NCBI RefSeq assembly: GCF_016595525.1
Contig: NZ_JAENII010000004.1
Span: forward strand, 62,001 to 126,000
From: Haloferula rosea
GTDB lineage: Bacteria > Verrucomicrobiota > Verrucomicrobiia > Verrucomicrobiales > Akkermansiaceae
Direction: 5' to 3'
Length of the DNA stretch: 64,000 nucleotides
How positions within the stretch are numbered: the stretch's first letter is position 1; each line of letters opens with the position of its first letter. The notes beneath the pieces are model-generated. The model was not told the DNA's origin. It did no database searches and saw only the letters and a list, made by a program, of their open reading frames with translations. Below are positions 1-64,000 of this stretch, one piece after another. The position numbers and the translations under genes are program-made.

Positions 1-1911
1 GCGTGGAACGCCACCACCTTCAGCTGCGTCCAGTGCCACGCCCACCCCTACGAGCCGATTCCCCACGAGGACTACTACCGCTTCCTCGCCTTCTTCAACA
101 ACAGCGAGGACGTCGACATCAACAACGACTTCCCCCGCACCAAGGTGGCCGACAAGCCGGAACAGCAGGCCGAAGTGGTCCGACTCGAGCGGGCGATCCG
201 GACCAAACGCACCGAGATCAACCGCACGGCGCGGGAGGTGGCGGAGACCCTCGGCGACTGGCGCACCCTGACCGCCACCAAGACGGGCGCCCACCCCGAC
301 ACCGGGCAACTGGCGCAGAACCCGCAGGGTGAGTTCATCAGCTCCGGCACCAACCCGACCCGCTCCCACTTCCAGATCGAGGCCGAGGCGCAGCCCTTCT
401 CGGCCATGCGCATCCGCATCCTGCCGGAAAGCGATGACCCGAAGAAATGGGACGAACAGGGCGCCGTCATAGGCCGCCTCGTGGCCCGACTTGTCGATGG
501 CGAGGGACAAGCCCGCGAGATCGCCATGCGCGAAGTCATCGCCGACTTCCTCGCCGGGCAGTGGGACCCCAACGAATCCCTCCGCGGTGGAGGCGCAGGC
601 TTCGGCGAGTATCCGATGATGAAGCAGCCACGTACGGCATGGATCGTACCTGCCGAACCCGTCGTGCCCGGACCGGATGAAACGCTCGTACTTGAGATCC
701 ACCATTCCGCCTCGTGCAACGGCGACAACCAGAACACCGTGCTACGCCGCTTCACCGTGGAACTCACCACCGACCCGTCCCTCGTCGACCATGTGAAGGC
801 GGAACCGCGGGCCGCGGCATGGAAGGAACTGGATGCCATCAAGGCTCAGTACGCCGCCATCAAGGGCCGCACGATCCCCACCATGCAGGAACGGGACACC
901 GATGCCACACGTCCGACCCGTCTCTTCATCCGCGGCAACCGCATGAGTCTCGATGAGATCATGGAGCCCGCGATTCCCGTGCTTTTCGATGGTCCCGAGA
1001 ACCCGACCAACCGCCTGGACATGGCGAAGTGGCTCGTCGGCAAGGATAACCCACTGGCCGGACGGGTGCTCGCCAACCGGCTCTGGGCCGAACTCTTCGG
1101 CATCGGCATCGTGGAAACGCTGGAGGACTTCGGAAGTTCCGGCGCCCTCCCGACTCATCCCGAGCTGCTCGACCATCTCGCCCTGCGCCTGCGCGATCAT
1201 CATCAGTGGCACATCAAGCCCTTCCTCAAGGAACTCGTGCTGTCCGCGGCCTACCGTCAATCGCACAAGGCGAAGCCGGAGTTGATGGCGAAGGACCCGA
1301 GGAACCAGCTCGTCGCACGCGGACCACGCCAGCGCCTCACCGCGGAAATGGTGCGCGATCAGGCGCTCAAGGTTTCCGGACTCCTCTCGTCGAAGCAGTT
1401 TGGCCCACCCGTTTACCCCCCGCAGCCGGACGGCGTGTGGAGCACGGTTTACAGCGGTGAGCAGTGGACCACCTCGCAGGGTGAGGACCGCTACCGCCGC
1501 GGCATCTACACCTACGTGCGCCGCACCGCCGGCTTCCCCGGGTTCCTCACCTTCGATGCGCCTTCGCGGGACCTCTGCAGTGCGCGTCGCATCGCGACAA
1601 ACACACCCCTCCAGGCCCTGGTCACGCTCAATGACCCCGCCCACATCGAGTTCGCCCAGGCCTTCGCCGACCGGATTGGAAAAGCCGCACCCGACCTGAC
1701 CGGCCAGCTGATCTGGGCGTATCGGGAGCTCACCCTCGACCAGCCGGCACCTGCCACGCTGGACACCCTCATCGCCCTCCACGGGCAGCTCGTGAAGGAA
1801 CTCACCGCCACCCCGGAAGACTCCACGAAGCTCGCCCCCACGCCCGAGCAGGCCGCCATGGTCATGGTCGCCAACACCCTACTCAACTCCGACCTCGCGC
1901 TGAACCGCTAG
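1..1911 (+). CDS. PSD1 family protein (DUF1549 end + DUF1553), 5' partial
   Basis: The frame is open from base 1, so the N-terminus lies outside the window; 636 codons plus a TAG stop are present. Near the start is a CVQCHAHPYEP segment, the haem-like CxxCH motif typical of the end of DUF1549 domains. Farther on, RLDMAKWLVG, ANRLWAELFG and the TPLQALVTLND region are hallmarks of DUF1553. These large proteins, often with cytochrome c-like motifs, are abundant in Planctomycetes and Verrucomicrobia and are usually followed by a DUF1501 gene, as here (12-nt gap). Their biochemical role is not established; polysaccharide catabolism or envelope roles have been suggested. Family assignment is firm, function is not. 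Confidence 0.88.
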   Translation, partial: AWNATTFSCVQCHAHPYEPIPHEDYYRFLAFFNNSEDVDINNDFPRTKVADKPEQQAEVVRLERAIRTKRTEINRTAREVAETLGDWRTLTATKTGAHPDTGQLAQNPQGEFISSGTNPTRSHFQIEAEAQPFSAMRIRILPESDDPKKWDEQGAVIGRLVARLVDGEGQAREIAMREVIADFLAGQWDPNESLRGGGAGFGEYPMMKQPRTAWIVPAEPVVPGPDETLVLEIHHSASCNGDNQNTVLRRFTVELTTDPSLVDHVKAEPRAAAWKELDAIKAQYAAIKGRTIPTMQERDTDATRPTRLFIRGNRMSLDEIMEPAIPVLFDGPENPTNRLDMAKWLVGKDNPLAGRVLANRLWAELFGIGIVETLEDFGSSGALPTHPELLDHLALRLRDHHQWHIKPFLKELVLSAAYRQSHKAKPELMAKDPRNQLVARGPRQRLTAEMVRDQALKVSGLLSSKQFGPPVYPPQPDGVWSTVYSGEQWTTSQGEDRYRRGIYTYVRRTAGFPGFLTFDAPSRDLCSARRIATNTPLQALVTLNDPAHIEFAQAFADRIGKAAPDLTGQLIWAYRELTLDQPAPATLDTLIALHGQLVKELTATPEDSTKLAPTPEQAAMVMVANTLLNSDLALNR

Positions 1912-1922
1912 GAACTCCCGCC

Positions 1923-3401
1923 ATGAACCTCTTCCAACAACTCCAGCACGACCAACTCCAGCACCTCACCCGCCGACATTTCCTCTCGAAGTGCTCGATC
2001 GGTCTGGGTGGCCTGTGGATGGCGTCCCAAAGCAATCCGCTCTTTGCCGCCGGCGGACTGCACAAGGACCCCGCCGCCCCGCTGGCCCCGGACGTCCCCC
2101 ACTTTGCGCCGAAGGCAAAGCGGGTGATCTACCTGCACATGGCCGGTTCTCCCAGCCAGCTCGAGCTCTTCGACTACAAGCCCGAGCTCACCAAACTCGA
2201 CGGCAAGGAATGCCCGCAGGAGTTCCTCGAAGGGAAGCAATTCGCCTTCATCCAGGGAGTGCCGAAGATGCTCGGCTCCCAGTACCCGTTCCACCAGGCA
2301 GGAGAGTCCGGCCAGTGGATCTCCGACCGCATGCCCCACCTCGAGGGCGTCATCGACGAGATCTGCTTCATCAAGTCGATGTGGTCCGACCAGTTCAACC
2401 ACGGCCCCGCCCAGCTCCTGCTCCACACCGGGTCGCAGAATCCCGGCTCCCCTTCCGCCGGAGCATGGGCGACCTACGGACTCGGTTCGGAGAATGCCAA
2501 CCTTCCCGGATTCATCGTGCTCACCTCCGGTGGCAAGAACCCCTCGGCCGGCAAGTCGGCATGGGGTGCCGGCTTCCTCCCCTCCGTTTACCAGGGCGTG
2601 CAATGCCGCTCCCAGGGTGACCCCGTCCTCTACCTGAGCAATCCCCCCGGCGTGTCACGGAACCTCCGCCGCCACACGCTCGATGCCTTGAACTCGCTCA
2701 ATCACCAGGTCTCCGCCGAAGTCGGCGACCCGGAGACCCTCACCCGCATCGCGCAGTACGAGATGGCCTTCCGCATGCAGATGCATGCCTCCGACGCCTT
2801 CGACATTTCCTCCGAGAATCCCGCCGTGCACCAGAGCTACGGCACCTCACCCGGCCGGGAGTCCTTTGCCAACAACTGCCTGCTCGCCCGCCGACTCGCC
2901 GAGCGGGGCGTCCGCTTCATCCAGCTCTTCGACTGGGGCTGGGACTCCCACGGCACCAACAACCAGACCGACCTGCGCAAGGGGTTCGCCGACAAGTGCC
3001 GCCAAATCGACCAACCCATCGCCGCCCTCTTGAAGGACCTCAAGCAACGCGGCCTGCTCGAGGAAACCCTGGTCATCTGGTCCGGCGAGTTCGGCCGCAC
3101 CCCCATGCGCGAAAACCGTGGCGGCGTGGAAATGACCAACGTCGGCCGCGACCACAGCCCGTCCGCCTACACCCTGTGGATGGCCGGCGGCGGCGTGAAA
3201 CCCGGCCTCAGCTACGGCGAGACCGACCCCATCGGCTACGAAGCCACCGTCGACAAGGTCAGCGCCCATGACTTCCACGCCACCCTGATGACCCTGCTCG
3301 GCTTCGATCACAAGCGCTTCACCCACCCCTTCCAAGGACTCGACCAGCGCCTCAGCAACGTGACCAAGCCATCCCGGGTCGTGAAGGACATCATCGCCTG
3401 A
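1923..3401 (+). CDS. DUF1501 family protein, Tat-exported
   Basis: This is a 492-aa protein. Its N-terminus carries a twin-arginine motif (R17-R18-HFLS) followed by a hydrophobic stretch ending near LFAAGG, so export by the Tat pathway is likely. The core shows DUF1501 (sulfatase/alkaline-phosphatase-like fold) signatures: KRVIYLHMAGSPSQLELFDYKP, LARRLAERGVRFIQLFDWGWDSH, and VIWSGEFGRTPM. The partner PSD1 gene lies 12 nt upstream, so the two form an operon. No catalytic activity is established for this family; phosphatase/sulfatase-like hydrolysis is only suggested by fold. The ATG at 1923 follows the upstream stop directly and precedes the complete Tat signal, which fixes the start. Confidence 0.9.
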   Translation: MNLFQQLQHDQLQHLTRRHFLSKCSIGLGGLWMASQSNPLFAAGGLHKDPAAPLAPDVPHFAPKAKRVIYLHMAGSPSQLELFDYKPELTKLDGKECPQEFLEGKQFAFIQGVPKMLGSQYPFHQAGESGQWISDRMPHLEGVIDEICFIKSMWSDQFNHGPAQLLLHTGSQNPGSPSAGAWATYGLGSENANLPGFIVLTSGGKNPSAGKSAWGAGFLPSVYQGVQCRSQGDPVLYLSNPPGVSRNLRRHTLDALNSLNHQVSAEVGDPETLTRIAQYEMAFRMQMHASDAFDISSENPAVHQSYGTSPGRESFANNCLLARRLAERGVRFIQLFDWGWDSHGTNNQTDLRKGFADKCRQIDQPIAALLKDLKQRGLLEETLVIWSGEFGRTPMRENRGGVEMTNVGRDHSPSAYTLWMAGGGVKPGLSYGETDPIGYEATVDKVSAHDFHATLMTLLGFDHKRFTHPFQGLDQRLSNVTKPSRVVKDIIA

Positions 3402-3484
3402 GGTCCCTTGCACTTCCGGCTGGCGACCTTGCCTCATCCACGCGGAACGGCTATCCCCTTCCAGGGATCCCGGCCTCGATGCCG

Positions 3485-3531
3485 ACTCCGCAAGATCCGC
3501 TCGTTCCTGAGCAGGGGCTGCGGAGTTTTTT
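3485..3531 (+). terminator. Rho-independent terminator after the PSD1-DUF1501 pair
   Basis: ACTCCGCA (3485-3492) and TGCGGAGT (3519-3526) are perfect inverted repeats, followed at once by six T residues (3526-3531). It lies 84 nt after the DUF1501 stop. An in-frame ATG for the next gene at 3479 would put this hairpin inside the coding sequence, which argues for the later ATG at 3563. Confidence 0.75.
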
Positions 3532-3562
3532 CGCGGTCAGTGAACGATCTTCTACCCTCTCC

Positions 3563-4975
3563 ATGGCCACCAACGCACCCAAGCGCCCCAACCTCGATTC
3601 GGTCACCACGATCAACGAGGACGGCTCGCGCTACTTCCTCCAACCCGCCGACGTGCGTGGGAAATGGACGCTGTGGCGACGCATCTTCGGATTCTTCCTG
3701 ATTGCCGTTTACGTGCTCCTGCCATGGATTCCCATCAATGGCGCGCCCGCCGTCTTCTTCGACGTCGAGAACCGCCAGTTCCATGTCTTCGGACTCACCC
3801 TCGTTCCCCAGGACCTCTGGGTCATGTTCTTCGGCATCAGTGGCCTCGGCTTCACCCTGTTCTTCGTCACCGCCCTCCTCGGGCGGCTCTGGTGCGGTTG
3901 GGCCTGCCCCTACACCGTGTTCCTCGACCACATCTTCCGCCGGATCGAGCGGATCGTGGAAGGCGATGCCCCCGCGCGGAAGAAACTCGCTGCCGCCCCG
4001 TGGACCACCCAAAAGATCATCAAGCGCGTGATCAAGCACTCCCTCTACGCGCTGTGTGCCACCCTCATCGCCCACGTCTTCATCTCCTACTTCGTCTCGC
4101 TTGAGCGCCTCTACCAGTACATGGGGCAGAGCCCCCTGGCCCACGCCACCAGCTTCGGCATCGTCATCTTCCTCACCGCCGTGCTGTGGTTCTGCTTCGG
4201 ATACTTCCGCGAACAGTTCTGCGTCATCATGTGCCCCTACGGCCGACTGCAGAGCGCGATGACCGATGACGATACCATCAACATCGGCTACGACGAAACC
4301 CGTGGAGAACCACGGGGTGCCAAGGGCAAGGCCGAGGGCGACTGCATCGACTGCAAACGCTGCGTCACCGTCTGCCCGACCGGCATCGACATCCGCAACG
4401 GCCTGCAGATGGAGTGCATCGGCTGTGCCGCATGCATCGATGCCTGCGATGAGATCATGGTCAAGGTGGACCGTCCAAAAGGCCTGATCCGCTACGATTC
4501 ACTCAACGGACTGAACGGCAAGAAGCACCGGTTCCTGCGGCCACGCGTCTTCGCCTACACCGCACTCGGCCTCCTCGGCCTGTGCGCATTCGCCTTCACC
4601 GCCAGCAGGAACGCCCGCCCCTACACCGCCCAGGTCAGCAAGGTCGCCATGGCCGGTCAGCCATTCCAGGCGGATGCCGCCGGCGTGCGGAACTTCTACC
4701 AGCTTCGTTTCCTCAACAAACGCAACGTCGACGCCACCTACACCGTGCAGTTGATCGATCCTCCGGCCGGCATGATCCTCAGTGGCGGCGATCAGAAGAT
4801 CCCGATCGGGCCGCGCGGCGAGGTCACCCGGCAGTTCGTGGCGATCTCACCCATCGATTCTTACCAAGGACGTAGTACTTTGACCTTCCGCATCATCGGG
4901 GAACCGGGTGATGTGGTCATCGAACAGCGCGCCGCCTTCCTCGGACCCAACCCTGAAACCCTCGACTCGCCATGA
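3563..4975 (+). CDS. ccoG: cytochrome c oxidase accessory protein CcoG (FixG/RdxA)
   Basis: This 470-aa polytopic membrane ferredoxin is involved in copper handling during assembly of cbb3-type cytochrome oxidase. The GRLWCGWACPYTVFLD segment near residue 110 and the FREQFCVIMCPYGRLQ segment near 215 are CcoG hallmarks. Two 4Fe-4S cysteine sets follow (C261/264/267/271 and C285/288/291/295), then one more membrane helix and an immunoglobulin-like C-terminal domain. The ATG at 3563 is chosen because an in-frame ATG 28 codons upstream would include a terminator hairpin. The stop overlaps the next start (ATGA). The structural ccoNOP genes are not in the window, so the maturation genes here are separated from the oxidase genes. 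Confidence 0.93.
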   Translation: MATNAPKRPNLDSVTTINEDGSRYFLQPADVRGKWTLWRRIFGFFLIAVYVLLPWIPINGAPAVFFDVENRQFHVFGLTLVPQDLWVMFFGISGLGFTLFFVTALLGRLWCGWACPYTVFLDHIFRRIERIVEGDAPARKKLAAAPWTTQKIIKRVIKHSLYALCATLIAHVFISYFVSLERLYQYMGQSPLAHATSFGIVIFLTAVLWFCFGYFREQFCVIMCPYGRLQSAMTDDDTINIGYDETRGEPRGAKGKAEGDCIDCKRCVTVCPTGIDIRNGLQMECIGCAACIDACDEIMVKVDRPKGLIRYDSLNGLNGKKHRFLRPRVFAYTALGLLGLCAFAFTASRNARPYTAQVSKVAMAGQPFQADAAGVRNFYQLRFLNKRNVDATYTVQLIDPPAGMILSGGDQKIPIGPRGEVTRQFVAISPIDSYQGRSTLTFRIIGEPGDVVIEQRAAFLGPNPETLDSP

Positions 4976-5112
4976 AGAAAGTCTGGCTGTTCGTCATCCT
5001 CGCATTCCTCCTCCTCATCGGTGCCTGGTCGGTCCTCATCACCCTCGCCGTGAAGAACCAACCCGAGAAGATCGAGGTGAACCCCGCGAACCCGGCGGAA
5101 GAGAGCCCCTGA
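4972..5112 (+). CDS. 46-aa single-span membrane peptide, FixH/CcoH-like N-terminus
   Basis: This short gene starts in an ATGA overlap with ccoG and stops 6 nt before the next gene, so it is translationally tied to both. It encodes an N-terminal Met-Lys-Lys, one hydrophobic helix of about 20 residues, then TLAVKNQPEKIEV and a short acidic tail. Its position between ccoG and a TauE/SafE gene is where ccoH/fixH sits in many proteobacterial fixGHIS clusters, and the helix followed by an AVKN-P segment resembles the FixH N-terminus. The periplasmic FixH domain is absent. The FixH relation is inferred from position and weak similarity; that it is a gene is well supported by spacing. Confidence 0.6.
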   Translation: MKKVWLFVILAFLLLIGAWSVLITLAVKNQPEKIEVNPANPAEESP

Positions 5113-5118
5113 CCCACC

Positions 5119-5829
5119 ATGGAAGTCACCACCACATTCGGAGCCCTGGCCGTCGGTCTCGCGACCAGCGTCCACTGTGCCGGCATGTGTGGCCCCATCG
5201 CCTGCGGCGTCGGCACCCTGGCCAAGACCGAAGGCGAACGACTGACCGCCGCCTCCCTGTATCATGCCAGCCGCCTCGCCGCCTACGGATTGATCGGTGG
5301 CATCTGCGGCGCCATCGGCTCACAGCCATTGAAGTGGTTCTTCGATTCGCCCGCCGTGATGCTGCCATGGGCACTCGTGGCGGCGCTGCTGCTGCTCGCA
5401 TCCGGTTTGGATAAGAAGATCCCGCGACCCAGGATCCTCAACCGCCTCACCGCCCGGGCGCGCATGAAGGTCGGCGGACTCTCCTCCTACGGCGGCGCCA
5501 CCGCCATGGGCCTGCTCACCCCCTTCCTCCCCTGCGGTCCCCTCTATGCCGTCTTCATCGCCCTGATGGCCTCCGGCTCGGCCGCCCGCGGTGCCGAAGC
5601 CGCACTGGCCTTCGGACTCGGGACCGTACCACTGCTATGGCTCGCCCAGCACCAGTTCCATCGCCTCCGGCTCAAGCTCACCCCCATCCGCATGGCCCGC
5701 CTCCAGCGCGGACTCGCACTCGTCACCGCCCTGCTTCTCGCATGGCGCCTCCACGACACCCTGCCCACCTGGGCCGGTGGCCCCGAGCCCGCCGGAGAAG
5801 TCGAGGAACTGCCATCGTGCTGCCACTGA
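5119..5829 (+). CDS. TauE/SafE-family (DsbD_2-like) membrane exporter
   Basis: This is a 236-aa protein with about six hydrophobic segments. It opens with ALAVGLATSVHCAGMCGPIACG, the GxxxSxHCxGMCGP signature of the short SafE/DsbD-like family that often accompanies cbb3 oxidase maturation genes. A second LLTPFLPCGPLYAVF motif (CGP) repeats the pattern in the second half. In ccoGHIS clusters such proteins are thought to take part in metal or redox handling at the membrane; the substrate is unknown. It is the last gene of the ccoG-peptide-SafE set; the stop is 37 nt before the arsR operator. The C-terminus ends in a short Cys-Cys-His tail, which might bind metal (inference). Confidence 0.8.
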   Translation: MEVTTTFGALAVGLATSVHCAGMCGPIACGVGTLAKTEGERLTAASLYHASRLAAYGLIGGICGAIGSQPLKWFFDSPAVMLPWALVAALLLLASGLDKKIPRPRILNRLTARARMKVGGLSSYGGATAMGLLTPFLPCGPLYAVFIALMASGSAARGAEAALAFGLGTVPLLWLAQHQFHRLRLKLTPIRMARLQRGLALVTALLLAWRLHDTLPTWAGGPEPAGEVEELPSCCH

Positions 5830-5866
5830 ACCCCAGCTCGATCTAACTCCATGGGATCATCGGACT

Positions 5867-5889
5867 TGCCAAATCCCAACTATTTGGCA
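5867..5889. promoter_or_regulatory. ArsR operator: TGCCAAAT inverted repeat
   Basis: TGCCAAAT (5867-5874) and ATTTGGCA (5882-5889) are perfect inverted repeats with a 7-nt spacer. A third TTGCCAA half-site follows at about 5893-5899, ending just before the arsR start codon. A dyad in this position is typical of autoregulating ArsR/SmtB repressors. Binding is inferred from position. Confidence 0.65.
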
Positions 5890-5902
5890 TTTTTGCCAAG
5901 TA

Positions 5903-6199
5903 ATGCCTGCCACCACTCAGGACCCCCGGGTTGCCGCGATCAAGGCGCTGGCCCACCCGACCCGGCTGCGGATCGCCGAGGCGCTGGCCAGCGGGCCGCT
6001 CTGTGTCTCGGAAATCCATGCCCTGACGGATGCCGACCTTTCGACCGTCTCCAAGCACCTCACCCTGATGCGCAAGGCCGGTTGGCTCGCTTGCGAGAAG
6101 GACGGCCTGCACATCCATTACCGGCTCGCCTGCGAATGCCTCCCCACCTTCCTGAGCTGCATCGATTCCATTGCCTGCGACGACTCCAACTGCTGCTGA
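5903..6199 (+). CDS. arsR: ArsR/SmtB family metalloid-responsive repressor
   Basis: This 98-aa winged-helix protein contains the family fold: ALAHPTRLRIAEAL, the LCVSEI segment, the recognition helix DLSTVSKHLTLMRKAGW and a wing. It lacks the classic CVCDL metal site, having only Cys34 there, but the C-terminus is cysteine-rich (C77, C79, C86, C92, C97, C98). Arsenite may therefore be sensed at C-terminal thiols, as in other non-canonical ArsR proteins (inference). It heads the operon arsR-DUF6428-arsC-acr3. The ATG at 5903 lies directly after the operator half-sites; longer in-frame starts would run through the operator and the previous gene and are rejected. Confidence 0.9.
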   Translation: MPATTQDPRVAAIKALAHPTRLRIAEALASGPLCVSEIHALTDADLSTVSKHLTLMRKAGWLACEKDGLHIHYRLACECLPTFLSCIDSIACDDSNCC

Positions 6200-6218
6200 A
6201 CTCCAATCCACCATCTTC

Positions 6219-6695
6219 ATGAACGTAGCTGAATTCCTCAAATTCCTCCGCGACCATCCCGACCACGGCGTTTCCTTCGTACTGCCGGATGGATCAAGCG
6301 TGCCTGCCCACTTCCACATCACCGAGGTCGGCCATCTTGCGAAATCATTCATCGACTGTGGCGGCAAACGTCATAGCAACGAATCATGCCTCTTGCAGAC
6401 CTGGGTGGCCGACGACACCGACCACCGGCTCAAGGCCTCGAAACTGCTCGATATCTTCGAACGTGCCCACGGCCTCCTGCCATCGCGCGAACTCCCCGTC
6501 GAGATCGAGCACGAGGCACCCGTCCTGACCCAGCTGCCACTGACGCGATGCGAGGTGACTTTCGAGATGCTGAGCTTCCACACCGAACTCAAGCACACCG
6601 ACTGCCTCGCCAAGGACCTCTGCCTGCCCGATTTCTCCATGCCCGCGATTCCAGGACAGGACAATGCCTGCACACCCGGAAGCGGCTGCTGCTGA
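6219..6695 (+). CDS. DUF6428 family protein of the arsenic operon
   Basis: The 158-aa soluble protein begins MNVAEFLKFL and has the pattern of DUF6428: a FVLPDGSSVPAHFHITEVG segment, then a DCGG-x-C-LLQTW segment. Proteins of this family are recurrent in ars operons of Bacteroidota and related phyla, between the ArsR gene and the arsenate reductase, as here; their role is unknown. The C-terminus ends CTPGSGCC, a vicinal-cysteine tail like that of the ArsR encoded just upstream, so a thiol role in arsenite handling is possible. The ATG at 6219 follows the arsR stop by 19 nt; the longer frame overlaps arsR and is rejected. Confidence 0.75.
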   Translation: MNVAEFLKFLRDHPDHGVSFVLPDGSSVPAHFHITEVGHLAKSFIDCGGKRHSNESCLLQTWVADDTDHRLKASKLLDIFERAHGLLPSRELPVEIEHEAPVLTQLPLTRCEVTFEMLSFHTELKHTDCLAKDLCLPDFSMPAIPGQDNACTPGSGCC

Positions 6696-6716
6696 GCCCC
6701 TCCCCCACCATCTACC

Positions 6717-7136
6717 ATGATCCTCATACTTTGTACCGGGAACTCGTGCCGCTCCCACATGGCGGAGGGCATCCTCCAACAGGCCCTCGGACCCGATTTC
6801 GAGGTCGCATCCGCCGGCTCGAACCCCGCCGGCTACGTCCACCCGCTCGCCATCCGTGCCCTCGAGGAAATCGGCATCGACATCTCCGCGAACACGTCCA
6901 AGCACCTCGATACCTTCCTCACCCGTGACGTCGACACCGTGATCACCGTGTGTGGCAACGCCGACCAGGCCTGCCCGACCTTCCCCGGCCAGATGCAACG
7001 ACATCACTACCCCTTCGATGACCCGGCCCACGCCGAGGGATCGGAAGAAGAACAGTTCGAAGTCTTCCGGCGCGTCCGGGACGAGATCCAGCGCGTTTTC
7101 ACCGCCTACGCCGACGGTCGCCTCGACCAGGCCTGA
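6717..7136 (+). CDS. arsC: arsenate reductase, low-molecular-weight phosphatase type
   Basis: This 139-aa protein reduces arsenate to arsenite for export. The N-terminal LCTGNSCRS is the CX5R phosphatase-like loop (Cys6 to Arg12), and two further cysteines in CGNADQACP (C79, C86) match the thiol relay of thioredoxin-coupled ArsC enzymes such as that of S. aureus (C10/C82/C89). The length agrees with that family. It is third in the ars operon, 21 nt after the DUF6428 gene and 21 nt before acr3. Confidence 0.93.
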
Positions 7137-7157
7137 GCCCCTACCCCGTCCTTTCCC

Positions 7158-8252
7158 ATGTCTCTGGACAAATCCTCGATGAGCGTCTTCGAACGCCATC
7201 TCACCCTGTGGGTCGCGCTTTGCATGGTCGGCGGCATCGCCCTCGGCAAGCTCGCTCCCGACCTCGCCCACTCGCTGGATGCGATGTCGCTGAACGTGAA
7301 CGGCGCTCCCGTCGTCTCCATCCCCATCGCCATCTGCCTCTTCTTCATGATGTACCCCATCATGGTGAAGATCGACTTTGGTGAAGTCGTCAAAGCCGCA
7401 GGCAGCCCGAAGCCCGTGCTGCTCACCCTCGTGGTCAACTGGGCGATCAAGCCCTTCACCATGCTGGGCATCGCCACCTTGTTCCTCGGTGTCTGGTTCA
7501 AGGACATGCTTCCCGGCACCGAAGTCGTCAAGGATGGCAGCACCGTCGAACTCTACCGCTCCTACATCTCCGGAGCCATTCTGTTAGGTATCGCGCCCTG
7601 CACGGCCATGGTTCTCGTCTGGGGCCACCTCGCGCGGGGCAACCAAGGGCACACGCTGGTCATGGTGGCGATCAACTCGCTCACCATGCTGCTGCTCTAC
7701 GGCGTGCTCGGAGGCTGGCTGCTCGGCGTGAACCACATGCCCGTTCCCTGGCAGGCACTGCTGCTTTCCATCGCCATCTACGTGGCGCTTCCCCTCGTCG
7801 CCGGTTATCTCTCCCGCCGCTGGATCATGCGCGCGAAGGGTGAAGCATGGTTCCGGGAGAAGTTCCTCCACCACCTGACACCGGTCTCCATCACCGCCCT
7901 GCTGGCAACCCTCGTGCTGCTCTTCAGTTTCAAGGGTGAGACCATCCTCGCCAACCCACTCACCATCCTGTGGATCGCCATCCCGCTGACCCTTCAGACC
8001 CTGCTCATCTTCGCCCTCACCTACGCGGCGGCGAAGTGGATGAAGCTCAGCTACGAGGACGCCGCGCCCAGCGCGATGATCGGCGCATCCAACCACTTCG
8101 AAGTCGCCATCGCCACCGCGGTCATGCTCTTCGGTCTGTCGTCGGGAGCCGCTCTTGCTACGGTGGTCGGCGTACTCATCGAGGTGCCCCTCATGCTCTT
8201 CCTGGTCCGTGTGTGCCAGCGCACCAAGGGCTGGTTCGGCGGCACAGAGTGA
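7158..8252 (+). CDS. acr3: ACR3-type arsenite efflux transporter
   Basis: This 364-aa protein has about ten hydrophobic segments. [23 protein letters not shown] and [20 protein letters not shown] are diagnostic of Acr3, the second with the conserved membrane cysteine (about residue 148). It would extrude the arsenite produced by ArsC using the proton gradient. It is the last gene of the ars operon and ends 25 nt from the convergent recQ gene; no clear terminator is visible between them. Confidence 0.93.
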
Positions 8253-8277
8253 TCGCCGCCGATTCCCGCCGCGGAGC

Positions 8278-10185
8278 TCACACCAGGGTTTCCACCATGG
8301 TCAGCACATCCTCGAAGGGGTGGTTCTCAAGCAGCGCGAAGGCATCGTGACGGGTCAGCCTGGCCCGGGTCACCGCCGGGCTTGAGATCCCGCACAGGAA
8401 ACGCGCGAGCTGCCGGCTCCCCTTCAGGCAGGCATGTCCCTCGCGCCGCAGGGCATGCACGGCCGCGAGGCTTTCCTCGTCGATCTCCTCGACCGGCGAG
8501 CGCGGAACCGGAACTGGCTTCACCCCGCGACAGCGGTCGCAGTGACCACAGGGCTCCGCGAGCACTTCCCCGAAGTGCTCCGTGACGAACCCGGTCAGGC
8601 ACCGGTCGGTCTCCGCCAGATCCACCACCCCGTGCAAGCGGTCGAGGTCGGCCGCTTCCCTCTTGCGGAACCTCTCGTCCAGCCGCTCCGCGATCAGCCG
8701 CGGATTCACGTCGTCCCTGAGCAGTCGGTATCCCTGGCGGACGCCGGACTTCTTCAGCACCACATCGCCGGCCTCCTCGAGATAGACCAGGGCGGTCACG
8801 ATCCGGTTCCGGTCTTCGCCGGTTTCCATCGCCACCTCGTCGACCTTGAAGTTGTACCAGCTGCGCCCCTCCTTCGCCGCAGCGAAGATCTTCCTCAGGA
8901 AGCTCTTACGGCGATCATCGTAGCCAAGAAGCATCTTGTCGAAGTCACGCAGGAGTTTCACCGAATAGGTGGAGTAGAACGGCCGGGTCGCGGCGATGAG
9001 GCCTTCCAGTTCCAGATAGGTCAGCAGGGTGTTCACCACCAACGGACGGATGTCATTCACCCCGGAGAGTTCATACACCGACACATCGAACTCGGTGCCC
9101 AGCCTCAGGGTGTGGTCGACGAGATGCTTCACCGCATCCGGGGTCGGCGTGTCGCCGAAAATGAAGTTCTCCAGCGTGACGAGGTCATCCCCGCAGGCGA
9201 GCATCTCGCAGATCGATGGCTTCCCGTCCCGTCCCGCCCGGCCGGTCTCCTGGGAATAATTCTCCAGTGACTTCGGCAGGTTGTAGTGGAACACCGCGCG
9301 GATGTCCGCCTTGTCGATCCCCATGCCGAAGGCGATGGTGGCGACGATGACCCGGGTTTCCCCAGCCATGAATTTTTCCTGAGCCGCCTCGCGGAACTCA
9401 GGGGGAAGCCCCGCATGATAGGCCTGGGCGGACACGCCGTGCTTCTTCAGATAGGTCGCCACCTCCTCCGCGGTCTGTTGGAGCGTCACATACACCACCA
9501 CCGCCCCCTCGAGCTCGCCGAGCCTCCTGAGCAGCCACGGCTTCCGCTCCGCGGCGGTCAGCGGGCTGATCTTGAGGTCGAGGTTGTCACGATGGAAGGA
9601 AAGCTGGACGTGATCGGACTCCGCGATGGCGAACTCCCGGCGGATGTCTTCCGAAACCCCCGGAGTCGCCGTGGCCGTTAGACAGAGCACACGCGGCACC
9701 TTCAGGTCACGACACAGCTTCGCGAGCTTCAGGTAGTCCGGCCTGAAATTGTGCCCCCACTCGGAAATGCAGTGGGCTTCATCGATCGCCACCATGCCGA
9801 TCTTCAGGCGCGCCAGACGCTGGCGGAATCCTTCGTTGGCCAGGCGCTCCGGAGCGACGTAGAGAAGCTTCAGGCTGCCCTTCCTCAGGCCTTCCATGAC
9901 CTCCGCATACTCCTCCGTGGACAGCGTGGAATCCAGACGGGCCGCGGCCACCCCTTTCGCCTTCAAGGCATCGACCTGATCCTTCATCAGGGCGATCAGC
10001 GGAGAAATGACCAGAGTCACCCCATCCAGCATCAGGGCCGGAAGCTGGTAGCAGAGCGACTTCCCGCCACCGGTCGGAAAGACGGCAAGCATCGAGCGCC
10101 CCTCCAACAGCCCATCGACCACCTCCCGCTGACCATCACGGAACCGATCGAATCCAAACCACTTTTTCAGCACCCCCTGCGGCAT
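8278..10185 (-). CDS. recQ: ATP-dependent DNA helicase RecQ
   Basis: This 635-aa superfamily 2 helicase unwinds DNA 3' to 5' in recombination and repair. Visible are the FRDGQREVVDGLL motif 0, Walker A TGGGKS, the DEAHCISEWGHNFR box, SATFGMGIDKA-like motif V (TIAFGMGIDKADIRAV), motif VI QETGRAGRDG, and a zinc cluster ending CGHCDRC in the RQC region. The C-terminus is short and does not show a clear HRDC domain. The ATG at 10185 begins MPQGVLKKWFGF, the usual RecQ N-terminus; an upstream TTG at 10221 is less likely. It stands alone and is convergent with the ars operon. Confidence 0.92.
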   Translation of the reverse strand: MPQGVLKKWFGFDRFRDGQREVVDGLLEGRSMLAVFPTGGGKSLCYQLPALMLDGVTLVISPLIALMKDQVDALKAKGVAAARLDSTLSTEEYAEVMEGLRKGSLKLLYVAPERLANEGFRQRLARLKIGMVAIDEAHCISEWGHNFRPDYLKLAKLCRDLKVPRVLCLTATATPGVSEDIRREFAIAESDHVQLSFHRDNLDLKISPLTAAERKPWLLRRLGELEGAVVVYVTLQQTAEEVATYLKKHGVSAQAYHAGLPPEFREAAQEKFMAGETRVIVATIAFGMGIDKADIRAVFHYNLPKSLENYSQETGRAGRDGKPSICEMLACGDDLVTLENFIFGDTPTPDAVKHLVDHTLRLGTEFDVSVYELSGVNDIRPLVVNTLLTYLELEGLIAATRPFYSTYSVKLLRDFDKMLLGYDDRRKSFLRKIFAAAKEGRSWYNFKVDEVAMETGEDRNRIVTALVYLEEAGDVVLKKSGVRQGYRLLRDDVNPRLIAERLDERFRKREAADLDRLHGVVDLAETDRCLTGFVTEHFGEVLAEPCGHCDRCRGVKPVPVPRSPVEEIDEESLAAVHALRREGHACLKGSRQLARFLCGISSPAVTRARLTRHDAFALLENHPFEDVLTMVETLV

Positions 10186-10286
10186 GCCCGGGAGGATGGC
10201 CGGACCATCCACGGCTGCCAAGGAGCGACCTCACCTGCAGTGAGAATCCAGAGCAATCCCGTCACCCGAGATCACATCCATGCGAC

Positions 10287-10994
10287 TCACCAGCCGAAGA
10301 TGATCGGCGGCACGATAATCTTCACGCCCCCGCCATCATTGGTCTCGGTTTCCTCGATCGCAGTGACCACTTCGTTCTCGAACTCCACCACGATCTTTCC
10401 CCGCTCCTCGCGGGTCACGTGCGAGAGCTGACGAAAGGTCCTGCCAGTCAGTGGATCGCGCACGTAGTTGTAGTGCGAGATCTCCTCATACGCGATGAAT
10501 TCCCAAATCCCGGTGCGCCCCTTCTCCGTCTGACGGGCCGTCGTCTTGGTCGGCTTGCCAAGCGCCTTGCTCACTTCATCGACCGTCATCCCGATGGCCG
10601 GGCGTCCCTCCTCGATCAAGGCGGAGACCTCCATCTGGCGGGTGTAGAGTTTCTTGAGGTTCTCGACGAACTTCGGGTCCTTCGACGCGAATGCCCACGG
10701 AGCGACCCAGCCGGTGACCTTGTTGCCTCCGGTCTTGGCGCTCACGCGGTATGCCTTGTCCGTCATCGCCTGGAGGAAGACCTTTTGCTCGGCCTTCACC
10801 TCCCCGAGCCGGCGCTTGCCTTCCTTGTCGCCGAAAATCGGCGCGTCCTTGATGATCATCAGCTCGATCGGCTTATCGACGTGCTCCTCCAGGTAGATCA
10901 CGTCCGGGTCCGAATCGAGGAGCGACCGGCGCGACTGGGCCGGCGCCACGAGGGTGGCGGCCACGAAGACAAACGCGATAATTCGAGCAAACAT
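10287..10994 (-). CDS. secreted protein with SH3-like and BamE/SmpA-like segments, unknown function
   Basis: The 235-aa product starts with a Sec-type signal peptide (FARIIAFVFVAATLVAPAQS). Residues of about 40-110 look like a bacterial SH3-like fold (NKVTGWVAPWAFAS). The segment IGMTVDEVSKALGKPTKT, followed by GIWEF, matches the GMT-x-x-V-x-x-xLG-x-P pattern of BamE/SmpA-type proteins. It is thus an exported periplasmic or outer-membrane-associated protein, perhaps with an assembly or binding role (inference). It is not obviously in an operon: 101 nt separate it from recQ downstream and 77 nt from sodN upstream. Confidence 0.7.
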   Translation of the reverse strand: MFARIIAFVFVAATLVAPAQSRRSLLDSDPDVIYLEEHVDKPIELMIIKDAPIFGDKEGKRRLGEVKAEQKVFLQAMTDKAYRVSAKTGGNKVTGWVAPWAFASKDPKFVENLKKLYTRQMEVSALIEEGRPAIGMTVDEVSKALGKPTKTTARQTEKGRTGIWEFIAYEEISHYNYVRDPLTGRTFRQLSHVTREERGKIVVEFENEVVTAIEETETNDGGGVKIIVPPIIFGW

Positions 10995-11071
10995 GGGAAA
11001 CAGGGTAGCAGCTTCCCGCCGAATGCGGGAGCCTTACCTGTCCAGACGCCCGGGAAAGCCCGATTATTCGA

Positions 11072-11524
11072 TCAATTCTCCTTTTTCGTGCCGAAAGCGG
11101 TTTCGAAGTCGTGGAGCAGGTTGTGCAGCTTCTTGATGTTCGCTTCGTCCGTCGACTGCTTGCAGGCCATGGCAGTCACGATGACCTCGTGGCACAGCTG
11201 AAGCTTCTTCAGATAAGTCTCCTTGTCCGGCTGATCGACCTTCAGGCGCTGGGAGAGGAAGTAGTTGAGAACCTTGTCCTGCAGGGCCTGCGCATGGGAC
11301 TCCTTGTTCATGATCCAGCGCGTCAGCTGGTGCGCGTTCGCAGCAGGATCCTTGCTGAGGGTGTCGATCTCCTTGGCTGCCTTGGCGATGGTTTCGTAGT
11401 CGGTGTGCATCGAGCCGATGACATTGTTGTCATCATAGATCCCGCATGGGATCTGGCAGTGGGCGGATGCCTGGGGAGCAGCGGCGGCGAAAGCAATGAG
11501 GGCGGAGAGGAATAGATGTTTCAT
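11072..11524 (-). CDS. sodN: nickel superoxide dismutase, secreted form
   Basis: The 150-aa product contains HCQIPCGIYDD at residues 22-32, the HCxxPCxxY nickel hook that defines Ni-SOD and dismutates superoxide. In the mature enzyme His1, Cys2 and Cys6 bind nickel, so the N-terminus must be freed by cleavage. Here it is preceded by a clear Sec signal (MKHLFLSALI to PQASA) with an AxA cleavage motif at A19-S20-A21, which would expose His22 exactly. The remainder is a four-helix bundle of normal length. The ATG at 11524 gives this signal peptide; the longer GTG frame overlaps fbp and is rejected. It lies 43 nt after fbp and may be cotranscribed. Confidence 0.9.
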   Translation of the reverse strand: MKHLFLSALIAFAAAAPQASAHCQIPCGIYDDNNVIGSMHTDYETIAKAAKEIDTLSKDPAANAHQLTRWIMNKESHAQALQDKVLNYFLSQRLKVDQPDKETYLKKLQLCHEVIVTAMACKQSTDEANIKKLHNLLHDFETAFGTKKEN

Positions 11525-11567
11525 CACGCTGAGGAGGCTAAAACGGATCTCCCCGGACGCAAGCCAC

Positions 11568-13493
11568 TTACATCCCCTTCTCCAGGATCGTCCCGGTTTC
11601 GTATGCCTCGACCAGTTCCTCCAACGCGCGGATCTGCGCACGCAGGTCGTCGCCCCGCTCGGTATCGCCGACACATCGCGGCTCGTCGAACTCCCTCAGC
11701 ACGTGCCGCTCGGGGATCATGTCCCCCCCTTCGCGCACCGCCGCGACGGGATCCGGGAAAGCATGGTGCTCGGCCAGGGTGTCACCCTCCGGCCCGAGGA
11801 TCAGCGTGAACCCACGATCCCCGTAGGCTTCGGAAAACGCGCCGTCGATGGTGACCGCGTTGCCCCCCTTCTTGAGCGGGCTCTCGCCCTTCTCGACCTT
11901 CACCGGGACGTGACCATTGACGATCATGCCCCCTTCCTCGACACCCATCTGACGGCAGATCCGGTCGCAGAAATCGTGATCGTTGATCCAGCGGAACCAC
12001 GGGTTCTTGATCTCCTTGTGCGTGTTCTTGTCCGCCACGAAATAGGTTTCAAAGGTCGCCATCCGGTCCTTGCCGAAGAGCGGCGACTTCGGCCCCGCCC
12101 ACAGGTAGTAGAGCCAGTCCTTGTCTTCCTCGGTGGCCTGGGTGCCCGCGCGGAAAGCCCGCTTGATCACCCGGCTCAGCGCATCGAACTGCTCGGGACC
12201 CCGGCACTCGACGCCGTCGATCTCGAGCGGCAGAAAGTTCCCATCCTCATCGACCGCCAGACAGGCGTGGAAAATCACCGCACGATCCCGGACCAGCGAC
12301 ATCTGCCCCCGCTCGGCCATCCACTTCGTGTGCTCCCAAAGACGGGCGGAATCCATGAATGACTCCTTGAGGCGGTCGATGCAGTGCTGCTCGTCCGCCG
12401 AGAGCCGGTTCGGATCCGCCGGATCCACCGTGGGCAGGTAGGTGTCGCGCAGCGGGTAGTCCTCCTTGCCCAGGCGCACCGTGCCCTTCTCGAAGTCGAC
12501 CCGCTTGAGCAGGTTGCGATCGTCCATCTCCCACTCCGGATGACGCTCGATCATCTGGCCTTCCAGCTTGAACTCCAGCACCGCCACCGCCTTCTGCATC
12601 CGGGCGATCAACAGCGCGTCGCGCTCCCCATCACGCTTCGACACGAAGTGCTCCGCCGGATCATCGCCATAGGCCGTGACCGCGAGCTGCTCGAGCGCCT
12701 TGGTCAGGATCCCGTAGCCTTCCTCAAGCTGATAGAGGCGCCGATAGCGCAGGGAAATCCGCAGGACGAGCGCGATCAAGGCCTCGTGACCGAGGCAGGC
12801 ACCCATCCAACTGACGTCGTGGTTCCCCCATACCAGCGAGACATTCGGCTGGCGCATCAGGTAGTCCACCACCCGGTCGAGCCGTGGCCCCCGGTCGCCG
12901 AGGTCGCCGGCCACGATCAGTTCCTCCACCGTCAGATTGCGGATGAAACGCGAGGCACTGCGGATCGCCCCGAAGCCCAACCGCCGCTTCACCAGCTCAC
13001 GCAGCTGGACTTCCAAAAAGGCTTCAGCGTGCCCGCCCGCCGGGAAATTCAACAGCACCTCGAACAACTCGCGGTGCTCCTTCGGCGCGATCAGCTTGAT
13101 CGTCTTGCGGCGCCGGTTTCGGATCATCACCCGGATCAGGTCGAACTGACGCTGCAAGGTCTGCAACACCCACTGATAGCGCGCTTCCTCATCCGTGAGC
13201 TCCTCGGACTTCAGATGAAGGATCTCCGACGGATAATAGAGGACGTGCAGGAACTCCTGGAACGCCGACTCATCCAACGCGTCGCCAAACAGATCCTCGA
13301 CCACCGGCCTCAACCGGCCCGAAGCGTTGTTGATCACATGGCGCAGCTTCTTCGCCTCTCCATGGACATCGGAAATCACATGGATCACCCCCTTCGGCAA
13401 TCCTAGCTGCGCTTTCAAAGCGGCAATCTCCGACACCGCCGCATCAATCGTCGGAAACCTCTCTGCCAGGACCCGCTGAACCCAATCGGACAT
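11568..13493 (-). CDS. fbp: fructose-1,6-bisphosphatase class III
   Basis: This 641-aa enzyme hydrolyses fructose-1,6-bisphosphate to fructose-6-phosphate in gluconeogenesis. Its size and the metallophosphoesterase-like motifs VIHVISDVHGE, VAGDLGDRGPR and LVWGNHDVSW identify the Firmicutes-type class III enzyme. Later segments GHVPVKVEKGE and IDGAFSEAYG also fit. The ATG at 13493 (MSDWVQRVL) is preferred over a TTG 14 codons upstream. It is divergent from the sucrose-phosphate phosphatase and synthase genes, so the three supply fructose-6-phosphate and convert it to sucrose. Confidence 0.92.
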   Translation of the reverse strand: MSDWVQRVLAERFPTIDAAVSEIAALKAQLGLPKGVIHVISDVHGEAKKLRHVINNASGRLRPVVEDLFGDALDESAFQEFLHVLYYPSEILHLKSEELTDEEARYQWVLQTLQRQFDLIRVMIRNRRRKTIKLIAPKEHRELFEVLLNFPAGGHAEAFLEVQLRELVKRRLGFGAIRSASRFIRNLTVEELIVAGDLGDRGPRLDRVVDYLMRQPNVSLVWGNHDVSWMGACLGHEALIALVLRISLRYRRLYQLEEGYGILTKALEQLAVTAYGDDPAEHFVSKRDGERDALLIARMQKAVAVLEFKLEGQMIERHPEWEMDDRNLLKRVDFEKGTVRLGKEDYPLRDTYLPTVDPADPNRLSADEQHCIDRLKESFMDSARLWEHTKWMAERGQMSLVRDRAVIFHACLAVDEDGNFLPLEIDGVECRGPEQFDALSRVIKRAFRAGTQATEEDKDWLYYLWAGPKSPLFGKDRMATFETYFVADKNTHKEIKNPWFRWINDHDFCDRICRQMGVEEGGMIVNGHVPVKVEKGESPLKKGGNAVTIDGAFSEAYGDRGFTLILGPEGDTLAEHHAFPDPVAAVREGGDMIPERHVLREFDEPRCVGDTERGDDLRAQIRALEELVEAYETGTILEKGM

Positions 13494-13618
13494 GCCCCAG
13501 CCAACCCCTTCCTCCCCCACGTTCCAAGTCGCCAATGTGACACCATCGCCCTGCCAACCTGAAAGCGGTTCATCCCCCCCATCAATCCGCCTCCATCCCC
13601 GCCGCTTCCGGGGATTCC

Positions 13619-13647
13619 TTGGACCTTTGCACGGTTGATGCTAGAAA
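13619..13647 (+). promoter_or_regulatory. possible sigma-70-type promoter for the sucrose genes
   Basis: TTGGAC (13619-13624) and TAGAAA (13642-13647) are separated by 17 nt and lie 9 nt before the start codon of the phosphatase gene. If used, the transcript would be nearly leaderless. The match is partial, so this is a suggestion only. Confidence 0.3.
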
Positions 13648-13656
13648 TGACAGCAC

Positions 13657-14433
13657 ATGCCAGACACCAAACCAGTCGCCATCTTTTGCACCGATCTGGA
13701 TGGGACCCTGCTGGGCCGCCCAGAGGACACCGCCCGCTTCCGCCAGACCTGGGAAGCACTCGACGAAGCCAAGCCCCTTCTCGTCTACAGCACCGGCCGC
13801 CTGGTGAATGATGCCATCGAGAAGATCGAGCAAGCCGGGCTGCCAACGCCGGATTACTACATCGGCGGCGTCGGCACGATCATCTATCATCCGGCCAGCG
13901 AGACGACGCTCGAAGAGTTTTCCTGCAGTCTGAGCGAGGATTGGGTCCGCGCCGACGTGCAGCGCATCGTCCAGTCCATCCCCGGCATCGAAGAACAGCC
14001 CGCCATCCAACAGCACCAGTGGAAGAGCAGCTGGTTCTGGTATGATGCCTCGGAGGAAGACCTCGACCAACTCCGCAAGGATCTCGCGACAGCCGGCCTC
14101 AAGGCGCAGGTCGTCTACTCCTCCAAGCGCGATCTCGACGTCCTCCCGCAAGCCGCGAACAAAGGCAATGCGCTCCGTTGGCTTTGCAAAACGCACGATA
14201 TCGAGCTCGATCGAGCCGTCGTCGCCGGCGACACCGGAAATGATTCATCCATGTTTTTGGTGCCGGGCGTCCGGGGCATCGCACCCGCCAATGCCGAACC
14301 CGAATTGCTGGAAGCCATCGAAGGCATCGGTGCCTTCACCGCGAGCGGCGAATGCACGGCAGGTGTGATCGAAGGGCTCCGACAATACGGAGTCTTCCCG
14401 AACCCTGCCGACTCCACCACCGGTCAGGACTGA
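13657..14433 (+). CDS. spp: sucrose-phosphate phosphatase (HAD family)
   Basis: This 258-aa protein has an intact HAD phosphatase set: nucleophile loop TDLDGTLLG (D13, D15), STGR motif II, the Lys of NKGNALRWL and GDTGNDSSMF motif IV. The cap region GGVGTIIYH and the overall length fit the S6PP (sucrose-6-phosphate phosphohydrolase) family, which releases sucrose from sucrose-6-phosphate. It sits directly before sucrose-phosphate synthase, whose own fused phosphatase-like domain has lost these residues, so this gene probably supplies the catalytic activity. It is divergent from fbp across a 163-nt spacer. Confidence 0.88.
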   Translation: MPDTKPVAIFCTDLDGTLLGRPEDTARFRQTWEALDEAKPLLVYSTGRLVNDAIEKIEQAGLPTPDYYIGGVGTIIYHPASETTLEEFSCSLSEDWVRADVQRIVQSIPGIEEQPAIQQHQWKSSWFWYDASEEDLDQLRKDLATAGLKAQVVYSSKRDLDVLPQAANKGNALRWLCKTHDIELDRAVVAGDTGNDSSMFLVPGVRGIAPANAEPELLEAIEGIGAFTASGECTAGVIEGLRQYGVFPNPADSTTGQD

Positions 14434-14471
14434 AAGCCCACCAGCCCATTTCCCAACCTCCCAAACCCACC

Positions 14472-16661
14472 GTGCGCAAGAATCTCGACATCCTCCACTT
14501 CTCCCTCCACGGCCTGATCCGTGGCCAGCAACTCGAACTCGGCCGCGATGCCGATACCGGTGGCCAGTGCCTCTACGTCCTCGAACTCGTCAAGGCGCTC
14601 GCACGCTCCGAGCAAGTCGACAAGGTCACCCTCGTCACCCGCCGCGTCTTCGATACCAAAGTCAGCGACGACTACTCCGTCGCCCACGAAGACCTCGGCA
14701 ACGGCGCGTCCATCCGCCGCATCGAGGCCGGTACCCGCCGCTACCTGCGGAAGGAGGTCCTCTGGAGACACCTCGATGCCTTCATCGACGGCACCCTCGC
14801 GTGGCTCCGCAGTGAACGCCGGGTCCCCGACCTGATCCACGCCCACTACGCCGATGCGGGATACGTCGGCCGACAGGTCGCTGCCGCACTCGGCTGTCCC
14901 TTCGTCTTCACCGGTCACTCACTCGGCCGCGTCAAACTCCAGCGCCTCGAGGAAGGCGGCATCGACCCCGAGAAGATGAAGAAGCGCTACAACCTGGCGG
15001 TTCGCATCGAAGCCGAAGAACTCAGCCTCGAAGCCGCATCCATGGTCTGCACCAGCACCCGCCAGGAGGTCGAGGAGCAATACTCACTCTACGAACGCTA
15101 CGCCGAGGAATCCATGCGCGTCATCCCGCCGGGAGTCGACCTCAGCCGCTTCGACGGTGATGGCAACCAGGAAGCCCTCGCCTCCGTGGATGCCAAGCTC
15201 AACCGCTTCCTCACCGACCCCTCGAAACCCGCCGTCTTCACCATTGCCCGCGCTGACGAACGCAAGAACCTCACCGGCCTCGTCCGCGCCTTCGGCGAAA
15301 ACGAATGGCTGCGGGAGAATGCCAACCTGATCGTGGTCGGCGGCACCCGTCAGACACTCAAGCAACTGCCGTCCGGCGCACGCAAGGTGTGGAGTGAACT
15401 CCTCCAGTTGATCGACGACTACGACCTCTACGGCGTCTGTGCCGTGCCGAAGGAACACGCATCCGATGAGGTGCCGGAATTCTACCGGTGGGCGGCGCAG
15501 CGGGGTGGCGTGTTCGTGAATCCCGCCTTCACCGAGCCCTTCGGGTTGACCCTTCTCGAAGCAGCCGCCGCCGGGCTGCCACTCGTGGCCACCAACGATG
15601 GAGGCCCCCGGGACATCCTCGCGAACTGCAAGAACGGCACCCTCGTGAACCCCGTCGAGTCCGCCGACATCGGCAAGGCCATCGAGGCCATCCTGAGCGA
15701 TCCCACCCACCAGAAGGAACTCGCCGAGACCGGAGGCCGGAACGTGCGTGAATTCTACAGCTGGGACGCCCACGTGAACACCTACCTGGAAGAGCTTTCC
15801 CGCATCCTCCCGAAAGAACCGCGGATCCACGAGCAAGGCTCCCGCCAGCTGCTGACCCGCAGTGAGAGCTGGGTGGTCATGGACCTGCCACCCGCCTTGG
15901 AGAATGAGTCGGACGAACTCGTCGACCGCTGGCGCGAGTTCTTCCGCAACGGCGACCACGGCATGATCTTCGCCACCGGGCTGTCCTACGATGAGAGCCG
16001 GGAAGTCGTCGAAAGGCTCGACATGCCCCGCCCCGCCATCCTCGTGACCGGCCTCGGGTCCGAGATCCACTACGGCTGGAAGACCCCGATCAAGGATGAG
16101 GTCTGGGAAAAACAGGCACGCTATCGCTGGGACCGCGAAGCCACCCTGGAAGCCGCTCTCCAGCTGCCCGGCCTGGCTCTTCAACCGGAGGACCGACAGC
16201 ACGAGCTGAAGATTTCCATGACCCTCGAAGGCGATGACCATCCAAGTCGGACCACCATCCAGCGCCAGCTGCGTGAAGCCGGGATCTCCGCGAAAGTCAT
16301 GATCAGCTCCGGCTGCTTCGTGGACATCCTGCCGATTCGCTCAGGCAAGGACGTCGCCCTGCGCTACCTGCAGATGAAGTGGGGCATCAACCCCGCCAGC
16401 GTCTACTGCTACGGCACCTATGGTAATGACGCCTCGGTCGTCCGCGGTCGCAACCTCTCGGCCATCGCTTCGGATGCCGATCCCATCCTGCGGCGTCTCC
16501 GCGACCGGCCACGCCTCTACCGCTGCAAGCAACCCGGCCTGGCCGGATTCTTCGAAGGCATCGAATTCTACGGCTCCGATGAGGGAACCCCACCCCCCCT
16601 GCCCGACGAGAGCTACACCAGCGAGGACGAGCAGGTTCCCGCCATCGAGATCAACCCCTAG
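14472..16661 (+). CDS. sps: sucrose-phosphate synthase with degenerate phosphatase-like C-domain
   Basis: This 729-aa glycosyltransferase (GT4) makes sucrose-6-phosphate from a nucleotide-glucose and fructose-6-phosphate. Signs are ISLHG-like HFSLHGLIRG, ELGRDADTGGQCLYVLELVKAL, FTGHSLGRVK and the C-terminal GT4 loop FVNPAFTEPFGLTLLEAAAAG. From about residue 465 a sucrose-phosphatase-like HAD domain follows, but its first motif reads MDLPPALE (D471 kept, DxDxT lost), and motif IV reads YGTYGNDAS. The GTG at 14472 is chosen because it gives the family N-terminus; an ATG at 14352 overlaps the upstream gene by 82 nt. No strong ribosome site is visible, so coupling to the phosphatase gene is likely. 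Confidence 0.88.
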   Translation: MRKNLDILHFSLHGLIRGQQLELGRDADTGGQCLYVLELVKALARSEQVDKVTLVTRRVFDTKVSDDYSVAHEDLGNGASIRRIEAGTRRYLRKEVLWRHLDAFIDGTLAWLRSERRVPDLIHAHYADAGYVGRQVAAALGCPFVFTGHSLGRVKLQRLEEGGIDPEKMKKRYNLAVRIEAEELSLEAASMVCTSTRQEVEEQYSLYERYAEESMRVIPPGVDLSRFDGDGNQEALASVDAKLNRFLTDPSKPAVFTIARADERKNLTGLVRAFGENEWLRENANLIVVGGTRQTLKQLPSGARKVWSELLQLIDDYDLYGVCAVPKEHASDEVPEFYRWAAQRGGVFVNPAFTEPFGLTLLEAAAAGLPLVATNDGGPRDILANCKNGTLVNPVESADIGKAIEAILSDPTHQKELAETGGRNVREFYSWDAHVNTYLEELSRILPKEPRIHEQGSRQLLTRSESWVVMDLPPALENESDELVDRWREFFRNGDHGMIFATGLSYDESREVVERLDMPRPAILVTGLGSEIHYGWKTPIKDEVWEKQARYRWDREATLEAALQLPGLALQPEDRQHELKISMTLEGDDHPSRTTIQRQLREAGISAKVMISSGCFVDILPIRSGKDVALRYLQMKWGINPASVYCYGTYGNDASVVRGRNLSAIASDADPILRRLRDRPRLYRCKQPGLAGFFEGIEFYGSDEGTPPPLPDESYTSEDEQVPAIEINP

Positions 16662-16712
16662 CTCAGGTCACCAGGAGCCGTGGGCCCCTTGCGGCCCGCG
16701 CGCCTCCAGCCG

Positions 16713-17777
16713 TCAGAACTGCACCCGGAAGGCCAGCGAACCGAAGTCGGCCACACCTCGCTGGGTCGTGTATTCCTCCGTGCGCCACGTGTGGGCATAG
16801 CTGATCTCCACACGCTGATACCGCACTCCGAAACCCGCATACACCTCTCCCACGAGAGGGCGTCGGTTCGTGCTCGTCGAGAAGTCCTGGAACAAGGGGC
16901 CATCGAGACTGGCATCAAATGCCACATAACGCGCCGTCGCTCCGCTGAAGAGGTACACCGACCAGTTGCCGCTGTAGCCGGACCCGGCACCGAAGAAACG
17001 GTGCGAGTAGGCATTCGGCGAAAGCCGCGGATCAGAAAAGTCGGGTGGCAGGTTGTAGCCGAACCTGAACAGGCCGCCCAGATGCGCTCCCGTCCGGAAA
17101 CTTCCCAGACGAACACCCCACTCCGTCAGGCCATCAAAACGGAATGCCCGGTAGCCCCAACGCGCCAGATCGACACGACGCTTCTGAACGAAGCTCAGAT
17201 CCACGGTCAGCTCATTCGGAATCTGACTGTCCCAGCCATTGAATTTCTCGATGTCCCTCAGGTCATGGATGAAATCCTGGGACGCCTCGGCAAATGAGTC
17301 CTCGCCCACCATCCCGACCGTGAACTCAATCGAGTTCAGCACGCTGTCGTCCTTCACATGGAGTGAAAAACCCAGACCCAACCAACCCGCGTACTGGCGC
17401 TGGAAGGGTGGCTGGCCATAGGGCTTCGGGTCATCCGGCGTGAACATCAGCTGAGTCAGCGAGAACCCGTAGTTGTAGCGGATCTTCTTCGGATCCTCGA
17501 AACCCGTGGCCGCTTGAAACAGTCGGAAACTCTCCGGGTCACCCGACAACTTCCGCAGCGCCTGTTGGAAAGGACCCAGCTCCGTGACCTTCTTGCTGCC
17601 CGAGATGTAGGACAGGCGCGCCCCATTCGTGTAGTCCCGGTCGGTGCCTCCAAACAGATCGTTGTCCAGATAGAAGGTCAGGTAAGAGTCATCCGATGGA
17701 TCACTGAGCGCATCCTGAGCACATGCCATGGCTCCCATTCCCACCACCGACAGCAGCAAGACGGTCATGCTCCTCAT
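16713..17777 (-). CDS. LpxR-like outer membrane lipid A deacylase (DUF2219)
   Basis: The 354-aa product has a signal peptide (MRSMTVLLLSVVGMGAMACA) followed by YLTFYLDNDLFGGTDRDYTNGARLS broken by many alternating beta strands, ending in a C-terminal Phe (FRVQF), as in outer-membrane barrels. The NDxFxxTDxxYTNG pattern is the signature of LpxR, which removes the 3'-acyloxyacyl group of lipid A. The conserved Asn-Asp and Thr of the active site are present. Its presence implies a lipopolysaccharide outer membrane. The ATG at 17777 is chosen as it starts the signal peptide; the longer frame has an implausible basic extension. Confidence 0.82.
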   Translation of the reverse strand: MRSMTVLLLSVVGMGAMACAQDALSDPSDDSYLTFYLDNDLFGGTDRDYTNGARLSYISGSKKVTELGPFQQALRKLSGDPESFRLFQAATGFEDPKKIRYNYGFSLTQLMFTPDDPKPYGQPPFQRQYAGWLGLGFSLHVKDDSVLNSIEFTVGMVGEDSFAEASQDFIHDLRDIEKFNGWDSQIPNELTVDLSFVQKRRVDLARWGYRAFRFDGLTEWGVRLGSFRTGAHLGGLFRFGYNLPPDFSDPRLSPNAYSHRFFGAGSGYSGNWSVYLFSGATARYVAFDASLDGPLFQDFSTSTNRRPLVGEVYAGFGVRYQRVEISYAHTWRTEEYTTQRGVADFGSLAFRVQF

Positions 17778-18135
17778 GGCGTGGCGACGCCGGAGGCCCG
17801 GGCGAGAGAGCGTCGCAAGGACATGGGAACAGGTGGCATGGTCCTTCAAGGACTGAAAGCGGCGGTGCATGGACATTTCGATAAGAGGGTGGTTCTGGAG
17901 GAGAGCAACCCTTTCGCGGATTCCGTGCCACGTGAAATTCACAGCATTTCAGCACCCCCCAGCCATGAACCAATGGCCCAGCCTTGCAATTGTCCCCGGA
18001 CCATCGCGCAAACCGTTGCACAATGCACCATTCCTTCGCCTCGATATACCGACTCAGACATGGCGATCCCCTGATTTCCAGAAGGTTGGAGACCTCGGGA
18101 GCAATGGGCACATCCCGTGCAAGTAGGCAGATGCT
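17778..18135. other. 358-nt intergenic stretch, no gene seen
   Basis: This lies between the divergent LpxR-like gene and a small ORF. It must hold the LpxR-like promoter, but no convincing hexamers, dyads or RNA structure were found. Apparent ORFs here lack signal, domain or ribosome-site support. Confidence 0.5.
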
Positions 18136-18315
18136 ATGAACATCGAACGTATCGTCCATGTGACCGACCCCGAAGTGCATCAGGAACCTGCCAAGCAGAT
18201 GACTGGCTATGAAACGGAGCAGTCCATCGAACAGGAACTCTTCGAGAAAGGAATCCGCGCCGCAGGTTCCGAGCAGCGCATGCGCGCTGAGATTCAGGAT
18301 ACCCACGAGGCCTGA
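18136..18315 (+). CDS. 59-aa hypothetical acidic/charged protein
   Basis: An ATG at 18136 opens 59 codons rich in Glu, Gln and Arg (for example ETEQSIEQELFEKG and SEQRMRAEIQD), compatible with a short amphipathic helical protein. A weak AGGCAG lies just upstream. It has no recognisable domain, signal or membrane span. It precedes the SOS-type box by 135 nt and is probably transcribed separately. Support is limited to plausible composition and length; it could be a non-coding stretch. Confidence 0.4.
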   Translation: MNIERIVHVTDPEVHQEPAKQMTGYETEQSIEQELFEKGIRAAGSEQRMRAEIQDTHEA

Positions 18316-18449
18316 TCAACGCCTCCGGGCGTCCGTGCTGACCACCGGTGGCCGCCGGCGACCGGTGCCCTCGATCCCCTCCCCCCCGTGCAAGGATTCG
18401 CACACTAACTTGCCAAAATTCTCCTGACCATCCGTCACTGAACCGTGTA

Positions 18450-18463
18450 TGTTCTTGCGAACA
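18450..18463. promoter_or_regulatory. LexA/SOS-type box TGTTC-N4-GAACA
   Basis: The sequence TGTTCTTGCGAACA is a TGTTC-N4-GAACA palindrome, the form I recall being reported for the LexA-binding motif of Verrucomicrobia. It lies 11 nt before the ATG of the radical SAM repair gene and overlaps a possible -10 (TATGTT, 18448-18453), a position suited to repression. A nearby GTTC at 18465-18468 forms a weaker overlapping dyad. Confidence 0.7.
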
Positions 18464-18474
18464 CTGTTCATCTG

Positions 18475-19761
18475 ATGGATCTGAAACGAAAACTCGCCAT
18501 TCTGGCGGACGCGGCAAAGTACGACGCCTCCTGTGCCAGCAGCGGCACGAAACGACGCGACTCATCCGGCAGCGACAAGGCGCTGGGCTCTTCCGGCGGT
18601 GCCGGGATCTGCCACAGCTACGCGCCGGACGGCCGCTGCATTTCCCTGCTCAAGCTCCTCCTTACCAATGCCTGCATCTACGATTGCCTCTACTGCATCA
18701 ACCGGCGCTCGAGCGATACACCCAGGGCCCGCTTCACCCCCGATGAAGTCGTGCGGCTCACCCTCGACTTCTACAAACGCAACTACATCGAGGGACTTTT
18801 CCTGAGTTCGGGCATCGTCCGCAATCCGGACCACACCATGGAGCAGGTCATCGAAGTCGCACGGCGCCTTCGCGAGGACCACGACTTCCGCGGCTACATC
18901 CATCTGAAAACCATTCCCGAGGCCTCCCAGGAATTGATCGAGGAGGCCGGCCGCTACGCGGACCGCATCAGCATCAATATCGAGCTCCCCACCCAGAAGG
19001 GACTCGAGAAATTCGCGCCCGAGAAGAACCTGCCCCGCACTCGTGATGCCATGGGTGGGATCCGCGAACGCATCGACGCCGCGCGCGACGAGCGCAAACA
19101 GCATCGCCGCCGACCCGCTTTCGCGCCAGCCGGCCAAAGCACCCAGATGATCGTCGGGGCGGATGGTGCCAGCGACCACGACATCCTCCACCGCAGCCAC
19201 GACCTGTATTCGAACTACCGACTGCGACGCGTTTACTACTCGGCATTCAGCCCCATCCCCTCCTCCTCGCCGGCTCTCCCCCTCAAGGCCCCTCCCCTCG
19301 TCCGCGAACACCGCCTGTATCAGGCCGATTGGCTCCTGCGGTTCTATGGCTACAAGGTCGGCGAGATCATCCACCGGGAGCAACCTAACCTCGACCTCGA
19401 TCTCGACCCCAAGCTCTCATGGGCGCTGCGCCACCGCGAACACTTCCCCGTCGACGTCAACCGCGCACCACGTGAAATGCTGCTCCGCATCCCCGGCATC
19501 GGAGTCCGTTCGGTCATGCGCATCCTCTCGGCCCGTCGCCATGGCCGGCTGCGCCTTGGGGATCTGGGCCGCCTCGGGGTTTCCCTGAAGAAGTGCTCGC
19601 CCTTCCTGGTCACCTGCGACTACTCGCCCCAGCCATCGCTTCTCGAGGGCGACCGCCTGCGCCTGCGCTTCCTCCCCCCACCGGAACAGTTGGAGCTCGA
19701 TCTGGGCGCCCCCGCTCATGACCCGCTCGCCGCCATCAGCGCACGAACCGGCGAAATCTGA
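18475..19761 (+). CDS. putative DNA modification/repair radical SAM protein (SplB-like, TIGR03916 type)
   Basis: This 428-aa protein carries the radical SAM cluster CIYDCLYC (C67, C71, C74), preceded by a conserved DGRCISLLKLLLTNAC stretch, and followed by FLSSGIVRN and NIELPT segments. The C-terminus contains a helix-hairpin-helix (APREMLLRIPGIGVRSVMRIL), which suggests DNA binding. This matches the family that travels with a DUF4130 protein and a uracil-DNA-glycosylase-like protein. The substrate is unknown; it resembles spore photoproduct lyase. The ATG at 18475 is chosen because the in-frame ATG at 18445 would lie in the SOS box. The next gene starts 14 nt after its stop. Confidence 0.88.
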   Translation: MDLKRKLAILADAAKYDASCASSGTKRRDSSGSDKALGSSGGAGICHSYAPDGRCISLLKLLLTNACIYDCLYCINRRSSDTPRARFTPDEVVRLTLDFYKRNYIEGLFLSSGIVRNPDHTMEQVIEVARRLREDHDFRGYIHLKTIPEASQELIEEAGRYADRISINIELPTQKGLEKFAPEKNLPRTRDAMGGIRERIDAARDERKQHRRRPAFAPAGQSTQMIVGADGASDHDILHRSHDLYSNYRLRRVYYSAFSPIPSSSPALPLKAPPLVREHRLYQADWLLRFYGYKVGEIIHREQPNLDLDLDPKLSWALRHREHFPVDVNRAPREMLLRIPGIGVRSVMRILSARRHGRLRLGDLGRLGVSLKKCSPFLVTCDYSPQPSLLEGDRLRLRFLPPPEQLELDLGAPAHDPLAAISARTGEI

Positions 19762-19775
19762 CCCACCGGTCGCGG

Positions 19776-20588
19776 ATGAACACCTATTCCATCGACCCAT
19801 GCTTCGCCTCGTGGCGGACCGCCGCCCGCCGGCTCCTGTCCGCCCGCATCGACCCGCAGGACATCCTCTGGTACGATGGGTCTGGTACCCCACCCCTGTT
19901 CTCGGGAGATCTCGACGGGCTCCCCCCCGGCGAAGCACCCCGGATCCCCAGGGCATTCTTCCCGCTGGCTGAAATGGTCGCCTGCCACCGCGACCCGCTG
20001 CGGTGGTCACTGCTCTATCAGACGGCCTACCGGATGACGATCGGGGGAAAAAGCCGCCTGCTCGACCAAGCGGCCGACCCCCTCGTCCGGACCCTCAACC
20101 AACGTGCAAAGGCCGTGAGCCGCGACCGCCACAAGATGAAGGCCTTCGTCCGCTTCCGGAAAATGGGCGAGCTCGACAGCGGACGCGAACAGTTCTCCGC
20201 TTGGTTCGAACCCGAGCACCACATCGTCGAGCTGACCGCCCCCTTCTTTGCCAAGCGCTTCGCCTCCTTCGATTGGTCCATCATGACGCCCGACCGCTGC
20301 GCGCATTGGAACGGTCGTGAGCTCCGGTTCACCGACGGAGTTCCGGCTTCGGAAGCACCTACCGAGGATGCCCTCGAGGAGTTCTGGAAAACCTACTACT
20401 CCAGCATCTTCAATCCCGCTCGGCTGAAACTCAACGCAATGCAGTCCGAGATGCCCAAGAAGTACTGGAAGAACCTGCCTGAAGCGGAACTCATCAATGA
20501 CCTGGTCAAGCAGGCCCAGGCGAGAACCCACGGCATGATCAGCAGGCCCCCGACCGTCAAGACGCCAAGGCCACCTTCCGGCTCTTAG
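19776..20588 (+). CDS. DUF4130 family DNA repair-associated protein (TIGR03915 type)
   Basis: The 270-aa soluble protein has the DUF4130 core: YDGSGTPPLFSG, RQ-like LLYQTAYRMTIG, RDRHKMKAFVRFRK, WFEPEHHIVELTAPFFAKRF and a late FWKTYYSSIFNPARLKLNAMQSEMP-type segment broken over residues 200-230. In many bacteria this domain is fused to a UdgX-type uracil-DNA glycosylase and always accompanies the radical SAM protein encoded just upstream (14-nt gap). Here the protein ends after DUF4130 with a short basic, Pro-rich tail, and no glycosylase gene follows in the window. It likely shares the SOS-type control of its partner. Confidence 0.82.
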   Translation: MNTYSIDPCFASWRTAARRLLSARIDPQDILWYDGSGTPPLFSGDLDGLPPGEAPRIPRAFFPLAEMVACHRDPLRWSLLYQTAYRMTIGGKSRLLDQAADPLVRTLNQRAKAVSRDRHKMKAFVRFRKMGELDSGREQFSAWFEPEHHIVELTAPFFAKRFASFDWSIMTPDRCAHWNGRELRFTDGVPASEAPTEDALEEFWKTYYSSIFNPARLKLNAMQSEMPKKYWKNLPEAELINDLVKQAQARTHGMISRPPTVKTPRPPSGS

Positions 20589-20639
20589 ATCCGGAGGAAG
20601 GCCCCGTCATGATGCCTGTCCTGCCCCCGTACACGCATT

Positions 20640-20669
20640 CACCCCCCTGCCCCGAAGGGCAGAGGGGTG
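20640..20669. terminator. hairpin between convergent genes
   Basis: CACCCC...TGCCC - CGAA - GGGCA...GGGGTG forms a GC-rich stem-loop with a tetraloop and small internal bulges, in the 132-nt gap between the convergent DUF4130 and DUF2383 genes. There is no T-tract, so it may act as a bidirectional or factor-assisted end, or merely be a stable intergenic hairpin. Confidence 0.35.
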
Positions 20670-20720
20670 AGGTCCCCCCGGGGTAGTTGCAACCAACCGC
20701 CCCGAAAGCTTGCGAAGGGA

Positions 20721-21167
20721 TCAGGATCCGAGGACTTCGAGCTTGCCGATGTGCTCGCGCACCCGCGGCAGCAACTCGTCACGGATCATGTCCTTGCACG
20801 ATGGCATCACATCCCCGTTCTCAAGCGCCTTCTCGTAATCGTTCAGTCCATGCTCCTCGCCCTGGCGAAGGACGTTGATCGCCGACTCCTCGCCAAACAG
20901 GTTCGCGGTCGAAGTGATGGCCTTGGTCAGGCTTCCCCATGCACCCGAATCTTCCGACGGGGTGCCACCCATCTCGACCACGTTGGCCCGAAGACGGCTG
21001 ACGGAGCTCTCGTGCTCACGCTTGATCCGGATCAGCTCGGGGATCTCGTCCTCCCCGCGATATTTCTCGATGACCTTGTTGTAGGTTTCGACGGCCGAGA
21101 TCTCCCCGCGGAGCAGGCTGTTGCAGACGTCGATGCATTTCTCGTTGTTTTTGGTATTCGTGTTCAT
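20721..21167 (-). CDS. DUF2383 (PA2169 family) four-helix-bundle protein
   Basis: This 148-aa helical protein shows the ferritin-like DUF2383 pattern: CNSLLRGEISAVETYNKVIEKY, LIRIKREHESSVSRLRANVVEMGG, a GxLTKAI-like segment and ALRQGEEHGLNDYEKAL-like LRQGEEHGLNDYEKALE. Such proteins are stress-associated and often sit beside other ferritin-like genes, as with the DUF892 gene 60 nt upstream. No biochemical activity is established. The two genes run in the same direction and probably form a small stress operon. Confidence 0.85.
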   Translation of the reverse strand: MNTNTKNNEKCIDVCNSLLRGEISAVETYNKVIEKYRGEDEIPELIRIKREHESSVSRLRANVVEMGGTPSEDSGAWGSLTKAITSTANLFGEESAINVLRQGEEHGLNDYEKALENGDVMPSCKDMIRDELLPRVREHIGKLEVLGS

Positions 21168-21227
21168 GGTAATTTTCAGTTTTGTGTTTCGTACTAGGTT
21201 TCTAGTCGGGCGGATTCCAATCTCCTG

Positions 21228-21722
21228 TTAGGCAACCATCGCCTTGAAGTTGATGACCCGTTCGGCCAGGGCCGTCAGGTCGCGGTCGGTCTTGCCTTCC
21301 TCCTCAAGCGACTTGCGCAGGGTTTCGACAATGTCGTGCTTGCTCAACTTCTCGGCCAGGGCGACGGCGGTACCGTAGGCGGCCATTTCGTAGTGCTCGA
21401 CACGCTGCGCGGCAGCGATGAGTCCAGCGTCTCGGACTTCCGGCTCGGCATCGGCCTTCACCATCTCCTCGCCTTCCTTGATGAGGCCTGCCATCGCCTC
21501 ACAACGGTGGCCGCCCGGTTGGAAATCCAGCGACTCGAAAACCGTTTCCAAGCGCTTCACCTGTCCTTCGGTCTCTTCAAGGTGCTTGCGGAAAGCTTTC
21601 TCAAGATCCGGGTCATTGGCTGCATCGGCCATCACCGGGATCGCCTTCAACAATTGGGTCTCGGCACTGTAAATGTCCTTCAGTTCGTGAATCAGTAGTT
21701 TGTGGAGGTTGTCTAGTTTCAT
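21228..21722 (-). CDS. YciE/DUF892 ferritin-like protein
   Basis: The 164-aa product starts MKLDNLHKLLIHELKDIYSAE, the standard N-terminus of YciE-type DUF892 proteins, and has Glu/His residues spaced for a helical bundle, including RVEHYEMAAYGTAVALAEKL. Family members are linked to osmotic or oxidative stress; metal binding is presumed. The ATG at 21722 has a strong ribosome site (GGGAGGTGAG) directly upstream, which decides the start over a longer in-frame ATG. It is followed by the DUF2383 gene on the same strand. Confidence 0.87.
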   Translation of the reverse strand: MKLDNLHKLLIHELKDIYSAETQLLKAIPVMADAANDPDLEKAFRKHLEETEGQVKRLETVFESLDFQPGGHRCEAMAGLIKEGEEMVKADAEPEVRDAGLIAAAQRVEHYEMAAYGTAVALAEKLSKHDIVETLRKSLEEEGKTDRDLTALAERVINFKAMVA

Positions 21723-21943
21723 CTCACCTCCCTTATCGCAAGGGATGGACCAACCACATCGATTCACTTCCAACCCACTGAGAACCAGTGGTTGGTGGCA
21801 CTAACAGGAAGACCCCCGATTTCGCTTCATCGCCCGCCTTTCCCTGCATTCTGCACAGGTCCCCTTGCAGGATGAAGGGATTCGCCGCTCCCCGGCGCAA
21901 CCGATCCGGCGCATTGCCTCACCCAGTGGTCCGAAAACAAGAA

Positions 21944-21982
21944 GCCTCCGGCGTGGGAGCCTCAAAGAGACCCACGCCGGAG
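21944..21982 (-). terminator. strong terminator-like hairpin downstream of the GT35 gene
   Basis: CCTCCGGCGTGGG (21944-21956) and CCCACGCCGGAGG (21970-21982) form a perfect 13-bp stem with a 13-nt loop. On the minus strand the stem is followed by a T-rich run (CTTCTTGTTTTC). It lies 105 nt past the stop of the GT35 gene; the rest of the 365-nt gap 21723-22087 shows nothing else. Confidence 0.7.
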
Positions 21983-22087
21983 GAAATCATGCAGTCGGTT
22001 CCAAGGAGCCGGATGGCTTCCAGCCAACTCCGATCAGGCACGCCATGCGCGGACGACGAAGCCGTCCACCGCATCGCGCATGTCTGC

Positions 22088-23752
22088 TCAGGAGTAAATG
22101 TTCTCGTAATACTCGTCCGCCATGCGGTCCGAATCAAAGAACGGAACCACATCCGCCATGCTGTTGAGCACGAGCTGACTCCATTCGTCAGGACGGTCGT
22201 AGTACATCGGAAGCGCCTTGTCCTCGATCAGGCTGTAGAGCCCGTTCATGTCGTAAAGATCACGGTCGTGCTCGGACAAGCTCGGGTCGGCAGGTGGCAC
22301 GATCAGCGAGTTGTGTCCGTCCTTTGCGAACTCGCACACCCAACCATCGAAGGTCGAGATGTTTACGGAAGCATTCATCGCGGCACTCATGCCCGAGGTG
22401 CCGGAAGCTTCGCGGGTGACCACCGGGTTGTTGAGCCACAGGTCGGAGCCGCACTTGAGCAGGCGCGAAAGCTCCAGCTCGTAGCCGACGACCACCGCCG
22501 CATTCGGGTAATCCCGGGTCAGACGGACCAGGTGGTTGAAGGTTTCGATCGCCCCGTAGTCGAACGGATACGGCTTGCCGGCCCAGATGATCTGCACCGG
22601 ACGGTCGCTCGCCGTGATCAGCTTCTTGAAGCGCGCCACATCCCGGGTGATCAGTTCGGCGCGCTTGTAGCCGGCGAAACGCCGGGCCCATACGATCGTC
22701 AGCACGTCGGGGCTGAAGAGCTTGCCGGTCTGATCCGCGACCAGGCGGAACAACTGGTCCTTGAGCTCCCGCTTGCGATCGCGAAGAAACTCCACATCGT
22801 TGTTCTGACGGGCGCGCTCAAGGCCGCGATCCTTCCAGTAACGGGCGTTCTGCGCATTCGTCACATGACCAATCGGGCAGATGTTCTCATAGTGGCCCCA
22901 CATGTTGCGCGACACCTCGCCATGCAGCTTGGACACCCCGTTCGCCTTGCGGCTCATCCGCAGGGCCGCCAACGAATGATTGAAGATGCCATCGTGAATG
23001 CCGGTGACCTCGCGCACCGTCTGCTCATCGAGCCCACCGAAGAATGATGCATTTTTCAGCAGATTGAAGTCGTGCTTCTCATTGCCGGCTTCCTCCGGTG
23101 TGTGGGTCGTGAAGACAAACCGCTTGCGGACTTCCTCCGCATCTCCCTCGTGCTGCTCGAGCACTCGGAATGCCGCGGAGAGGGCATGCGCTTCATTCAG
23201 GTGCCAGACATCGGGATCCACCTTCAGCTCTTCGAGCAGGCGGGCTCCACCCGCACCGAGGACGATGTACTGGGCGACGCGTCGTCCAGGGTCGTTGTCG
23301 TAAAGCCGCTGGGTGATCTGGCGGTCATCGGCATCATTCTCATCCAGATCGGTCGTCAGGAAAAACATCGGCACGGTGCCGAAGATCTCACCCGGGAGGA
23401 ACTTGGCTCCCACCCAGACTTGCTTGCCATACACAGGCACCTGGAAACGAATGCCGGTGTCCTGCAGAAAGGCATACTCCTTGCGGCGGAACTGCACGGC
23501 CATCTCACGGCCTTCACCGCGGGTCTGGTTGTAGTAGCCACAGGTCCAGTGCACGCCGATGCCGAGCAGGTTCTGCTTCAGCGCGGCCGCCGAGCGCATG
23601 TGCGAACCGGCAAGGAAGCCAAGGCCTCCGGAGTAGATTTTGAATGATTGATCAATGGCGAACTCGCAGCAGAAGTAGACAGCGCTCTTCGCATACTTTG
23701 GGTCGATCTCGTAAGGGTGACCGTAGGGCTCTGGTAGAAAGGATTGAGACAT
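22088..23752 (-). CDS. GT35 alpha-glucan phosphorylase-like protein lacking the PLP lysine
   Basis: The 554-aa protein belongs to the alpha-glucan phosphorylase family: AVYFCCEFAIDQSFKIYSGGLGFLAG, WHLNEAHALSAAF, VWARRFAGYKRAELITRD and IIWAGKPYPFD are all present. In PLP-dependent phosphorylases the cofactor Schiff base forms on the Lys of the GTSGMKAAMNG-like segment. Here the segment reads EASGTSGMSAAMN, with Ser456 in place of Lys. Similar Lys-less proteins exist, to my memory, in Bacteroidota. It may therefore be a non-phosphorolytic transferase or a binding protein. It is monocistronic, with a terminator-like hairpin downstream. Confidence 0.85.
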   Translation of the reverse strand: MSQSFLPEPYGHPYEIDPKYAKSAVYFCCEFAIDQSFKIYSGGLGFLAGSHMRSAAALKQNLLGIGVHWTCGYYNQTRGEGREMAVQFRRKEYAFLQDTGIRFQVPVYGKQVWVGAKFLPGEIFGTVPMFFLTTDLDENDADDRQITQRLYDNDPGRRVAQYIVLGAGGARLLEELKVDPDVWHLNEAHALSAAFRVLEQHEGDAEEVRKRFVFTTHTPEEAGNEKHDFNLLKNASFFGGLDEQTVREVTGIHDGIFNHSLAALRMSRKANGVSKLHGEVSRNMWGHYENICPIGHVTNAQNARYWKDRGLERARQNNDVEFLRDRKRELKDQLFRLVADQTGKLFSPDVLTIVWARRFAGYKRAELITRDVARFKKLITASDRPVQIIWAGKPYPFDYGAIETFNHLVRLTRDYPNAAVVVGYELELSRLLKCGSDLWLNNPVVTREASGTSGMSAAMNASVNISTFDGWVCEFAKDGHNSLIVPPADPSLSEHDRDLYDMNGLYSLIEDKALPMYYDRPDEWSQLVLNSMADVVPFFDSDRMADEYYENIYS

Positions 23753-24158
23753 AAGGGAAGTGGGTTGGGTAGGATGTGTGGACGTGTATGTCCGCCGGAG
23801 CAGAAACGTTGGGGCGATTTTTTGCGTTCTTCGCGATTCGTTCAGCCACCGGGCGCGTCAGCCGTGCCGAAAGTTGGACGACTTGTCGAGTCCTCGCATC
23901 CGATGCACGTAGAATGCCGAGTGATTGGGAAAATCAGCCACGGCACCCCCACGCACGCCGCGGAAGGGATCAGCGCTCCCTCCCGCCCCATCACCGAACA
24001 GGTCCCACCCCCGCCCTCCCGGCTGCTTCCCTCCCATCAGACCGACCTCAAGATGTGGGAACCGACCACCCGCCCGAACCCCTGCTCGGCTGCCCGGAAT
24101 GCCCACAAATCCAAGCATTCCCGGAATCACGAGAGCCACTCAGCAGCACTTCATTTGT
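23753..24158. other. intergenic stretch between divergent GT35 and nrdG genes, no gene seen
   Basis: About 400 nt without a credible gene. It should contain the GT35 promoter on the minus strand near 23760-23830, but no clear hexamers were recognised. Open frames here are Pro/Arg-rich shadows without ribosome sites. Confidence 0.5.
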
Positions 24159-24199
24159 CCACATGTGGTGTATTATAAACATTTCCATACAACATGTTT
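24159..24199 (+). promoter_or_regulatory. AT-rich promoter region with two palindromes before nrdG
   Basis: The stretch contains the perfect palindrome CCACATGTGG (24159-24168), an AT-rich TATTATAAA (24171-24179) suited to a -10 element, and an inverted repeat AAACAT (24177-24182) / ATGTTT (24194-24199). It is unusually AT-rich for this region. An oxygen- or nucleotide-sensing regulator is plausible for nrd genes, but the dyads do not match the NrdR or FNR consensus well. Confidence 0.4.
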
Positions 24200-24227
24200 G
24201 AGTTGAGGAGCAGAATATGCGGAGCAT

Positions 24228-24722
24228 GTGGCTGCTGTGTCCTCACCCCTTCGCTACGCCGCCCACACCGTCGGCACTCTGGAAGTGCCCGATGAAATCG
24301 CCCTGATCTTCACCATTTCCGGCTGTCCACTGAGCTGCCCCGGATGCCACTCCGCCGACCTGCGCGATGCGGATCGAGGCCGGATTCTCAATGCCCCCAG
24401 CTTCCAGTCGCTCCTCGAGCGCTACGCCGGGCTGGCCAGCTGCGTGTGCTTCCTCGGCGGCGAATGGCAGGCCGACGAGTTGATCGACCGTCTCCGGACC
24501 GCCCGTCGGCACGGCTACAGGACCTGCCTCTACACCGGCTCCACCCAGGTGGACGACGCCATCGCCGTGCATCTCGATTTCCTCAAGCTCGGACCCTACA
24601 TCGCCGCACTCGGCGGGCTCGACAACCCGCAGACCAACCAACGCTTCCTCGACCTCCGCACCGGCGAAGACCTCACCCATCGCTTCCAGAACGTCGCAGA
24701 GCGCCTCCGCGCCGCCGCCTGA
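24228..24722 (+). CDS. nrdG: anaerobic ribonucleotide reductase activating protein NrdG
   Basis: This 164-aa radical SAM enzyme generates the glycyl radical on NrdD. CPLSCPGCH (C33, C37, C40) is the CX3CX2C iron-sulfur motif, preceded by the LIFTISG segment typical of NrdG and followed by VCFLGGEW. It precedes nrdD by 35 nt. No in-frame ATG is available, so the start is probably GTG 24228; the good GAGGAG ribosome site at 24205-24210 is ideally spaced for an out-of-frame ATG at 24217 that opens a 29-codon frame overlapping the nrdG start. Confidence 0.88.
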   Translation: MAAVSSPLRYAAHTVGTLEVPDEIALIFTISGCPLSCPGCHSADLRDADRGRILNAPSFQSLLERYAGLASCVCFLGGEWQADELIDRLRTARRHGYRTCLYTGSTQVDDAIAVHLDFLKLGPYIAALGGLDNPQTNQRFLDLRTGEDLTHRFQNVAERLRAAA

Positions 24723-24757
24723 ATCCTCATCCTCCCCTCACCCACCCATCCTCACCC

Positions 24758-26548
24758 ATGCAAACACCCCTCGACTTCATCGATCACTACATCGCCGCGA
24801 ACAACTCCGCCGACGGCAGCCTCGTCGACGCGAATGCCAACGTCAGCTGCAAGAATGCCGCCGTCCTCGCCTCGGAGATCCACAAGCAGGAGAACATCCG
24901 CATCCACCGAGCCCTGATGCAGCGCAAGCTCGTCGAGCGATTCGACCAGGAGACCTCCGACCGCTACCTCCAACAGCTCGAACGCCACGAGATCTACACC
25001 CACGACGAGACCGCACCCTTCATGCCCTACTGCGCGAGCATCAGCCTCTTCCCCATGCTCCAGCACGGCTTGGTCCCACTCGGCGGTGAAAGCGAGGCTC
25101 CCAAGCATCTCGCATCCTTCTGCGGCAGCTTCATCAACCTCGTCTTCGCCGTCTCCGCCAACCTCGCCGGCGCCTGCGCCACCGTCGAGTTCCTCAACTG
25201 CTTCGACCACTTCGCGCGCAAGGACTACGGCGAGAACTACCTCGACACCCATCCCGAGGAGATCGCCAACCACCTCCAGCACGTCGTCTACGCGCTCAAT
25301 CAACCCGCCGCCGCCCGCAGCTACCAAAGCGTGTTCTGGAACATCTCCATCTTCGATTCCCACTACTTCGAAGGCATGTTCGGCGACTTCGTCTTCCCCG
25401 ACGGAGGGAAGCCGTCCTGGCCAAGCGTCGAACGCCTCCAGGCCTTCTTCCTGAACTGGTTCAACAAGGAACGCGAACGCACCCTGCTGACCTTTCCCGT
25501 CGTCACCGCCGCGCTCGTCCACGACCGCGAAGAGCCCCGGGATGAAGGGTTTGCCGACCTTCTCGCCGACGAGCTCGCACGCGGGAATTCCTTCTTCATC
25601 TACACCAGCGACAGCGTCGACTCGCTCTCGTCCTGCTGCCGACTGCGGAATGCACTCGATGAACAGAACGACTTCTCATTCTCCCTCGGCGCCGGCGGGG
25701 TCATGACCGGATCCATGCAGGTCATGACCATCAACTTCAACCGCCTCGTCCAGGATGGCCGCGATCTCTCCGAGCAGGTCGACCTGCTTCACCGCTACCT
25801 CGTGGCCCGGCGTGAGATCCTCACCGAGTTTGATCAGGCCGGACTCCTGCCCATCTACACCGCCAAGTGCATCCTTCCCGAAAAACAATACCTCACCATC
25901 GGCGTCAATGGCATGGTCGAGGCCGCCGAATTCCTCGGCATGGATCCTTCTAACAACCCAGACTACATCGACTGGGTATCGTCCCAGCTCCGACGGATCA
26001 ATGGCATGAACCGCGAAGCTTCCAAGACCTACCAATGCCGCTTCAACACCGAGTTCGTCCCCGCCGAGAACCTCGGGGTGAAGTTTGCACGGTGGGACCG
26101 CGAGGCGGGATACGAGGTGCCGCGCGACTGCTACAACTCCTACTTCTACCCGGTCGAGCGCGATGACATCCACATCCTCGACAAACTCATCCTCCATGGC
26201 GACCGCGTCACGCGCTGGCTCGACGGCGGCTCCGCGCTGCACCTGAATCTCGAGAGCTACGCCACCCAAGAGTCCTTTGCCAAGCTCATCCGGGCGGCCA
26301 TCCGAACCGGCTGCAACTACTTCTGCACCAACGTCCGCGTGACCTGCTGCAACGAGTGCGGACACATCGACAAGCTCACACGCCAGCAATGCAGCGCCTG
26401 CGGCTCCGCCGACATCGATCACGCCACCCGCATCATCGGCTACCTCAAGCGCGTCTCCAGCTGGTCCGGAGAGCGCCGCCAGGAACACCAACGGAGAGCC
26501 TATCAGAAAATGGGGCGGGGGAGTTCGGTCTCCCATCGAGGACATTGA
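24758..26548 (+). CDS. nrdD: anaerobic (class III) ribonucleoside-triphosphate reductase NrdD
   Basis: The 596-aa catalytic subunit makes deoxyribonucleotides without oxygen using a glycyl radical. ANVSCKNAAVLASEIHKQ, ETAPFMPYCASISLFPML and ETFVP-like FNTEFVPAENLGVKFARWDR are NrdD segments. The C-terminus has a zinc site (CNECGH and CSACGS) and the glycyl radical region TRIIGYLKR. The protein lacks an N-terminal ATP cone, so allosteric activity control of the usual type is probably missing. The ATG at 24758 follows nrdG; the longer frame that overlaps nrdG is a shadow. The presence of nrdGD together with oxidase maturation genes suggests a facultative or microaerophilic life. Confidence 0.92.
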   Translation: MQTPLDFIDHYIAANNSADGSLVDANANVSCKNAAVLASEIHKQENIRIHRALMQRKLVERFDQETSDRYLQQLERHEIYTHDETAPFMPYCASISLFPMLQHGLVPLGGESEAPKHLASFCGSFINLVFAVSANLAGACATVEFLNCFDHFARKDYGENYLDTHPEEIANHLQHVVYALNQPAAARSYQSVFWNISIFDSHYFEGMFGDFVFPDGGKPSWPSVERLQAFFLNWFNKERERTLLTFPVVTAALVHDREEPRDEGFADLLADELARGNSFFIYTSDSVDSLSSCCRLRNALDEQNDFSFSLGAGGVMTGSMQVMTINFNRLVQDGRDLSEQVDLLHRYLVARREILTEFDQAGLLPIYTAKCILPEKQYLTIGVNGMVEAAEFLGMDPSNNPDYIDWVSSQLRRINGMNREASKTYQCRFNTEFVPAENLGVKFARWDREAGYEVPRDCYNSYFYPVERDDIHILDKLILHGDRVTRWLDGGSALHLNLESYATQESFAKLIRAAIRTGCNYFCTNVRVTCCNECGHIDKLTRQQCSACGSADIDHATRIIGYLKRVSSWSGERRQEHQRRAYQKMGRGSSVSHRGH

Positions 26549-26604
26549 TCGAAACCTCATCGACCTCCCAAGCCGACGTAGTAGGAGCGGGAAGACAGTC
26601 GCCG

Positions 26605-27162
26605 TCACGAACCATCCTCCGCCGCAGCATCCCGGCGGTCTTCCTGGAGCTGCGCGGAGGCCGCGTAGCTCTGGATCAGCTTGGCGGGGCCGGACAGACC
26701 GTCGAAGTCGCCATACTCGTTCTTCGTATAGAAATAGAATGATCGTCCGAACGGATATGCCCGCTTCAGCGTCACCGTGACGTATCGCGCATGAGTGGTG
26801 CCAAGGACCGCGCCACCTCCGGCAAACCGTCCAGACTCGCGGACCGACAGCACATCGGAGTAGGGGATCACATGCTTCCTGCCGCGCCGCTGGATGCGAA
26901 GCGCGTCCTCCGAGTGCTCGACAATCGTCACGTTGAAGAGCCGCATCGAGTACCACGCAAGCGCGACCACCAGAAGGCACCCGATCCAATTGAATCCAGG
27001 GTCGGTGTCGCGCGACACCCAGCTGGACCCCCAACTGATGGCAGTGATCACCACCAGGATCGGGAGACTGATCCACAGCTCCGTTCGTCCACCATCCCCA
27101 TTCAGATTCCGGAACCCGGACCGGGGCGGGGCATCAATCTCAGGGAATTTCAGCTGGGCCAT
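26605..27162 (-). CDS. hypothetical membrane protein with two spans and a PH-like domain
   Basis: The 185-aa product has two hydrophobic segments (LWISLPILVVITAISWG and WIGCLLVVALAWYSM) followed by a soluble part of alternating strands (NVTIVEHSEDALRIQRRGRK, HVIPYSDVLSVRE, ARYVTVTLKRAYPFGRSFYF), which resembles bacterial PH-like domains of membrane-anchored proteins. The ATG at 27162 (MAQLKFPEID) is preferred because the upstream extension is low in conservation-like features. Function is unknown; it stands alone between nrdD and tdh. Confidence 0.6.
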   Translation of the reverse strand: MAQLKFPEIDAPPRSGFRNLNGDGGRTELWISLPILVVITAISWGSSWVSRDTDPGFNWIGCLLVVALAWYSMRLFNVTIVEHSEDALRIQRRGRKHVIPYSDVLSVRESGRFAGGGAVLGTTHARYVTVTLKRAYPFGRSFYFYTKNEYGDFDGLSGPAKLIQSYAASAQLQEDRRDAAAEDGS

Positions 27163-27304
27163 GGTCGTGCACACTCCAAGCACTGCTGGACCACCCTCGT
27201 GGTGCCCAGCCCAACTCGGAGGAACCAATCTACCCAACAGCACCCACTCCGACAAGATCGCCGGTCAGCACCAATCAGGCGCGAATGGGCCACCGCCTGT
27301 GTGA

Positions 27305-28333
27305 TCAGGCTTCCCAATCGAGCACGACCTTCCCGGACTGGCCGGAGATCATGGTCTCGAAGCCATCCTTGAACTGCTCCACAGGGAAGCGGTGGGTGAT
27401 GACCGGGGAGACGTCCAGACCTGCGCGGACCATGCTGCCCATCTTGTACCAGGTCTCGAACATTTCGCGACCGTAGATGCCTTTCAGGATGAGTCCCTTG
27501 AAGATCACCTTGTCCCAGTCGATACCCACCTTCTCAGGGAAGATGCCAAGCAGGGAGACGCGGGCGCCGTTCGAGCTGTGCTCGAGAATGTCGTTCAGGC
27601 CCGATGGGTGACCGGACATCTCAAGTCCGATGTCGAAGCCTTCCTTCATGCCCAGTTCACGGGTCACATCGGTTAGAGATTCCCTGGACACGTCCACGGC
27701 ACGGGTGGCACCGAGTTTTTTCGCGAGATCGAGACGATACGGGTTCACGTCGGTCACCACCACGTGGCGGGCACCGGCGAAGCGGCAGATGGCGGCCGCC
27801 ATGCACCCGATCGGGCCGGCTCCCGTGATCAGGACGTCCTCGGCCACAAGGTCCCACGAAAGGGCGGTGTGGACCGCATTTCCCAATGGGTCGAAGAGCG
27901 AGATGACATCCTCCGGAATGGATGGGTCGACCTTGTAAACATTCTGCTGCGGGATCGACAGGTACTCGGCGAAGGCGCCGGGCCGATTCACTCCCACTCC
28001 AAGCGTGTTCGGACAGAGGTGGCGGCGACCGGCAAGGCAGTTGCGGCAATGATTGCAGACGATGTGACCTTCGCCCGAGACGAGCTCACCGGGAGTAATG
28101 CCGGTGACTCCACTGCCCACGGCTTCCACCACGCCGCAGAATTCGTGACCGACGTGCATGGGCACCGGGATCGTGCGTTCGGCCCATGCGTCCCATTTCC
28201 AGATGTGGACATCGGTCCCGCAAATGGAGGTCTTCTTGATCTTGATGCGAACATCATTCGGACCCACATCCGGCATGGGAACATCCTGCAGATCGAGGCC
28301 GGGACCGGCGGTGGCTTTGACGAGTGCTTTCAT
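27305..28333 (-). CDS. tdh: L-threonine 3-dehydrogenase
   Basis: This 342-aa zinc alcohol dehydrogenase-family enzyme oxidises threonine to 2-amino-3-ketobutyrate with NAD. Evidence: [22 protein letters not shown] start, [23 protein letters not shown], the four-cysteine structural zinc lobe [15 protein letters not shown] and the nucleotide-binding [13 protein letters not shown]. Length equals that of E. coli Tdh (341). The ATG at 28333 matches the family N-terminus and has an AGGAAG ribosome site. The usual partner kbl (2-amino-3-ketobutyrate CoA ligase) is not adjacent. Confidence 0.93.
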
Positions 28334-28413
28334 GGCGACTTCCTGAGATGGGCTGATGCTGAAGGACAACCCGACGGTTATCGATCAATTTTATTGTGCA
28401 GAAAGGTGAGTTT

Positions 28414-29499
28414 TCACGCCTCTTTCTCGGAATTCGGGCGTCGTCGGATGTGATCCAGTGGCTGCTCGATGTATTTCCAGCTCAGCCAGCTGACACCCCA
28501 GGAGGTGAGGAAGAAGCAGAGCAGGCGGGTCGCGGTGCCCAGGGTCCCATCGATGTCCCACAGCATCGGCACGACAAAGCCGAGGCCCATGGGCACGAGG
28601 CAGTGGAAGAGGTAGAGCGAGTAGCTGAGCTTCGACACATGGAGGACCCACGGGTGAGTCAGGAAGCGACCCAGCCAGCCGCGGAAGCCGTGCAGGGTCG
28701 CGGCGATGAGCCCGGCCATCGAGACCGTCAGGAACGTTTGCTGGAGGTGACGCAGGCCCGGGACCGGGCGACCATTCCAGTCGAGCGTGTAGAGCACCGC
28801 GTAGGCGACAAGGCAGATCCACGAGGCGCCCTTCAAGCGCCGGTCATCGGTCTTCATCCCGCGGTGCATCGCCAGCGCGAGGAGCGATCCGCCGGCGAGA
28901 TAGTCGAGCGCGCAGAGCGTGATGGCCCCCGGGTGATGGATCTCGGGAAATCGATGCTGAAGGATGACCCGCGAGAGGGGAGCCAGGGCCGCCAGCATGA
29001 ACAGCGAGGCACCCAACAGCCTGCGCGGGGTCAGGAAGATCACCAGCGGCCACAGCAGGTAAAACTGCTGCTGGATGGCGAGCGTCCAGTAGTGGGAGGT
29101 CCCGAAGGGCCACTCCGGGAGCCACGCGATGTGGAAGTTCGACACGTGGAGGAAGTAAACCCAGGGATGGGCCGTTAGATCCGGGGCACGCACGAGCAAG
29201 CCGAAGAGCATGGCCGCGTAGCAGGGGATCAGGATCCTGAGGGCGCGCCGCCATTGGAAGTCGCGGAAGGATCGGAGCATCCATGGCTGTCCGCTGGCCT
29301 CGCCCTGCTCCCTGGTCCTGAGCAGGATGCGGGTGATGAGGAATCCGGTGAGCGTCAGGAAGAAATAGAGCCCGATCTCGAACGGAATGCCCCCGCGCCA
29401 CTTGGGAATCGCCCAGTGGAGCCACATCACACCCACGACGGCGATGGCGCGCCAGCCGTCGAGTTGATGATTCCGGGTCGCTCCCATGAGGAATGCCAT
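28414..29499 (-). CDS. acyltransferase 3 family membrane protein
   Basis: The 361-aa protein has about ten hydrophobic segments and the acyltransferase-3 signature: N-terminal LDGWRAIAVVGVMWLHW with the conserved His, later WTLAIQQQFYLLWPL, and C-terminal LSYSLYLFHCLVP and KYIEQPL. Family members transfer acyl groups to cell-surface polysaccharides, lipids or peptidoglycan. The acceptor cannot be told from the sequence. It ends 80 nt upstream of the tdh start on the same strand and may share a transcript with it. Confidence 0.85.
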   Translation of the reverse strand: MAFLMGATRNHQLDGWRAIAVVGVMWLHWAIPKWRGGIPFEIGLYFFLTLTGFLITRILLRTREQGEASGQPWMLRSFRDFQWRRALRILIPCYAAMLFGLLVRAPDLTAHPWVYFLHVSNFHIAWLPEWPFGTSHYWTLAIQQQFYLLWPLVIFLTPRRLLGASLFMLAALAPLSRVILQHRFPEIHHPGAITLCALDYLAGGSLLALAMHRGMKTDDRRLKGASWICLVAYAVLYTLDWNGRPVPGLRHLQQTFLTVSMAGLIAATLHGFRGWLGRFLTHPWVLHVSKLSYSLYLFHCLVPMGLGFVVPMLWDIDGTLGTATRLLCFFLTSWGVSWLSWKYIEQPLDHIRRRPNSEKEA

Positions 29500-30026
29500 G
29501 CCGAGTCAGATCGGCCCAAGAGGCAAGCCCGGATCGCGCAAAGGGTGGATCCGGAACTGGAATGGGGCAGGGGGGACGTATCAGGTTGCGGCGGCGATCC
29601 ACCGGTCGACGACTTCAAGAATGCCCGACCCGGATGAACTCCAGCAACCGTAGTAGATCATCTGCTTTTCTAACAGTTTCCGGTTTGCTGGTCATTTCAT
29701 GCAGCAAGCCGAGCGCACTCCGGGACCGAGCACCGGCCTGAGCCTCGCGGTCTCCCGCTCTGCCCCGGTATTCCGACGCGATTTGACTCACCGGGGGATG
29801 CGTTCACGCGCCTTCCGGGAGATGCATTCGTGGCCTGCGTAGGTCCCGACGCCGGGGGCTGACAAATCCGCTTGCGCCGCGGGCTTCCCGCTCGTTTACT
29901 TCCGCCGCTGTCAGGGGCCGTGGAGGTTCGGCAGACGAACCCCGCCAGGCCTTGATCGGAGCAACGGTAGTTTGTCCGGATTTGCCGCGGTTCCCTGGCA
30001 GCACTTTTTTTGCCCGTGTGGGCAGG
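29500..30026. other. 527-nt intergenic stretch, no gene seen
   Basis: No supportable gene, RNA or clear terminator was found. A 94-codon minus frame (29804-30088) overlaps the next gene and is Arg/Pro-rich, typical of a chance frame in GC-rich DNA. A G-C rich segment precedes an A/T run near 30003-30011, which could help end transcription of the hydrolase gene on the minus strand. The upstream region of the acyltransferase gene must hold its promoter. Confidence 0.5.
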
Positions 30027-31436
30027 TCACTGCTCGGGGCTCGACGGTTCGACCACGATCTCCACCGGAAAGGCCATGGTGGGATCACCCCGCTCGACGA
30101 GCGTTCTCGCCAAGGTCTCGAGCTTTCGCTCAGGAATCCCGGAGAAGGCCGGCTCGCCGTTCACTGCGATCTTCACGGGCTTGCCGAGATCGAGCATCTG
30201 GTCATCGAGCAGGACGCGCACGGCCACCTCGTCGAGATCGGCTTCGGTCTCGGCCGCGGGCCATTTCAGGTCCACTCGATTGGCGTCCTTGTTCAGCCGC
30301 GCCGCCATCGGGATGCGCCCCTCGATGCCGGCGTCGCTCAGACCCAGCCAATAGAAGGCACTGCGACGGTTCCCACCGAGGTTCCTGGACGTCCAGACCA
30401 CCGTGTCCGGTCTGGCTTCGCGCCGATGCGCAATCATCCACTCGCTGCCGGGCCGATAGTCGATGCCGTGGCCCTTCCCCACCTGCACGTTCACTTCGTG
30501 CTCGTAGCCGCCGTACAGTTTTTTGAACTCATCCATCCGCTGGTGGAACTCCTTGGCCAGGCCCACCCGGTTGAAGGTCGTGTCGTTCTCGCCAACGTCG
30601 GTGCGGAAGGCGAGATTGCGCAGGTTCTCGGCGGGCACGTCCTTGCCGACGCCCCCGGCCATGGCATTCGCCCCACCGAATCGGTCCGCCATGAACGGCC
30701 CGAGGATCTGAGTGCCATAGCACCCCTCCGAGACGCCCATCAGGTAAACGCGGTTGGGATCGACGTTCCATTCGCGGATGCCGTGTTCCACGACCATGTC
30801 GATGGCGTCCTGCACATGCGCGTGCCACCAGCGGCCCAGTCGATCATCCGCCATGCGAGGGATGAAGAACAGGCCCTCACCCTCGTACACCTGAGCGGCA
30901 AGGCCGGCCTGGGACTGCCACTCCCGGCTGTTCACCGCCCATGAATGCGGGCCCTCGGCCTTGTTGTTCTGTCCGCCGCCGTGCATGCAGAAATACAGTG
31001 CCCGGCCCTGCTCGGGAACCGGTTCGGTCTCCTTGCGCAGGACGACGAATGGCATGCGGTGTTCTCCGAGGCTCAGCACCCCGGGTTCCAAGCCACCCTT
31101 TCCGTCCTTCGCCTGGGCCACGACTTCGGCCAAGGTGGGAGGAAGGGGGCCCAACTCCTCGGCGGTCGGATCCTTCCGGCGGAACTCGCGCAGCATCGAC
31201 CACAATTCAGCGCGGGCCCGAGCGACATCATCCGCATTGGTGAGTGCAGGCCAGCTGTCATCGCCGGGCCACGCCTGATCTGGGTGGGCGAGCCAATCAC
31301 CAAGCAGGCGACGCTGCTCCACGCTGAGAAACCCGTCGGCTTGCTCCGGAGTGAGCTCCAGTTTCACCGCACCATCCTCCGCGCTGGCGAAAACCGCCAA
31401 GGCGAGCAGGCAGACCATCTTGATTCCCCATGTCAT
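30027..31436 (-). CDS. secreted alpha/beta hydrolase (peptidase/esterase-like)
   Basis: The 469-aa product begins with a signal peptide (MTWGIKMVCLLALAVFASA). The central part is an alpha/beta hydrolase: CMHGGGQN supplies the oxyanion hole (about residues 151-157), GVSEGCYG carries the nucleophile Ser236, and a late KGHGIDYRPG segment has a candidate His. It resembles PHB-depolymerase/Dlh-like esterases and the planctomycete/verrucomicrobial secreted hydrolases of unclear substrate. It follows the M23 peptidase gene in the minus-strand envelope block. The ATG at 31436 is preferred over a GTG six codons upstream. Confidence 0.75.
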   Translation of the reverse strand: MTWGIKMVCLLALAVFASAEDGAVKLELTPEQADGFLSVEQRRLLGDWLAHPDQAWPGDDSWPALTNADDVARARAELWSMLREFRRKDPTAEELGPLPPTLAEVVAQAKDGKGGLEPGVLSLGEHRMPFVVLRKETEPVPEQGRALYFCMHGGGQNNKAEGPHSWAVNSREWQSQAGLAAQVYEGEGLFFIPRMADDRLGRWWHAHVQDAIDMVVEHGIREWNVDPNRVYLMGVSEGCYGTQILGPFMADRFGGANAMAGGVGKDVPAENLRNLAFRTDVGENDTTFNRVGLAKEFHQRMDEFKKLYGGYEHEVNVQVGKGHGIDYRPGSEWMIAHRREARPDTVVWTSRNLGGNRRSAFYWLGLSDAGIEGRIPMAARLNKDANRVDLKWPAAETEADLDEVAVRVLLDDQMLDLGKPVKIAVNGEPAFSGIPERKLETLARTLVERGDPTMAFPVEIVVEPSSPEQ

Positions 31437-31496
31437 CTGCCGGGCAAGCGTCACCCGGGTCCCGATCTTTCTTTCGCAGCGGGAAACTCCGCGGAA

Positions 31497-32321
31497 TCAC
31501 TTGCCGTTCCCATCAAAGATCTCGCCGAGACGGGCGGCATCCTCGGGCGAAAGCTCGAGACGGTTCCACGGGCTGTCCTTGTCCATCGCGTAGGGGAGGA
31601 TGGATGGCGCAGGGCGATCCTCCGGGGCACCCCGCAGCGCGACGATCGTTTCGCTGGGATTCAAGCGGTTGAGCGGCAGCATGCTGTAGCCTCCTCCGAT
31701 GTCCACCCCGTCGCTTTCGCGCATCTCGAAATGAAGGTGGGCAGGGTAGTAACCATTGGCCGTCCCGACCTTGCCGATCCGCTGACCCCGCTCCACGGTC
31801 GTCCCCACCGCCACATCCATCTGGTCGAGGTGAGCATACATGCTGTGGAGCGAGCGTCCATCCGTCGTGTGATGGCCGACCACGAGGGTCTTTCCCCAGC
31901 CTGGTGAAGGCTCACCGGCATAGAGCACGAGACCATCCGCCGTCGCAAACACCGGGTCACCGAGATCCGAATTCATCCCGCCGATGCCATTCAGGTCGTC
32001 GCCAGTGTGGTGGCCGCCGCGCTTGTCATTCATCTCCCAGAATTTCTGCGCATTGTAGGTGAGCCCACCGGTCTCGCTCCCCATCGGGGAATCGAAGCGG
32101 GCCGCCCGCGGCAGCTTCACCCGGTCCCAGGCACTGAGCTGATGGAGCCGGTGCCGTGGCTGGCCGTCCTCCGGCAGGAGCAGGGGGGCATCCGCCGTCT
32201 GGTAGTTCGCCAGTGACTCGATGGCGGGAAGATCATGCGAGGGACCCCGCCAGATCGCGACGAAGATCATGAGACCACCGAGCAGGATCAAGGAAATCGT
32301 GACTGGATTGAAGAGCTTCAA
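31497..32321 (-). CDS. M23 family metallopeptidase (LytM-like)
   Basis: The 274-aa product has an N-terminal membrane anchor (NPVTISLILLGGLMIFVAIW) and an M23 domain with the zinc ligands visible in HHTGDDLNG and HLHFEMRES; AHLDQMDVAVGTTVERGQRIGKVG is the conserved strand between them. M23 enzymes cut peptide cross-links in peptidoglycan. It lies in a run of envelope genes with an OmpA-domain protein and HtrA protease, which suggests a role in wall remodelling. Both metal-binding motifs are intact, so it is probably active. Confidence 0.88.
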   Translation of the reverse strand: MKLFNPVTISLILLGGLMIFVAIWRGPSHDLPAIESLANYQTADAPLLLPEDGQPRHRLHQLSAWDRVKLPRAARFDSPMGSETGGLTYNAQKFWEMNDKRGGHHTGDDLNGIGGMNSDLGDPVFATADGLVLYAGEPSPGWGKTLVVGHHTTDGRSLHSMYAHLDQMDVAVGTTVERGQRIGKVGTANGYYPAHLHFEMRESDGVDIGGGYSMLPLNRLNPSETIVALRGAPEDRPAPSILPYAMDKDSPWNRLELSPEDAARLGEIFDGNGK

Positions 32322-32427
32322 ATTACGATAAAACTAGTAGTTTCAGGAACGCTGCAGATCGCACCCGACGCACCCCCACCATGAAACCGATTTGAAATGG
32401 GACAAGATCATATGCGATTCCCCAGGT

Positions 32428-32805
32428 TCACGGGGACGGCTTTGGTTCGCGTTTCTCATCGGGGTCACCCGCACCTTTTCGCAACAGGGCCAGCCCTGCG
32501 ATGAACACGCCCACGCCGAGGTAGTTGAGCCACCTCGCTGCATTCGGATCCAGAAGCTGCCCATCCATGCTCCGCTGCGCGACCCAGAGGCTGCCTCCCG
32601 TCTCCCACGGAATGCGGATGTCCCGATCGCTTTCGCCATCGATGGTCCCGGAGATGATCCCGGATGGCTCATGCACATGCGGGGCGAGGGCATCCCGATA
32701 GCGGGTCGCGGCTTCGGCACCACGGAACAGGGTGGTCGTCGAAATTTGAACCAAGAAGAGCCCGAGGGCCCACAACAGCCCGCCAACAAGCACTCTCGGT
32801 TTCAT
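32428..32805 (-). CDS. small membrane protein, two spans, unknown
   Basis: The 125-aa product has an N-terminal helix (VLVGGLLWALGLFLVQI), a periplasm-like middle of about 60 residues, and a second helix (WLNYLGVGVFIAGLALL) followed by a charged tail. No family is recognised. Its start is ambiguous: an ATG at 32817 has no ribosome site, while 32805 has a GAGG six nt upstream, so the shorter form is chosen. It begins about 17 nt after the OmpA-domain gene, so it is likely cotranscribed. Confidence 0.6.
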   Translation of the reverse strand: MKPRVLVGGLLWALGLFLVQISTTTLFRGAEAATRYRDALAPHVHEPSGIISGTIDGESDRDIRIPWETGGSLWVAQRSMDGQLLDPNAARWLNYLGVGVFIAGLALLRKGAGDPDEKREPKPSP

Positions 32806-32822
32806 CAACTCCCTCATGGCGG

Positions 32823-34169
32823 TCAGAAATCCAGATAGATTTCCGAGCGCCGGTTGGCGCGGCGGCCATCGGGGTTGTCCTCACCACTTTCGGTGAAGTT
32901 CGGCCGGCGCGGTTGGGTCTGGCCTTCTCCGACGGTCACGATCTGCTTTGGTTCGACACCGCAGCGGATCAGAAAGTCACGGACGCTCAGCGCGCGTTCC
33001 GACGAGAGTTTCTCGTTGTAGTCCTCCGTGCCGAGGGCATCGGTGTGACCGGAAATGGTCAGCTTCTTCTCGGTGTCCAGACGCAGCAGGTCGGCCACGA
33101 TTTCCAGCTGGCGCTCGGTTCGCGGGGTGAGCCCGGCGGCATCGAAATCAAAGTAGAGGACCAGCGTATCGCCGCCCTTCGGGTTCTTCAGCAGCGGGGT
33201 GTAGTGAACGTCGCCCCCAGCGACCCGGCGGGCATAGTCAGCGAGCAGTTGATCCAGATTGATCTCGGTCACGCGCCAGGTCTCATCGGCATCACCGCGA
33301 CGCAGGGTCATGGAAAACTGGGCGAGCTCCGACCCGTCACCCGCCAGCACATTGGCAAGGAACCCGGCGTCCTGCTCACGCTGGAACATGGCGCGGAGAG
33401 GCTTCTGGGGCCGCATCCGGTAGTTGCCCTCTTCAAACAGGATGCACAGGCCGGCGATCTTGGCATCGGAGACGCGGGTGGTGTCCACGAACGCCTTCGC
33501 CAGCTCGAACTGCTGGTGGAAGGTGGCCTGCAGGAAGGCATCGGCAATGCCCAGAGCATCGACATGCAGCGCCTTCGGAGCGACTTCGCCTGGGGCAGGG
33601 GGAAGGGCCATCGAATCGACCCCCCAGGTGCCGTCCTTGCGCAGCAGATCGAAGAACAATCGGTCGCGACCCGGCTCCGCTCCGTCGAGGTGCAGCGCCC
33701 AGCGGGAGTGCTCATTGAGCGCGATCTCACCCACTTCCCGGGCTGGCTCCGGGTGCTGGAACCGCAGCGGCCCGGCCTCGGCCAGGGCAGCCAGACGGGC
33801 GCGGGTCTCAGGCGTCAGCGCCGATTCACCGATCAGGCCGCCGGCGCGCTTGAGATCGCCGGCTTCCAGCGCCTCGCTGATCTCGTTCATGAGTTCAGCC
33901 GGATTGCGTTTGCGGGCACCCAGGCCGGCATTCTCCAGCGCCTCCAGAGGCGACGACGGGGCGTCGCCCTCGGTCTCGGCCAATTCCGGGATGGGATCGA
34001 CTTCAGGCATCGGGGAAGGTTGCTCCTCGATGACGCGGACCGGCTCCTCCACGACGGGAGCCGTCGGCTCGGGGGTCGGCTTCGCGTGGCGGTTGAGATA
34101 CAGGAAGGTGACCAGCGCGCCCAAGGCGAGCGCGCCCAGGATCATGGGGAGTTGGGAACGGGACATCAT
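32823..34169 (-). CDS. OmpA-family peptidoglycan-binding protein, membrane-anchored
   Basis: The 448-aa protein has an N-terminal membrane helix (PMILGALALGALVTFLYL), a Pro/Glu-rich linker of about 50 residues, a middle domain of unknown type, and a C-terminal OmpA domain: LVLYFDFDAAGLTP, ISGHTDALGTEDYNEKLSSERA and RRANRRSEIYLDF. The Asp and Arg used to bind meso-diaminopimelate in this domain are present. It would tether the inner membrane to the wall. It follows the HtrA-type gene (52 nt) in the same direction. Confidence 0.85.
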   Translation of the reverse strand: MMSRSQLPMILGALALGALVTFLYLNRHAKPTPEPTAPVVEEPVRVIEEQPSPMPEVDPIPELAETEGDAPSSPLEALENAGLGARKRNPAELMNEISEALEAGDLKRAGGLIGESALTPETRARLAALAEAGPLRFQHPEPAREVGEIALNEHSRWALHLDGAEPGRDRLFFDLLRKDGTWGVDSMALPPAPGEVAPKALHVDALGIADAFLQATFHQQFELAKAFVDTTRVSDAKIAGLCILFEEGNYRMRPQKPLRAMFQREQDAGFLANVLAGDGSELAQFSMTLRRGDADETWRVTEINLDQLLADYARRVAGGDVHYTPLLKNPKGGDTLVLYFDFDAAGLTPRTERQLEIVADLLRLDTEKKLTISGHTDALGTEDYNEKLSSERALSVRDFLIRCGVEPKQIVTVGEGQTQPRRPNFTESGEDNPDGRRANRRSEIYLDF

Positions 34170-34221
34170 GGGTCAGACGGGGTGTCCCGCCGCAGATGAG
34201 AACGGAGGAACGGGTCGTGGT

Positions 34222-35730
34222 TTATCGTTTCCGACGAGAGGTGGCGTCGGCCGAGCCCTGCTGGCGGGGGACCGGCGGGATCAGCACCCGCACCGGTCGG
34301 CCATCGCGAAGGAGCTCGAGCGCCGTCACCTGAGCCGCCGCCGAAGCGGCAAGCTGAAGATTGAAGGCCTCCACATTGGTCACTGGCGTGCGGTTCACCG
34401 AGACGATGCGGTCGCCCACTTCCAGACGATCCGCTGCGAGTGATCCAGGCGTGACCGCACGAACGACAACGCCCTCGCCCGGCCCGCTGACTTCGGTCGC
34501 GAAGACGCCGACAGCCGCCAGAATTTCCTTCGGGTCACGGACGGGTTCCTGTTTCGGCTCAGGCGCCGCCACTTCGGCCACCGCCTCGGCGATCGTGGCC
34601 TGAAGGGTCATGGCTTCACCATCGCGCCAAATCTCGATCTCCACCGTTTCGCCCACCCGGGATCCTTGGACCCGGTTGAACATCTCCGCCATGTTTGAGA
34701 TCTTCTTGCCGCCGAAACTCACCACCACGTCCTTCGGTCTCAGCCCTGCCAACTCGGCCGGTGAACCCTCACCCACGCCGGCAATGACCGCGCCCGTCCC
34801 ATCGTAGTCGAGCATCTGGTTGATGCGGGGATTCAGATCCAGCATGCGCACGCCCAGGTAGCCGCGGATCGGCCGCCCGCGCTCGAGGATGGAATAGAGC
34901 ACCTCCTTCACATCATTCGATGGGATGGAAAAGCCCACGCCTTGGAATCCGGAGGTCATTCCATCCGGCCGATAAATCGCGGAGTTGATGCCGATGATCT
35001 CTCCCTGCAGATTCACCAGCGGCCCACCGGAGTTGCCGGGGTTGATGGCCGCATCGGTCTGGAACAGATCGCGCTGGGTATCGGAGAGCGACCGCTCGAG
35101 CGCGGAGATGATCCCCTGGGTGACCGTCTCACCAAGACCGAAGGGATTGCCGATCGCGAACACCATCTGCCCGCGCCGCACCTGGTCGGAATCGCCGAAC
35201 TTGAGTGGTTGGAATTCCCCCTCCGCATCGATCTTCAGGACCGCCACATCCAGCAGCGGGTCATCCCCGATCAGACTGGCCGTGTAGGCACGCCCATCAT
35301 GCAGTGTGACCTGGATCTGCTGCTGGCCCTTCACCACATGGTGATTGGTGACCAAGTGACCTTCATGAGTCACGATCACGCCCGAGCCCTGACCCTGGGT
35401 GGGCACCGGCCGGACGAGTTGGCGGCCATAGCCATCGAAGAGAAGCTGTGAACGCACCCCGGAGGTGTCGATGCTGACGACCGAGGGAACCACGGCGGCG
35501 GTCAGAAGCGCGCACTCCTCGTTGAGCCGCGTCAGGAGCTCGACCTCGCCGAGCTCCAAGGGTGGACGCTCGGGCAGCGTGAAGGCTTCCGGGCGAAAGC
35601 CGGAACCATCCTCCCCCGCCTTGAACAGGCGGCGCACCCCATCGGTGCCGTTGCGGATCAGAAAGACCACCGCAAAGGCGATGAAGAACACCACCACCAG
35701 TGACAGCAGTCGTCGAAAACCTTGATTCAT
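34222..35730 (-). CDS. degQ: DegQ/DegP-type (HtrA) serine protease with two PDZ domains
   Basis: The 502-aa product has an N-terminal membrane anchor, then a trypsin-like protease with triad His131 (VTNHHVV), Asp161 (LDVAVLK) and Ser234 (NPGNSGGPL) and two PDZ domains (from about residues 280 and 390). Such proteins degrade or refold damaged periplasmic proteins. The start ATG at 35730 is fixed by the membrane helix. A terminator hairpin ends only 5 nt upstream of it, so expression may depend on read-through from the S16 genes or on control at that hairpin. The OmpA-domain gene follows. Confidence 0.9.
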   Translation of the reverse strand: MNQGFRRLLSLVVVFFIAFAVVFLIRNGTDGVRRLFKAGEDGSGFRPEAFTLPERPPLELGEVELLTRLNEECALLTAAVVPSVVSIDTSGVRSQLLFDGYGRQLVRPVPTQGQGSGVIVTHEGHLVTNHHVVKGQQQIQVTLHDGRAYTASLIGDDPLLDVAVLKIDAEGEFQPLKFGDSDQVRRGQMVFAIGNPFGLGETVTQGIISALERSLSDTQRDLFQTDAAINPGNSGGPLVNLQGEIIGINSAIYRPDGMTSGFQGVGFSIPSNDVKEVLYSILERGRPIRGYLGVRMLDLNPRINQMLDYDGTGAVIAGVGEGSPAELAGLRPKDVVVSFGGKKISNMAEMFNRVQGSRVGETVEIEIWRDGEAMTLQATIAEAVAEVAAPEPKQEPVRDPKEILAAVGVFATEVSGPGEGVVVRAVTPGSLAADRLEVGDRIVSVNRTPVTNVEAFNLQLAASAAAQVTALELLRDGRPVRVLIPPVPRQQGSADATSRRKR

Positions 35731-35734
35731 GGGC

Positions 35735-35774
35735 AAAAAAGTTCGGGGCTCAGCCTTGCGACTGGGCCCCGAAC
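35735..35774 (-). terminator. terminator/attenuator abutting the degQ start
   Basis: On the minus strand GTTCGGGGC and GCCCCGAAC (plus-strand 35766-35774 and 35741-35749) form a perfect 9-bp stem with a 16-nt loop followed by six T residues (35735-35740). It terminates the S16 protease transcript, and leaves just 4 nt before the degQ ATG. Confidence 0.75.
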
Positions 35775-35836
35775 CGGAGGAATTTGCAAGTAAATCCAGA
35801 GGACGAAGCGATTCGTCATCCGGGTCGAGCCATCGA

Positions 35837-37615
35837 TCAGCCGCCCATGTCTTCCAGAATCTCCGGGTCGGACACGAGCTTCTTGTAGACCGCCTGCATC
35901 GATTCCATCTCTTCCTTCAGACGGTTTCCATAGGCCTTCGCCTTCTCGTCATCACCCGGCCCATCGGCCACCGACTTGCAGATGGTTACCACGGACTTGT
36001 GATACTTCTTGAGTCGTGGGTCGATCGCTTCCTCAAGCGTCTCAAGCACCTCGAGGGCTTCCTTCGCGTCATTGACCGCTTCCTTGTCGAAGTCGAACTC
36101 GTCGCCCTCGTCCTCATCGTCGTCATTGAAACGACTCGTGAAGACCGCCCGGCCGACGGTGCGCAGGGTGGCGGAGGTCGCAATCTCGATCTGGTTCAGG
36201 GTGCCTCCAACCGTCAGCACCTTGGAGTGCTCATCCTTGCCCTTCTGGAGCAGGAGTTTGGCGGAAAGGTGGTTCGGCATGCGCTCGATGACCGTTTCAA
36301 GACGCTTCTGCACCTCGGCATTGGCAAGGACCTCCTCGCCCTGATCACGCACCACATCGGCGACCGCCTTGAATAGCTCCAGGGTCTCGGTGACTTCGGC
36401 GGACTTCTCGGCCCTCGAAATGGCATAGGCCTGATCGAAGGTCTTCAAGGTGAAGATCTGGATATCAAGCAGCTGCTCGATGCCATCGAGCAAAAGCACA
36501 TCACCGATCTCCTTGCCGTTGTCGATCGGGATGCCGACGATCTTGCATCCCCGCTTCGTCGCTCCGCGGATCTTGGCTGCGGCACCACCGATCTTCTGGA
36601 CCATGCCATCCGCCGTCATGTCACCCGTGCAGGCGAACTGCTCGTCGAGCTTCTCACCCGAGAAGAGTGAATCGAGGAGCAGGGTGAAGACTGTCGCCGC
36701 CGAGGGGCCGTCCTTCAGCACATACTTGTCCTGGAAGCCGAGCTCGATCTTGTAGCCGCTTGGAATCTTCTCCGGCTCACTGTCGTAGCGGATGCGGAGG
36801 AACTTGATCACTTCCTCAAGGCAGCCACCCATCATCGGACCCACGTCCTGGTTGAAGGTGAAGAGGAGGTCGTCGACATCGTCCTCACGCAAGGCCGTGG
36901 CATTCACCGTGGAGGCCGAACCTGCCAGATTGCCATTTCCCAGCTGGCGGACCACCAGGCCGTTCACACGACTCTGCGACTGCGCGAAGCGCTCGCCCTT
37001 GCCGCCAGGCATCTCGACTTCCTTCTTCTCAAAAACCGTTTCCTCCTGCTCCCACGGATTGCGGGCCTTGTGGATCGGGCGACCGAGCATGTCCTTCCAG
37101 TCCGCCTTGTGGCCGTCATCCTCCAGTTCGTCGCGCTGTTTCTCGTGCTTCGACGCGTAGTCGCCTTCCGGATCAAGCCGATAACCGATGTCGGAGATGT
37201 AGGCCGCACACGTTAGATTATCCTCGTTGTCCTTCTTGCGGACCAAGGCGCGCACCGCACTCGCCAGTCGACGACTGACACGGCTCTTGTCGGCGGATTC
37301 AGAAATCGTCTCCTGCTTGTCCTTGAGTTGTTCGAGGGTGCTGTCGACCTTCTCGTTGTCGGAATCCAAGCGAGCCGCGATCGCCAAGGCGTGCGCCCGG
37401 AGCTCGAAGTCGACTTCATCCTCCTCGTCGAAGTCCCGCGCTACGGAGACCAGCGCACTCACCGCACCGGAACGATCGAAGCGGTCCAGCTCGACGGCCT
37501 TCGTGTCGAAGATCTCCTTTTCGAGATCAGGCGGCCGGTAGGCATCAGCGTGAGCCAACCCTCCCCACAGGAGGCCCAGCGCAAGGACGAGAACAGAGAA
37601 AACACGCGGAATCAT
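35837..37615 (-). CDS. secreted Lon-type (S16) protease without ATPase domain
   Basis: The 592-aa product starts with a Sec signal (MIPRVFSVLVLALGLLWGGLAHA). Residues of about 290-400 match the proteolytic domain of Lon: KDGPSAATVFTLLL has the nucleophile Ser305, and TGDMTADGMVQKIGGAAAKIRGATKRG has Lys348. The 43-residue spacing equals that of Ser679 and Lys722 in E. coli Lon. No AAA+ domain or Walker motif is present. The flanking regions are helical, acidic and of unknown fold. It is therefore a periplasmic ATP-independent S16 enzyme in prediction. It lies 53 nt after a paralogue with a degenerate S16 domain. Confidence 0.8.
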   Translation of the reverse strand: MIPRVFSVLVLALGLLWGGLAHADAYRPPDLEKEIFDTKAVELDRFDRSGAVSALVSVARDFDEEDEVDFELRAHALAIAARLDSDNEKVDSTLEQLKDKQETISESADKSRVSRRLASAVRALVRKKDNEDNLTCAAYISDIGYRLDPEGDYASKHEKQRDELEDDGHKADWKDMLGRPIHKARNPWEQEETVFEKKEVEMPGGKGERFAQSQSRVNGLVVRQLGNGNLAGSASTVNATALREDDVDDLLFTFNQDVGPMMGGCLEEVIKFLRIRYDSEPEKIPSGYKIELGFQDKYVLKDGPSAATVFTLLLDSLFSGEKLDEQFACTGDMTADGMVQKIGGAAAKIRGATKRGCKIVGIPIDNGKEIGDVLLLDGIEQLLDIQIFTLKTFDQAYAISRAEKSAEVTETLELFKAVADVVRDQGEEVLANAEVQKRLETVIERMPNHLSAKLLLQKGKDEHSKVLTVGGTLNQIEIATSATLRTVGRAVFTSRFNDDDEDEGDEFDFDKEAVNDAKEALEVLETLEEAIDPRLKKYHKSVVTICKSVADGPGDDEKAKAYGNRLKEEMESMQAVYKKLVSDPEILEDMGG

Positions 37616-37667
37616 GCGTTCCGCTTACCTCCCACCATCACAGATGGAAAGATCAAAGCTCAGAGAT

Positions 37668-39461
37668 TCAGCGGGATCGTTCCCGGTCGGGCAGCGGGTA
37701 CTCATCCTTGTCGCCCGCCGCCGCGGTCAGCAGGGCCATCGTTTCGACATAATCAAGATAAGTCGCCCGGACTCGGGATGGGATTTTCCCCCGATCGCTC
37801 TCATCCATTCTCTTCAAATCCGCAGCGAGACTCGAAAGGCTCTTGGCCGCACTGTAGGCAGGATCGTGCAGCTCGGATCGATCCGACACGGACCCATACA
37901 GCTTCTCCACGTCCTCGAGCATTTCGCGGCACTCTCCCTCGGCTTTCGACAGCGCCGAGTTCGACATCGAATCCCAGCGATCCTCCAGCACCTTGCCCAT
38001 CGGCCTGAGTGCCGAGCGCAGCTCCATCGCGTAGATCTTGCGGTCCAGACGTTTCGGCCAGCTCGAGGTTCCACGCAGTGCCAGCATCCGGGCCGAGGCA
38101 TGCTGCGGGAATCCCGAGACAATCTGCCCAAGGCGCTGCTGGGTGGATGAGTGACTGACGAAGCTACCGAGCGATCGCGTCCCCTTCGCATCCCTGATCA
38201 TCTTGAAGCCATTCAGCGCCGTGAGCAGCTCCTCGCTTGGCTGACTCGAACTCAGACTGAGCAGATCATCCACATCGTCCGCCAGCAGCACTTCATAGCG
38301 GAAGAAGAAGTCGGATTTCCCCAGCGTCAGCAGGGGAGGCAGGTATTCGCGCATGGCATTCGGAATCACCAGACGCCCGCCCGACTTGTCATCTTCGCCG
38401 GCGTCACTCAGCGCCCGAATGGTCTCCCAGAAGCGGTTCGGACCCGCGAGGGATTTGTCGTCGTCGATCGCCGCGAACACCATGCCATCCGGCGGAACCC
38501 CGGTGAACGCCGCATTGGCCATCACCACCAGCAAGCCCCTCAGGGCACCCGCATTGCGGGAAATATTCATCGCGACGCCCTTCGGAAGATTCAGGCTCAT
38601 CGACAAGCCATCCGGGAGACTACCATGACGAGCTTCCAGAAACTCGAAGAGCGCCTCATTCGACCTCTTGGAAGCGGAATTCCAGTCTTCACCCGGAAGC
38701 TCCACCACCATCTTCTTGCCATCCGATTTCGCCCAGGTCTTCAGCGTGAACTCGACCGGCCGCGTGAACGACTTCTTCTCCTCGGTCATGTAGTAGCGGA
38801 CCGGCATCGAGCAGGTCACTTCACTGAGAAGGATCTTTGCCACCTGCTGCTCGGGCTCCTTGTCTTCACCCTCATCCCCACCGGACATGTCCGGCTCGTT
38901 GCCGGTATCCGTTTCAACCACATCCGGTTCCTTCTCCTTCCCGAACCGGTTCAAACCCGCCACCCAGTCTTTCCACGCCCCGCGCTCGCCCGCGTCCCCA
39001 CGCTTCAGCGCCACCGGATGCTGCGGGTCCACCTTCACCAGGACATCGCTCAGACAGGCCCCCAGCGCCTGGCCGTCCTCACCCGCCTCCGGTTGCTCCA
39101 ACCAACCTAACAGGTCCCACGCACGTGCCTGCGCCAGATCCACTTCGCGCTCCTCCCCGCGCGGCACCTCGCCACCATCCTTGAGCTGGTCCACCAAATC
39201 ACGCACTTGGTTGTTAGATGGGTCAAGCGCCTGCGACAGCGCGAGGAGCTGCGCCACCGTTCGGGCATTCGCCGGTTGGTCCGGATCCATCTGACCCGCG
39301 AGCACGACCAGTTGACGCGACAGCTTCGTCATCGTGTCGACATCCACCGGCAGCTTGTCGCGACGGAAGGGGACCGGCCCTTCGGACGGGGGGACAAAGG
39401 CAGCACAGGCCGAGCCGGCCATGGCCAGCAGGAGGAAAAGGAGGCGTCGCATCACAGACAT
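37668..39461 (-). CDS. secreted S16-fold pseudoprotease, paralogue of the downstream gene
   Basis: The 597-aa product has a signal peptide (MRRLLFLLLAMAGSACA). Its residues of about 270-400 line up with the neighbouring S16 domain: FEFLEARHGSLPDGL with KFLRIRYDSEPEKIP, SRNAGALRGLLVVMANAAFTG with KDGPSAATVFTLLLDSLFSG, and WETIRAL with AAKIRGA. At the dyad positions the Ser is Ala306 and the Lys is Thr347. It is thus predicted catalytically dead. An acidic linker (residues 175-205) precedes this domain. It is the first gene of the pair; ATGs at 39461 and 39452 are both possible. Confidence 0.7.
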   Translation of the reverse strand: MSVMRRLLFLLLAMAGSACAAFVPPSEGPVPFRRDKLPVDVDTMTKLSRQLVVLAGQMDPDQPANARTVAQLLALSQALDPSNNQVRDLVDQLKDGGEVPRGEEREVDLAQARAWDLLGWLEQPEAGEDGQALGACLSDVLVKVDPQHPVALKRGDAGERGAWKDWVAGLNRFGKEKEPDVVETDTGNEPDMSGGDEGEDKEPEQQVAKILLSEVTCSMPVRYYMTEEKKSFTRPVEFTLKTWAKSDGKKMVVELPGEDWNSASKRSNEALFEFLEARHGSLPDGLSMSLNLPKGVAMNISRNAGALRGLLVVMANAAFTGVPPDGMVFAAIDDDKSLAGPNRFWETIRALSDAGEDDKSGGRLVIPNAMREYLPPLLTLGKSDFFFRYEVLLADDVDDLLSLSSSQPSEELLTALNGFKMIRDAKGTRSLGSFVSHSSTQQRLGQIVSGFPQHASARMLALRGTSSWPKRLDRKIYAMELRSALRPMGKVLEDRWDSMSNSALSKAEGECREMLEDVEKLYGSVSDRSELHDPAYSAAKSLSSLAADLKRMDESDRGKIPSRVRATYLDYVETMALLTAAAGDKDEYPLPDRERSR

Positions 39462-39533
39462 CGTAGGAACCCGATACGTCCACCGACAAGCAGGCATTGC
39501 AAGCGACCCGCATCCTTCGTCAATCTCTTGCCC

Positions 39534-39941
39534 ATGAACCCCGAAACCGACCGCCCCCAACTGACCACCCGGGAAGAAGTGATGTTCTTCGATACCGACT
39601 GCGGCCAGGTGGTCCACAACATCGCTTACCTCCGGATGATCGAAACCTGCCGCACCCGGCTTGCCTCAAAGATGGGCATGGATCTCGCATCGATGTCGGA
39701 AACCCGCCTGTTCCCCGTCGTCACCCGCACCGAGATCGACTACCGCCGACCCGCCAAGCTCGGCGACTGGCTCCTCATCCACGGAAGCCTTGGCGAAGTC
39801 GGGGCCGCCCGCTTCTGGTGCCACTTCGAAGTGCGTCGCGAGAGCAACGACGACCTCCTGATCACCTGCAAACAATCTCTCGCACTAGTGCAAATGCCTG
39901 ATGGTAAGCCAGTTAGACTGCCCAAGGAGTGGAACTATTGA
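39534..39941 (+). CDS. YbgC-like hotdog acyl-CoA thioesterase
   Basis: The 135-aa protein has the YbgC/4-hydroxybenzoyl-CoA thioesterase pattern: VMFFDTDCGQVVHNIAYLRMIETCRTRL with the catalytic Asp and the HNIAYL strand, then FPVVTRTEIDYRRPAKLGDWL. It hydrolyses acyl-CoA thioesters; in other bacteria YbgC sits with tol-pal genes. The ATG at 39534 matches the family start; the long upstream frame is a shadow of the S16 paralogue on the other strand. It is not in an obvious operon. Confidence 0.85.
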   Translation: MNPETDRPQLTTREEVMFFDTDCGQVVHNIAYLRMIETCRTRLASKMGMDLASMSETRLFPVVTRTEIDYRRPAKLGDWLLIHGSLGEVGAARFWCHFEVRRESNDDLLITCKQSLALVQMPDGKPVRLPKEWNY

Positions 39942-40040
39942 GTAGACCGAGTTGTCTGCCTTGAGGCGCTTGGGCAGCGCGCCACCCCCAAGGGGCCGAG
40001 GGTTGAGGGGCCAGGGGCCAAGCGAGATGGAGAGGGAAGA

Positions 40041-40197
40041 GGACCGCGCAGCGCTGCTGCGCATGCAGCAAGTTCACCCGACCCAACCCAACCTCAACCT
40101 CCCGCCACCAAGGACAAGCTCCGCCCGGAATCCATCTCCCCGGCAGGCATCAACCAACATCCAGATCGGAAAGATGCGCGGCAGCGCCGCGCGGTCC
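40041..40197. repeat. 157-nt element bounded by 17-bp inverted repeats
   Basis: The left end GGACCGCGCAGCGCTGC (40041-40057) and the reverse complement of the right end (40181-40197) differ at one of 17 bases. The interior has no gene; it includes a CGACCCAACCCAACCTC stretch. This looks like a small non-autonomous inverted-repeat element or a long intergenic hairpin between convergent genes. Confidence 0.4.
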
Positions 40198-40220
40198 CTT
40201 CCTTGGACCACCCTCCAAAA

Positions 40221-40730
40221 CTACTCGTCAGCTTCCACTGCTTCCTGATGCCGGAGCTGCCTCTTCCGTTTCCATCGCTGCCACGCCACCAGCAAAACCG
40301 AGCAGGCCACGAGATAACCCAGCACCAACAACCAGTAGGCAAGGTACGGGTCGATCGGTGGTGACCCAGGCGACGCAAACGGATCTACCGACCCATAAGG
40401 CGTCCGCCCCATCGCGGGCCTGAACCAATTCTCCCAGCGCCCGAGAAACTCCGCATGGGCCTCCGAGCCTTGCAGGAAGCTGGCAATGGAGAACCGGCCG
40501 AATTCCAAAGGAGGCGAGCCCGATGGCACGAAGGGATCATCATACGAGTTGAAGCTGAGCTCCGAAAATCCACTCGTCAGATAGAACCCGGACACGCCGG
40601 ACGGCGTCGCATCCTTCCTCAGGCCCACCCAAGTGCCGTGCTGCATCGAGTCCCACCAGCACCACAGCAGGAACATCAGCCCGAAGTTAGCCAGCCAGAA
40701 CAGCCGTGAGCGATACCATGGCCGGATCAT
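40221..40730 (-). CDS. hypothetical membrane protein, two spans
   Basis: The 169-aa product begins with a hydrophobic helix (LFWLANFGLMFLLWCWW), has an extracytoplasmic-looking middle of about 95 residues rich in Gly, Ser, Pro and aromatics, and ends with a second helix (YWLLVLGYLVACSVLLV) followed by a basic cytoplasmic tail (WQRWKRKRQLRHQE). No family is recognised. The ATG at 40730 is the first of the frame. It lies downstream of mnmG on the same strand (166 nt) but need not be cotranscribed. Confidence 0.6.
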   Translation of the reverse strand: MIRPWYRSRLFWLANFGLMFLLWCWWDSMQHGTWVGLRKDATPSGVSGFYLTSGFSELSFNSYDDPFVPSGSPPLEFGRFSIASFLQGSEAHAEFLGRWENWFRPAMGRTPYGSVDPFASPGSPPIDPYLAYWLLVLGYLVACSVLLVAWQRWKRKRQLRHQEAVEADE

Positions 40731-40896
40731 CGGTTGAGTAGCTACCTTTCAAGTCTGCAACTGTCCAGCCATCGAGCCACTGGCCTCGGCCAGCTTCCCT
40801 CCACTCCGATCTCAGAAGGGTCGGCCGCCAAAGCCCAAGCTGCGTCTCACTTGCCCCCTGACCCCTCGGTCCGATCCAAGCTGATCGGTCTCGAGC

Positions 40897-42765
40897 TCAG
40901 CACTCCACCGACTTCGATTTCTCAAGCCACACCGCGAGCACCGCCACATCTGCCGGGGTGATCCCCGGAATCCGACCCGCCTGACCCAAGGTCGCTGGCT
41001 GGAGGTCCGAGAAGCGTTGCCGAGCCTCGATCTTGAGGCCACCAATGGCGTGGTAGTCGAGGCCCGCAGGGATCCGCTTCGACTCCTGACGAGCCATCTT
41101 CTCCACCTGCAGATGCTGACGCTGAAGGTGCCCCTCGTACTTGAGTTCCGTCTCGATCATCGGCCAAAGTTCCACGTGGAACTCCTTCAGAATCTCGGCT
41201 GGCAGCTGATCCCAGCGATTTTCGCCCCGTCGGAACCAGTGATCGAGCTTCACGCCCTCGTGGTTGAGCTTCCGGCCCCAGGCCTTGGCGCGGGCCAGCT
41301 CGGACTGCTTGTGGCGGGCTCGCTCCGTGCGTTCGCCTGAGGCCAGCCCGACCGCTTCAGCCAGCGGGGTCAGGCGCAGGTCGGCGTTGTCCTGACGGAG
41401 GAGCAGGCGGAACTCCGCCCGGCTGGTGAACATCCGATACGGCTCGGTGCAGCCCTTGGTGACCAGATCATCCACCATCACGCCCAGGTAGGCCTGATCG
41501 CGACGCAAAATGAGCGGCTCCTTCCCCTGGACCTTGAGAGCGGCATTGGCGCCCGCGAGGAGGCCTTGGCCAGCCGCCTCTTCGTATCCTGAGGTGCCAT
41601 TGATCTGACCGGCAAAGTAGAGGCCTTCCACCCGCTGGGTCTCCAGCGTCGGATGCAGCTGGGTCGGCGGACAGTAGTCATACTCCACGGCATAGCCCGG
41701 ACGGAGGATCTCACATCGTTCCAGTCCGGGGATGCTGCGCAGGAAATCAAGCTGCACCTCGTAGGGCAGGGAGGTCGACACACCGTTGACGTAGTATTCG
41801 TGGGTCTGTCGACCCTCCGGCTCCAGAAACACCTGATGGCGCTCCTTTTCCGCGAAGCGCACCACCTTGTCCTCAATGGACGGGCAGTAGCGGGGACCCA
41901 CGCCTTCGATCACGCCGGAATACATGGGCGACTGGTCGAGGTTGGCGTGGATGATGTCGTGGGTGCCGGGGTGGGTGTAGGTGATCCAGCAGGGCGCTTG
42001 TTCCACGTGGAACGTTGAGTCTCCCCATGGATTCAGCGTGAAAGCCTCACCCGGGACACGTTCCAGCGTATCCGCCATGAAGGAGAACAGAGGAGGGGGC
42101 GTGTCGCCGTCCTGACGCTCACATTTGGAGAAATCCAGAGACCGACCGTGCAGGCGGCAGGGAGTACCGGTCTTGAAACGTTCCACGTGGAACCCCAGTG
42201 CCTTCAGGGAGTCCGACACCGTCGAAATGGCATCGCCCATGCGACCGCCCTTCTCATTCTTCAGGCCGACGTGCATCAGGCCCCGCATGAAAGTCCCCGC
42301 GGAGAGCACCACCGAGCGGGCACCGATCTCCATCCCCAGAGAAGTCCGGATCCCGATGATTCGGTCGCCCTCGGTCATCAACTCCGCCACATTCCCCTGA
42401 TGAAGCTCCACCCCGGGCGTCGACTCCAGCACCCACTTCATCCGGAACTGGTAAGCTTTCTTGTCGCACTGGGTTCGCGGCGCCCGAACCGACGGCCCTT
42501 TCGAAGCATTCAGCATCCGCATCTGGATTCCCGTGGCGTCGGTATTCAGGCCCATCGCTCCGCCCAAGGCATCGATCTCCCGCACCATATGGCCCTTGGC
42601 CAAGCCACCGATCGCCGGGTTGCACGACATCTGCCCGATGGTATCGAGGTTCTGGGTGAGCACTGCCACCTCAGCACCCAGACGGGCAGCCGCCAAGGCA
42701 GCTTCAACACCAGCGTGGCCGGCACCGATCACCAGCACATCGTATTCTTTCGGGTAGCGGAACAT
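40897..42765 (-). CDS. mnmG: tRNA uridine-5-carboxymethylaminomethyl modification enzyme MnmG (GidA)
   Basis: The 622-aa FAD protein installs the 5-carboxymethylaminomethyl group at wobble uridine with MnmE. The N-terminus [21 protein letters not shown] is the FAD fold, [22 protein letters not shown] is family-specific, and [31 protein letters not shown]-like [21 protein letters not shown] and IKYEG-like LKYEGHL follow in order. The ATG at 42765 ([12 protein letters not shown]) is the family start; the longer frame is rejected. Three parS-like palindromes lie inside the gene, each read as Phe-His-Val-Glu. In many bacteria mnmG is near the origin and parAB. Confidence 0.95.
41168..41183. other. 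parS-like palindrome 1 (inside mnmG)
   Basis: AGTTCCACGTGGAACT is a perfect 16-bp palindrome with the parS core GTTCCACGTGGAAC, bound by ParB in many bacteria. It encodes Phe-His-Val-Glu of mnmG (KEFHVELWP). Confidence 0.7.
41999..42014. other. parS-like palindrome 2 (inside mnmG)
   Basis: TGTTCCACGTGGAACG keeps the 14-bp parS core GTTCCACGTGGAAC in full. It is read as Phe-His-Val-Glu in mnmG (TFHVEQAPC). Confidence 0.7.
42179..42194. other. parS-like palindrome 3 (inside mnmG)
   Basis: CGTTCCACGTGGAACC keeps the 14-bp parS core in full. It is read as Phe-His-Val-Glu in mnmG ([10 protein letters not shown]), next to the conserved KTGTP motif. Confidence 0.7.
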
Positions 42766-42961
42766 CGTGGGAGCGCGGGACGCTAGCAGGCTTCCTCTAG
42801 GAAACAAGACTTCCCGCAGGGTGGAGAATGCCGCCGATTGCCCCGATTCCCGCCCATCCATGGGTGAGCCACCCCCAACCGAGGAAACCGTCCATTCCCC
42901 CAAGCTACAGGGTAGGCGCACGGGGTGGGCCTTCCAAGCGGGCAGGGGAAACCCTCACGAC

Positions 42962-42977
42962 TGTTCCACGTGGAACA
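42962..42977. other. parS-like palindrome 4 (upstream of mnmG)
   Basis: TGTTCCACGTGGAACA is a perfect 16-bp palindrome, the full consensus form of parS. It lies in the 245-nt non-coding gap between the cdd stop and the mnmG start, outside any gene, so it is not forced by coding needs. Confidence 0.8.
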
Positions 42978-43010
42978 CGGCCCCGATTCGCCTCCTGCTG
43001 GGCCGCAACC

Positions 43011-43400
43011 CTAAGCTTGATCCAGAATGCCCGTCTTCGCGCGGGGAAGCAGTTCGCTCAGTCGGAAGCTCTCCGAACCGGTCTGTCCCACCAGCAGAAC
43101 CTCCGGATCGCCAAACTCGGCCAGCACCTGGCGACAGGCACCACAGGGCGAAACCGGCTGCTGGGTATCTGCCACCACGACCACGGCCTCGATCTCCCTC
43201 GCCCCGGCAGCCACCGCCGCCCCCAGCGCCACCCGCTCAGCGCACAGGGTCAGGCCATAGGACAGATTCTCGACGTTGCACCCCTCGAATACCGACCCAT
43301 CCCTGGCCACCACCACGGCTCCAACGGCGAATTTCGAGTACGGCGCATAGGCCTTCTCCCGCACCTTCCACGCCATCTTCGTCCAGCATTCCCACTGCAT
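43011..43400 (-). CDS. cdd: cytidine deaminase
   Basis: The 129-aa enzyme deaminates cytidine and deoxycytidine in pyrimidine salvage. AYAPYSKFAVGAVVVARDG is the family N-terminal strand, LCAERVAL carries the zinc Cys and catalytic Glu, and PCGACRQVLAEF supplies the other two zinc Cys of the tetrameric (one-domain) type. Length and start match B. subtilis Cdd. It is upstream of mnmG on the same strand with a parS-like site in the gap. Confidence 0.93.
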   Translation of the reverse strand: MQWECWTKMAWKVREKAYAPYSKFAVGAVVVARDGSVFEGCNVENLSYGLTLCAERVALGAAVAAGAREIEAVVVVADTQQPVSPCGACRQVLAEFGDPEVLLVGQTGSESFRLSELLPRAKTGILDQA

Positions 43401-43481
43401 GGTCTAGCCATGATCCTTTCCCTGCCCGATGGCAACATTTTCGGCTCGCTCATTAGGGCTCGATCAGGCAGGGAAGGGGGC

Positions 43482-44057
43482 ATGCGACACACTTGGCCCG
43501 TTGCCCTCGTCATGCTCTTGCTGCTCATTGGATTCCGACTGATGAGCGCGGCCGGAGAATGGATGAATTTCTCGCCGCTTCCCGCGGTCTTCCTGTGCAG
43601 CATCGTCTTCCTTCGTGGCACGCAAGCGTGGATCCTTCCCATCGCCGCATGGCTGCTCAGCAACCCCATTGCCTCCCTCCTCCAAGGATCCAATCCGCTC
43701 ACTGACACCGGAGCGGTCATCACCGCCTTCCTGACACTGGTGGCAATCGGCGCCCTCGCCCTTCCAATGAGGAAGCACCCCAAGGTCATGCCCATGCTCG
43801 GCGCCGGCATCGCTGCCGCCATCCTCTTCCATGTCGTCACCGGCATCGCTGCCTGGCTGAGCTACCCGCTGTATCCCAAGAACCTCCTTGGTCTCGAACA
43901 ATCTCTCTGGTCCGGCCCGATCAATTCTCCGGTCCCCAGCTGGGTCTTCCTTCGAAACATGATTTGTTCGAACTTCCTCTTCACCCTTGCCTTTGCGCTG
44001 ACCTGCCTAAAGTGGCCTGCGGTGACATCACCGACCCCCGTGGCAACAAGCCGATAA
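43482..44057 (+). CDS. DUF6580 family membrane protein (putative transporter component)
   Basis: The 191-aa protein has about six hydrophobic segments. NFSPLPAVFLCSIVFLRG near the N-terminus and ILFHVVTGIAAWLSYPLYPKN with a terminal FLRNMICSNFLFTLAFAL helix agree with DUF6580, proteins annotated as putative transport proteins that resemble ECF substrate-binding components. The ligand is unknown. The ATG at 43482 is preferred, with a purine-rich GGGAAGGGGG upstream; an in-frame ATG at 43410 would add 24 residues. It ends 43 nt before pdhA and could share its transcript. Confidence 0.65.
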   Translation: MRHTWPVALVMLLLLIGFRLMSAAGEWMNFSPLPAVFLCSIVFLRGTQAWILPIAAWLLSNPIASLLQGSNPLTDTGAVITAFLTLVAIGALALPMRKHPKVMPMLGAGIAAAILFHVVTGIAAWLSYPLYPKNLLGLEQSLWSGPINSPVPSWVFLRNMICSNFLFTLAFALTCLKWPAVTSPTPVATSR

Positions 44058-44100
44058 GACTTGCCCAAGATCCCCAACAGGCCCTATTCCCGCCCCGACC

Positions 44101-45183
44101 ATGTCCTTTGCTTCCGCCGACACCCCGCAACTCGACTTCGCGAGCTCGCCGATCAATCAAAGCCTCACCCCTGAGGACAAGATCGAGCTGTTCCGCAAGA
44201 TGACCCGGATCCGCCGCTTCGAGCAGGCTTCGCTCAAAAGCTTCAGTGCCGGAAAGATGGGGGGCTTCCTCCACCTCTACATCGGCCAGGAATCTGTCGC
44301 CGTCGGTACCCTCTCGCTCTGCGGCGAAAACGATCACAACATCACCGCCTACCGCTGCCACGCCCACGCCCTGGCCGTCGGCATGAGCATGAACGAGTGC
44401 ATGGCCGAACTCTACGGCAAGGCCACCGGTTGCTCGAAGGGGAAGGGGGGATCGATGCACTTCTTCGCGCCGGACAAGAACTTCTGGGGCGGACACGGCA
44501 TCGTCGCCGGCCAGACCCCTCTCGGACTCGGACTCGGCTACGGCCTGAAATACAAGGGACTCGAAGGCTGCGCCCTCACCTACCTCGGCGACGGAGCCGT
44601 CAACCAGGGAGCCTTCCACGAATCGCTCAACATCGCCGCCCTCTTCGAAATCCCCGTCGTCTTCATCATCGAGAACAACGGCTACTCGATGGGCACCTCG
44701 CAGAAGCGGTCATCCGCCTACCGCGGATGCCTCGCCCAGCGCGCCGAAGCCTACGACATGGACTGGGACCTCGTCGATGGATCGGATGTCTATCAGGTCC
44801 GTGCCAAGGCACACATCGCCATGGAACGGGCACGCAAGCAGCAGAAGCCCGCCGTCCTCGAGATCGCCACCTACCGCTACTACGGTCATAGTGTTGCCGA
44901 TGCCAACGCCAAGAAGTACCGCACGCCGGAAGAGATCGAGAACTACAAGAAGAACCACGACCCGATCCGCCTGTGGGAGCGCCGCCTCCTGAACGAGGGC
45001 GTCCTCAGCGAGGAACTCGCCAAGCAGATCGACAACGAGGCGAAGCAGGAAGCCGCGGCAGCCGTCGAGTTCGCCGAGCAATCACCCGCACCCAAGGCCG
45101 AGGAGATCATGGATGACGTCTACTGGGAAACCGACAACGACACCGAGGCCTCCAAGGTCGGCCAGCACTTCTTCAACGACTAA
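44101..45183 (+). CDS. pdhA: pyruvate dehydrogenase E1 component, alpha subunit
   Basis: The 360-aa protein binds thiamine diphosphate and decarboxylates pyruvate. GDGAVNQGAFHESLNIAALFEIPVVFIIENN is the ThDP motif (split here by description: GDG at its start, NN at its end). KGKGGSMHFFAPDKNFWGGHGIVAGQ and TYRYYGHSVADA with regulatory-loop-like residues also fit E1 alpha. It is followed after 45 nt by the beta subunit; E2 lies 3.3 kb on. E3 (lipoamide dehydrogenase) is not in the window. Confidence 0.94.
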   Translation: MSFASADTPQLDFASSPINQSLTPEDKIELFRKMTRIRRFEQASLKSFSAGKMGGFLHLYIGQESVAVGTLSLCGENDHNITAYRCHAHALAVGMSMNECMAELYGKATGCSKGKGGSMHFFAPDKNFWGGHGIVAGQTPLGLGLGYGLKYKGLEGCALTYLGDGAVNQGAFHESLNIAALFEIPVVFIIENNGYSMGTSQKRSSAYRGCLAQRAEAYDMDWDLVDGSDVYQVRAKAHIAMERARKQQKPAVLEIATYRYYGHSVADANAKKYRTPEEIENYKKNHDPIRLWERRLLNEGVLSEELAKQIDNEAKQEAAAAVEFAEQSPAPKAEEIMDDVYWETDNDTEASKVGQHFFND

Positions 45184-45228
45184 TTCTACGGCAAACGTAG
45201 TAGTTCATACCCTTTCCAGAAAATTTCC

Positions 45229-46215
45229 ATGTCACGCAAACTTCAATACCGGCACGCGATTCGCGAAGCGCTTGATGAAGAACTCGCCCGCGACGAGAAC
45301 GTCGTCATCATGGGTGAGGAAGTCGCCCAGTACAACGGCGCCTACAAGGTCACCGAAGGCCTGTGGGAGAAGTGGGGCTGCAAGCGCATCGTTGACACAC
45401 CGATCTCCGAAGCCGGCTTCATCGGCATGGGCATCGGTGCCTCCATGCTCGGCGTCCGCCCGGTCATGGAACTCATGTTCTGGTCCTTCCACTCGGTGGC
45501 CTTCGACCAGCTCGTCAACAACGCCGCCTGCGTGCGCTACATGTCCGGTGGCCTGATCAACGTGCCCATCGTGATGCGTGGACCCGCCAACGGTGGCACC
45601 AACGTCGGCGCCACCCACTCCCACATTCCCGAAGGCCTCTTCGCCGCCTTCCCCGGCCTCAAGGTCTGCGCTCCTGCAACGCCATCCGACGCCAAGGGAC
45701 TGATGAAGGCCGCCATCCGCGACAACGACCCGGTCTACGTCATGGAGAACACACTTCTCTACGGCATGGAAGGCGAAGTGCCGGATCCCGCCGACGGCGA
45801 CCACGTGGTGCCGCTCGGCAAGGCCGATGTGAAACGCGAAGGCAGCGATCTTTCCATCATCGCCCACGGACGCTCGGTCATCCACGCCCTCGCGGCCGCC
45901 GAGCGGCTTCAGGAAGAAAAAGGCATCTCCGCGGAAGTCCTCGACCTCCGCTCGATCCGCCCGCTCGATACCGAGGCCATCCTCGCCACCGTGCGCAAGA
46001 CCAACAACGTCCTGCTGGTCGACGAGTCAAAGGGCTTCGGCGGTGTATCCGCGATGGTTTCCCACATCATTCAGGATCAGGCGTTCGACTACCTCGACGC
46101 CCCCGTGAAGCGCGTCACCACCATCGACGCACCGGCCCTGTACTCCCCGCACCTCGAGAACGACCAACTGCCGAATCCACAGCGGATCTTCGACAAGGTC
46201 CTCTCGATGCGCTGA
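45229..46215 (+). CDS. pdhB: pyruvate dehydrogenase E1 component, beta subunit
   Basis: The 328-aa protein starts RKLQYRHAIREALDEELARD and has VVIMGEEVAQYNGAYKVTEGL, the hallmark of E1 beta, followed by DTPISEAGFIGMGIGASMLG, GGTNVGATHSH and the C-terminal transketolase domain (LDLRSIRPLDTEAI, DESKGFGG). With PdhA it forms the alpha2-beta2 E1 that passes the acetyl group to the E2 lipoyl domain. A 45-nt gap to pdhA indicates one operon. Confidence 0.95.
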   Translation: MSRKLQYRHAIREALDEELARDENVVIMGEEVAQYNGAYKVTEGLWEKWGCKRIVDTPISEAGFIGMGIGASMLGVRPVMELMFWSFHSVAFDQLVNNAACVRYMSGGLINVPIVMRGPANGGTNVGATHSHIPEGLFAAFPGLKVCAPATPSDAKGLMKAAIRDNDPVYVMENTLLYGMEGEVPDPADGDHVVPLGKADVKREGSDLSIIAHGRSVIHALAAAERLQEEKGISAEVLDLRSIRPLDTEAILATVRKTNNVLLVDESKGFGGVSAMVSHIIQDQAFDYLDAPVKRVTTIDAPALYSPHLENDQLPNPQRIFDKVLSMR

Positions 46216-46369
46216 GCACCCCGACGGGTGACGCCCGCACAGCCGGGCACACGTACACCACCGCTTTCTCTAACAAGGGAAGGCGGGGGAGTTGATCTGT
46301 TGGACAGCGTCAACAGGGTCAGCACCTTGAGGTCTCGCCATCACGGGACATTTCGGGCATGGGTGACGG

Positions 46370-47734
46370 ATGACGTCATCCGCCTCCTCTGATTCGCCGA
46401 CCGCCAAGGTCTTCTTCTGGTCGCTGGCCTCGGCCCTGGCGGGTTTTCTGTTCGGCTTCGATACCGTCGTCATCTCCGGTGCCGAGAAGACCATCCAGGA
46501 ACTGTGGGGGCTTGGAGCCGGTGCCCACGGATTCGCCATGAGCGCCGCCCTTTGGGGGACCGTGGTCGGATCCCTCATCGGCGGCTACCCGACGGATCAC
46601 TTCGGACGGAGGAAGACGCTCATCTCCATCGGCCTGCTCTACCTCGTCTCCGCCCTGTGGTCCGCCATCGCCGGCGACGTGAATTCCTTCATGATCGCGC
46701 GCTTCATCGGTGGACTCGGCATCGGCATCTCGACGGTGGCCTCGCCACTGTACATCTCGGAGATCTCACCCGCCGGGAGTCGTGGACGCCTTGCCGGCAT
46801 GTTCCAGTTCAACATCGTGTTCGGGATCCTTGTCGCCTTCCTGTCGAACTACTTGATTGCCCGTAGTTTCCCCACCGAGGTCGCGTGGCGCTGGATGCTC
46901 GGCATCGAAGCCATCCCGGCCATCCTCTACTTCGGCTTCTGCTTCACCCTTCCCGAAAGCCCCCGCTGGCTGATCTCGCGTGCCGGACGAAAGGAGGAAG
47001 GCCGCGCCGTCCTCAAGCTCATCCAGCCGTCGGCCAGCGAACAGGAACTCGATTCCCTCGTCGACGAGATCAGCGAAGCAGCCGCCAAGACCGAGAAATC
47101 CACCCACGGCTTCTGGTCGGCACGCCTCAAGATCCCCATTCTCCTCGCCTTCCTGATCGCGTTCTTCAACCAGCTCTCGGGGATCAACGCCATCCTCTAC
47201 TTCGCTCCACGCATCTTCGAACTCACCGGCCTCGGCCAGAAGGCGGCACTGCTTCAGTCCGTCGGCATCGGTGTCACCAACCTGATCTTCACCTTCGTCG
47301 GTCTGTGGCTGATCGACCGACTCGGCCGGCGCACGCTGCTCTACATCGGCTCGATCGGATACATTGCCTCACTGGGGATGTGCGCCTGGGCCTTCTCCTC
47401 GGAGAATTTTGCCATCGTCCCGTACTGCATCTTCGCATTCATCGCCGCCCACGCCGTCGGCCAGGGGGCGGTCATCTGGGTGTTCATCTCGGAAATCTTT
47501 CCCAACCAGTTCCGTGCGACCGGTCAGTCACTCGGCTGCTTCACCCACTGGATCTTCGCCGCACTGCTGACCATGTTCTTCCCGCGGATGGTCACCGCCT
47601 TCGAGCCGAGCATCGTATTCGGCTTCTTCTGCGGGATGATGGTGCTCCAGCTCATCTGGGTGAAATTGATGGTCGTCGAAACCAAAGGAGTCCCGCTCGA
47701 AGAGGTCGAACGCAAGCTCGGCGTGCACTCCTGA
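46370..47734 (+). CDS. MFS sugar porter family transporter
   Basis: The 454-aa protein has twelve hydrophobic segments and sugar-porter signatures: GFDTVVISG in helix 1, GGYPTDHFGRRKTL, RFIGGLGIGISTVASPLYISEISPAGSRGRL, PESPRWLIS, NQLSGINAILYFAP and IWVFISEIFPNQFRATG. It is of the XylE/GLUT type and probably takes up a hexose or pentose with protons. Its location between pdhB and the E2 gene links sugar uptake with pyruvate oxidation. The exact sugar is not deducible. Confidence 0.92.
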   Translation: MTSSASSDSPTAKVFFWSLASALAGFLFGFDTVVISGAEKTIQELWGLGAGAHGFAMSAALWGTVVGSLIGGYPTDHFGRRKTLISIGLLYLVSALWSAIAGDVNSFMIARFIGGLGIGISTVASPLYISEISPAGSRGRLAGMFQFNIVFGILVAFLSNYLIARSFPTEVAWRWMLGIEAIPAILYFGFCFTLPESPRWLISRAGRKEEGRAVLKLIQPSASEQELDSLVDEISEAAAKTEKSTHGFWSARLKIPILLAFLIAFFNQLSGINAILYFAPRIFELTGLGQKAALLQSVGIGVTNLIFTFVGLWLIDRLGRRTLLYIGSIGYIASLGMCAWAFSSENFAIVPYCIFAFIAAHAVGQGAVIWVFISEIFPNQFRATGQSLGCFTHWIFAALLTMFFPRMVTAFEPSIVFGFFCGMMVLQLIWVKLMVVETKGVPLEEVERKLGVHS

Positions 47735-47810
47735 GCGAGCAAAGTCACGACACCGTAATCACATCGCGGCAATTTCAGTTCGAGCATGCCGCTCCAGCCA
47801 ACATTTTTCG

Positions 47811-47838
47811 TTGCCAGTCGGGCACCCGTCTCTAGCAT
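47811..47838 (+). promoter_or_regulatory. possible sigma-70-type promoter before the small lipoprotein genes
   Basis: TTGCCA (47811-47816) and TAGCAT (47833-47838) are 16 nt apart and precede the ATG of the 24-aa peptide by 10 nt. Each hexamer matches consensus at four of six positions. Weak but suitably placed. Confidence 0.35.
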
Positions 47839-47848
47839 TGGCCCCCAT

Positions 47849-47923
47849 ATGACGCTTACCCTCCGCGTGATTATTGTGGCAGCTGCCTGTGCAGCCCTGT
47901 CTTCCTGCTGCTGCCTCTTCTAA
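47849..47923 (+). CDS. 24-aa lipoprotein-like peptide
   Basis: An ATG with a possible promoter just upstream opens 24 codons: a short basic-to-hydrophobic signal (TLTLRVIIVAAACAAL) and then SSCCCLF before TAA. LSSC is a good lipobox, so signal peptidase II could leave a mature lipidated peptide of five residues (Cys-Cys-Cys-Leu-Phe). It resembles entericidin-type micro-lipoproteins in layout. It ends 12 nt before another lipoprotein gene with the same LLSSC box. Because it is so short, chance cannot be excluded. Confidence 0.45.
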   Translation: MTLTLRVIIVAAACAALSSCCCLF

Positions 47924-47935
47924 CTGACATCATTT

Positions 47936-48325
47936 ATGAAAAACCTGATCCTGTTCCTGCCGGTCCTCATTGCGACTCTCCTTTCCTCATGCGGCTGCGG
48001 TGGACGCCTGCCAGGCGTCGCCGGAACCTACGAAGAAACCTACAAGGCCAAGACCTGCGGGTATGACATCATCCGTGAAGAGAAGGTGATCGATGCCAAG
48101 AGCGGCCTCGTCGAAGTCACCGAAACCAAGGTTCCACGCTACAAGGAAAAGACCCGCAAGGTCTACGTAAGCTGCCCGAAGTGCGTCCGTTTCTACTGCC
48201 TCGACAAGGGCTGCTGCGGATCCAGCACCGAAGCTGCACGGAAAATGGCGACTGCCCAGCCACCATCCGGAAGCCCTCATATGGGTCTCATCCCGACGAT
48301 GAAGAACATCGTTCCGGGAACCTGA
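47936..48325 (+). CDS. cysteine-rich lipoprotein, unknown function
   Basis: The 129-aa product starts MKNLILFLPVLIATLLSSCGCGG, a lipoprotein signal with the lipobox LSSC (Cys19). The mature part has a Lys/Glu-rich strand region (VTETKVPRYKEKTRKVYVS) and a SCPKCVRFYCLDKGCCG cluster that could bind a metal or form disulfides. No family is recognised. A strong terminator lies 20 nt after the stop, so it ends a transcript with the preceding micro-lipoprotein, separating it from the E2 gene. Confidence 0.7.
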   Translation: MKNLILFLPVLIATLLSSCGCGGRLPGVAGTYEETYKAKTCGYDIIREEKVIDAKSGLVEVTETKVPRYKEKTRKVYVSCPKCVRFYCLDKGCCGSSTEAARKMATAQPPSGSPHMGLIPTMKNIVPGT

Positions 48326-48344
48326 ACCGGACGAATTGATTTCC

Positions 48345-48379
48345 AAAGCGGAGCACCCGAAAGGGCGCTCCGCTTTTTT
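48345..48379 (+). terminator. Rho-independent terminator after the lipoprotein gene
   Basis: AAAGCGGAGC and GCTCCGCTTT pair around a CCC-GAAA-GGG inner stem-loop, ending in six T residues. Strong, and it isolates the E2 gene from upstream transcription. Confidence 0.88.
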
Positions 48380-48468
48380 CTTTCCCCCATTGACCGCAAA
48401 AACACTGGAAAAGCGACCCGCTTGGGCCCAGCTTCACCGCCAACCCTCTCTCACTTCCTACTTCATCC

Positions 48469-49785
48469 ATGGCCATCAATATCGAAATGCCCAAGCTCTC
48501 GGACACCATGACCGAGGGCACCCTCATCAAATGGCACAAGCAAGTCGGCGACGAGGTCGAGATCGGCGACATCATCGCTGAGGTCGAGACCGACAAGGCA
48601 ACCATGGAAATGGAAGCTTTCGACGAAGGAACCCTCACCGAAGTGCTCGTGCAGGAAGGTGACAAGGCGCCCATCGGCTCCGTTCTCGCCGTGCTCGATG
48701 GCGACGACGCCGGTGCCGCAACAGCGCCCGCCGAAGCCAAGCCGGCCGCTGAAGAGGCCCCAGCAGCCTCTGCTGAGCCCGAAACCGCTCCCGCTTCCTC
48801 GACGCCTGCCCCGTCGGCTCCCCAGTCCGCCGACGGAGAGCGTCTGAAATCTTCACCTCTGGCCCGCAAGATCGCCGACGAAAAAGGTGTCGATATCACC
48901 ACCGTCACCGGCTCCGGCCCGGGGGGACGCATCGTCCGTGCCGACGTGGAAGCCGCTGCCTCGGGCGCCTCGAAGCCATCCAGCCAGGCCAGCGCCGCTG
49001 CCGGTCTCGCCGCTGCAGCCAAGTCCCGCGCGACCACGCCCGCCCCGGCTGCTGCTGCACCCGCCGCTCAGGCGATCCAGCCGAACGCCAAGGAAGAGGA
49101 CGAAATCGTCGAGCTCTCCTCGATGCGCAAGATCATCGCCGAGCGTCTGCTCACCTCGAAGCAAACCATCCCTCACTTCTACCTCCACGTGGAAGTCGAC
49201 GTGGCACCGCTGATGGCACTGCGGAAGCAGATCAATGCCCAAGCCGAGCAGACCCACGGCAACAAGTACTCGGTGAATGATTTCGTGCTCAAGGCCGCCA
49301 TCAACGCCGCCCAAGCCGTGCCGGCCGTGAATGCCTCCTTCGCTGGCGACTCCATCGTCCAGTTCGCCAGCGTCGGCATGTCCGTCGCCATCGCCGTAGA
49401 AGACGGGCTGGTCACCCCGGTCATCAAGCAGGCCGAAACCAAGTCCCTGCTGCAGATTTCGCGCGAGGTGAAGGACATGGCCGTGCGTGCCCGCGACAAG
49501 AAACTCAAGCCGAACGAATTCGACGGCGGCACCATCACCGTGTCGAACCTCGGGGCGTGGGGCGTGGAGAGCTTCGATGCCATCGTCAACCCACCTCAGT
49601 CGCTCATCATCTCCGTGGGCTCGGCCATCGAGAAACCCGTCGTGAAGGACGGACAGATCGTCCCCGGCCTGCGCATGAATGTCGGAGTCAGCTGCGACCA
49701 CCGTGTCGTCGATGGCGCCGTGGGTGCCGCCTTCCTCGCCGAGCTCAAGAAGCTCCTCGAGCAGCCGGCCCTGATGCTGATCTGA
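48469..49785 (+). CDS. pdhC: dihydrolipoamide acetyltransferase (E2 of pyruvate dehydrogenase)
   Basis: The 438-aa protein has one N-terminal lipoyl domain (MPKLSDTMTEGTLIKW, ETDKATMEMEA with the lipoyl Lys), an Ala/Pro-rich linker of about 50 residues, an E1/E3-binding domain (SSPLARKIADEKGVDITTVTGSGPGGRI), a second Ala/Pro linker and the catalytic domain ending CDHRVVDGAVGAAFLAELK with the active-site His and Asp. It transfers the acetyl group to CoA. A terminator precedes it, so it needs its own promoter, unlike pdhAB. Confidence 0.94.
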   Translation: MAINIEMPKLSDTMTEGTLIKWHKQVGDEVEIGDIIAEVETDKATMEMEAFDEGTLTEVLVQEGDKAPIGSVLAVLDGDDAGAATAPAEAKPAAEEAPAASAEPETAPASSTPAPSAPQSADGERLKSSPLARKIADEKGVDITTVTGSGPGGRIVRADVEAAASGASKPSSQASAAAGLAAAAKSRATTPAPAAAAPAAQAIQPNAKEEDEIVELSSMRKIIAERLLTSKQTIPHFYLHVEVDVAPLMALRKQINAQAEQTHGNKYSVNDFVLKAAINAAQAVPAVNASFAGDSIVQFASVGMSVAIAVEDGLVTPVIKQAETKSLLQISREVKDMAVRARDKKLKPNEFDGGTITVSNLGAWGVESFDAIVNPPQSLIISVGSAIEKPVVKDGQIVPGLRMNVGVSCDHRVVDGAVGAAFLAELKKLLEQPALMLI

Positions 49786-49808
49786 GGCCCTCGGAAATCG
49801 ATTCTCAC

Positions 49809-49843
49809 AAGGCGGCAAGGTCCATCGACCCTGCCGCCTTTTT
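49809..49843 (+). terminator. Rho-independent terminator after the E2 gene
   Basis: GGCGGCA-A-GGT and ACC-C-TGCCGCC pair over a short loop, followed by five T residues (49839-49843). It lies 24 nt after the E2 stop. Confidence 0.87.
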
Positions 49844-49993
49844 CGTGCCCTCATGGCAAGCTGGGTGGCTCCCACCGTGGCGGACGTCGTGGTCCCGAAT
49901 CCTGCCGCGCGAATCTGGCGATCTCCACTTGCGCGATGGCTGGATCAGACCGATGGCATGGGTGCGGTCCGGAAGGGCAGGCAGGTGGCCGGG

Positions 49994-50206
49994 TTGTGCA
50001 CATCGTTAGAGGAGGTTCTCTTTTTTAACCAAAGAGATTCTTCTTCTTAAGCATGTGGATAACCCGGCGAAATCCATGTTCCACTTAGGGGCTCTAGCAT
50101 TCCACGGCTGCAACAAGTTCGGGAGAAGCCTTGGGAAACTCCCGATAAGCCCGGATGGGGATTCTGCCCCTCGGCGTTCTCCACGAGTTACTCCGGGTTA
50201 TTCCCA
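49994..50206. other. candidate replication-origin region: DnaA-box-like sites and AT-rich tract
   Basis: The 376-nt gap after the E2 terminator has no gene. It holds a perfect DnaA box, TGTGGATAA (50054-50062), two one-mismatch forms, TTGTGCACA (49994-50002) and TTATTCCCA (50198-50206), and a 35-nt AT-rich tract at 50016-50050 next to the perfect box, as in an unwinding element. A parS half-site TGTTCCAC is at 50077-50084. Four parS-like sites lie 7-9 kb away. This is suggestive but box number is low for oriC. Confidence 0.35.
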
Positions 50207-50219
50207 ATCCACCCACAGT

Positions 50220-51824
50220 CTACCGGGTCACTTCGGGGGTCTTCTTGAAGGGATCGTAGAAGTGGGTGCCCTGTTCGGTGAGCCTCGGCAGTTCCTTCCG
50301 CAGTCGCTTCATGAATGAATCCACGTTCTTCCGCGCCGGGCTCGTCCACGCTGCCTCGGAAAGCGCGAGCAGACGCGGAAAGGTCATGAAGTCGCGACGT
50401 TCCTGGGTGACGGTGGTCTCGGTCCACAGGCATGCCTGGATGCCGAGGATGCGGGGATTCGCTGCTACGCTTGGATCGATCCCCGAGTCCGGGAAATGGT
50501 AGACATCATCGATCGGGTTGAAGCCACCCCAGCGTCGGCCGCTCTGGTGGGACTCATGCTGGACGAAGTCGAAATACATCGGACGCCGGGGACACAGCAC
50601 CACCGGGTAGTCGTCGGCAAGTGCCTTGGACAGGATGCCCGGCTTGTCGTGCCGCCACCAGAAGATGAGGGTCTGGTCGGTCGGTAGTTCGCGGGCGGCG
50701 ATCTCGTCCCAGCCACCGACGGTGAAGCCGAGGTCGCGGATCCTGGACGCCATGCGTCGATTGAACCAGGCCTCCACCTCGGCAAGGGTGGTGAATCCTT
50801 CCTTCTTCATCAGCGCCTTCACGTCCGGCAGTTCATTCCATTTCTTCCACCCGAAGTGGACCTCGTCGCCGCCGAAATGGATCACCCCGGCATCGGGAAA
50901 AAGCTCGGCGACTTCGCCCAGCACAGTGTCGAGGAATTCCAGGGTGGCGGGCTTGGCTGGGTTGAAGGTGAAGTTCGGCCATTTGTCGGTGCTTCCCTTC
51001 TTCAGATACCCTCCGCCACCGAGCTCGGGGTAGGCGAGCACAGCCGCGTCCGCGTGGCCGGGCATGTCAATTTCCGGAATGATGGTGATGTGGCGGGCCT
51101 TCGCGTAGTCGACGATGCTCCGGATCTGATCCTGGGTGTAGAATTGGCGGGGCGCATCCGGGCGTCGGTCGCTTTCGGATCCACGGGAGCCGATCTCGGT
51201 CAGCTTCGGGTAGCTCTTGATCTCGATTCGCCAGCCAGCCGAGTCGGTGAGGTGCCAATGGAATCGGTTCAGTTTAAATCGAGCCATCTCGTCGAGCAGC
51301 TTCTTCACCCCGGCCTCGCCGGTGAACTCGCGGGATTCATCAAGCATGAAGCCGCGCCATCCGAATCGCGGTTGATCGCGGATGATGCCGCACGGCAGAC
51401 TAAGCGACCCCTCCTTGGACCCTGCGTCTTCGAGCATCTGGATCAGCGTCTGCAGACCGTAGAAGTGGCCTTCCGGGGTGGCGGCGTGGACGATGAGCGT
51501 CTTCGGCCGGATCCGGATCATGTAACCCTCACCTTCCGGTTTTGGCAGCTCCCGCGGGATTGGGTCATTACTGAGAAACTGGATTGCACACGCGACATCC
51601 ATGGGCGCGAGGGCCAGCTCGAAGCCCGCAGCCTTCGACAGCGCGGCGATGGTCTCCTTCTGGACCGACATCGAGGTGTGTACGTAGGCGCCCGGGTCGA
51701 GCACGAACACATCCTCGGTCGTGGTGACTTCCAGCGGCATGGGAATCACCGCCAGCTCGGCCGCCTGCGCGACATGGGAACTCATGAAAACCCCGAATAA
51801 AGCGACCAAAATGCCAGTCTTCAT
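50220..51824 (-). CDS. secreted GH20 beta-N-acetylhexosaminidase
   Basis: The 534-aa product has a signal peptide (MKTGILVALFGVFMSSHVAQA) and a GH20 domain after an N-terminal GH20b-type domain. RFGWRGFMLDESREF, LNRFHWHLTDSAGWRIEI and the catalytic pair D320-E321 in HFGGDEVHFG are diagnostic. It removes terminal N-acetylglucosamine or N-acetylgalactosamine from chitin, peptidoglycan or glycoprotein fragments. It stands alone on the minus strand; the ATG at 51824 starts the signal peptide. Confidence 0.92.
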   Translation of the reverse strand: MKTGILVALFGVFMSSHVAQAAELAVIPMPLEVTTTEDVFVLDPGAYVHTSMSVQKETIAALSKAAGFELALAPMDVACAIQFLSNDPIPRELPKPEGEGYMIRIRPKTLIVHAATPEGHFYGLQTLIQMLEDAGSKEGSLSLPCGIIRDQPRFGWRGFMLDESREFTGEAGVKKLLDEMARFKLNRFHWHLTDSAGWRIEIKSYPKLTEIGSRGSESDRRPDAPRQFYTQDQIRSIVDYAKARHITIIPEIDMPGHADAAVLAYPELGGGGYLKKGSTDKWPNFTFNPAKPATLEFLDTVLGEVAELFPDAGVIHFGGDEVHFGWKKWNELPDVKALMKKEGFTTLAEVEAWFNRRMASRIRDLGFTVGGWDEIAARELPTDQTLIFWWRHDKPGILSKALADDYPVVLCPRRPMYFDFVQHESHQSGRRWGGFNPIDDVYHFPDSGIDPSVAANPRILGIQACLWTETTVTQERRDFMTFPRLLALSEAAWTSPARKNVDSFMKRLRKELPRLTEQGTHFYDPFKKTPEVTR

Positions 51825-51918
51825 GACGCACACCGTGCCGAAACCCTCCCATCGCGTCCAGTGCCAAGGAAGCTGCTCCACGCAGAGTCGCGGCTTGCCG
51901 GAGTGGGGCCGGGCGTCT

Positions 51919-52959
51919 ATGCCACGGGGCGTGGAAGAGACCCGCGTTGTATGTGCCGACGATCAGGAGATGGACGATGCGGTCCGTGAGGCGACCGCCT
52001 TGCTGGAGCGCGGTGAAGTCGTCGCCCTGCCGACCGAGACGGTGTATGGCCTCGGAGCCGATGCCTTGAATGCCGATGCCGTGGCCAAGGTGTTCGCCGC
52101 CAAGGAGCGGCCGAGCTTTGACCCGCTCATCGTCCATATCGGTGCCTACACCGATCTGGAAGAAGTGGCACAGATCCCCGAGGACATCGCACCCACGGTG
52201 AAGAAACTCACCTCCGCGTTCTGGCCGGGACCCCTCACCATCATCCTGCCGAAGACCGACAAGGTGCCCGATCTGGTGACCAGCGGGCTCGACACCGTCG
52301 CGGTGCGTCAGAGCGGCAACAAGATCTTCCGCGCCATCGGCAAGAAACTCGGCCGCCCGATCGCCGCGCCCAGCGCCAACCGCTTCGGCCGCATCTCGCC
52401 GACCTCCGCTTCGGCCGTTATGAAGGAACTCAGCGGTCGCATTCCGCTCATCATCGATGGCGGCGCCTGCCGCGATGGCTTGGAAAGCACCATCGTCCGC
52501 ATCGAAGCCGGTGAGAAACGGCCGACCATCCACATCCTGCGCCCCGGACCGGTGACCAAGAAGGAACTGCAAAACTTCGGCAAGGTGATCCTGAAGAAGA
52601 AGCGCGTGACCACCGACCCCGAGGCCCCCGGGCAGTTGGAGAGCCACTACGCGCCGACCACGCCGCTGCTTCTCTTCGACAAGCCGGAAGACTTTCAGCC
52701 CGAAGAGGGCAAACGCTACGGACTGCTCAGCTACAAGGGCGATCCGAAGGCCGGCTACATCGATGCCCACGAGTGGGCGATGGTCGAAGCACTCAGCCCG
52801 GGCAGCGGCAAGCTTCCCGAAGCCTCGGTGCGCCTGTTCCACATCATGCGCGTGCTCGATGAAGCTGGGCTCGATGCGATCGTCTCCGAACCGGTGAGCG
52901 AAACCGGTCTCGGTCAGGCGATCATGGACCGGTTGCGTCGCGCGTCGGCCAACGGGTAG
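51919..52959 (+). CDS. sua5: threonylcarbamoyl-AMP synthase, Sua5 type
   Basis: The 346-aa enzyme makes L-threonylcarbamoyladenylate for the t6A modification of tRNA. ALPTETVYGLGADALN, AKERPSFDPLIVHI, FWPGPLTIIL, VRQSGNKIFRAI and APSANRFGRISPTSA are the YrdC-domain motifs. STIVRIE and the linker LESHYAPTTPLLLF lead to the C-terminal Sua5 domain, which distinguishes it from the short TsaC form. The ATG at 51919 is the likeliest start, with ATG 51970 as an alternative; the longer frame is antisense to the hexosaminidase. Confidence 0.9.
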   Translation: MPRGVEETRVVCADDQEMDDAVREATALLERGEVVALPTETVYGLGADALNADAVAKVFAAKERPSFDPLIVHIGAYTDLEEVAQIPEDIAPTVKKLTSAFWPGPLTIILPKTDKVPDLVTSGLDTVAVRQSGNKIFRAIGKKLGRPIAAPSANRFGRISPTSASAVMKELSGRIPLIIDGGACRDGLESTIVRIEAGEKRPTIHILRPGPVTKKELQNFGKVILKKKRVTTDPEAPGQLESHYAPTTPLLLFDKPEDFQPEEGKRYGLLSYKGDPKAGYIDAHEWAMVEALSPGSGKLPEASVRLFHIMRVLDEAGLDAIVSEPVSETGLGQAIMDRLRRASANG

Positions 52960-53015
52960 GTTCTTCATCGGGACTTCATTGCCCGCGCATTCAAACGACC
53001 CACGGTTCAACCAAC

Positions 53016-54554
53016 ATGCTCCGCGCCCTCTCCACCGTCGGTGGTTTCACCATGATGAGCCGTATCCTCGGGCTCGTCCGGGAGATCTTCATGGCGGCGT
53101 TTCTCGGGACGGGCATCGTGACGGATGCCTTCTATGCGGCCTTGCGCCTGCCTAACATGTTTCGCCGGATTTTCGGGGAGGGCGCTTTCAACTCCGCCTT
53201 CGTCCCGCTCTTCGGTCGCGACCTTGCCGAAGGAAACATCGAGACGGCCCATCGCTTTGCGCGCAATGCGTTCTCCTGGTTGGGAGGGATCCTGCTGATT
53301 GCCACGGTCATTCTGATCCCCGGCATGCCGTGGTTCGCCAAGGTCCTGGTGCCGCTCGCCGGACCCGAGACCTTCGAGCTGGTCGTGGCTTACGCGCGCA
53401 TCATGTTCAGCTACCTGCTGTGCATGGCACTCTCCGCCCACCTCAGCGGAGTCCTGAACAGCATGCGGATCTTCGCCATGCCGGCCTTCGCGCCGGTGCT
53501 CCTGAACGTCCTCATGCTTCTGGTTCTCGGGGTGGTGGTGCCGATGGCACATCTGCAGGGGAACCTCGAGGAGATCGGACGTTTGGTTTCGTGGTCGGTC
53601 TGCACCGCAGGTTTCGCCCAGCTCGCCCTTCTGTGGGTGACCTGTTGGAGAAAGGGAGTTCGACTCTATCCGGTGAAACCGACCATGAGCCCCCGCATCC
53701 GTCGCTTGGGACGGTTGATGGGGCCCGGCGTCCTCGCCGCGGGCATTCAGCAGATCAACCTCGTGATCGGCACCGCGATCGCGTCCTCGCAGGAATCCGC
53801 GATCGGAAGCCTGAACTACGCCGACCGCCTGTTCCAGATGCCGAACGGGATGATCGGTGCGGCGTTCGGCGTCGTCCTTCTTCCCGAGATCACCCGGCTC
53901 CTGCGGACGCAGGATGAGCTCGGTGCGAACGATGCGGTCGGCAAGGGCGTGCTCTTCTCCATGCTGCTGACACTGCCGGCCGCCGTGGCCTTCGTCTGCA
54001 CGCCGCAGGCCTTCGTGGGTCCGATCTACGAACGGCTCGAATTCACCTCCGAGGACACCCTCCATGTGTCCCGCACCCTCGCCGCCTTTGCGGTGGGTCT
54101 TCCCGCCTACGTATTGGTAAAAGTACTACAAGCGGGGTATTTCGCACGGGAGAACACGAAGTCACCCATGTTCATCGCCGGGGCGACGGTGGCGGTGAAT
54201 GTGATCGCCAGTCTGGTGCTGTTCAGGTTCTACGGCTTCGTCGGCATCGCAATCGCCACTTCCATTGCCGGCTGGGTCAACGTGCTGCTTCTTGTGATCG
54301 GCCTCCGTGGGAAGATGGGGCTGGGTCCGAAGCGCAGGGGCCAACTTGTCCGCACCTTTTTCGCCGCCGCGGCGATGGGAGCCGTGGTGTGGTTTGCGGA
54401 CCTTGGCATGGAGAGCTGGTTCGACGGCGCCCAGTGGCAGCGGATCGTGGCCATGCTGCTCCTCGTCGGTGTCGGCTTCAGTGCCTATGCCCTGCTCGCC
54501 CTGGCGCTCAAGGCGACCTCCATCACCGAGCTCAAGGCCGGCTTCCGTCGCTAA
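53016..54554 (+). CDS. murJ: lipid II flippase MurJ
   Basis: The 512-aa protein has about fourteen hydrophobic segments. LSTVGGFTMMSRILGLVREIFMAAFLG at the N-terminus with the conserved Arg residues, LPNMFRRIFGEGAFNSAFVPLF, and GQINLVIGTAIASS-like QQINLVIG, DRLFQMPNGMIGAAFGVVLLPEITR are the MurJ (MviN) motifs. It moves lipid II across the inner membrane for peptidoglycan synthesis. The ATG at 53016 comes 56 nt after the sua5 stop, so both may be cotranscribed. A palindromic repeat follows it. Confidence 0.95.
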   Translation: MLRALSTVGGFTMMSRILGLVREIFMAAFLGTGIVTDAFYAALRLPNMFRRIFGEGAFNSAFVPLFGRDLAEGNIETAHRFARNAFSWLGGILLIATVILIPGMPWFAKVLVPLAGPETFELVVAYARIMFSYLLCMALSAHLSGVLNSMRIFAMPAFAPVLLNVLMLLVLGVVVPMAHLQGNLEEIGRLVSWSVCTAGFAQLALLWVTCWRKGVRLYPVKPTMSPRIRRLGRLMGPGVLAAGIQQINLVIGTAIASSQESAIGSLNYADRLFQMPNGMIGAAFGVVLLPEITRLLRTQDELGANDAVGKGVLFSMLLTLPAAVAFVCTPQAFVGPIYERLEFTSEDTLHVSRTLAAFAVGLPAYVLVKVLQAGYFARENTKSPMFIAGATVAVNVIASLVLFRFYGFVGIAIATSIAGWVNVLLLVIGLRGKMGLGPKRRGQLVRTFFAAAAMGAVVWFADLGMESWFDGAQWQRIVAMLLLVGVGFSAYALLALALKATSITELKAGFRR

Positions 54555-54561
54555 CCGACGA

Positions 54562-54650
54562 GCGCAGCGAGTCTTTGGAGTGCGGTGGCCGGCCACCGCT
54601 TTCCGAGCAACCCTCCAGCTCCCGCTCATCCAGAGCACTCCGCAAAGCTC
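54562..54650. repeat. intergenic palindromic repeat-like element
   Basis: The stretch contains the perfect 18-bp palindrome GCGGTGGCCGGCCACCGC (54582-54599), flanked by a CTTTGGAGTGC to its left and a partial inverse GCACTCCGCAAAG to its right (54635-54647). This arrangement resembles the repeated intergenic elements I recall in Verrucomicrobiaceae genomes. It may also aid murJ transcript ending. No other copy was seen in this window. Confidence 0.45.
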
Positions 54651-54731
54651 AGCAGTCCCGGCGATTCATCGACACCACGCGCGATTTCCGGCACTTGCGC
54701 GAAAGTGAATTGATCGTAGCCTCCTAGCAGC

Positions 54732-55355
54732 ATGGGGAAGAAACGAATTCTGATTCAGGCAGCGATTCTACTCGCGGTCGCATGGGCGGTCGTGATCGGA
54801 GTGCGAGCTGTGGCTGGATCCCAGAGAATCACTGCCGAGAAGATCTCGCAGACGATCGCCGAAGCGGACTTCGGGGATTGGTCGACGGGGGTTCCGGCGG
54901 GCGCTTCGTTGGAGGATCGGGAAGATCAACTCCTCGAGATTGTCGACATGATCAACCGCCTAGATTTCGCCGAACGGGAAAGAACCCGGGACAACCGGAC
55001 CGGCGAGGAGTTCTTCCGCAAGCTGGCACCGGCGGAGAAGGACCGCTTCGTCAAACTGACCGTGGCCAAGACGATGGAAACCATGCTGCGTGCCCTCGAC
55101 GGGATGCCGCCCGAAGAGCGGAAGAAAATCGTGGAGGACGGCCTGCGTGACATCGAATCCGGACGCACTGCCGAGGAAATGTCACGGACCCGGGAGCTGA
55201 GTGACGAACTGCTGAACCAGATTACCTCGGAGGGGATGAAGGCCTACTTCGAGGAAACCAGTGCCGAAACGAAGCTCGACCTCGCCCCGTTGATGGAAGC
55301 GATGGACGGCGTGGTGAAAGGACTCCGCGCCCACGACTTCGGGCCTCCCCAGTAA
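54732..55355 (+). CDS. hypothetical protein with N-terminal membrane anchor
   Basis: The 207-aa product has a short basic start (MGKKR), one hydrophobic helix (ILIQAAILLAVAWAVVIGVRAVAG) and a helical, charged soluble domain outside the membrane (EEFFRKLAPAEKDRFVKLTVAKTMETML, PPEERKKIVEDGLRDIESG). No family is recognised. It precedes the pilin-like gene by 14 nt, so they are likely cotranscribed. Anchoring and topology are inferred from composition. Confidence 0.65.
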   Translation: MGKKRILIQAAILLAVAWAVVIGVRAVAGSQRITAEKISQTIAEADFGDWSTGVPAGASLEDREDQLLEIVDMINRLDFAERERTRDNRTGEEFFRKLAPAEKDRFVKLTVAKTMETMLRALDGMPPEERKKIVEDGLRDIESGRTAEEMSRTRELSDELLNQITSEGMKAYFEETSAETKLDLAPLMEAMDGVVKGLRAHDFGPPQ

Positions 55356-55369
55356 CCAATCTCCGACGC

Positions 55370-55903
55370 ATGAAAGCCGCCACCCGCATCGCCGCTCCAG
55401 GATTTAGCCTGACGGAATTGATCGTCACGGTCCTGATCGTGGCTGCGTTGGCCGGCATCGGCTTCCCCATCGTCCGCAAGGGACTTGAATCATCGCACAA
55501 GGCAGGCTGCCTCTCGAACCTCCGCCAGATCGGGCTGGGCCTCGAATCCTACCTTCAGGACAACTCGCAGGTCATGCCGATGCTGGAAACCGGTCGACGT
55601 TCGCGCGACGAGGACATCCCGGTGCTGGAGAACACGCTCGACCAGTACCTTGAAACCGAGGAGGTCTTCCGCTGCCCGGCGGACCGCGAGGTCTTCGCCG
55701 CCACCGGATCGAGCTACATCTGGAACAGCACGCAGAGTGGGCTGCGCCGGACCCAACTGGAATTCTTCGGCACGGATGACCCGGGTCGCATCCCATTGGT
55801 CATCGACAAGGAGGCATGGCATCCGGGTGCAGACACCGGATCGAATTTCCTGTATGCCAACATGACCACCGGCAACCGCGTGAGCTTCGCGGTCTCCCCC
55901 TGA
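55370..55903 (+). CDS. type IV pilin/type II secretion pseudopilin-like protein
   Basis: The 177-aa product has a prepilin-type leader: GFSLTELIVTVLIVAALAGIGFP, with cleavage expected after the Gly before Phe and the conserved Glu at +5. A DUF1559-like layout follows (CLSNLRQIGLGLESYLQDN, then CPADRE and a WNSTQSG region). Such proteins are very numerous in Verrucomicrobia and Planctomycetes. Whether it belongs to a pilus, secretion pseudopilus or unrelated surface protein is not known. It lies between a membrane protein and an ABC transporter gene, each within 15 nt. Confidence 0.85.
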   Translation: MKAATRIAAPGFSLTELIVTVLIVAALAGIGFPIVRKGLESSHKAGCLSNLRQIGLGLESYLQDNSQVMPMLETGRRSRDEDIPVLENTLDQYLETEEVFRCPADREVFAATGSSYIWNSTQSGLRRTQLEFFGTDDPGRIPLVIDKEAWHPGADTGSNFLYANMTTGNRVSFAVSP

Positions 55904-55915
55904 TCATCTGCCGCC

Positions 55916-56794
55916 ATGCTGGAACTCGAATCACTGCACAAAAAATTCGCCGGAAAGCCGGCGCTCGAAGGAGTCTCCTTCCGCGTCGAAGAAGGAGAAA
56001 TCTATGGCCTGCTGGGTCACAACGGCGCCGGCAAGAGCACCACGCTCGGGATCATCCTCGGCATGGTCGCACCGGACTCCGGAGAGGCCCGCATCGGAGG
56101 AGTCTCGGTCCAGCAGAAGCGGGCGCAGGCACTTCGCGCCGTCGGCTCCATCTTCGAAAGCCCCTGCTTCTACGAGTATCTGAGCGGATGGGAAAACCTG
56201 CGCATCCTGAGCAGCTACTCCGGGCCCTTTGACAAAGCGGCTGCGGAGGATGCCATCGAGCGGGTCGGCCTGACCGAACGCATCGGATCGAAAGTCCGGA
56301 CCTACTCCCATGGCATGCGCCAGCGCCTGGCCCTCGCCCAGGCCTTGCTGCCCATGCCCCGCGTGCTGTTGCTGGATGAGCCGACCGACGGGCTCGATCC
56401 GGAAGGCATCAAGTGGTTCCGGGATTTCATCCTCGGCCTCCGTCGTGAGCGGGGAATGACCGTGCTTTTCAACTCCCACCTCCTTGCCGAGGTCGAACAG
56501 ATGTGTGACCGCGTCGCCATCCTGAAGAAGGGCAAGCGCGTGTATGAAGGCAGTGTGGCGTCGTTGCAGAGCGAGGAGAAGATCTTCGAGCTGGAGGTGG
56601 ACCCCTGGCCGAAGGCTGCCAAGTTCCTCGAACTCCAAGGCTGCAAGATCCTGTCCGACGGTCGGATCTCGATGCCTCCCGAGCTGGATCCCGCTGTGAT
56701 GGTGGCCGCCCTGGTGGGACTTGAAGTCCGCGTGTCCTCCTTCGCTCCTGTCAGGCATTCCCTCGAAGACCTTTACCTCGAAATCACCCGATGA
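55916..56794 (+). CDS. ABC transporter ATP-binding protein
   Basis: The 292-aa protein has Walker A GHNGAGKST, a YSHGMRQRLALAQALL signature region, Walker B VLLLDEPTDGLDPEG and the switch His in FNSHLLAEVEQ. It has the C-terminal extension seen in CcmA/drug-type exporters of the ABC-2 class. Its stop overlaps the permease start by 4 nt, so the two form a transporter. The substrate is unknown; the short pilin-like gene upstream may be its neighbour by operon only. Confidence 0.92.
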   Translation: MLELESLHKKFAGKPALEGVSFRVEEGEIYGLLGHNGAGKSTTLGIILGMVAPDSGEARIGGVSVQQKRAQALRAVGSIFESPCFYEYLSGWENLRILSSYSGPFDKAAAEDAIERVGLTERIGSKVRTYSHGMRQRLALAQALLPMPRVLLLDEPTDGLDPEGIKWFRDFILGLRRERGMTVLFNSHLLAEVEQMCDRVAILKKGKRVYEGSVASLQSEEKIFELEVDPWPKAAKFLELQGCKILSDGRISMPPELDPAVMVAALVGLEVRVSSFAPVRHSLEDLYLEITR

Positions 56795-57639
56795 TGTTCC
56801 TTGGACAACTCCGCGGGGAACTCCGCAAGCTCTTCGCCCGCCCGCGGACCTACATGGGCTACGCGGCCTTCTTCATCATGGAGCTGCTCATCGTGGTCGT
56901 CTACCGGTTCACCGATGGACAACGCTACATGCGCCAGCTGATGGAGCGGAACGGGCTCGAGTCCGACTTCTACTACAGTTCCCTTACTTTGACCTTCCTG
57001 GTCATGATCATCAGCATGGCGTTGCTCGGTTCGATCTTCTTCGCGCTGGTCGCCGGCGACGTGGTGGCAAAGGAGACCGAGGACGGGAACCTCCGCCTGG
57101 TGCTTGCCCGTCCCATCAGCCGACTGCGGCTGTTGCTGGTGAAGTATGCGGCCGTCTCGATCTACACCTTCACCTTCGTGTTCTTCGTCGGCATCAGCGG
57201 CTACCTGATGGCGGGGGCGGCCGTGGGTTGGGACGGGGGGCTGTTCGTTTCCGAACCGAAGATGAAGGTGTTCGCCGCCTATGGTGACTGGACGGAGGGC
57301 ATGCTGCGCCTGGCATCGGGCGCGACCGGGATCGGGATCAGCATGATCACGCTCAGTTCGTTGGCCTTCATGTTCTCCTGCTTCCGGATCAAGCCGGCCG
57401 CGGCGACCATCGTCACGCTGGCGATCCTGTTCGTGGACATGATCCTGCAGAATTTCCCCTTCTTCCGGCCCTTCCAGGAATACTTCATCACCTGGCGGAT
57501 GAGTTGCTGGGTCTACCTCTTCGAATATGACGTGTCCTGGCCGAAATTGATCGAAGCTTATGCCTTCCTCGGTGGGCTGAATTTCACCTTCTTCCTGATT
57601 GGCTACCTCGCGTTCCAACTCCGGGATTTCAAGACCTGA
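56791..57639 (+). CDS. ABC-2 type transporter permease
   Basis: The 282-aa protein has six hydrophobic segments and the ABC-2 pattern: N-terminal LRGELRKLFARPRTYMGYAAF, then DVVAKETEDGNLRLVLARPISRLRLLLVKYAA. It overlaps the ATPase gene by 4 nt and forms the membrane part of the exporter. The large loop between helices 2 and 3 and helices 3 and 4 shows no known domain. The exported molecule cannot be deduced. Confidence 0.9.
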   Translation: MMFLGQLRGELRKLFARPRTYMGYAAFFIMELLIVVVYRFTDGQRYMRQLMERNGLESDFYYSSLTLTFLVMIISMALLGSIFFALVAGDVVAKETEDGNLRLVLARPISRLRLLLVKYAAVSIYTFTFVFFVGISGYLMAGAAVGWDGGLFVSEPKMKVFAAYGDWTEGMLRLASGATGIGISMITLSSLAFMFSCFRIKPAAATIVTLAILFVDMILQNFPFFRPFQEYFITWRMSCWVYLFEYDVSWPKLIEAYAFLGGLNFTFFLIGYLAFQLRDFKT

Positions 57640-57756
57640 GGGCCGCGGCCGGGTGTCATCGGCCGTTTGTGCCGGAATCACCCCAATCTGGCCGCGGCGA
57701 AAAAACATCGTCCAAACGCAACTTTTTGGCAGGATTCATGGTATCCATCTCATTCC

Positions 57757-59853
57757 ATGAAAGCCCTGCACCTTCTTCTGCTCCCAGCCCTCGCCTTCGT
57801 CGCGGCGGCGGCACCCATCTCGGACACCACGGTACGGCAGGCGGCGGCGCGGGTGGACCGACTGCTTGAGGACGACCTGAAGGCGGCAGGATTGAAGCCC
57901 ACTGGGCGCATCGATGATGCGACCTTCCTGCGCCGGGCTTACCTGGGAATCATCGGCCGCATTCCATCCATCGACGAGACGACCCGCTTCCTCGATGACC
58001 CATCCGACGACAAAAGGCACGACTTGATCGATACCCTGGTGGATTCCCCGGGCTTCGACTCCCATCTTTTCAATTGGACCGCGGACCTGCTCCGCCTGCA
58101 GACGAATCAGGAGCAGTTCGGGCTCGGCTGGCATGTCTGGCTGAGGAAATCGCTCGCCGAGGACAAGCCGTGGGACGAAATGGTGTCCGCCATGCTTTCC
58201 TCGACCGGTCATACCAGCAGTGATCCGGCGGTCGGCTACTACCTGCGTGACCGGAACATGCAGTTGGACAATTTCAGCAACACCATGCAGGTGTTCCTCG
58301 GTCGCCAGATCGGCTGCGCCCAGTGCCATGACCACCCGTTCGACGACTGGAGTCAGTACGACTACTACCAGATGGCGGCCTTCGGAGGCGGCTTCCAGTA
58401 CCGGAGTCGCGAGGCGGCCGATGCGGCGCGCAAGGCGGCGATGGCCATGGTGAAGCAACCGGCGAACGCGAAAGCGAAACCCTCTCCGGCCAGCTTCGGC
58501 CCGAACAAGAAAAAGAACCAGGCCAACGAGCAGGCGAAGAAGGCAGCCGCCCGCGAGGAAGCGCGGAAGCGTGAGGAGGCCAAACGCGAGCTGCGCAAAC
58601 AACAGCAGGCTTATCAGAACCAGATCAAGAAGGTCGCGGGGACGTTTCGTCCGCTGTTCAGTGACTTCAACCGCAACGCGGTCTTCGACAACCCGGACAC
58701 CCTGCTCAAGCTGCCCAGCGACTACCAATACAAGGACGCCAAGCCGGGAGACAAAGTGCCCGCCGAGACTCTCTTCGGGACCAAGCTGAAGAACGTGGCT
58801 CCGGAAGACCGACGCGATGTCTTCGCGGAATGGGTCGCCTCGCCGGAGAACCCGTACTTCACCAAAGTCATCGCCAACCGGATGTGGCAGCGGACCTTCG
58901 GCTTCGGCCTCGTCGATCCGGTCGATGACTGGAGTGACGATTCGGAGACCCGTCACCCCGAAGTGCTGGCCTACCTCGAGACCACGATGAAGGGCACGGA
59001 CTACAACCTGCGCGAGTTCCTCCGCATCCTGTTCCACACCCGGCTTTTCCAGCGCGAGTGCCTGACCGAAGAACCGGCGATGGGGGTGCCCCTCGCCTTC
59101 CGGGGACCGGTCCTGACCCGCATGAGCGCCGAGCAGATTTTCGATTCATTCCTGGTGCTGCGGAATGGCGAGATCAGTGATGCGGGCTCCTCGAAATTCC
59201 AGCGGACCTGGGACGATTATCAGGAACGGATTTCCAATCTCCTCAATGCTCCACCACGTGACCTGCTGGTCCTCGCCGAGTCCGCCAAGCAGGGAGAGGA
59301 AGCGAAACGCAAGGCTCAGGCCGATGTCCGCGAGGCACAGAAAAAACTGGCCGAAGCGAAGAACCCGCAGCAGCGAAAGGACGCTCAACGGGCGATCGCG
59401 GACGCCAAGGAACGCCTGAGCAAGGCCCGCAAGATGGAGATGCCGGTCATGCGTAATCTGCGGGTCAACGGTGGGGGGAACAAGAGCGGCCCGCTGCGTG
59501 CCTCCGAGTACCCGGCACCCTTCGGCCTCGGCTCCTTGGTGCGCGAGTTCGGCGGCTCCGACCGGCAGACGCCATCGTCCGGCCACACGACAGCCACGGT
59601 TCCCCAGGCGCTTGCCCTGCTGAATGATCCGCAGACCGACATCGTTTCGGGCAAGAAGAGCCGGCTTGCCCGTGAGCTCATGAAATGCGCGAGCAGCGAG
59701 GAGCGCATCGACCACCTCTTCCTGACCCTGCTTTCCAGAATGCCGACCGAAGCCGAGCGATCCCGCTACGCGCCGATGGCGGAAAACCCGACCCAGCTGC
59801 GCGACCTGACCCGCGCCATGCTCACCTCGAACCGCTTCCTCTTCATCCAATAA
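57757..59853 (+). CDS. PSD1 family protein (DUF1549 + DUF1553), complete
   Basis: The 698-aa product has a signal peptide (MKALHLLLLPALAFVAAA), an N-terminal DUF1549 domain (FLRRAYLGIIGRIPSIDETTRFLDD, LRDRNMQLDNFSNTMQVFLGRQIGCAQCHDHPFDDW with CxxCH), a Lys/Ala-rich coiled-coil-like insertion near residues 245-295, and a C-terminal DUF1553 domain (RMWQRTFGFGLVDPVDDWSDDSETRHPEVLAYL, LAFRGPVLTRMSAEQIFDS). A second charged helix near 515-560 interrupts DUF1553. It pairs with the DUF1501 gene 13 nt downstream, mirroring the gene order at the start of the window. Biological role is unknown. Confidence 0.9.
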   Translation: MKALHLLLLPALAFVAAAAPISDTTVRQAAARVDRLLEDDLKAAGLKPTGRIDDATFLRRAYLGIIGRIPSIDETTRFLDDPSDDKRHDLIDTLVDSPGFDSHLFNWTADLLRLQTNQEQFGLGWHVWLRKSLAEDKPWDEMVSAMLSSTGHTSSDPAVGYYLRDRNMQLDNFSNTMQVFLGRQIGCAQCHDHPFDDWSQYDYYQMAAFGGGFQYRSREAADAARKAAMAMVKQPANAKAKPSPASFGPNKKKNQANEQAKKAAAREEARKREEAKRELRKQQQAYQNQIKKVAGTFRPLFSDFNRNAVFDNPDTLLKLPSDYQYKDAKPGDKVPAETLFGTKLKNVAPEDRRDVFAEWVASPENPYFTKVIANRMWQRTFGFGLVDPVDDWSDDSETRHPEVLAYLETTMKGTDYNLREFLRILFHTRLFQRECLTEEPAMGVPLAFRGPVLTRMSAEQIFDSFLVLRNGEISDAGSSKFQRTWDDYQERISNLLNAPPRDLLVLAESAKQGEEAKRKAQADVREAQKKLAEAKNPQQRKDAQRAIADAKERLSKARKMEMPVMRNLRVNGGGNKSGPLRASEYPAPFGLGSLVREFGGSDRQTPSSGHTTATVPQALALLNDPQTDIVSGKKSRLARELMKCASSEERIDHLFLTLLSRMPTEAERSRYAPMAENPTQLRDLTRAMLTSNRFLFIQ

Positions 59854-59866
59854 CCCATCGCCGACC

Positions 59867-61183
59867 ATGAATCCCAATCAACTCAACGAGCTCAACCGCC
59901 GCGATTTCCTCAGCCGGACGGCACGCACCTGCTTCGGGCTCACCATCGGCGGATCGATGGCCCGCCTGTTCGACACGCCTGCCATGGCGGCGGATCCTTC
60001 CATCCTCCAGGCAGGGGGCGGAAAGGCAAAGCACGTGATCTACCTCTACATGTCGGGCGGCATGACCCACATCGACACCTTCGACCCGAAGCCGGATGCC
60101 CCGAAGGACGTGCGCGGTCCGGTGGATGCGATCTCGACCAACGTCGATGGCATCCAGCTCGGTCATTGCCTGCCGATGCTCGCCAAGCACACCGACAAGA
60201 TCGCCCTGATCCGCTCAATGAGCACCAACCAGGGTGCCCACGCCCAAGGGAAGTACATGATGCACACCGGCTATGCCCCGCGCGGCACCATCAGCCACCC
60301 GTCCTCCGGCGCGTGGGTGTCGAAGCTGGCAGGCAAGGCGAATGACGACCTGCCGTCCTTTGTCCTCGTCGGGGGTGGAAACCGACATCCGGGCGGCGGC
60401 TTTTTCGAGCCTCAATTCGCCCCGCTTCCCATCGGAGATCCCGCTCAAGGGCTGAAGAACGTGAAACGGCGCGGAGATACCACCGACGCCTCGCTGGAGC
60501 GGCAGATCGATCTGCGTAAGGAGCTGGACCACGATTTCGACACCAAGTTCCACCAAGGCCAGAAGTCGGTGCGCGCCTACAACGAAGTCTATGACTCCGC
60601 GGTGACCCTGATGCACTCGAAGGATCTCGAAGCCTTCGACCTTTCCAAGGAGTCGCGCGATGTGCGGGCCGCCTACGGGACCGAACGATTCGGTCAGGGC
60701 GTCCTGCTTGCCCGTCGCCTCGTCGAGCGGGGCGTGCGCTTCGTCGAGGTCGAATATGGTGGCTTCGACTGGCACGCCGACAACTTCAGCCAGATGGAAG
60801 ACAAGATCCCGGTGCTGGATCAGGCGCTGTCGGCCCTCCTCACCGACCTGAAGGCCGGTGGCCTGCTGGACTCCACCCTCGTCGTCGTGGCGACCGAGTT
60901 CGGGCGGACGCCGAAGATCACTCCGAACGCCGGACGGAACCACTACCCCAGGGCCTTCTCCGCGCTCATGGCAGGCGGTGGCATCAAGGGCGGTCAGGTT
61001 TATGGTGCGACCGACAAGACGGCATCGAAAGTCATCGAGAATCCGGTCAATGCGAAGGACTTCAATGCGACGATCGCCTTTGCGATGGGACTTCCGCACG
61101 ATCTGCCGGTGATGTCGCCGACCAAACGTCCATTCCGGATGGGTGGGCTCGATGGCAAGCCAATCACCGAAATCTTCACTTGA
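59867..61183 (+). CDS. DUF1501 family protein, Tat-exported, second copy
   Basis: The 438-aa product has a twin-arginine signal (R11-R12-DFLS, ending near PAMAAD) and the DUF1501 fold: KHVIYLYMSGGMTHIDTFDPKPDAP, LIRSMSTNQGAHAQGKYMMHTGY, SKESRDVRAAYGTERFGQGVLLARRLVERGVRFVEV-like segment and VVATEFGRTPKI. It is the partner of the PSD1 gene 13 nt upstream. It is followed 121 nt later by an ECF sigma factor and FecR-like gene; whether those control this pair is not shown. Confidence 0.9.
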   Translation: MNPNQLNELNRRDFLSRTARTCFGLTIGGSMARLFDTPAMAADPSILQAGGGKAKHVIYLYMSGGMTHIDTFDPKPDAPKDVRGPVDAISTNVDGIQLGHCLPMLAKHTDKIALIRSMSTNQGAHAQGKYMMHTGYAPRGTISHPSSGAWVSKLAGKANDDLPSFVLVGGGNRHPGGGFFEPQFAPLPIGDPAQGLKNVKRRGDTTDASLERQIDLRKELDHDFDTKFHQGQKSVRAYNEVYDSAVTLMHSKDLEAFDLSKESRDVRAAYGTERFGQGVLLARRLVERGVRFVEVEYGGFDWHADNFSQMEDKIPVLDQALSALLTDLKAGGLLDSTLVVVATEFGRTPKITPNAGRNHYPRAFSALMAGGGIKGGQVYGATDKTASKVIENPVNAKDFNATIAFAMGLPHDLPVMSPTKRPFRMGGLDGKPITEIFT

Positions 61184-61304
61184 GCCGACACGGTTGCGCG
61201 GCAGGGTGATGTTGATTCCACCGGGCCGTCGGCCGGTCATGGAATCTGGCATTCCTTGGAGAATTCGGTAAACCCTCCGGGTGAAACCGGCCATTTCCCC
61301 TGCG

Positions 61305-61832
61305 ATGGACCCCGCTGAGCGCGATCAGGAATTCATACGTCTGCTGACGGCCCACCAAGGGCCGGTGCTGGCGTACATCCGGTCGTTGATGCCCGGCTTC
61401 ACCGGAGCGAGCGACATTCTCCAGCAGACCAACATCACGCTGTGGAAAAAGAAGGAGGTCTTCGAGCTGGGAACCAACTTCAAGGCGTGGGCCTTCGCCA
61501 TTGCGAGGAACCACGTGATGGACCAGCGGAAGAAGCTCAAGCGCAACGGCTGGCTCGTTTTCAGCGAGGATGTGGCCGAGCTCTTTGCCGCCGAAGCGGA
61601 GGATGACGATCTCGATCAAGACGAGTCCTTCCGCGCCCTTGAGGTCTGCCTGTCGAAGCTCCGCGCCCATGACCGCGAGCTGGTTCAGAAACGCTACTGT
61701 GAAAGCGTCACTCTCGAGGAATATGCCGGCCAGCTGAACCGCAGCGCGGGCACCCTCAAGGCACGTCTCTTCAAGATCAGGGCGGGCCTCCGCCGCTGCG
61801 TCGACCGACAACTTCAACACGTCTCCCCATGA
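61305..61832 (+). CDS. ECF RNA polymerase sigma factor (planctomycete/verrucomicrobial type)
   Basis: The 175-aa protein has sigma region 2 (FIRLLTAHQGPVLAYIRSLM, DILQQTNITLWKKK, FKAWAFAIARNHVMDQRKK) and region 4 (ALEVCLSKLRAHDRELVQKRYCESVTLEEYAGQLNRSAGTLKARLFKIRAGLRRC). It is of the class frequent in Rhodopirellula and Verrucomicrobia. The stop overlaps the FecR-like gene (ATGA), so that protein is likely its membrane partner. The ATG at 61305 is preferred over a GTG eight codons upstream. Confidence 0.9.
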   Translation: MDPAERDQEFIRLLTAHQGPVLAYIRSLMPGFTGASDILQQTNITLWKKKEVFELGTNFKAWAFAIARNHVMDQRKKLKRNGWLVFSEDVAELFAAEAEDDDLDQDESFRALEVCLSKLRAHDRELVQKRYCESVTLEEYAGQLNRSAGTLKARLFKIRAGLRRCVDRQLQHVSP

Positions 61833-63271
61833 GTCTCCGCACCGACGAAGAAACCATCCAAGCCATCCTCGATGGGAAGCTCGACGCACGCCGCTTCCAG
61901 GCATTCGAAGACCGGTTGCGCCGTGAGCCCGAGCTGCGTGCCCTCTACCGCAGCTACAGCCGGATAGGCGGGTTGCTTGAGGAAAAATTTTCCCAATCCG
62001 AGCCGAATACGGCGCCGCTGCCGCGTGCCACCCGCCGCAGTCGCATCGCCTGGATCGGAGTGGCGGCAGCCGCCGCCGCCGTAGCCATCACCCTACCTGC
62101 TCTCTCCCCAGAGCCCGTGACCGGACCGCTTGTCGAGTTCGGCCCCGAGTCGCACGGCCAGCTCGTTCACGAGTTGGCCGAGCGGAACCTGTCCCGCCTG
62201 CTGCCCGGATCACGCATCGAGCTCAGCCATGGATCCGCCTCGATCCAGTTCGAGTCCGGTGGTGAAGCATACTTCGAGGGTCCCGGCCGCCTCGAATATC
62301 TCGGACCGGATCGGTTCCGCCTCGTTGAAGGCCGAGCTTGGTTCGACAGCGGAAGCCGGTCGGTCGCCTGTCGTACCCAGCACCTCGAAGCCGAATCCCA
62401 AGGTGCCGAGTTCGGGATGCTCGTGGATCACGCCGGTCGCGAAGAACTCCATGTCCTGAAGGGCGAGGTCACCATGACCAATGGGCCCGCCTCCCGCCAG
62501 ACCGTGGATGCCGGAACCTCGGCGCTGTGGAGCACGGAGGATGTCACCCTGGTCAAAACCTCCCATTCCTTCGCGACTCGATTCCCGAGCGCGGTCACCG
62601 TGTTCGAGGAAGACTTCAGTGAACCCGATCTGACGCCCCTCGCGGGTAAGAACCCGGATCATGGAGTGGGTTCATGGAAGGTCGAGTACGGCGGGCCATT
62701 GATCGAAAATGGGGTTCTCGATACCAGTGGCAATGTCCGCCACACCGCTTTTGCCGGCATTTCCGGTCCGCCGCTCGATGAGCTTTCCCACATCCTGCTC
62801 CTGACCCTCGAAACCGAGAACCCCGATACCGCGGGCTTCCACTCCGCAGGATGGGCCGGCGTCAGCTTGTTCACCGGAGACGAGGAACGGATCTTCGTCG
62901 GGGACCCGAATGGTCCTGAAGAAGGCTGGGCCCTGCATCCGGCTGGATACAGTGCCCGCCACGCCTGCCCGCTGCTGGAAGGGAAGACGACCGTTACCCT
63001 TCGCTACGATTATCGCAGTGGCCTTGCCCAGCTCTTCGAAGGCACCGACACGTCCGGGCCCGCACTGGCATCCGAGTGGATCGCCCCCGGCCTTCAGTTT
63101 GATCGCGTCCGCATCGCAAATGGTTCCCAGGCTGACGCCGCCGTGGACGCTGGCAAGCCAGCATCCGCTGCCGGCGATGGCCCCGACGTCAATGTCCGCG
63201 GCGACATTGCGATCCGCCGAATCAAGCTTAGGGTACTCAGCTCCGAATCGGCCACCGTGCCAGGTTCGTGA
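61829..63271 (+). CDS. FecR-like membrane protein (anti-sigma partner) with C-terminal lectin-like domain
   Basis: The 480-aa product has an N-terminal cytoplasmic helix region (residues 1-70), one membrane helix (RIAWIGVAAAAAAVAITLPAL), and a FecR domain (RLLPGSRIELSHGSASIQFESGGEAYFEGPGRLEYLG, LVEGRAWFDS, AEFGMLVDHAGREELHVLKGEV). From about residue 250 a beta-rich region follows (FEEDFSEPDLTPL to VTLRYDYRSGLAQLF) that looks like a concanavalin-like sugar-binding or LamG-type domain. It is translationally coupled with the sigma gene; a sugar or ligand signal is likely (inference). Confidence 0.78.
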   Translation: MSLRTDEETIQAILDGKLDARRFQAFEDRLRREPELRALYRSYSRIGGLLEEKFSQSEPNTAPLPRATRRSRIAWIGVAAAAAAVAITLPALSPEPVTGPLVEFGPESHGQLVHELAERNLSRLLPGSRIELSHGSASIQFESGGEAYFEGPGRLEYLGPDRFRLVEGRAWFDSGSRSVACRTQHLEAESQGAEFGMLVDHAGREELHVLKGEVTMTNGPASRQTVDAGTSALWSTEDVTLVKTSHSFATRFPSAVTVFEEDFSEPDLTPLAGKNPDHGVGSWKVEYGGPLIENGVLDTSGNVRHTAFAGISGPPLDELSHILLLTLETENPDTAGFHSAGWAGVSLFTGDEERIFVGDPNGPEEGWALHPAGYSARHACPLLEGKTTVTLRYDYRSGLAQLFEGTDTSGPALASEWIAPGLQFDRVRIANGSQADAAVDAGKPASAAGDGPDVNVRGDIAIRRIKLRVLSSESATVPGS

Positions 63272-63375
63272 ATCATCGATAAACCCATCTGGCCACATGG
63301 CCATTCCTACATAGGGAAGGATCACTCGGGATCGAGGGAGTCCCTCCCAGACCAAACCCGTATCGAACCCAGCCC

Positions 63376-64000
63376 ATGAAAAGCAACCCAGCAGCCGCTG
63401 CCCGTGTCCGGCTCACCACCACCGCCCTGACTTTGGGCCTTGCGTCCGTCGCCATCGCGCAGACCACGCAGAATTATTCCGATGCCACCGGCGAAGTCGC
63501 CGTGCCGGGAAACCCTTACCCTCACCTCGACATCACCTCCGTCGATGTGACGGTCAATGCCGCCGAGGACGAGATCACTTTCCGCATCAACCTCGATGGG
63601 GACCCCGTGGCCACCAACTGGGGCAACTACATGATCGGCATTCGGTCGGCAGGCGGCGGCGACACCTCCGGCAACGGCTGGGGACGCCCGATCGAATTCA
63701 CTCCCGGCATGACCCGATGGATCGGTTGCTGGGTGAACGACGGCGGATCAGTGACCGGTGGCAACGGCCAGATCTGGACCTATGCCGGGGCAAGCTGGAA
63801 CCAGACCGGATCGCTGAACGGGACGAACGGAACCGTCACGCCCGATGCGGCTGGAAAGTATGTCGAGATCGTCACGCCGACCGCCAATCTCGACCTCGGC
63901 CCGGGCGAGGTCTTTGCCTTTGACGTCTACACCTCCGGTGGCGGTGGTGGAGACGGTGCCGTCGACAGCCTGTCCGCCTCCGCGACCTCGATCGGCAACT
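63376..64000 (+). CDS. secreted protein, 3' partial, unknown
   Basis: An ATG at 63376 opens a frame that runs past the end of the window (208 codons seen). A signal peptide is visible (VRLTTTALTLGLASVAIAQ). The mature part is rich in Gly, Thr, Asn and Asp with beta-like stretches (ITFRINLDGDPV, WGNYMIGIRSAGGG, EIVTPTANLDLGPGEVFAFDVYTSGG), suggesting an extracellular beta-sandwich. It could belong to a large surface or PEP-CTERM protein. It lies 104 nt downstream of the sigma/FecR pair and may be a target of that sigma factor (inference). Confidence 0.65.
   Translation, partial: MKSNPAAAARVRLTTTALTLGLASVAIAQTTQNYSDATGEVAVPGNPYPHLDITSVDVTVNAAEDEITFRINLDGDPVATNWGNYMIGIRSAGGGDTSGNGWGRPIEFTPGMTRWIGCWVNDGGSVTGGNGQIWTYAGASWNQTGSLNGTNGTVTPDAAGKYVEIVTPTANLDLGPGEVFAFDVYTSGGGGGDGAVDSLSASATSIGN

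Follow-up and report, generated by a model that had tools for sequence, protein, structure and literature searches.

A putatively exported Lon-type (S16) protease without an ATPase domain and its pseudoprotease paralogue in Haloferula rosea and other Akkermansiaceae

Lon is an ATP-dependent cytoplasmic protease, and two adjacent genes of Haloferula rosea, whose products combine a signal-like N-terminus with a predicted Lon fold, raise the question of what such a fold does outside the cytoplasm and why a copy lacking the catalytic dyad is kept beside one that has it. The window analysed here is a stretch of 64,000 nucleotides (contig NZ_JAENII010000004.1, positions 62,001 to 126,000), in which both open reading frames were found at the positions given in a preliminary description made from the sequence alone (Table 1). 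That description had regarded the two genes as an intact S16 protease (P0001) and a dead paralogue (P0002), and had suggested, from their position just before genes for a DegQ/HtrA protease and an OmpA-domain protein, an undescribed periplasmic proteolytic complex with the dead partner as scaffold, adaptor or regulator.

Table 1. Features of the locus, in positions of the window
Feature	Position	Strand	Basis
Active gene P0001, LonA-type S16 protease, signal-like N-terminus, 592 aa	35837..37615	-	ORF, Pfam Lon_C, predicted fold
P0001 Lon proteolytic domain, residues ~212-404	36404..36982	-	VIA-align 1rr9, Z 21.9, rmsd 2.0, 180 aligned
P0001 Ser305 codon, putative catalytic Ser	36701..36703	-	Alignment; no variation in the 16 rows of A1 or the 20 rows of A4
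P0001 Lys348 codon, putative catalytic Lys	36572..36574	-	Alignment; invariant in A1 and A4
P0001 signal-peptide-like N-terminus, residues ~1-24	37544..37615	-	Hydropathy rule only
Pseudo-Lon gene P0002, dead paralogue, 597 aa	37668..39461	-	ORF, homology, predicted model
P0002 Lon-like domain, residues ~213-409 (range from several rows)	38235..38825	-	VIA-align 6v11, Z 14.7, rmsd 2.7, 175 aligned
P0002 Ala306 codon at catalytic Ser column	38544..38546	-	Alignment
P0002 Trp345-Glu346-Thr347; Thr347 at catalytic Lys column	38421..38429	-	Alignment
P0002 signal-peptide-like N-terminus, residues ~1-20	39402..39461	-	Hydropathy rule only
GC-rich hairpin, then six T, in the gap before HtrA; probable intrinsic terminator, observed in the window only	35735..35774	-	Sequence and fold
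GGATTTACTTGC, one mismatch to block GGATTTCCTTGC; possible htrA promoter element	35786..35797	-	Comparison of htrA upstream regions
HtrA/DegQ-type protease, hydrophobic N-terminus, Trypsin_2 and PDZ domains; probably separate unit in window	34222..35730	-	Pfam, NCBIfam
OmpA-domain protein, hydrophobic N-terminus, neighbour	32823..34169	-	Pfam
Thioesterase (4HBT_2), upstream of dead gene	39534..39941	+	Pfam

P0001 matches the Pfam family Lon_C (E 5.6e-11; score 42.8 bits, cut-off 21.1), and its predicted model is a Lon proteolytic fold flanked by helical N- and C-terminal regions. The putative dyad consists of Ser305 in the motif KDGPSA and Lys348 in IGGAAAK, a GGxxxK context, and the alignment bears out the proposed spacing of 43 residues, equal to that of Ser679 and Lys722 in E. 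coli Lon (numbering as in PMC2605481). Dyad with motif context, family score and predicted fold together assign P0001 to the S16 (Lon-type) proteins. Its Pfam scan listed no AAA+, LON or PDZ family, in agreement with the claimed lack of an AAA+ domain, and with 40.9 bits against a cut-off of 608 for the NCBIfam lon model (TIGR00763) it falls outside the ATP-dependent LonA/LonB proteins. P0001 shares with LonA of E. coli the proteolytic fold, the KDGPSA motif and the dyad spacing, but differs in lacking LON and AAA+ matches and in the presence of a signal-like N-terminus. In both P0001 and P0002 a hydrophobic N-terminal stretch is preceded by basic residues, and the export signals claimed for the two were recovered to this extent, as judged only by a permissive hydropathy rule, not SignalP. 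Among 10 active relatives scanned, fusions to Lectin_C (three) and CBM96 (one) were observed, in favour of a putative setting outside the cytoplasm.

Proteins of this general kind have precedents. SepM acts outside the cell, and the model of its S16 family (NCBIfam NF041438, pheromone-processing by family name) matches P0001 weakly (E 1.3e-5), at 24.4 bits where the cut-off is 200 and with only residues 302-363 aligned. YlbL of Bacillus subtilis, as described in PMC6051672, has a Lon domain with the dyad S234/K279 and no AAA+ domain, is thought to be extracellular, and carries a transmembrane segment as well as a PDZ domain; PDZ-Lon proteins are reported from actinobacteria and firmicutes in PMC6411480. 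P0001 resembles YlbL in its Lon domain with a Ser-Lys dyad and no AAA+ domain, but differs in having no PDZ match, in a dyad spacing of 43 as compared to 45 and in its helical N- and C-terminal regions. Without a PDZ match and with its low SepM score, P0001 lies outside the YlbL/SepM PDZ-Lon group. The word undescribed thus does not hold for exported Lon-fold proteins as such, since YlbL and SepM already exemplify extracytoplasmic S16 proteins without AAA+; it does appear to hold for this pair and family, on which a search of titles and abstract openings, covering few subscription journals, found no literature. As far as the searches go, new are a Verrucomicrobiales S16 family with helical flanks, some lectin or carbohydrate-binding fusions and recurrent pseudo-Lon paralogues, and its setting in the Akkermansiaceae, in 145 genomes of which an intact lon (LonA) above the curated cut-off was not found.

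P0002 has 597 residues when counted from the ATG at 39461, within an open reading frame that opens further upstream at 39617, and yielded neither a Pfam match under E 0.08 nor an NCBIfam match. Its full-length and collinear paralogy with P0001 appears solid, given a two-sequence BLASTP E-value of 5e-7 over nearly the whole length and a profile-profile comparison of the two families by hhalign (probability 100%, E 2.4e-39, 537 columns). The alignment upheld Ala306 and Thr347 in place of the dyad, and among dead relatives Lys is absent from its column in 53 of 53 rows, and Ser is kept in seven of the 53; three of the 53 rows are copies of other rows. A model built from 8 dead rows only, with no active sequences, aligned with the Lon proteolytic domain 6v11 at Z 14.7, as compared to Z 21.9 for the active model with 1rr9, and the S16 fold attributed to both proteins is thus predicted for both. 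Relative to the start of its helix, the Ser column sits at one residue in the active model but at five in the dead one, so that the register is less certain there than at the Lys column. In Foldseek the best match of the dead model was the C-terminal domain of BrxL (8eil, E 8.9e-5), with Lon and ComM rows lower; the Lon-fold domains of BrxL and ComM are not known to be proteases and belong to AAA+ proteins acting on DNA, and the similarity of P0002 to them is confined to its Lon-like domain. A signal-like N-terminus, a helical N-terminal region, the Lon-fold domain without dyad and a helical C-terminal region make up its predicted layout, and collinear homology, predicted fold and dyad loss across relatives mark it as a pseudo-S16 protein.

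As to how often the dead form arose, a rapid phylogeny that kept the catalytic columns united all 49 dead rows as one clade of SH-aLRT 95; of eight intended outgroup rows it contained one, which was poorly filled. In a second tree of 71 rows, left after removal of the catalytic columns and thinning of 26 further rows, some of which were not near-duplicates, the 31 Akkermansiaceae dead rows grouped together (100/98), dead rows of other families fell into no firm grouping, and three changes to the dead form were counted, with one change in 14% of 200 bootstrap trees. AU tests rejected neither a single clade of all dead rows (p 0.433) nor a clade joining the dead and full-length active rows of Akkermansiaceae (p 0.426). 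Separate dyad losses seem plain from the sequences at L217, where the central one of three tandem copies has Arg in place of Lys, and at L216 (Met). At L215 the letters S and K are present, but the motif reads RLDMESAD, and it was not counted as active.

Whether the dead protein exists for the sake of the active one was approached through a survey of 195 Akkermansiaceae genomes, in which at most six first-look candidates were scored per genome, a limit bearing on absences of the active gene. The expected conservation as neighbours was observed: 38 of 46 full-length active genes adjoin a dead gene, with gaps of 46-243 bp, and a dead gene is also present in 42 of the 45 genomes carrying a full-length active one. 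In three loci of other families (L057, L088 and L208) the dead and active reading frames share 4 bp, at the stop of the former and the start of the latter. Such an arrangement argues for a dead protein dedicated to the active one as scaffold, adaptor or regulator, with dead-only genomes as relics of a former pair that lost its active member, although adjacency may be a trace of tandem duplication instead of joint function. However, the dead gene occurs in 127 of the 195 genomes among the matches listed, and 85 of these 127 lack a full-length active gene. Within the genus of the source (18 genomes) it is present in 17 and the active gene in six, 11 of the 17 dead carriers being without the latter, and BLAST within the genus agrees with the survey on this absence. 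The wider retention of the dead gene suggests a function of its own. Moreover, dN/dS is 0.15-0.27 in the six closest pairs of dead genes, and the three of these pairs without an adjacent active gene, at 0.17, 0.25 and 0.22, are similar to the rest, although the genomes of one such pair (L078/L084) carry a short exported Lon elsewhere; these ratios indicate purifying selection on the dead gene with or without an active neighbour. Counter to this, an in-frame stop lies inside the match in eight listed dead rows, and the dead copy of L101 is split into two open reading frames. The proposed partnership is hence upheld by the adjacency and weakened by the dead-only genomes under persisting selection, and exclusive dedication of the dead protein to the active one is, in our estimate, rather unlikely.

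Conversely, the dead protein might fill an unrelated role, such as binding of envelope ligands or peptides, with the active protease a mere neighbour. This would suit its wider distribution and rapid divergence, with 49% identity for the dead as compared to 79% for the active protein in the same genome pair, a much faster evolution that fits weak constraint and a new role alike. Trp345, which precedes the former Lys position by two residues, is invariant in 31 dead sequences (alignment A2) and suggests a filled pocket, and several loci have the dead gene with neither this kind of protease gene nor HtrA directly downstream. However, adjacency of the pair is maintained across genera, and dead/active tandems are present elsewhere in the order, beyond the Akkermansiaceae; the active profile at E 1e-25 matches five of 240 genomes of the phylum, all in the same order, Verrucomicrobiales. 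A wholly unrelated role is thus unlikely enough to be given little weight.

Quite improbable is that the dead protein serves HtrA and not the active Lon, even though the Pfam scan places the HtrA and OmpA-domain genes downstream of the pair in the window as described, and HtrA follows in the same orientation at 19 of 39 dead-gene loci, of which 13 have no intervening active gene, across four genera. Within the genus, 13 of 15 loci have GGATTTCCTTGC ahead of htrA: in 11 with at most two mismatches and 63-71 bp before the htrA start (0-2 of 500 letter shuffles were as good), in L075 without mismatch but with an uncertain htrA start, and in L068 by eye. HtrA-OmpA therefore looks like a separate unit in these 13 loci. 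In the window a strong hairpin and six T separate the active gene from HtrA, and a run of at least five T before the htrA start occurs in the window only; a promoter and terminator pattern scan found no promoter-like site, did not pick up the hairpin at 35735..35774, and gave five terminator-like sites against 4.0 expected, which is no signal. Given the upstream block and the hairpin, one operon or complex of HtrA-OmpA with the pair is unsupported in the window. The block is absent from L043 and L044 of the genus, as it is from the four loci L079, L081, L082 and L085, which belong to other genera, and in all six a single transcript with htrA is hence possible, but HtrA was not found beside six active-plus-dead loci outside the genus (two of them near a contig end). 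The suggested association with HtrA and OmpA is a weak element of the proposal. On the other side of the dead gene, the thioesterase on the opposite strand recurs in 31 of 39 loci, at a distance of 2.3 kb in L076.

That the active protein is no protease in vivo, being limited to autoprocessing or inactive outside the cell, is very improbable: YlbL purified without its membrane anchor had no protease activity according to PMC6051672, but the Ser-Lys dyad is retained in 18 of 18 distinct full-length active rows of Akkermansiaceae and dN/dS is 0.03-0.13 in the three closest pairs of active genes.

Homology, predicted fold, presence or loss of the dyad, adjacency, selection and co-occurrence are directly supported, and the explanation that we favour, with its chances about evenly balanced, is an ATPase-free envelope S16 protease together with an old pseudoprotease paralogue of independent function, the two joining in a mixed assembly where both are present. 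P0001 would be exported and would carry out proteolysis in the envelope without an ATPase, while the pseudo-Lon, which lost the dyad but retains the predicted fold and the helical regions on either side, would be the more constant resident and would most likely bind envelope proteins, either unfolded or specific ones, independently of the protease. Where both genes are present, their products would be co-expressed from one transcript and probably come together in a single mixed assembly, where the pseudo-Lon may bind substrate or shape the ring and the active subunit may cut. ClpR with ClpP is a set of pseudoprotease and protease, and both this set and that of FtsHi with FtsH are ATP-dependent, with proven assemblies. 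As in these sets, active and inactive paralogues are retained together here; unlike theirs, the assembly of P0001 and P0002 is a proposal drawn from the adjacency of their genes. FtsHi and FtsH are treated as inactive and active paralogues in PMC8197885.

A broader picture is tentative, and we hold it possible with the balance tilting against it: in the absence of cytoplasmic LonA, the Lon fold would persist extracytoplasmically and free of ATP, with an old pseudo-Lon binding envelope proteins by itself and some lineages adding an active subunit in a mixed ring, a pairing that would have originated repeatedly within the order. If this is true, the Lon fold would be able to support proteolysis in the envelope with no need for ATP-driven unfolding, and the pair would be a natural case for how pseudoproteases gain functions of their own. 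As dead-only and active-plus-dead species occur within one genus, the question is directly testable by deletion.

The preliminary description of this locus held that the downstream gene of a tandem pair encodes a Lon-type domain with Ser305 and Lys348 and without AAA+, and this was borne out, as Lon_C lies above the Pfam cut-off in P0001 (the active protein), with a spacing of 43 residues between Ser305 and Lys348, and AAA+ and PDZ families are absent from its Pfam scan. The upstream product P0002 (the dead protein, or pseudo-Lon), whose gene is separated by 52 bp, is homologous to P0001 end to end by BLASTP (E 5e-7) and by profile-profile comparison (100% probability, E 2.4e-39, 537 columns), and in the alignment with P0001 its dyad columns are occupied by Ala306 and Thr347. 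For P0002, NCBIfam gave zero matches and Pfam a single chance-level match (E 0.08), and when the 31 members of the dead alignment A2 were scanned with Pfam at E 0.1, Lon_C was listed for none and eight families were listed, each in one member.

Coordinates of the gene pair in the window and of features in related genomes
Feature	Position	Strand	Remark
Dead gene (P0002)	37668-39461	-	597 residues
Active gene (P0001)	35837-37615	-	592 residues, downstream of dead gene
Block upstream of htrA, window copy	35786-35797		one mismatch from GGATTTCCTTGC
Lon fusion gene	L111:4849-7143		Lectin_C
Lon fusion gene	L113:4762-7104		Lectin_C
Lon fusion gene	L115:4852-7113		Lectin_C
Lon fusion gene	L119:500-2776		CBM96
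Three tandem Lon genes	L217:5576-12616		P0001 kind
Broken lon-like pieces	G134:C55:10585-13102		in-frame stops
Protein after dead gene	L070:8436-9644		~400 residues
Protein after dead gene	L071:4859-6100		~400 residues
Protein after dead gene	L073:5287-6543		~400 residues
Ankyrin-YkuD fusion	L072:8342-10345		110 bp downstream of dead gene

Both predicted structures could be superposed on the Lon proteolytic domain, the comparison suggested in the preliminary description, and the fold is matched in both models. Modelled with AlphaFold2 from 20 rows (mean pLDDT 80.5, pTM 0.63), P0001 superposes on the catalytic domain of E. coli Lon, 1rr9 (Z 21.9, rmsd 2.0, 180 aligned), with a Foldseek TM of 0.88 normalised by target. 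To avoid importing the fold, dead rows alone, eight in all, went into the P0002 model (pLDDT 74.4, pTM 0.56), which still resembles the proteolytic domains of Lon proteins (6v11: Z 14.7, rmsd 2.7, 175 aligned), with the BrxL C-terminal domain as the top Foldseek match (E 8.9e-5), followed by Lon and ComM rows. Helices predicted at 345-354 (active) and 344-353 (dead) place Lys348 and Thr347 equivalently; the Ser-column helix begins at 304 in the active versus 301 in the dead model, with Ser305 one residue in and Ala306 five.

Loss of the dyad is a recurrent feature. Dead rows, defined as those without Ser or without Lys at the dyad columns, lack Lys in 53/53 cases (50 distinct, three copies) and have Ser by alignment in seven, while both residues are present in 18/18 distinct full-length rows of the active kind, none of which falls under this definition. 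All 31 dead sequences of A2 share Trp345, which lies two residues ahead of the former Lys position. In a tree calculated without the catalytic columns, Akkermansiaceae dead rows group together (100/98), and no supported grouping of other-family dead rows with them was obtained. In other families, the dead gene lies 5' of the active gene, the two overlapping by 4 bp in L057, L088 and L208 and lying close together in L053, for which the start of the active gene is uncertain; a divergent thioesterase, on the opposite strand in 31/39 Akkermansiaceae dead loci, also occurs in L053 and L214 of other families. A copy with Met is found in L216, two consecutive dead copies in L213, and tandems with both copies active in L093, L094, L120, L218 and L223. 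The middle gene of the L217 tandem has Arg for the catalytic Lys between two active copies, apparently a recent inactivation.

Pairwise dN/dS values (Nei-Gojobori) for dead genes are 0.27, 0.17 and 0.15 with an adjacent active gene, for which the active pairs gave 0.13, 0.06 and 0.03, and 0.17, 0.25 and 0.22 without one. Comparison of the window with L041 and L043 gave 0.43 and 0.36 (dead) and 0.14 and 0.17 (active), at dS >1. The dead gene is constrained, though less than its active partner; against this constraint stand an in-frame stop inside the match in eight listed dead rows, some perhaps marking the gene end, and a split dead copy in L101.

At E 1e-3, P0001 matches were found in 60 and P0002 matches in 54 of 97 relatives, counts that include cross-matches and canonical Lon. 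For 195 Akkermansiaceae genomes, the matches listed for both profiles were hand-sorted. Among these listed matches, 46 full-length active places occur in 45 genomes, and the dead gene adjoins 38 of them with gaps of 46-243 bp. In the remainder, it lies at the end of another contig (G150, G166), 1838 bp away (G153) or elsewhere in the genome (G209, second G002 copy), and no dead gene is among the matches listed for G135, G148 and G191. The conserved neighbourhood expected earlier holds when viewed from the active gene, but the dead gene often occurs without a full-length active one: it is among the listed matches of 127/195 genomes (123 strong, 4 partial; the tally total of 133 includes six with weak matches only, whose rows are unlisted), and 85 of the 127 have no full-length active gene, 14 of these 85 carrying a short solitary Lon of the P0001 kind elsewhere. 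Within the genus, 17/18 genomes have the dead and six the active gene. At E 1e-25 the active profile is matched by 53/141 genomes of the order, a few via dead forms, and by 5/240 of the phylum, all in Verrucomicrobiales.

At E 0.1, Lon_C detects two proteins in the 97.5%-complete H. rosea genome: P0001 and one that, judged from its sequence, is ComM-like. Canonical lon passed the curated cut-off in 0/145 Akkermansiaceae genomes with no more than six candidates scored per genome, in a search whose control passed in 8/14 genomes, and Lon_C matches of LonA size at E <1e-80 were found in 16/38 other-family genomes of the order versus 0/59 Akkermansiaceae. The broken pieces in G134, either remnant or contamination, are the sole lon match among the 145.

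In both P0001 and P0002 the N-terminus resembles an ordinary signal peptide. Using the best 12-residue hydropathy stretch within the first 130 residues, a permissive rule that internal stretches also pass in 10/23 active and 25/43 dead rows, such a stretch was found in 23/23 active (including one other-family row, L095) and 35/43 dead rows labelled Akkermansiaceae, preceded by a basic residue in 22 and 33; in L072 and L063 the top-scoring stretch is away from the likely signal. For other families the numbers are 23/26 active and 3/7 dead. Independent support for export comes from 4/10 scanned active relatives elsewhere in the order, in which Lon_C is preceded by Lectin_C (two matched C-type lectin stretches each) or by the carbohydrate-binding module CBM96.

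In 19/39 dead loci HtrA is encoded downstream in the same orientation, six of them with the active gene in between, and OmpA is downstream in 15/39. The block GGATTTCCTTGC, possibly a lineage-specific promoter element, precedes htrA in 13/15 loci of the genus and is missing from L043, L044 and four loci of other genera. In the window, a hairpin formed by GTTCGGGGC and GCCCCGAAC and followed by six T also ends just ahead of the HtrA start, and no comparable T run was seen before htrA in the remaining compared loci. Block and hairpin suggest that HtrA-OmpA is probably a unit of its own in the window and most of the genus. Elsewhere, the dead gene is followed in three loci of one genus by proteins similar by eye, two of which (L070, L071) were scanned with zero Pfam matches, and in L072 by a protein that combines ankyrin repeats with an L,D-transpeptidase (YkuD) domain.

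An AAA-free S16 kind is already known from YlbL, thought to work outside the cell (PMC6051672), from PDZ-Lon proteins catalogued in actinobacteria and firmicutes (PMC6411480) and from a 2008 survey of 117 Lon homologues (PMC2605481), which has 39 entries with Lon_C alone and two 'SPHs', taken to mean homologues without catalytic residues. In the literature searched, no report was found of the P0001 family, its architecture, the pseudo-Lon or the active/dead pairing.

The co-occurrence pattern weakens the initial picture of a dead partner that serves the active one in a periplasmic complex, with HtrA and OmpA alongside, as does the region upstream of htrA in most loci of the genus. The results show the homology of the two proteins, the fold predicted for them and the state of their dyads, as well as the adjacency and co-occurrence of their genes and the selection on them. 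Most likely, P0001 is an ATP-free envelope protease and the pseudo-Lon, the more constant part of the pair, binds substrates or shapes an assembly shared with it; both would be exported and co-expressed, and P0001 would be proteolytically active.
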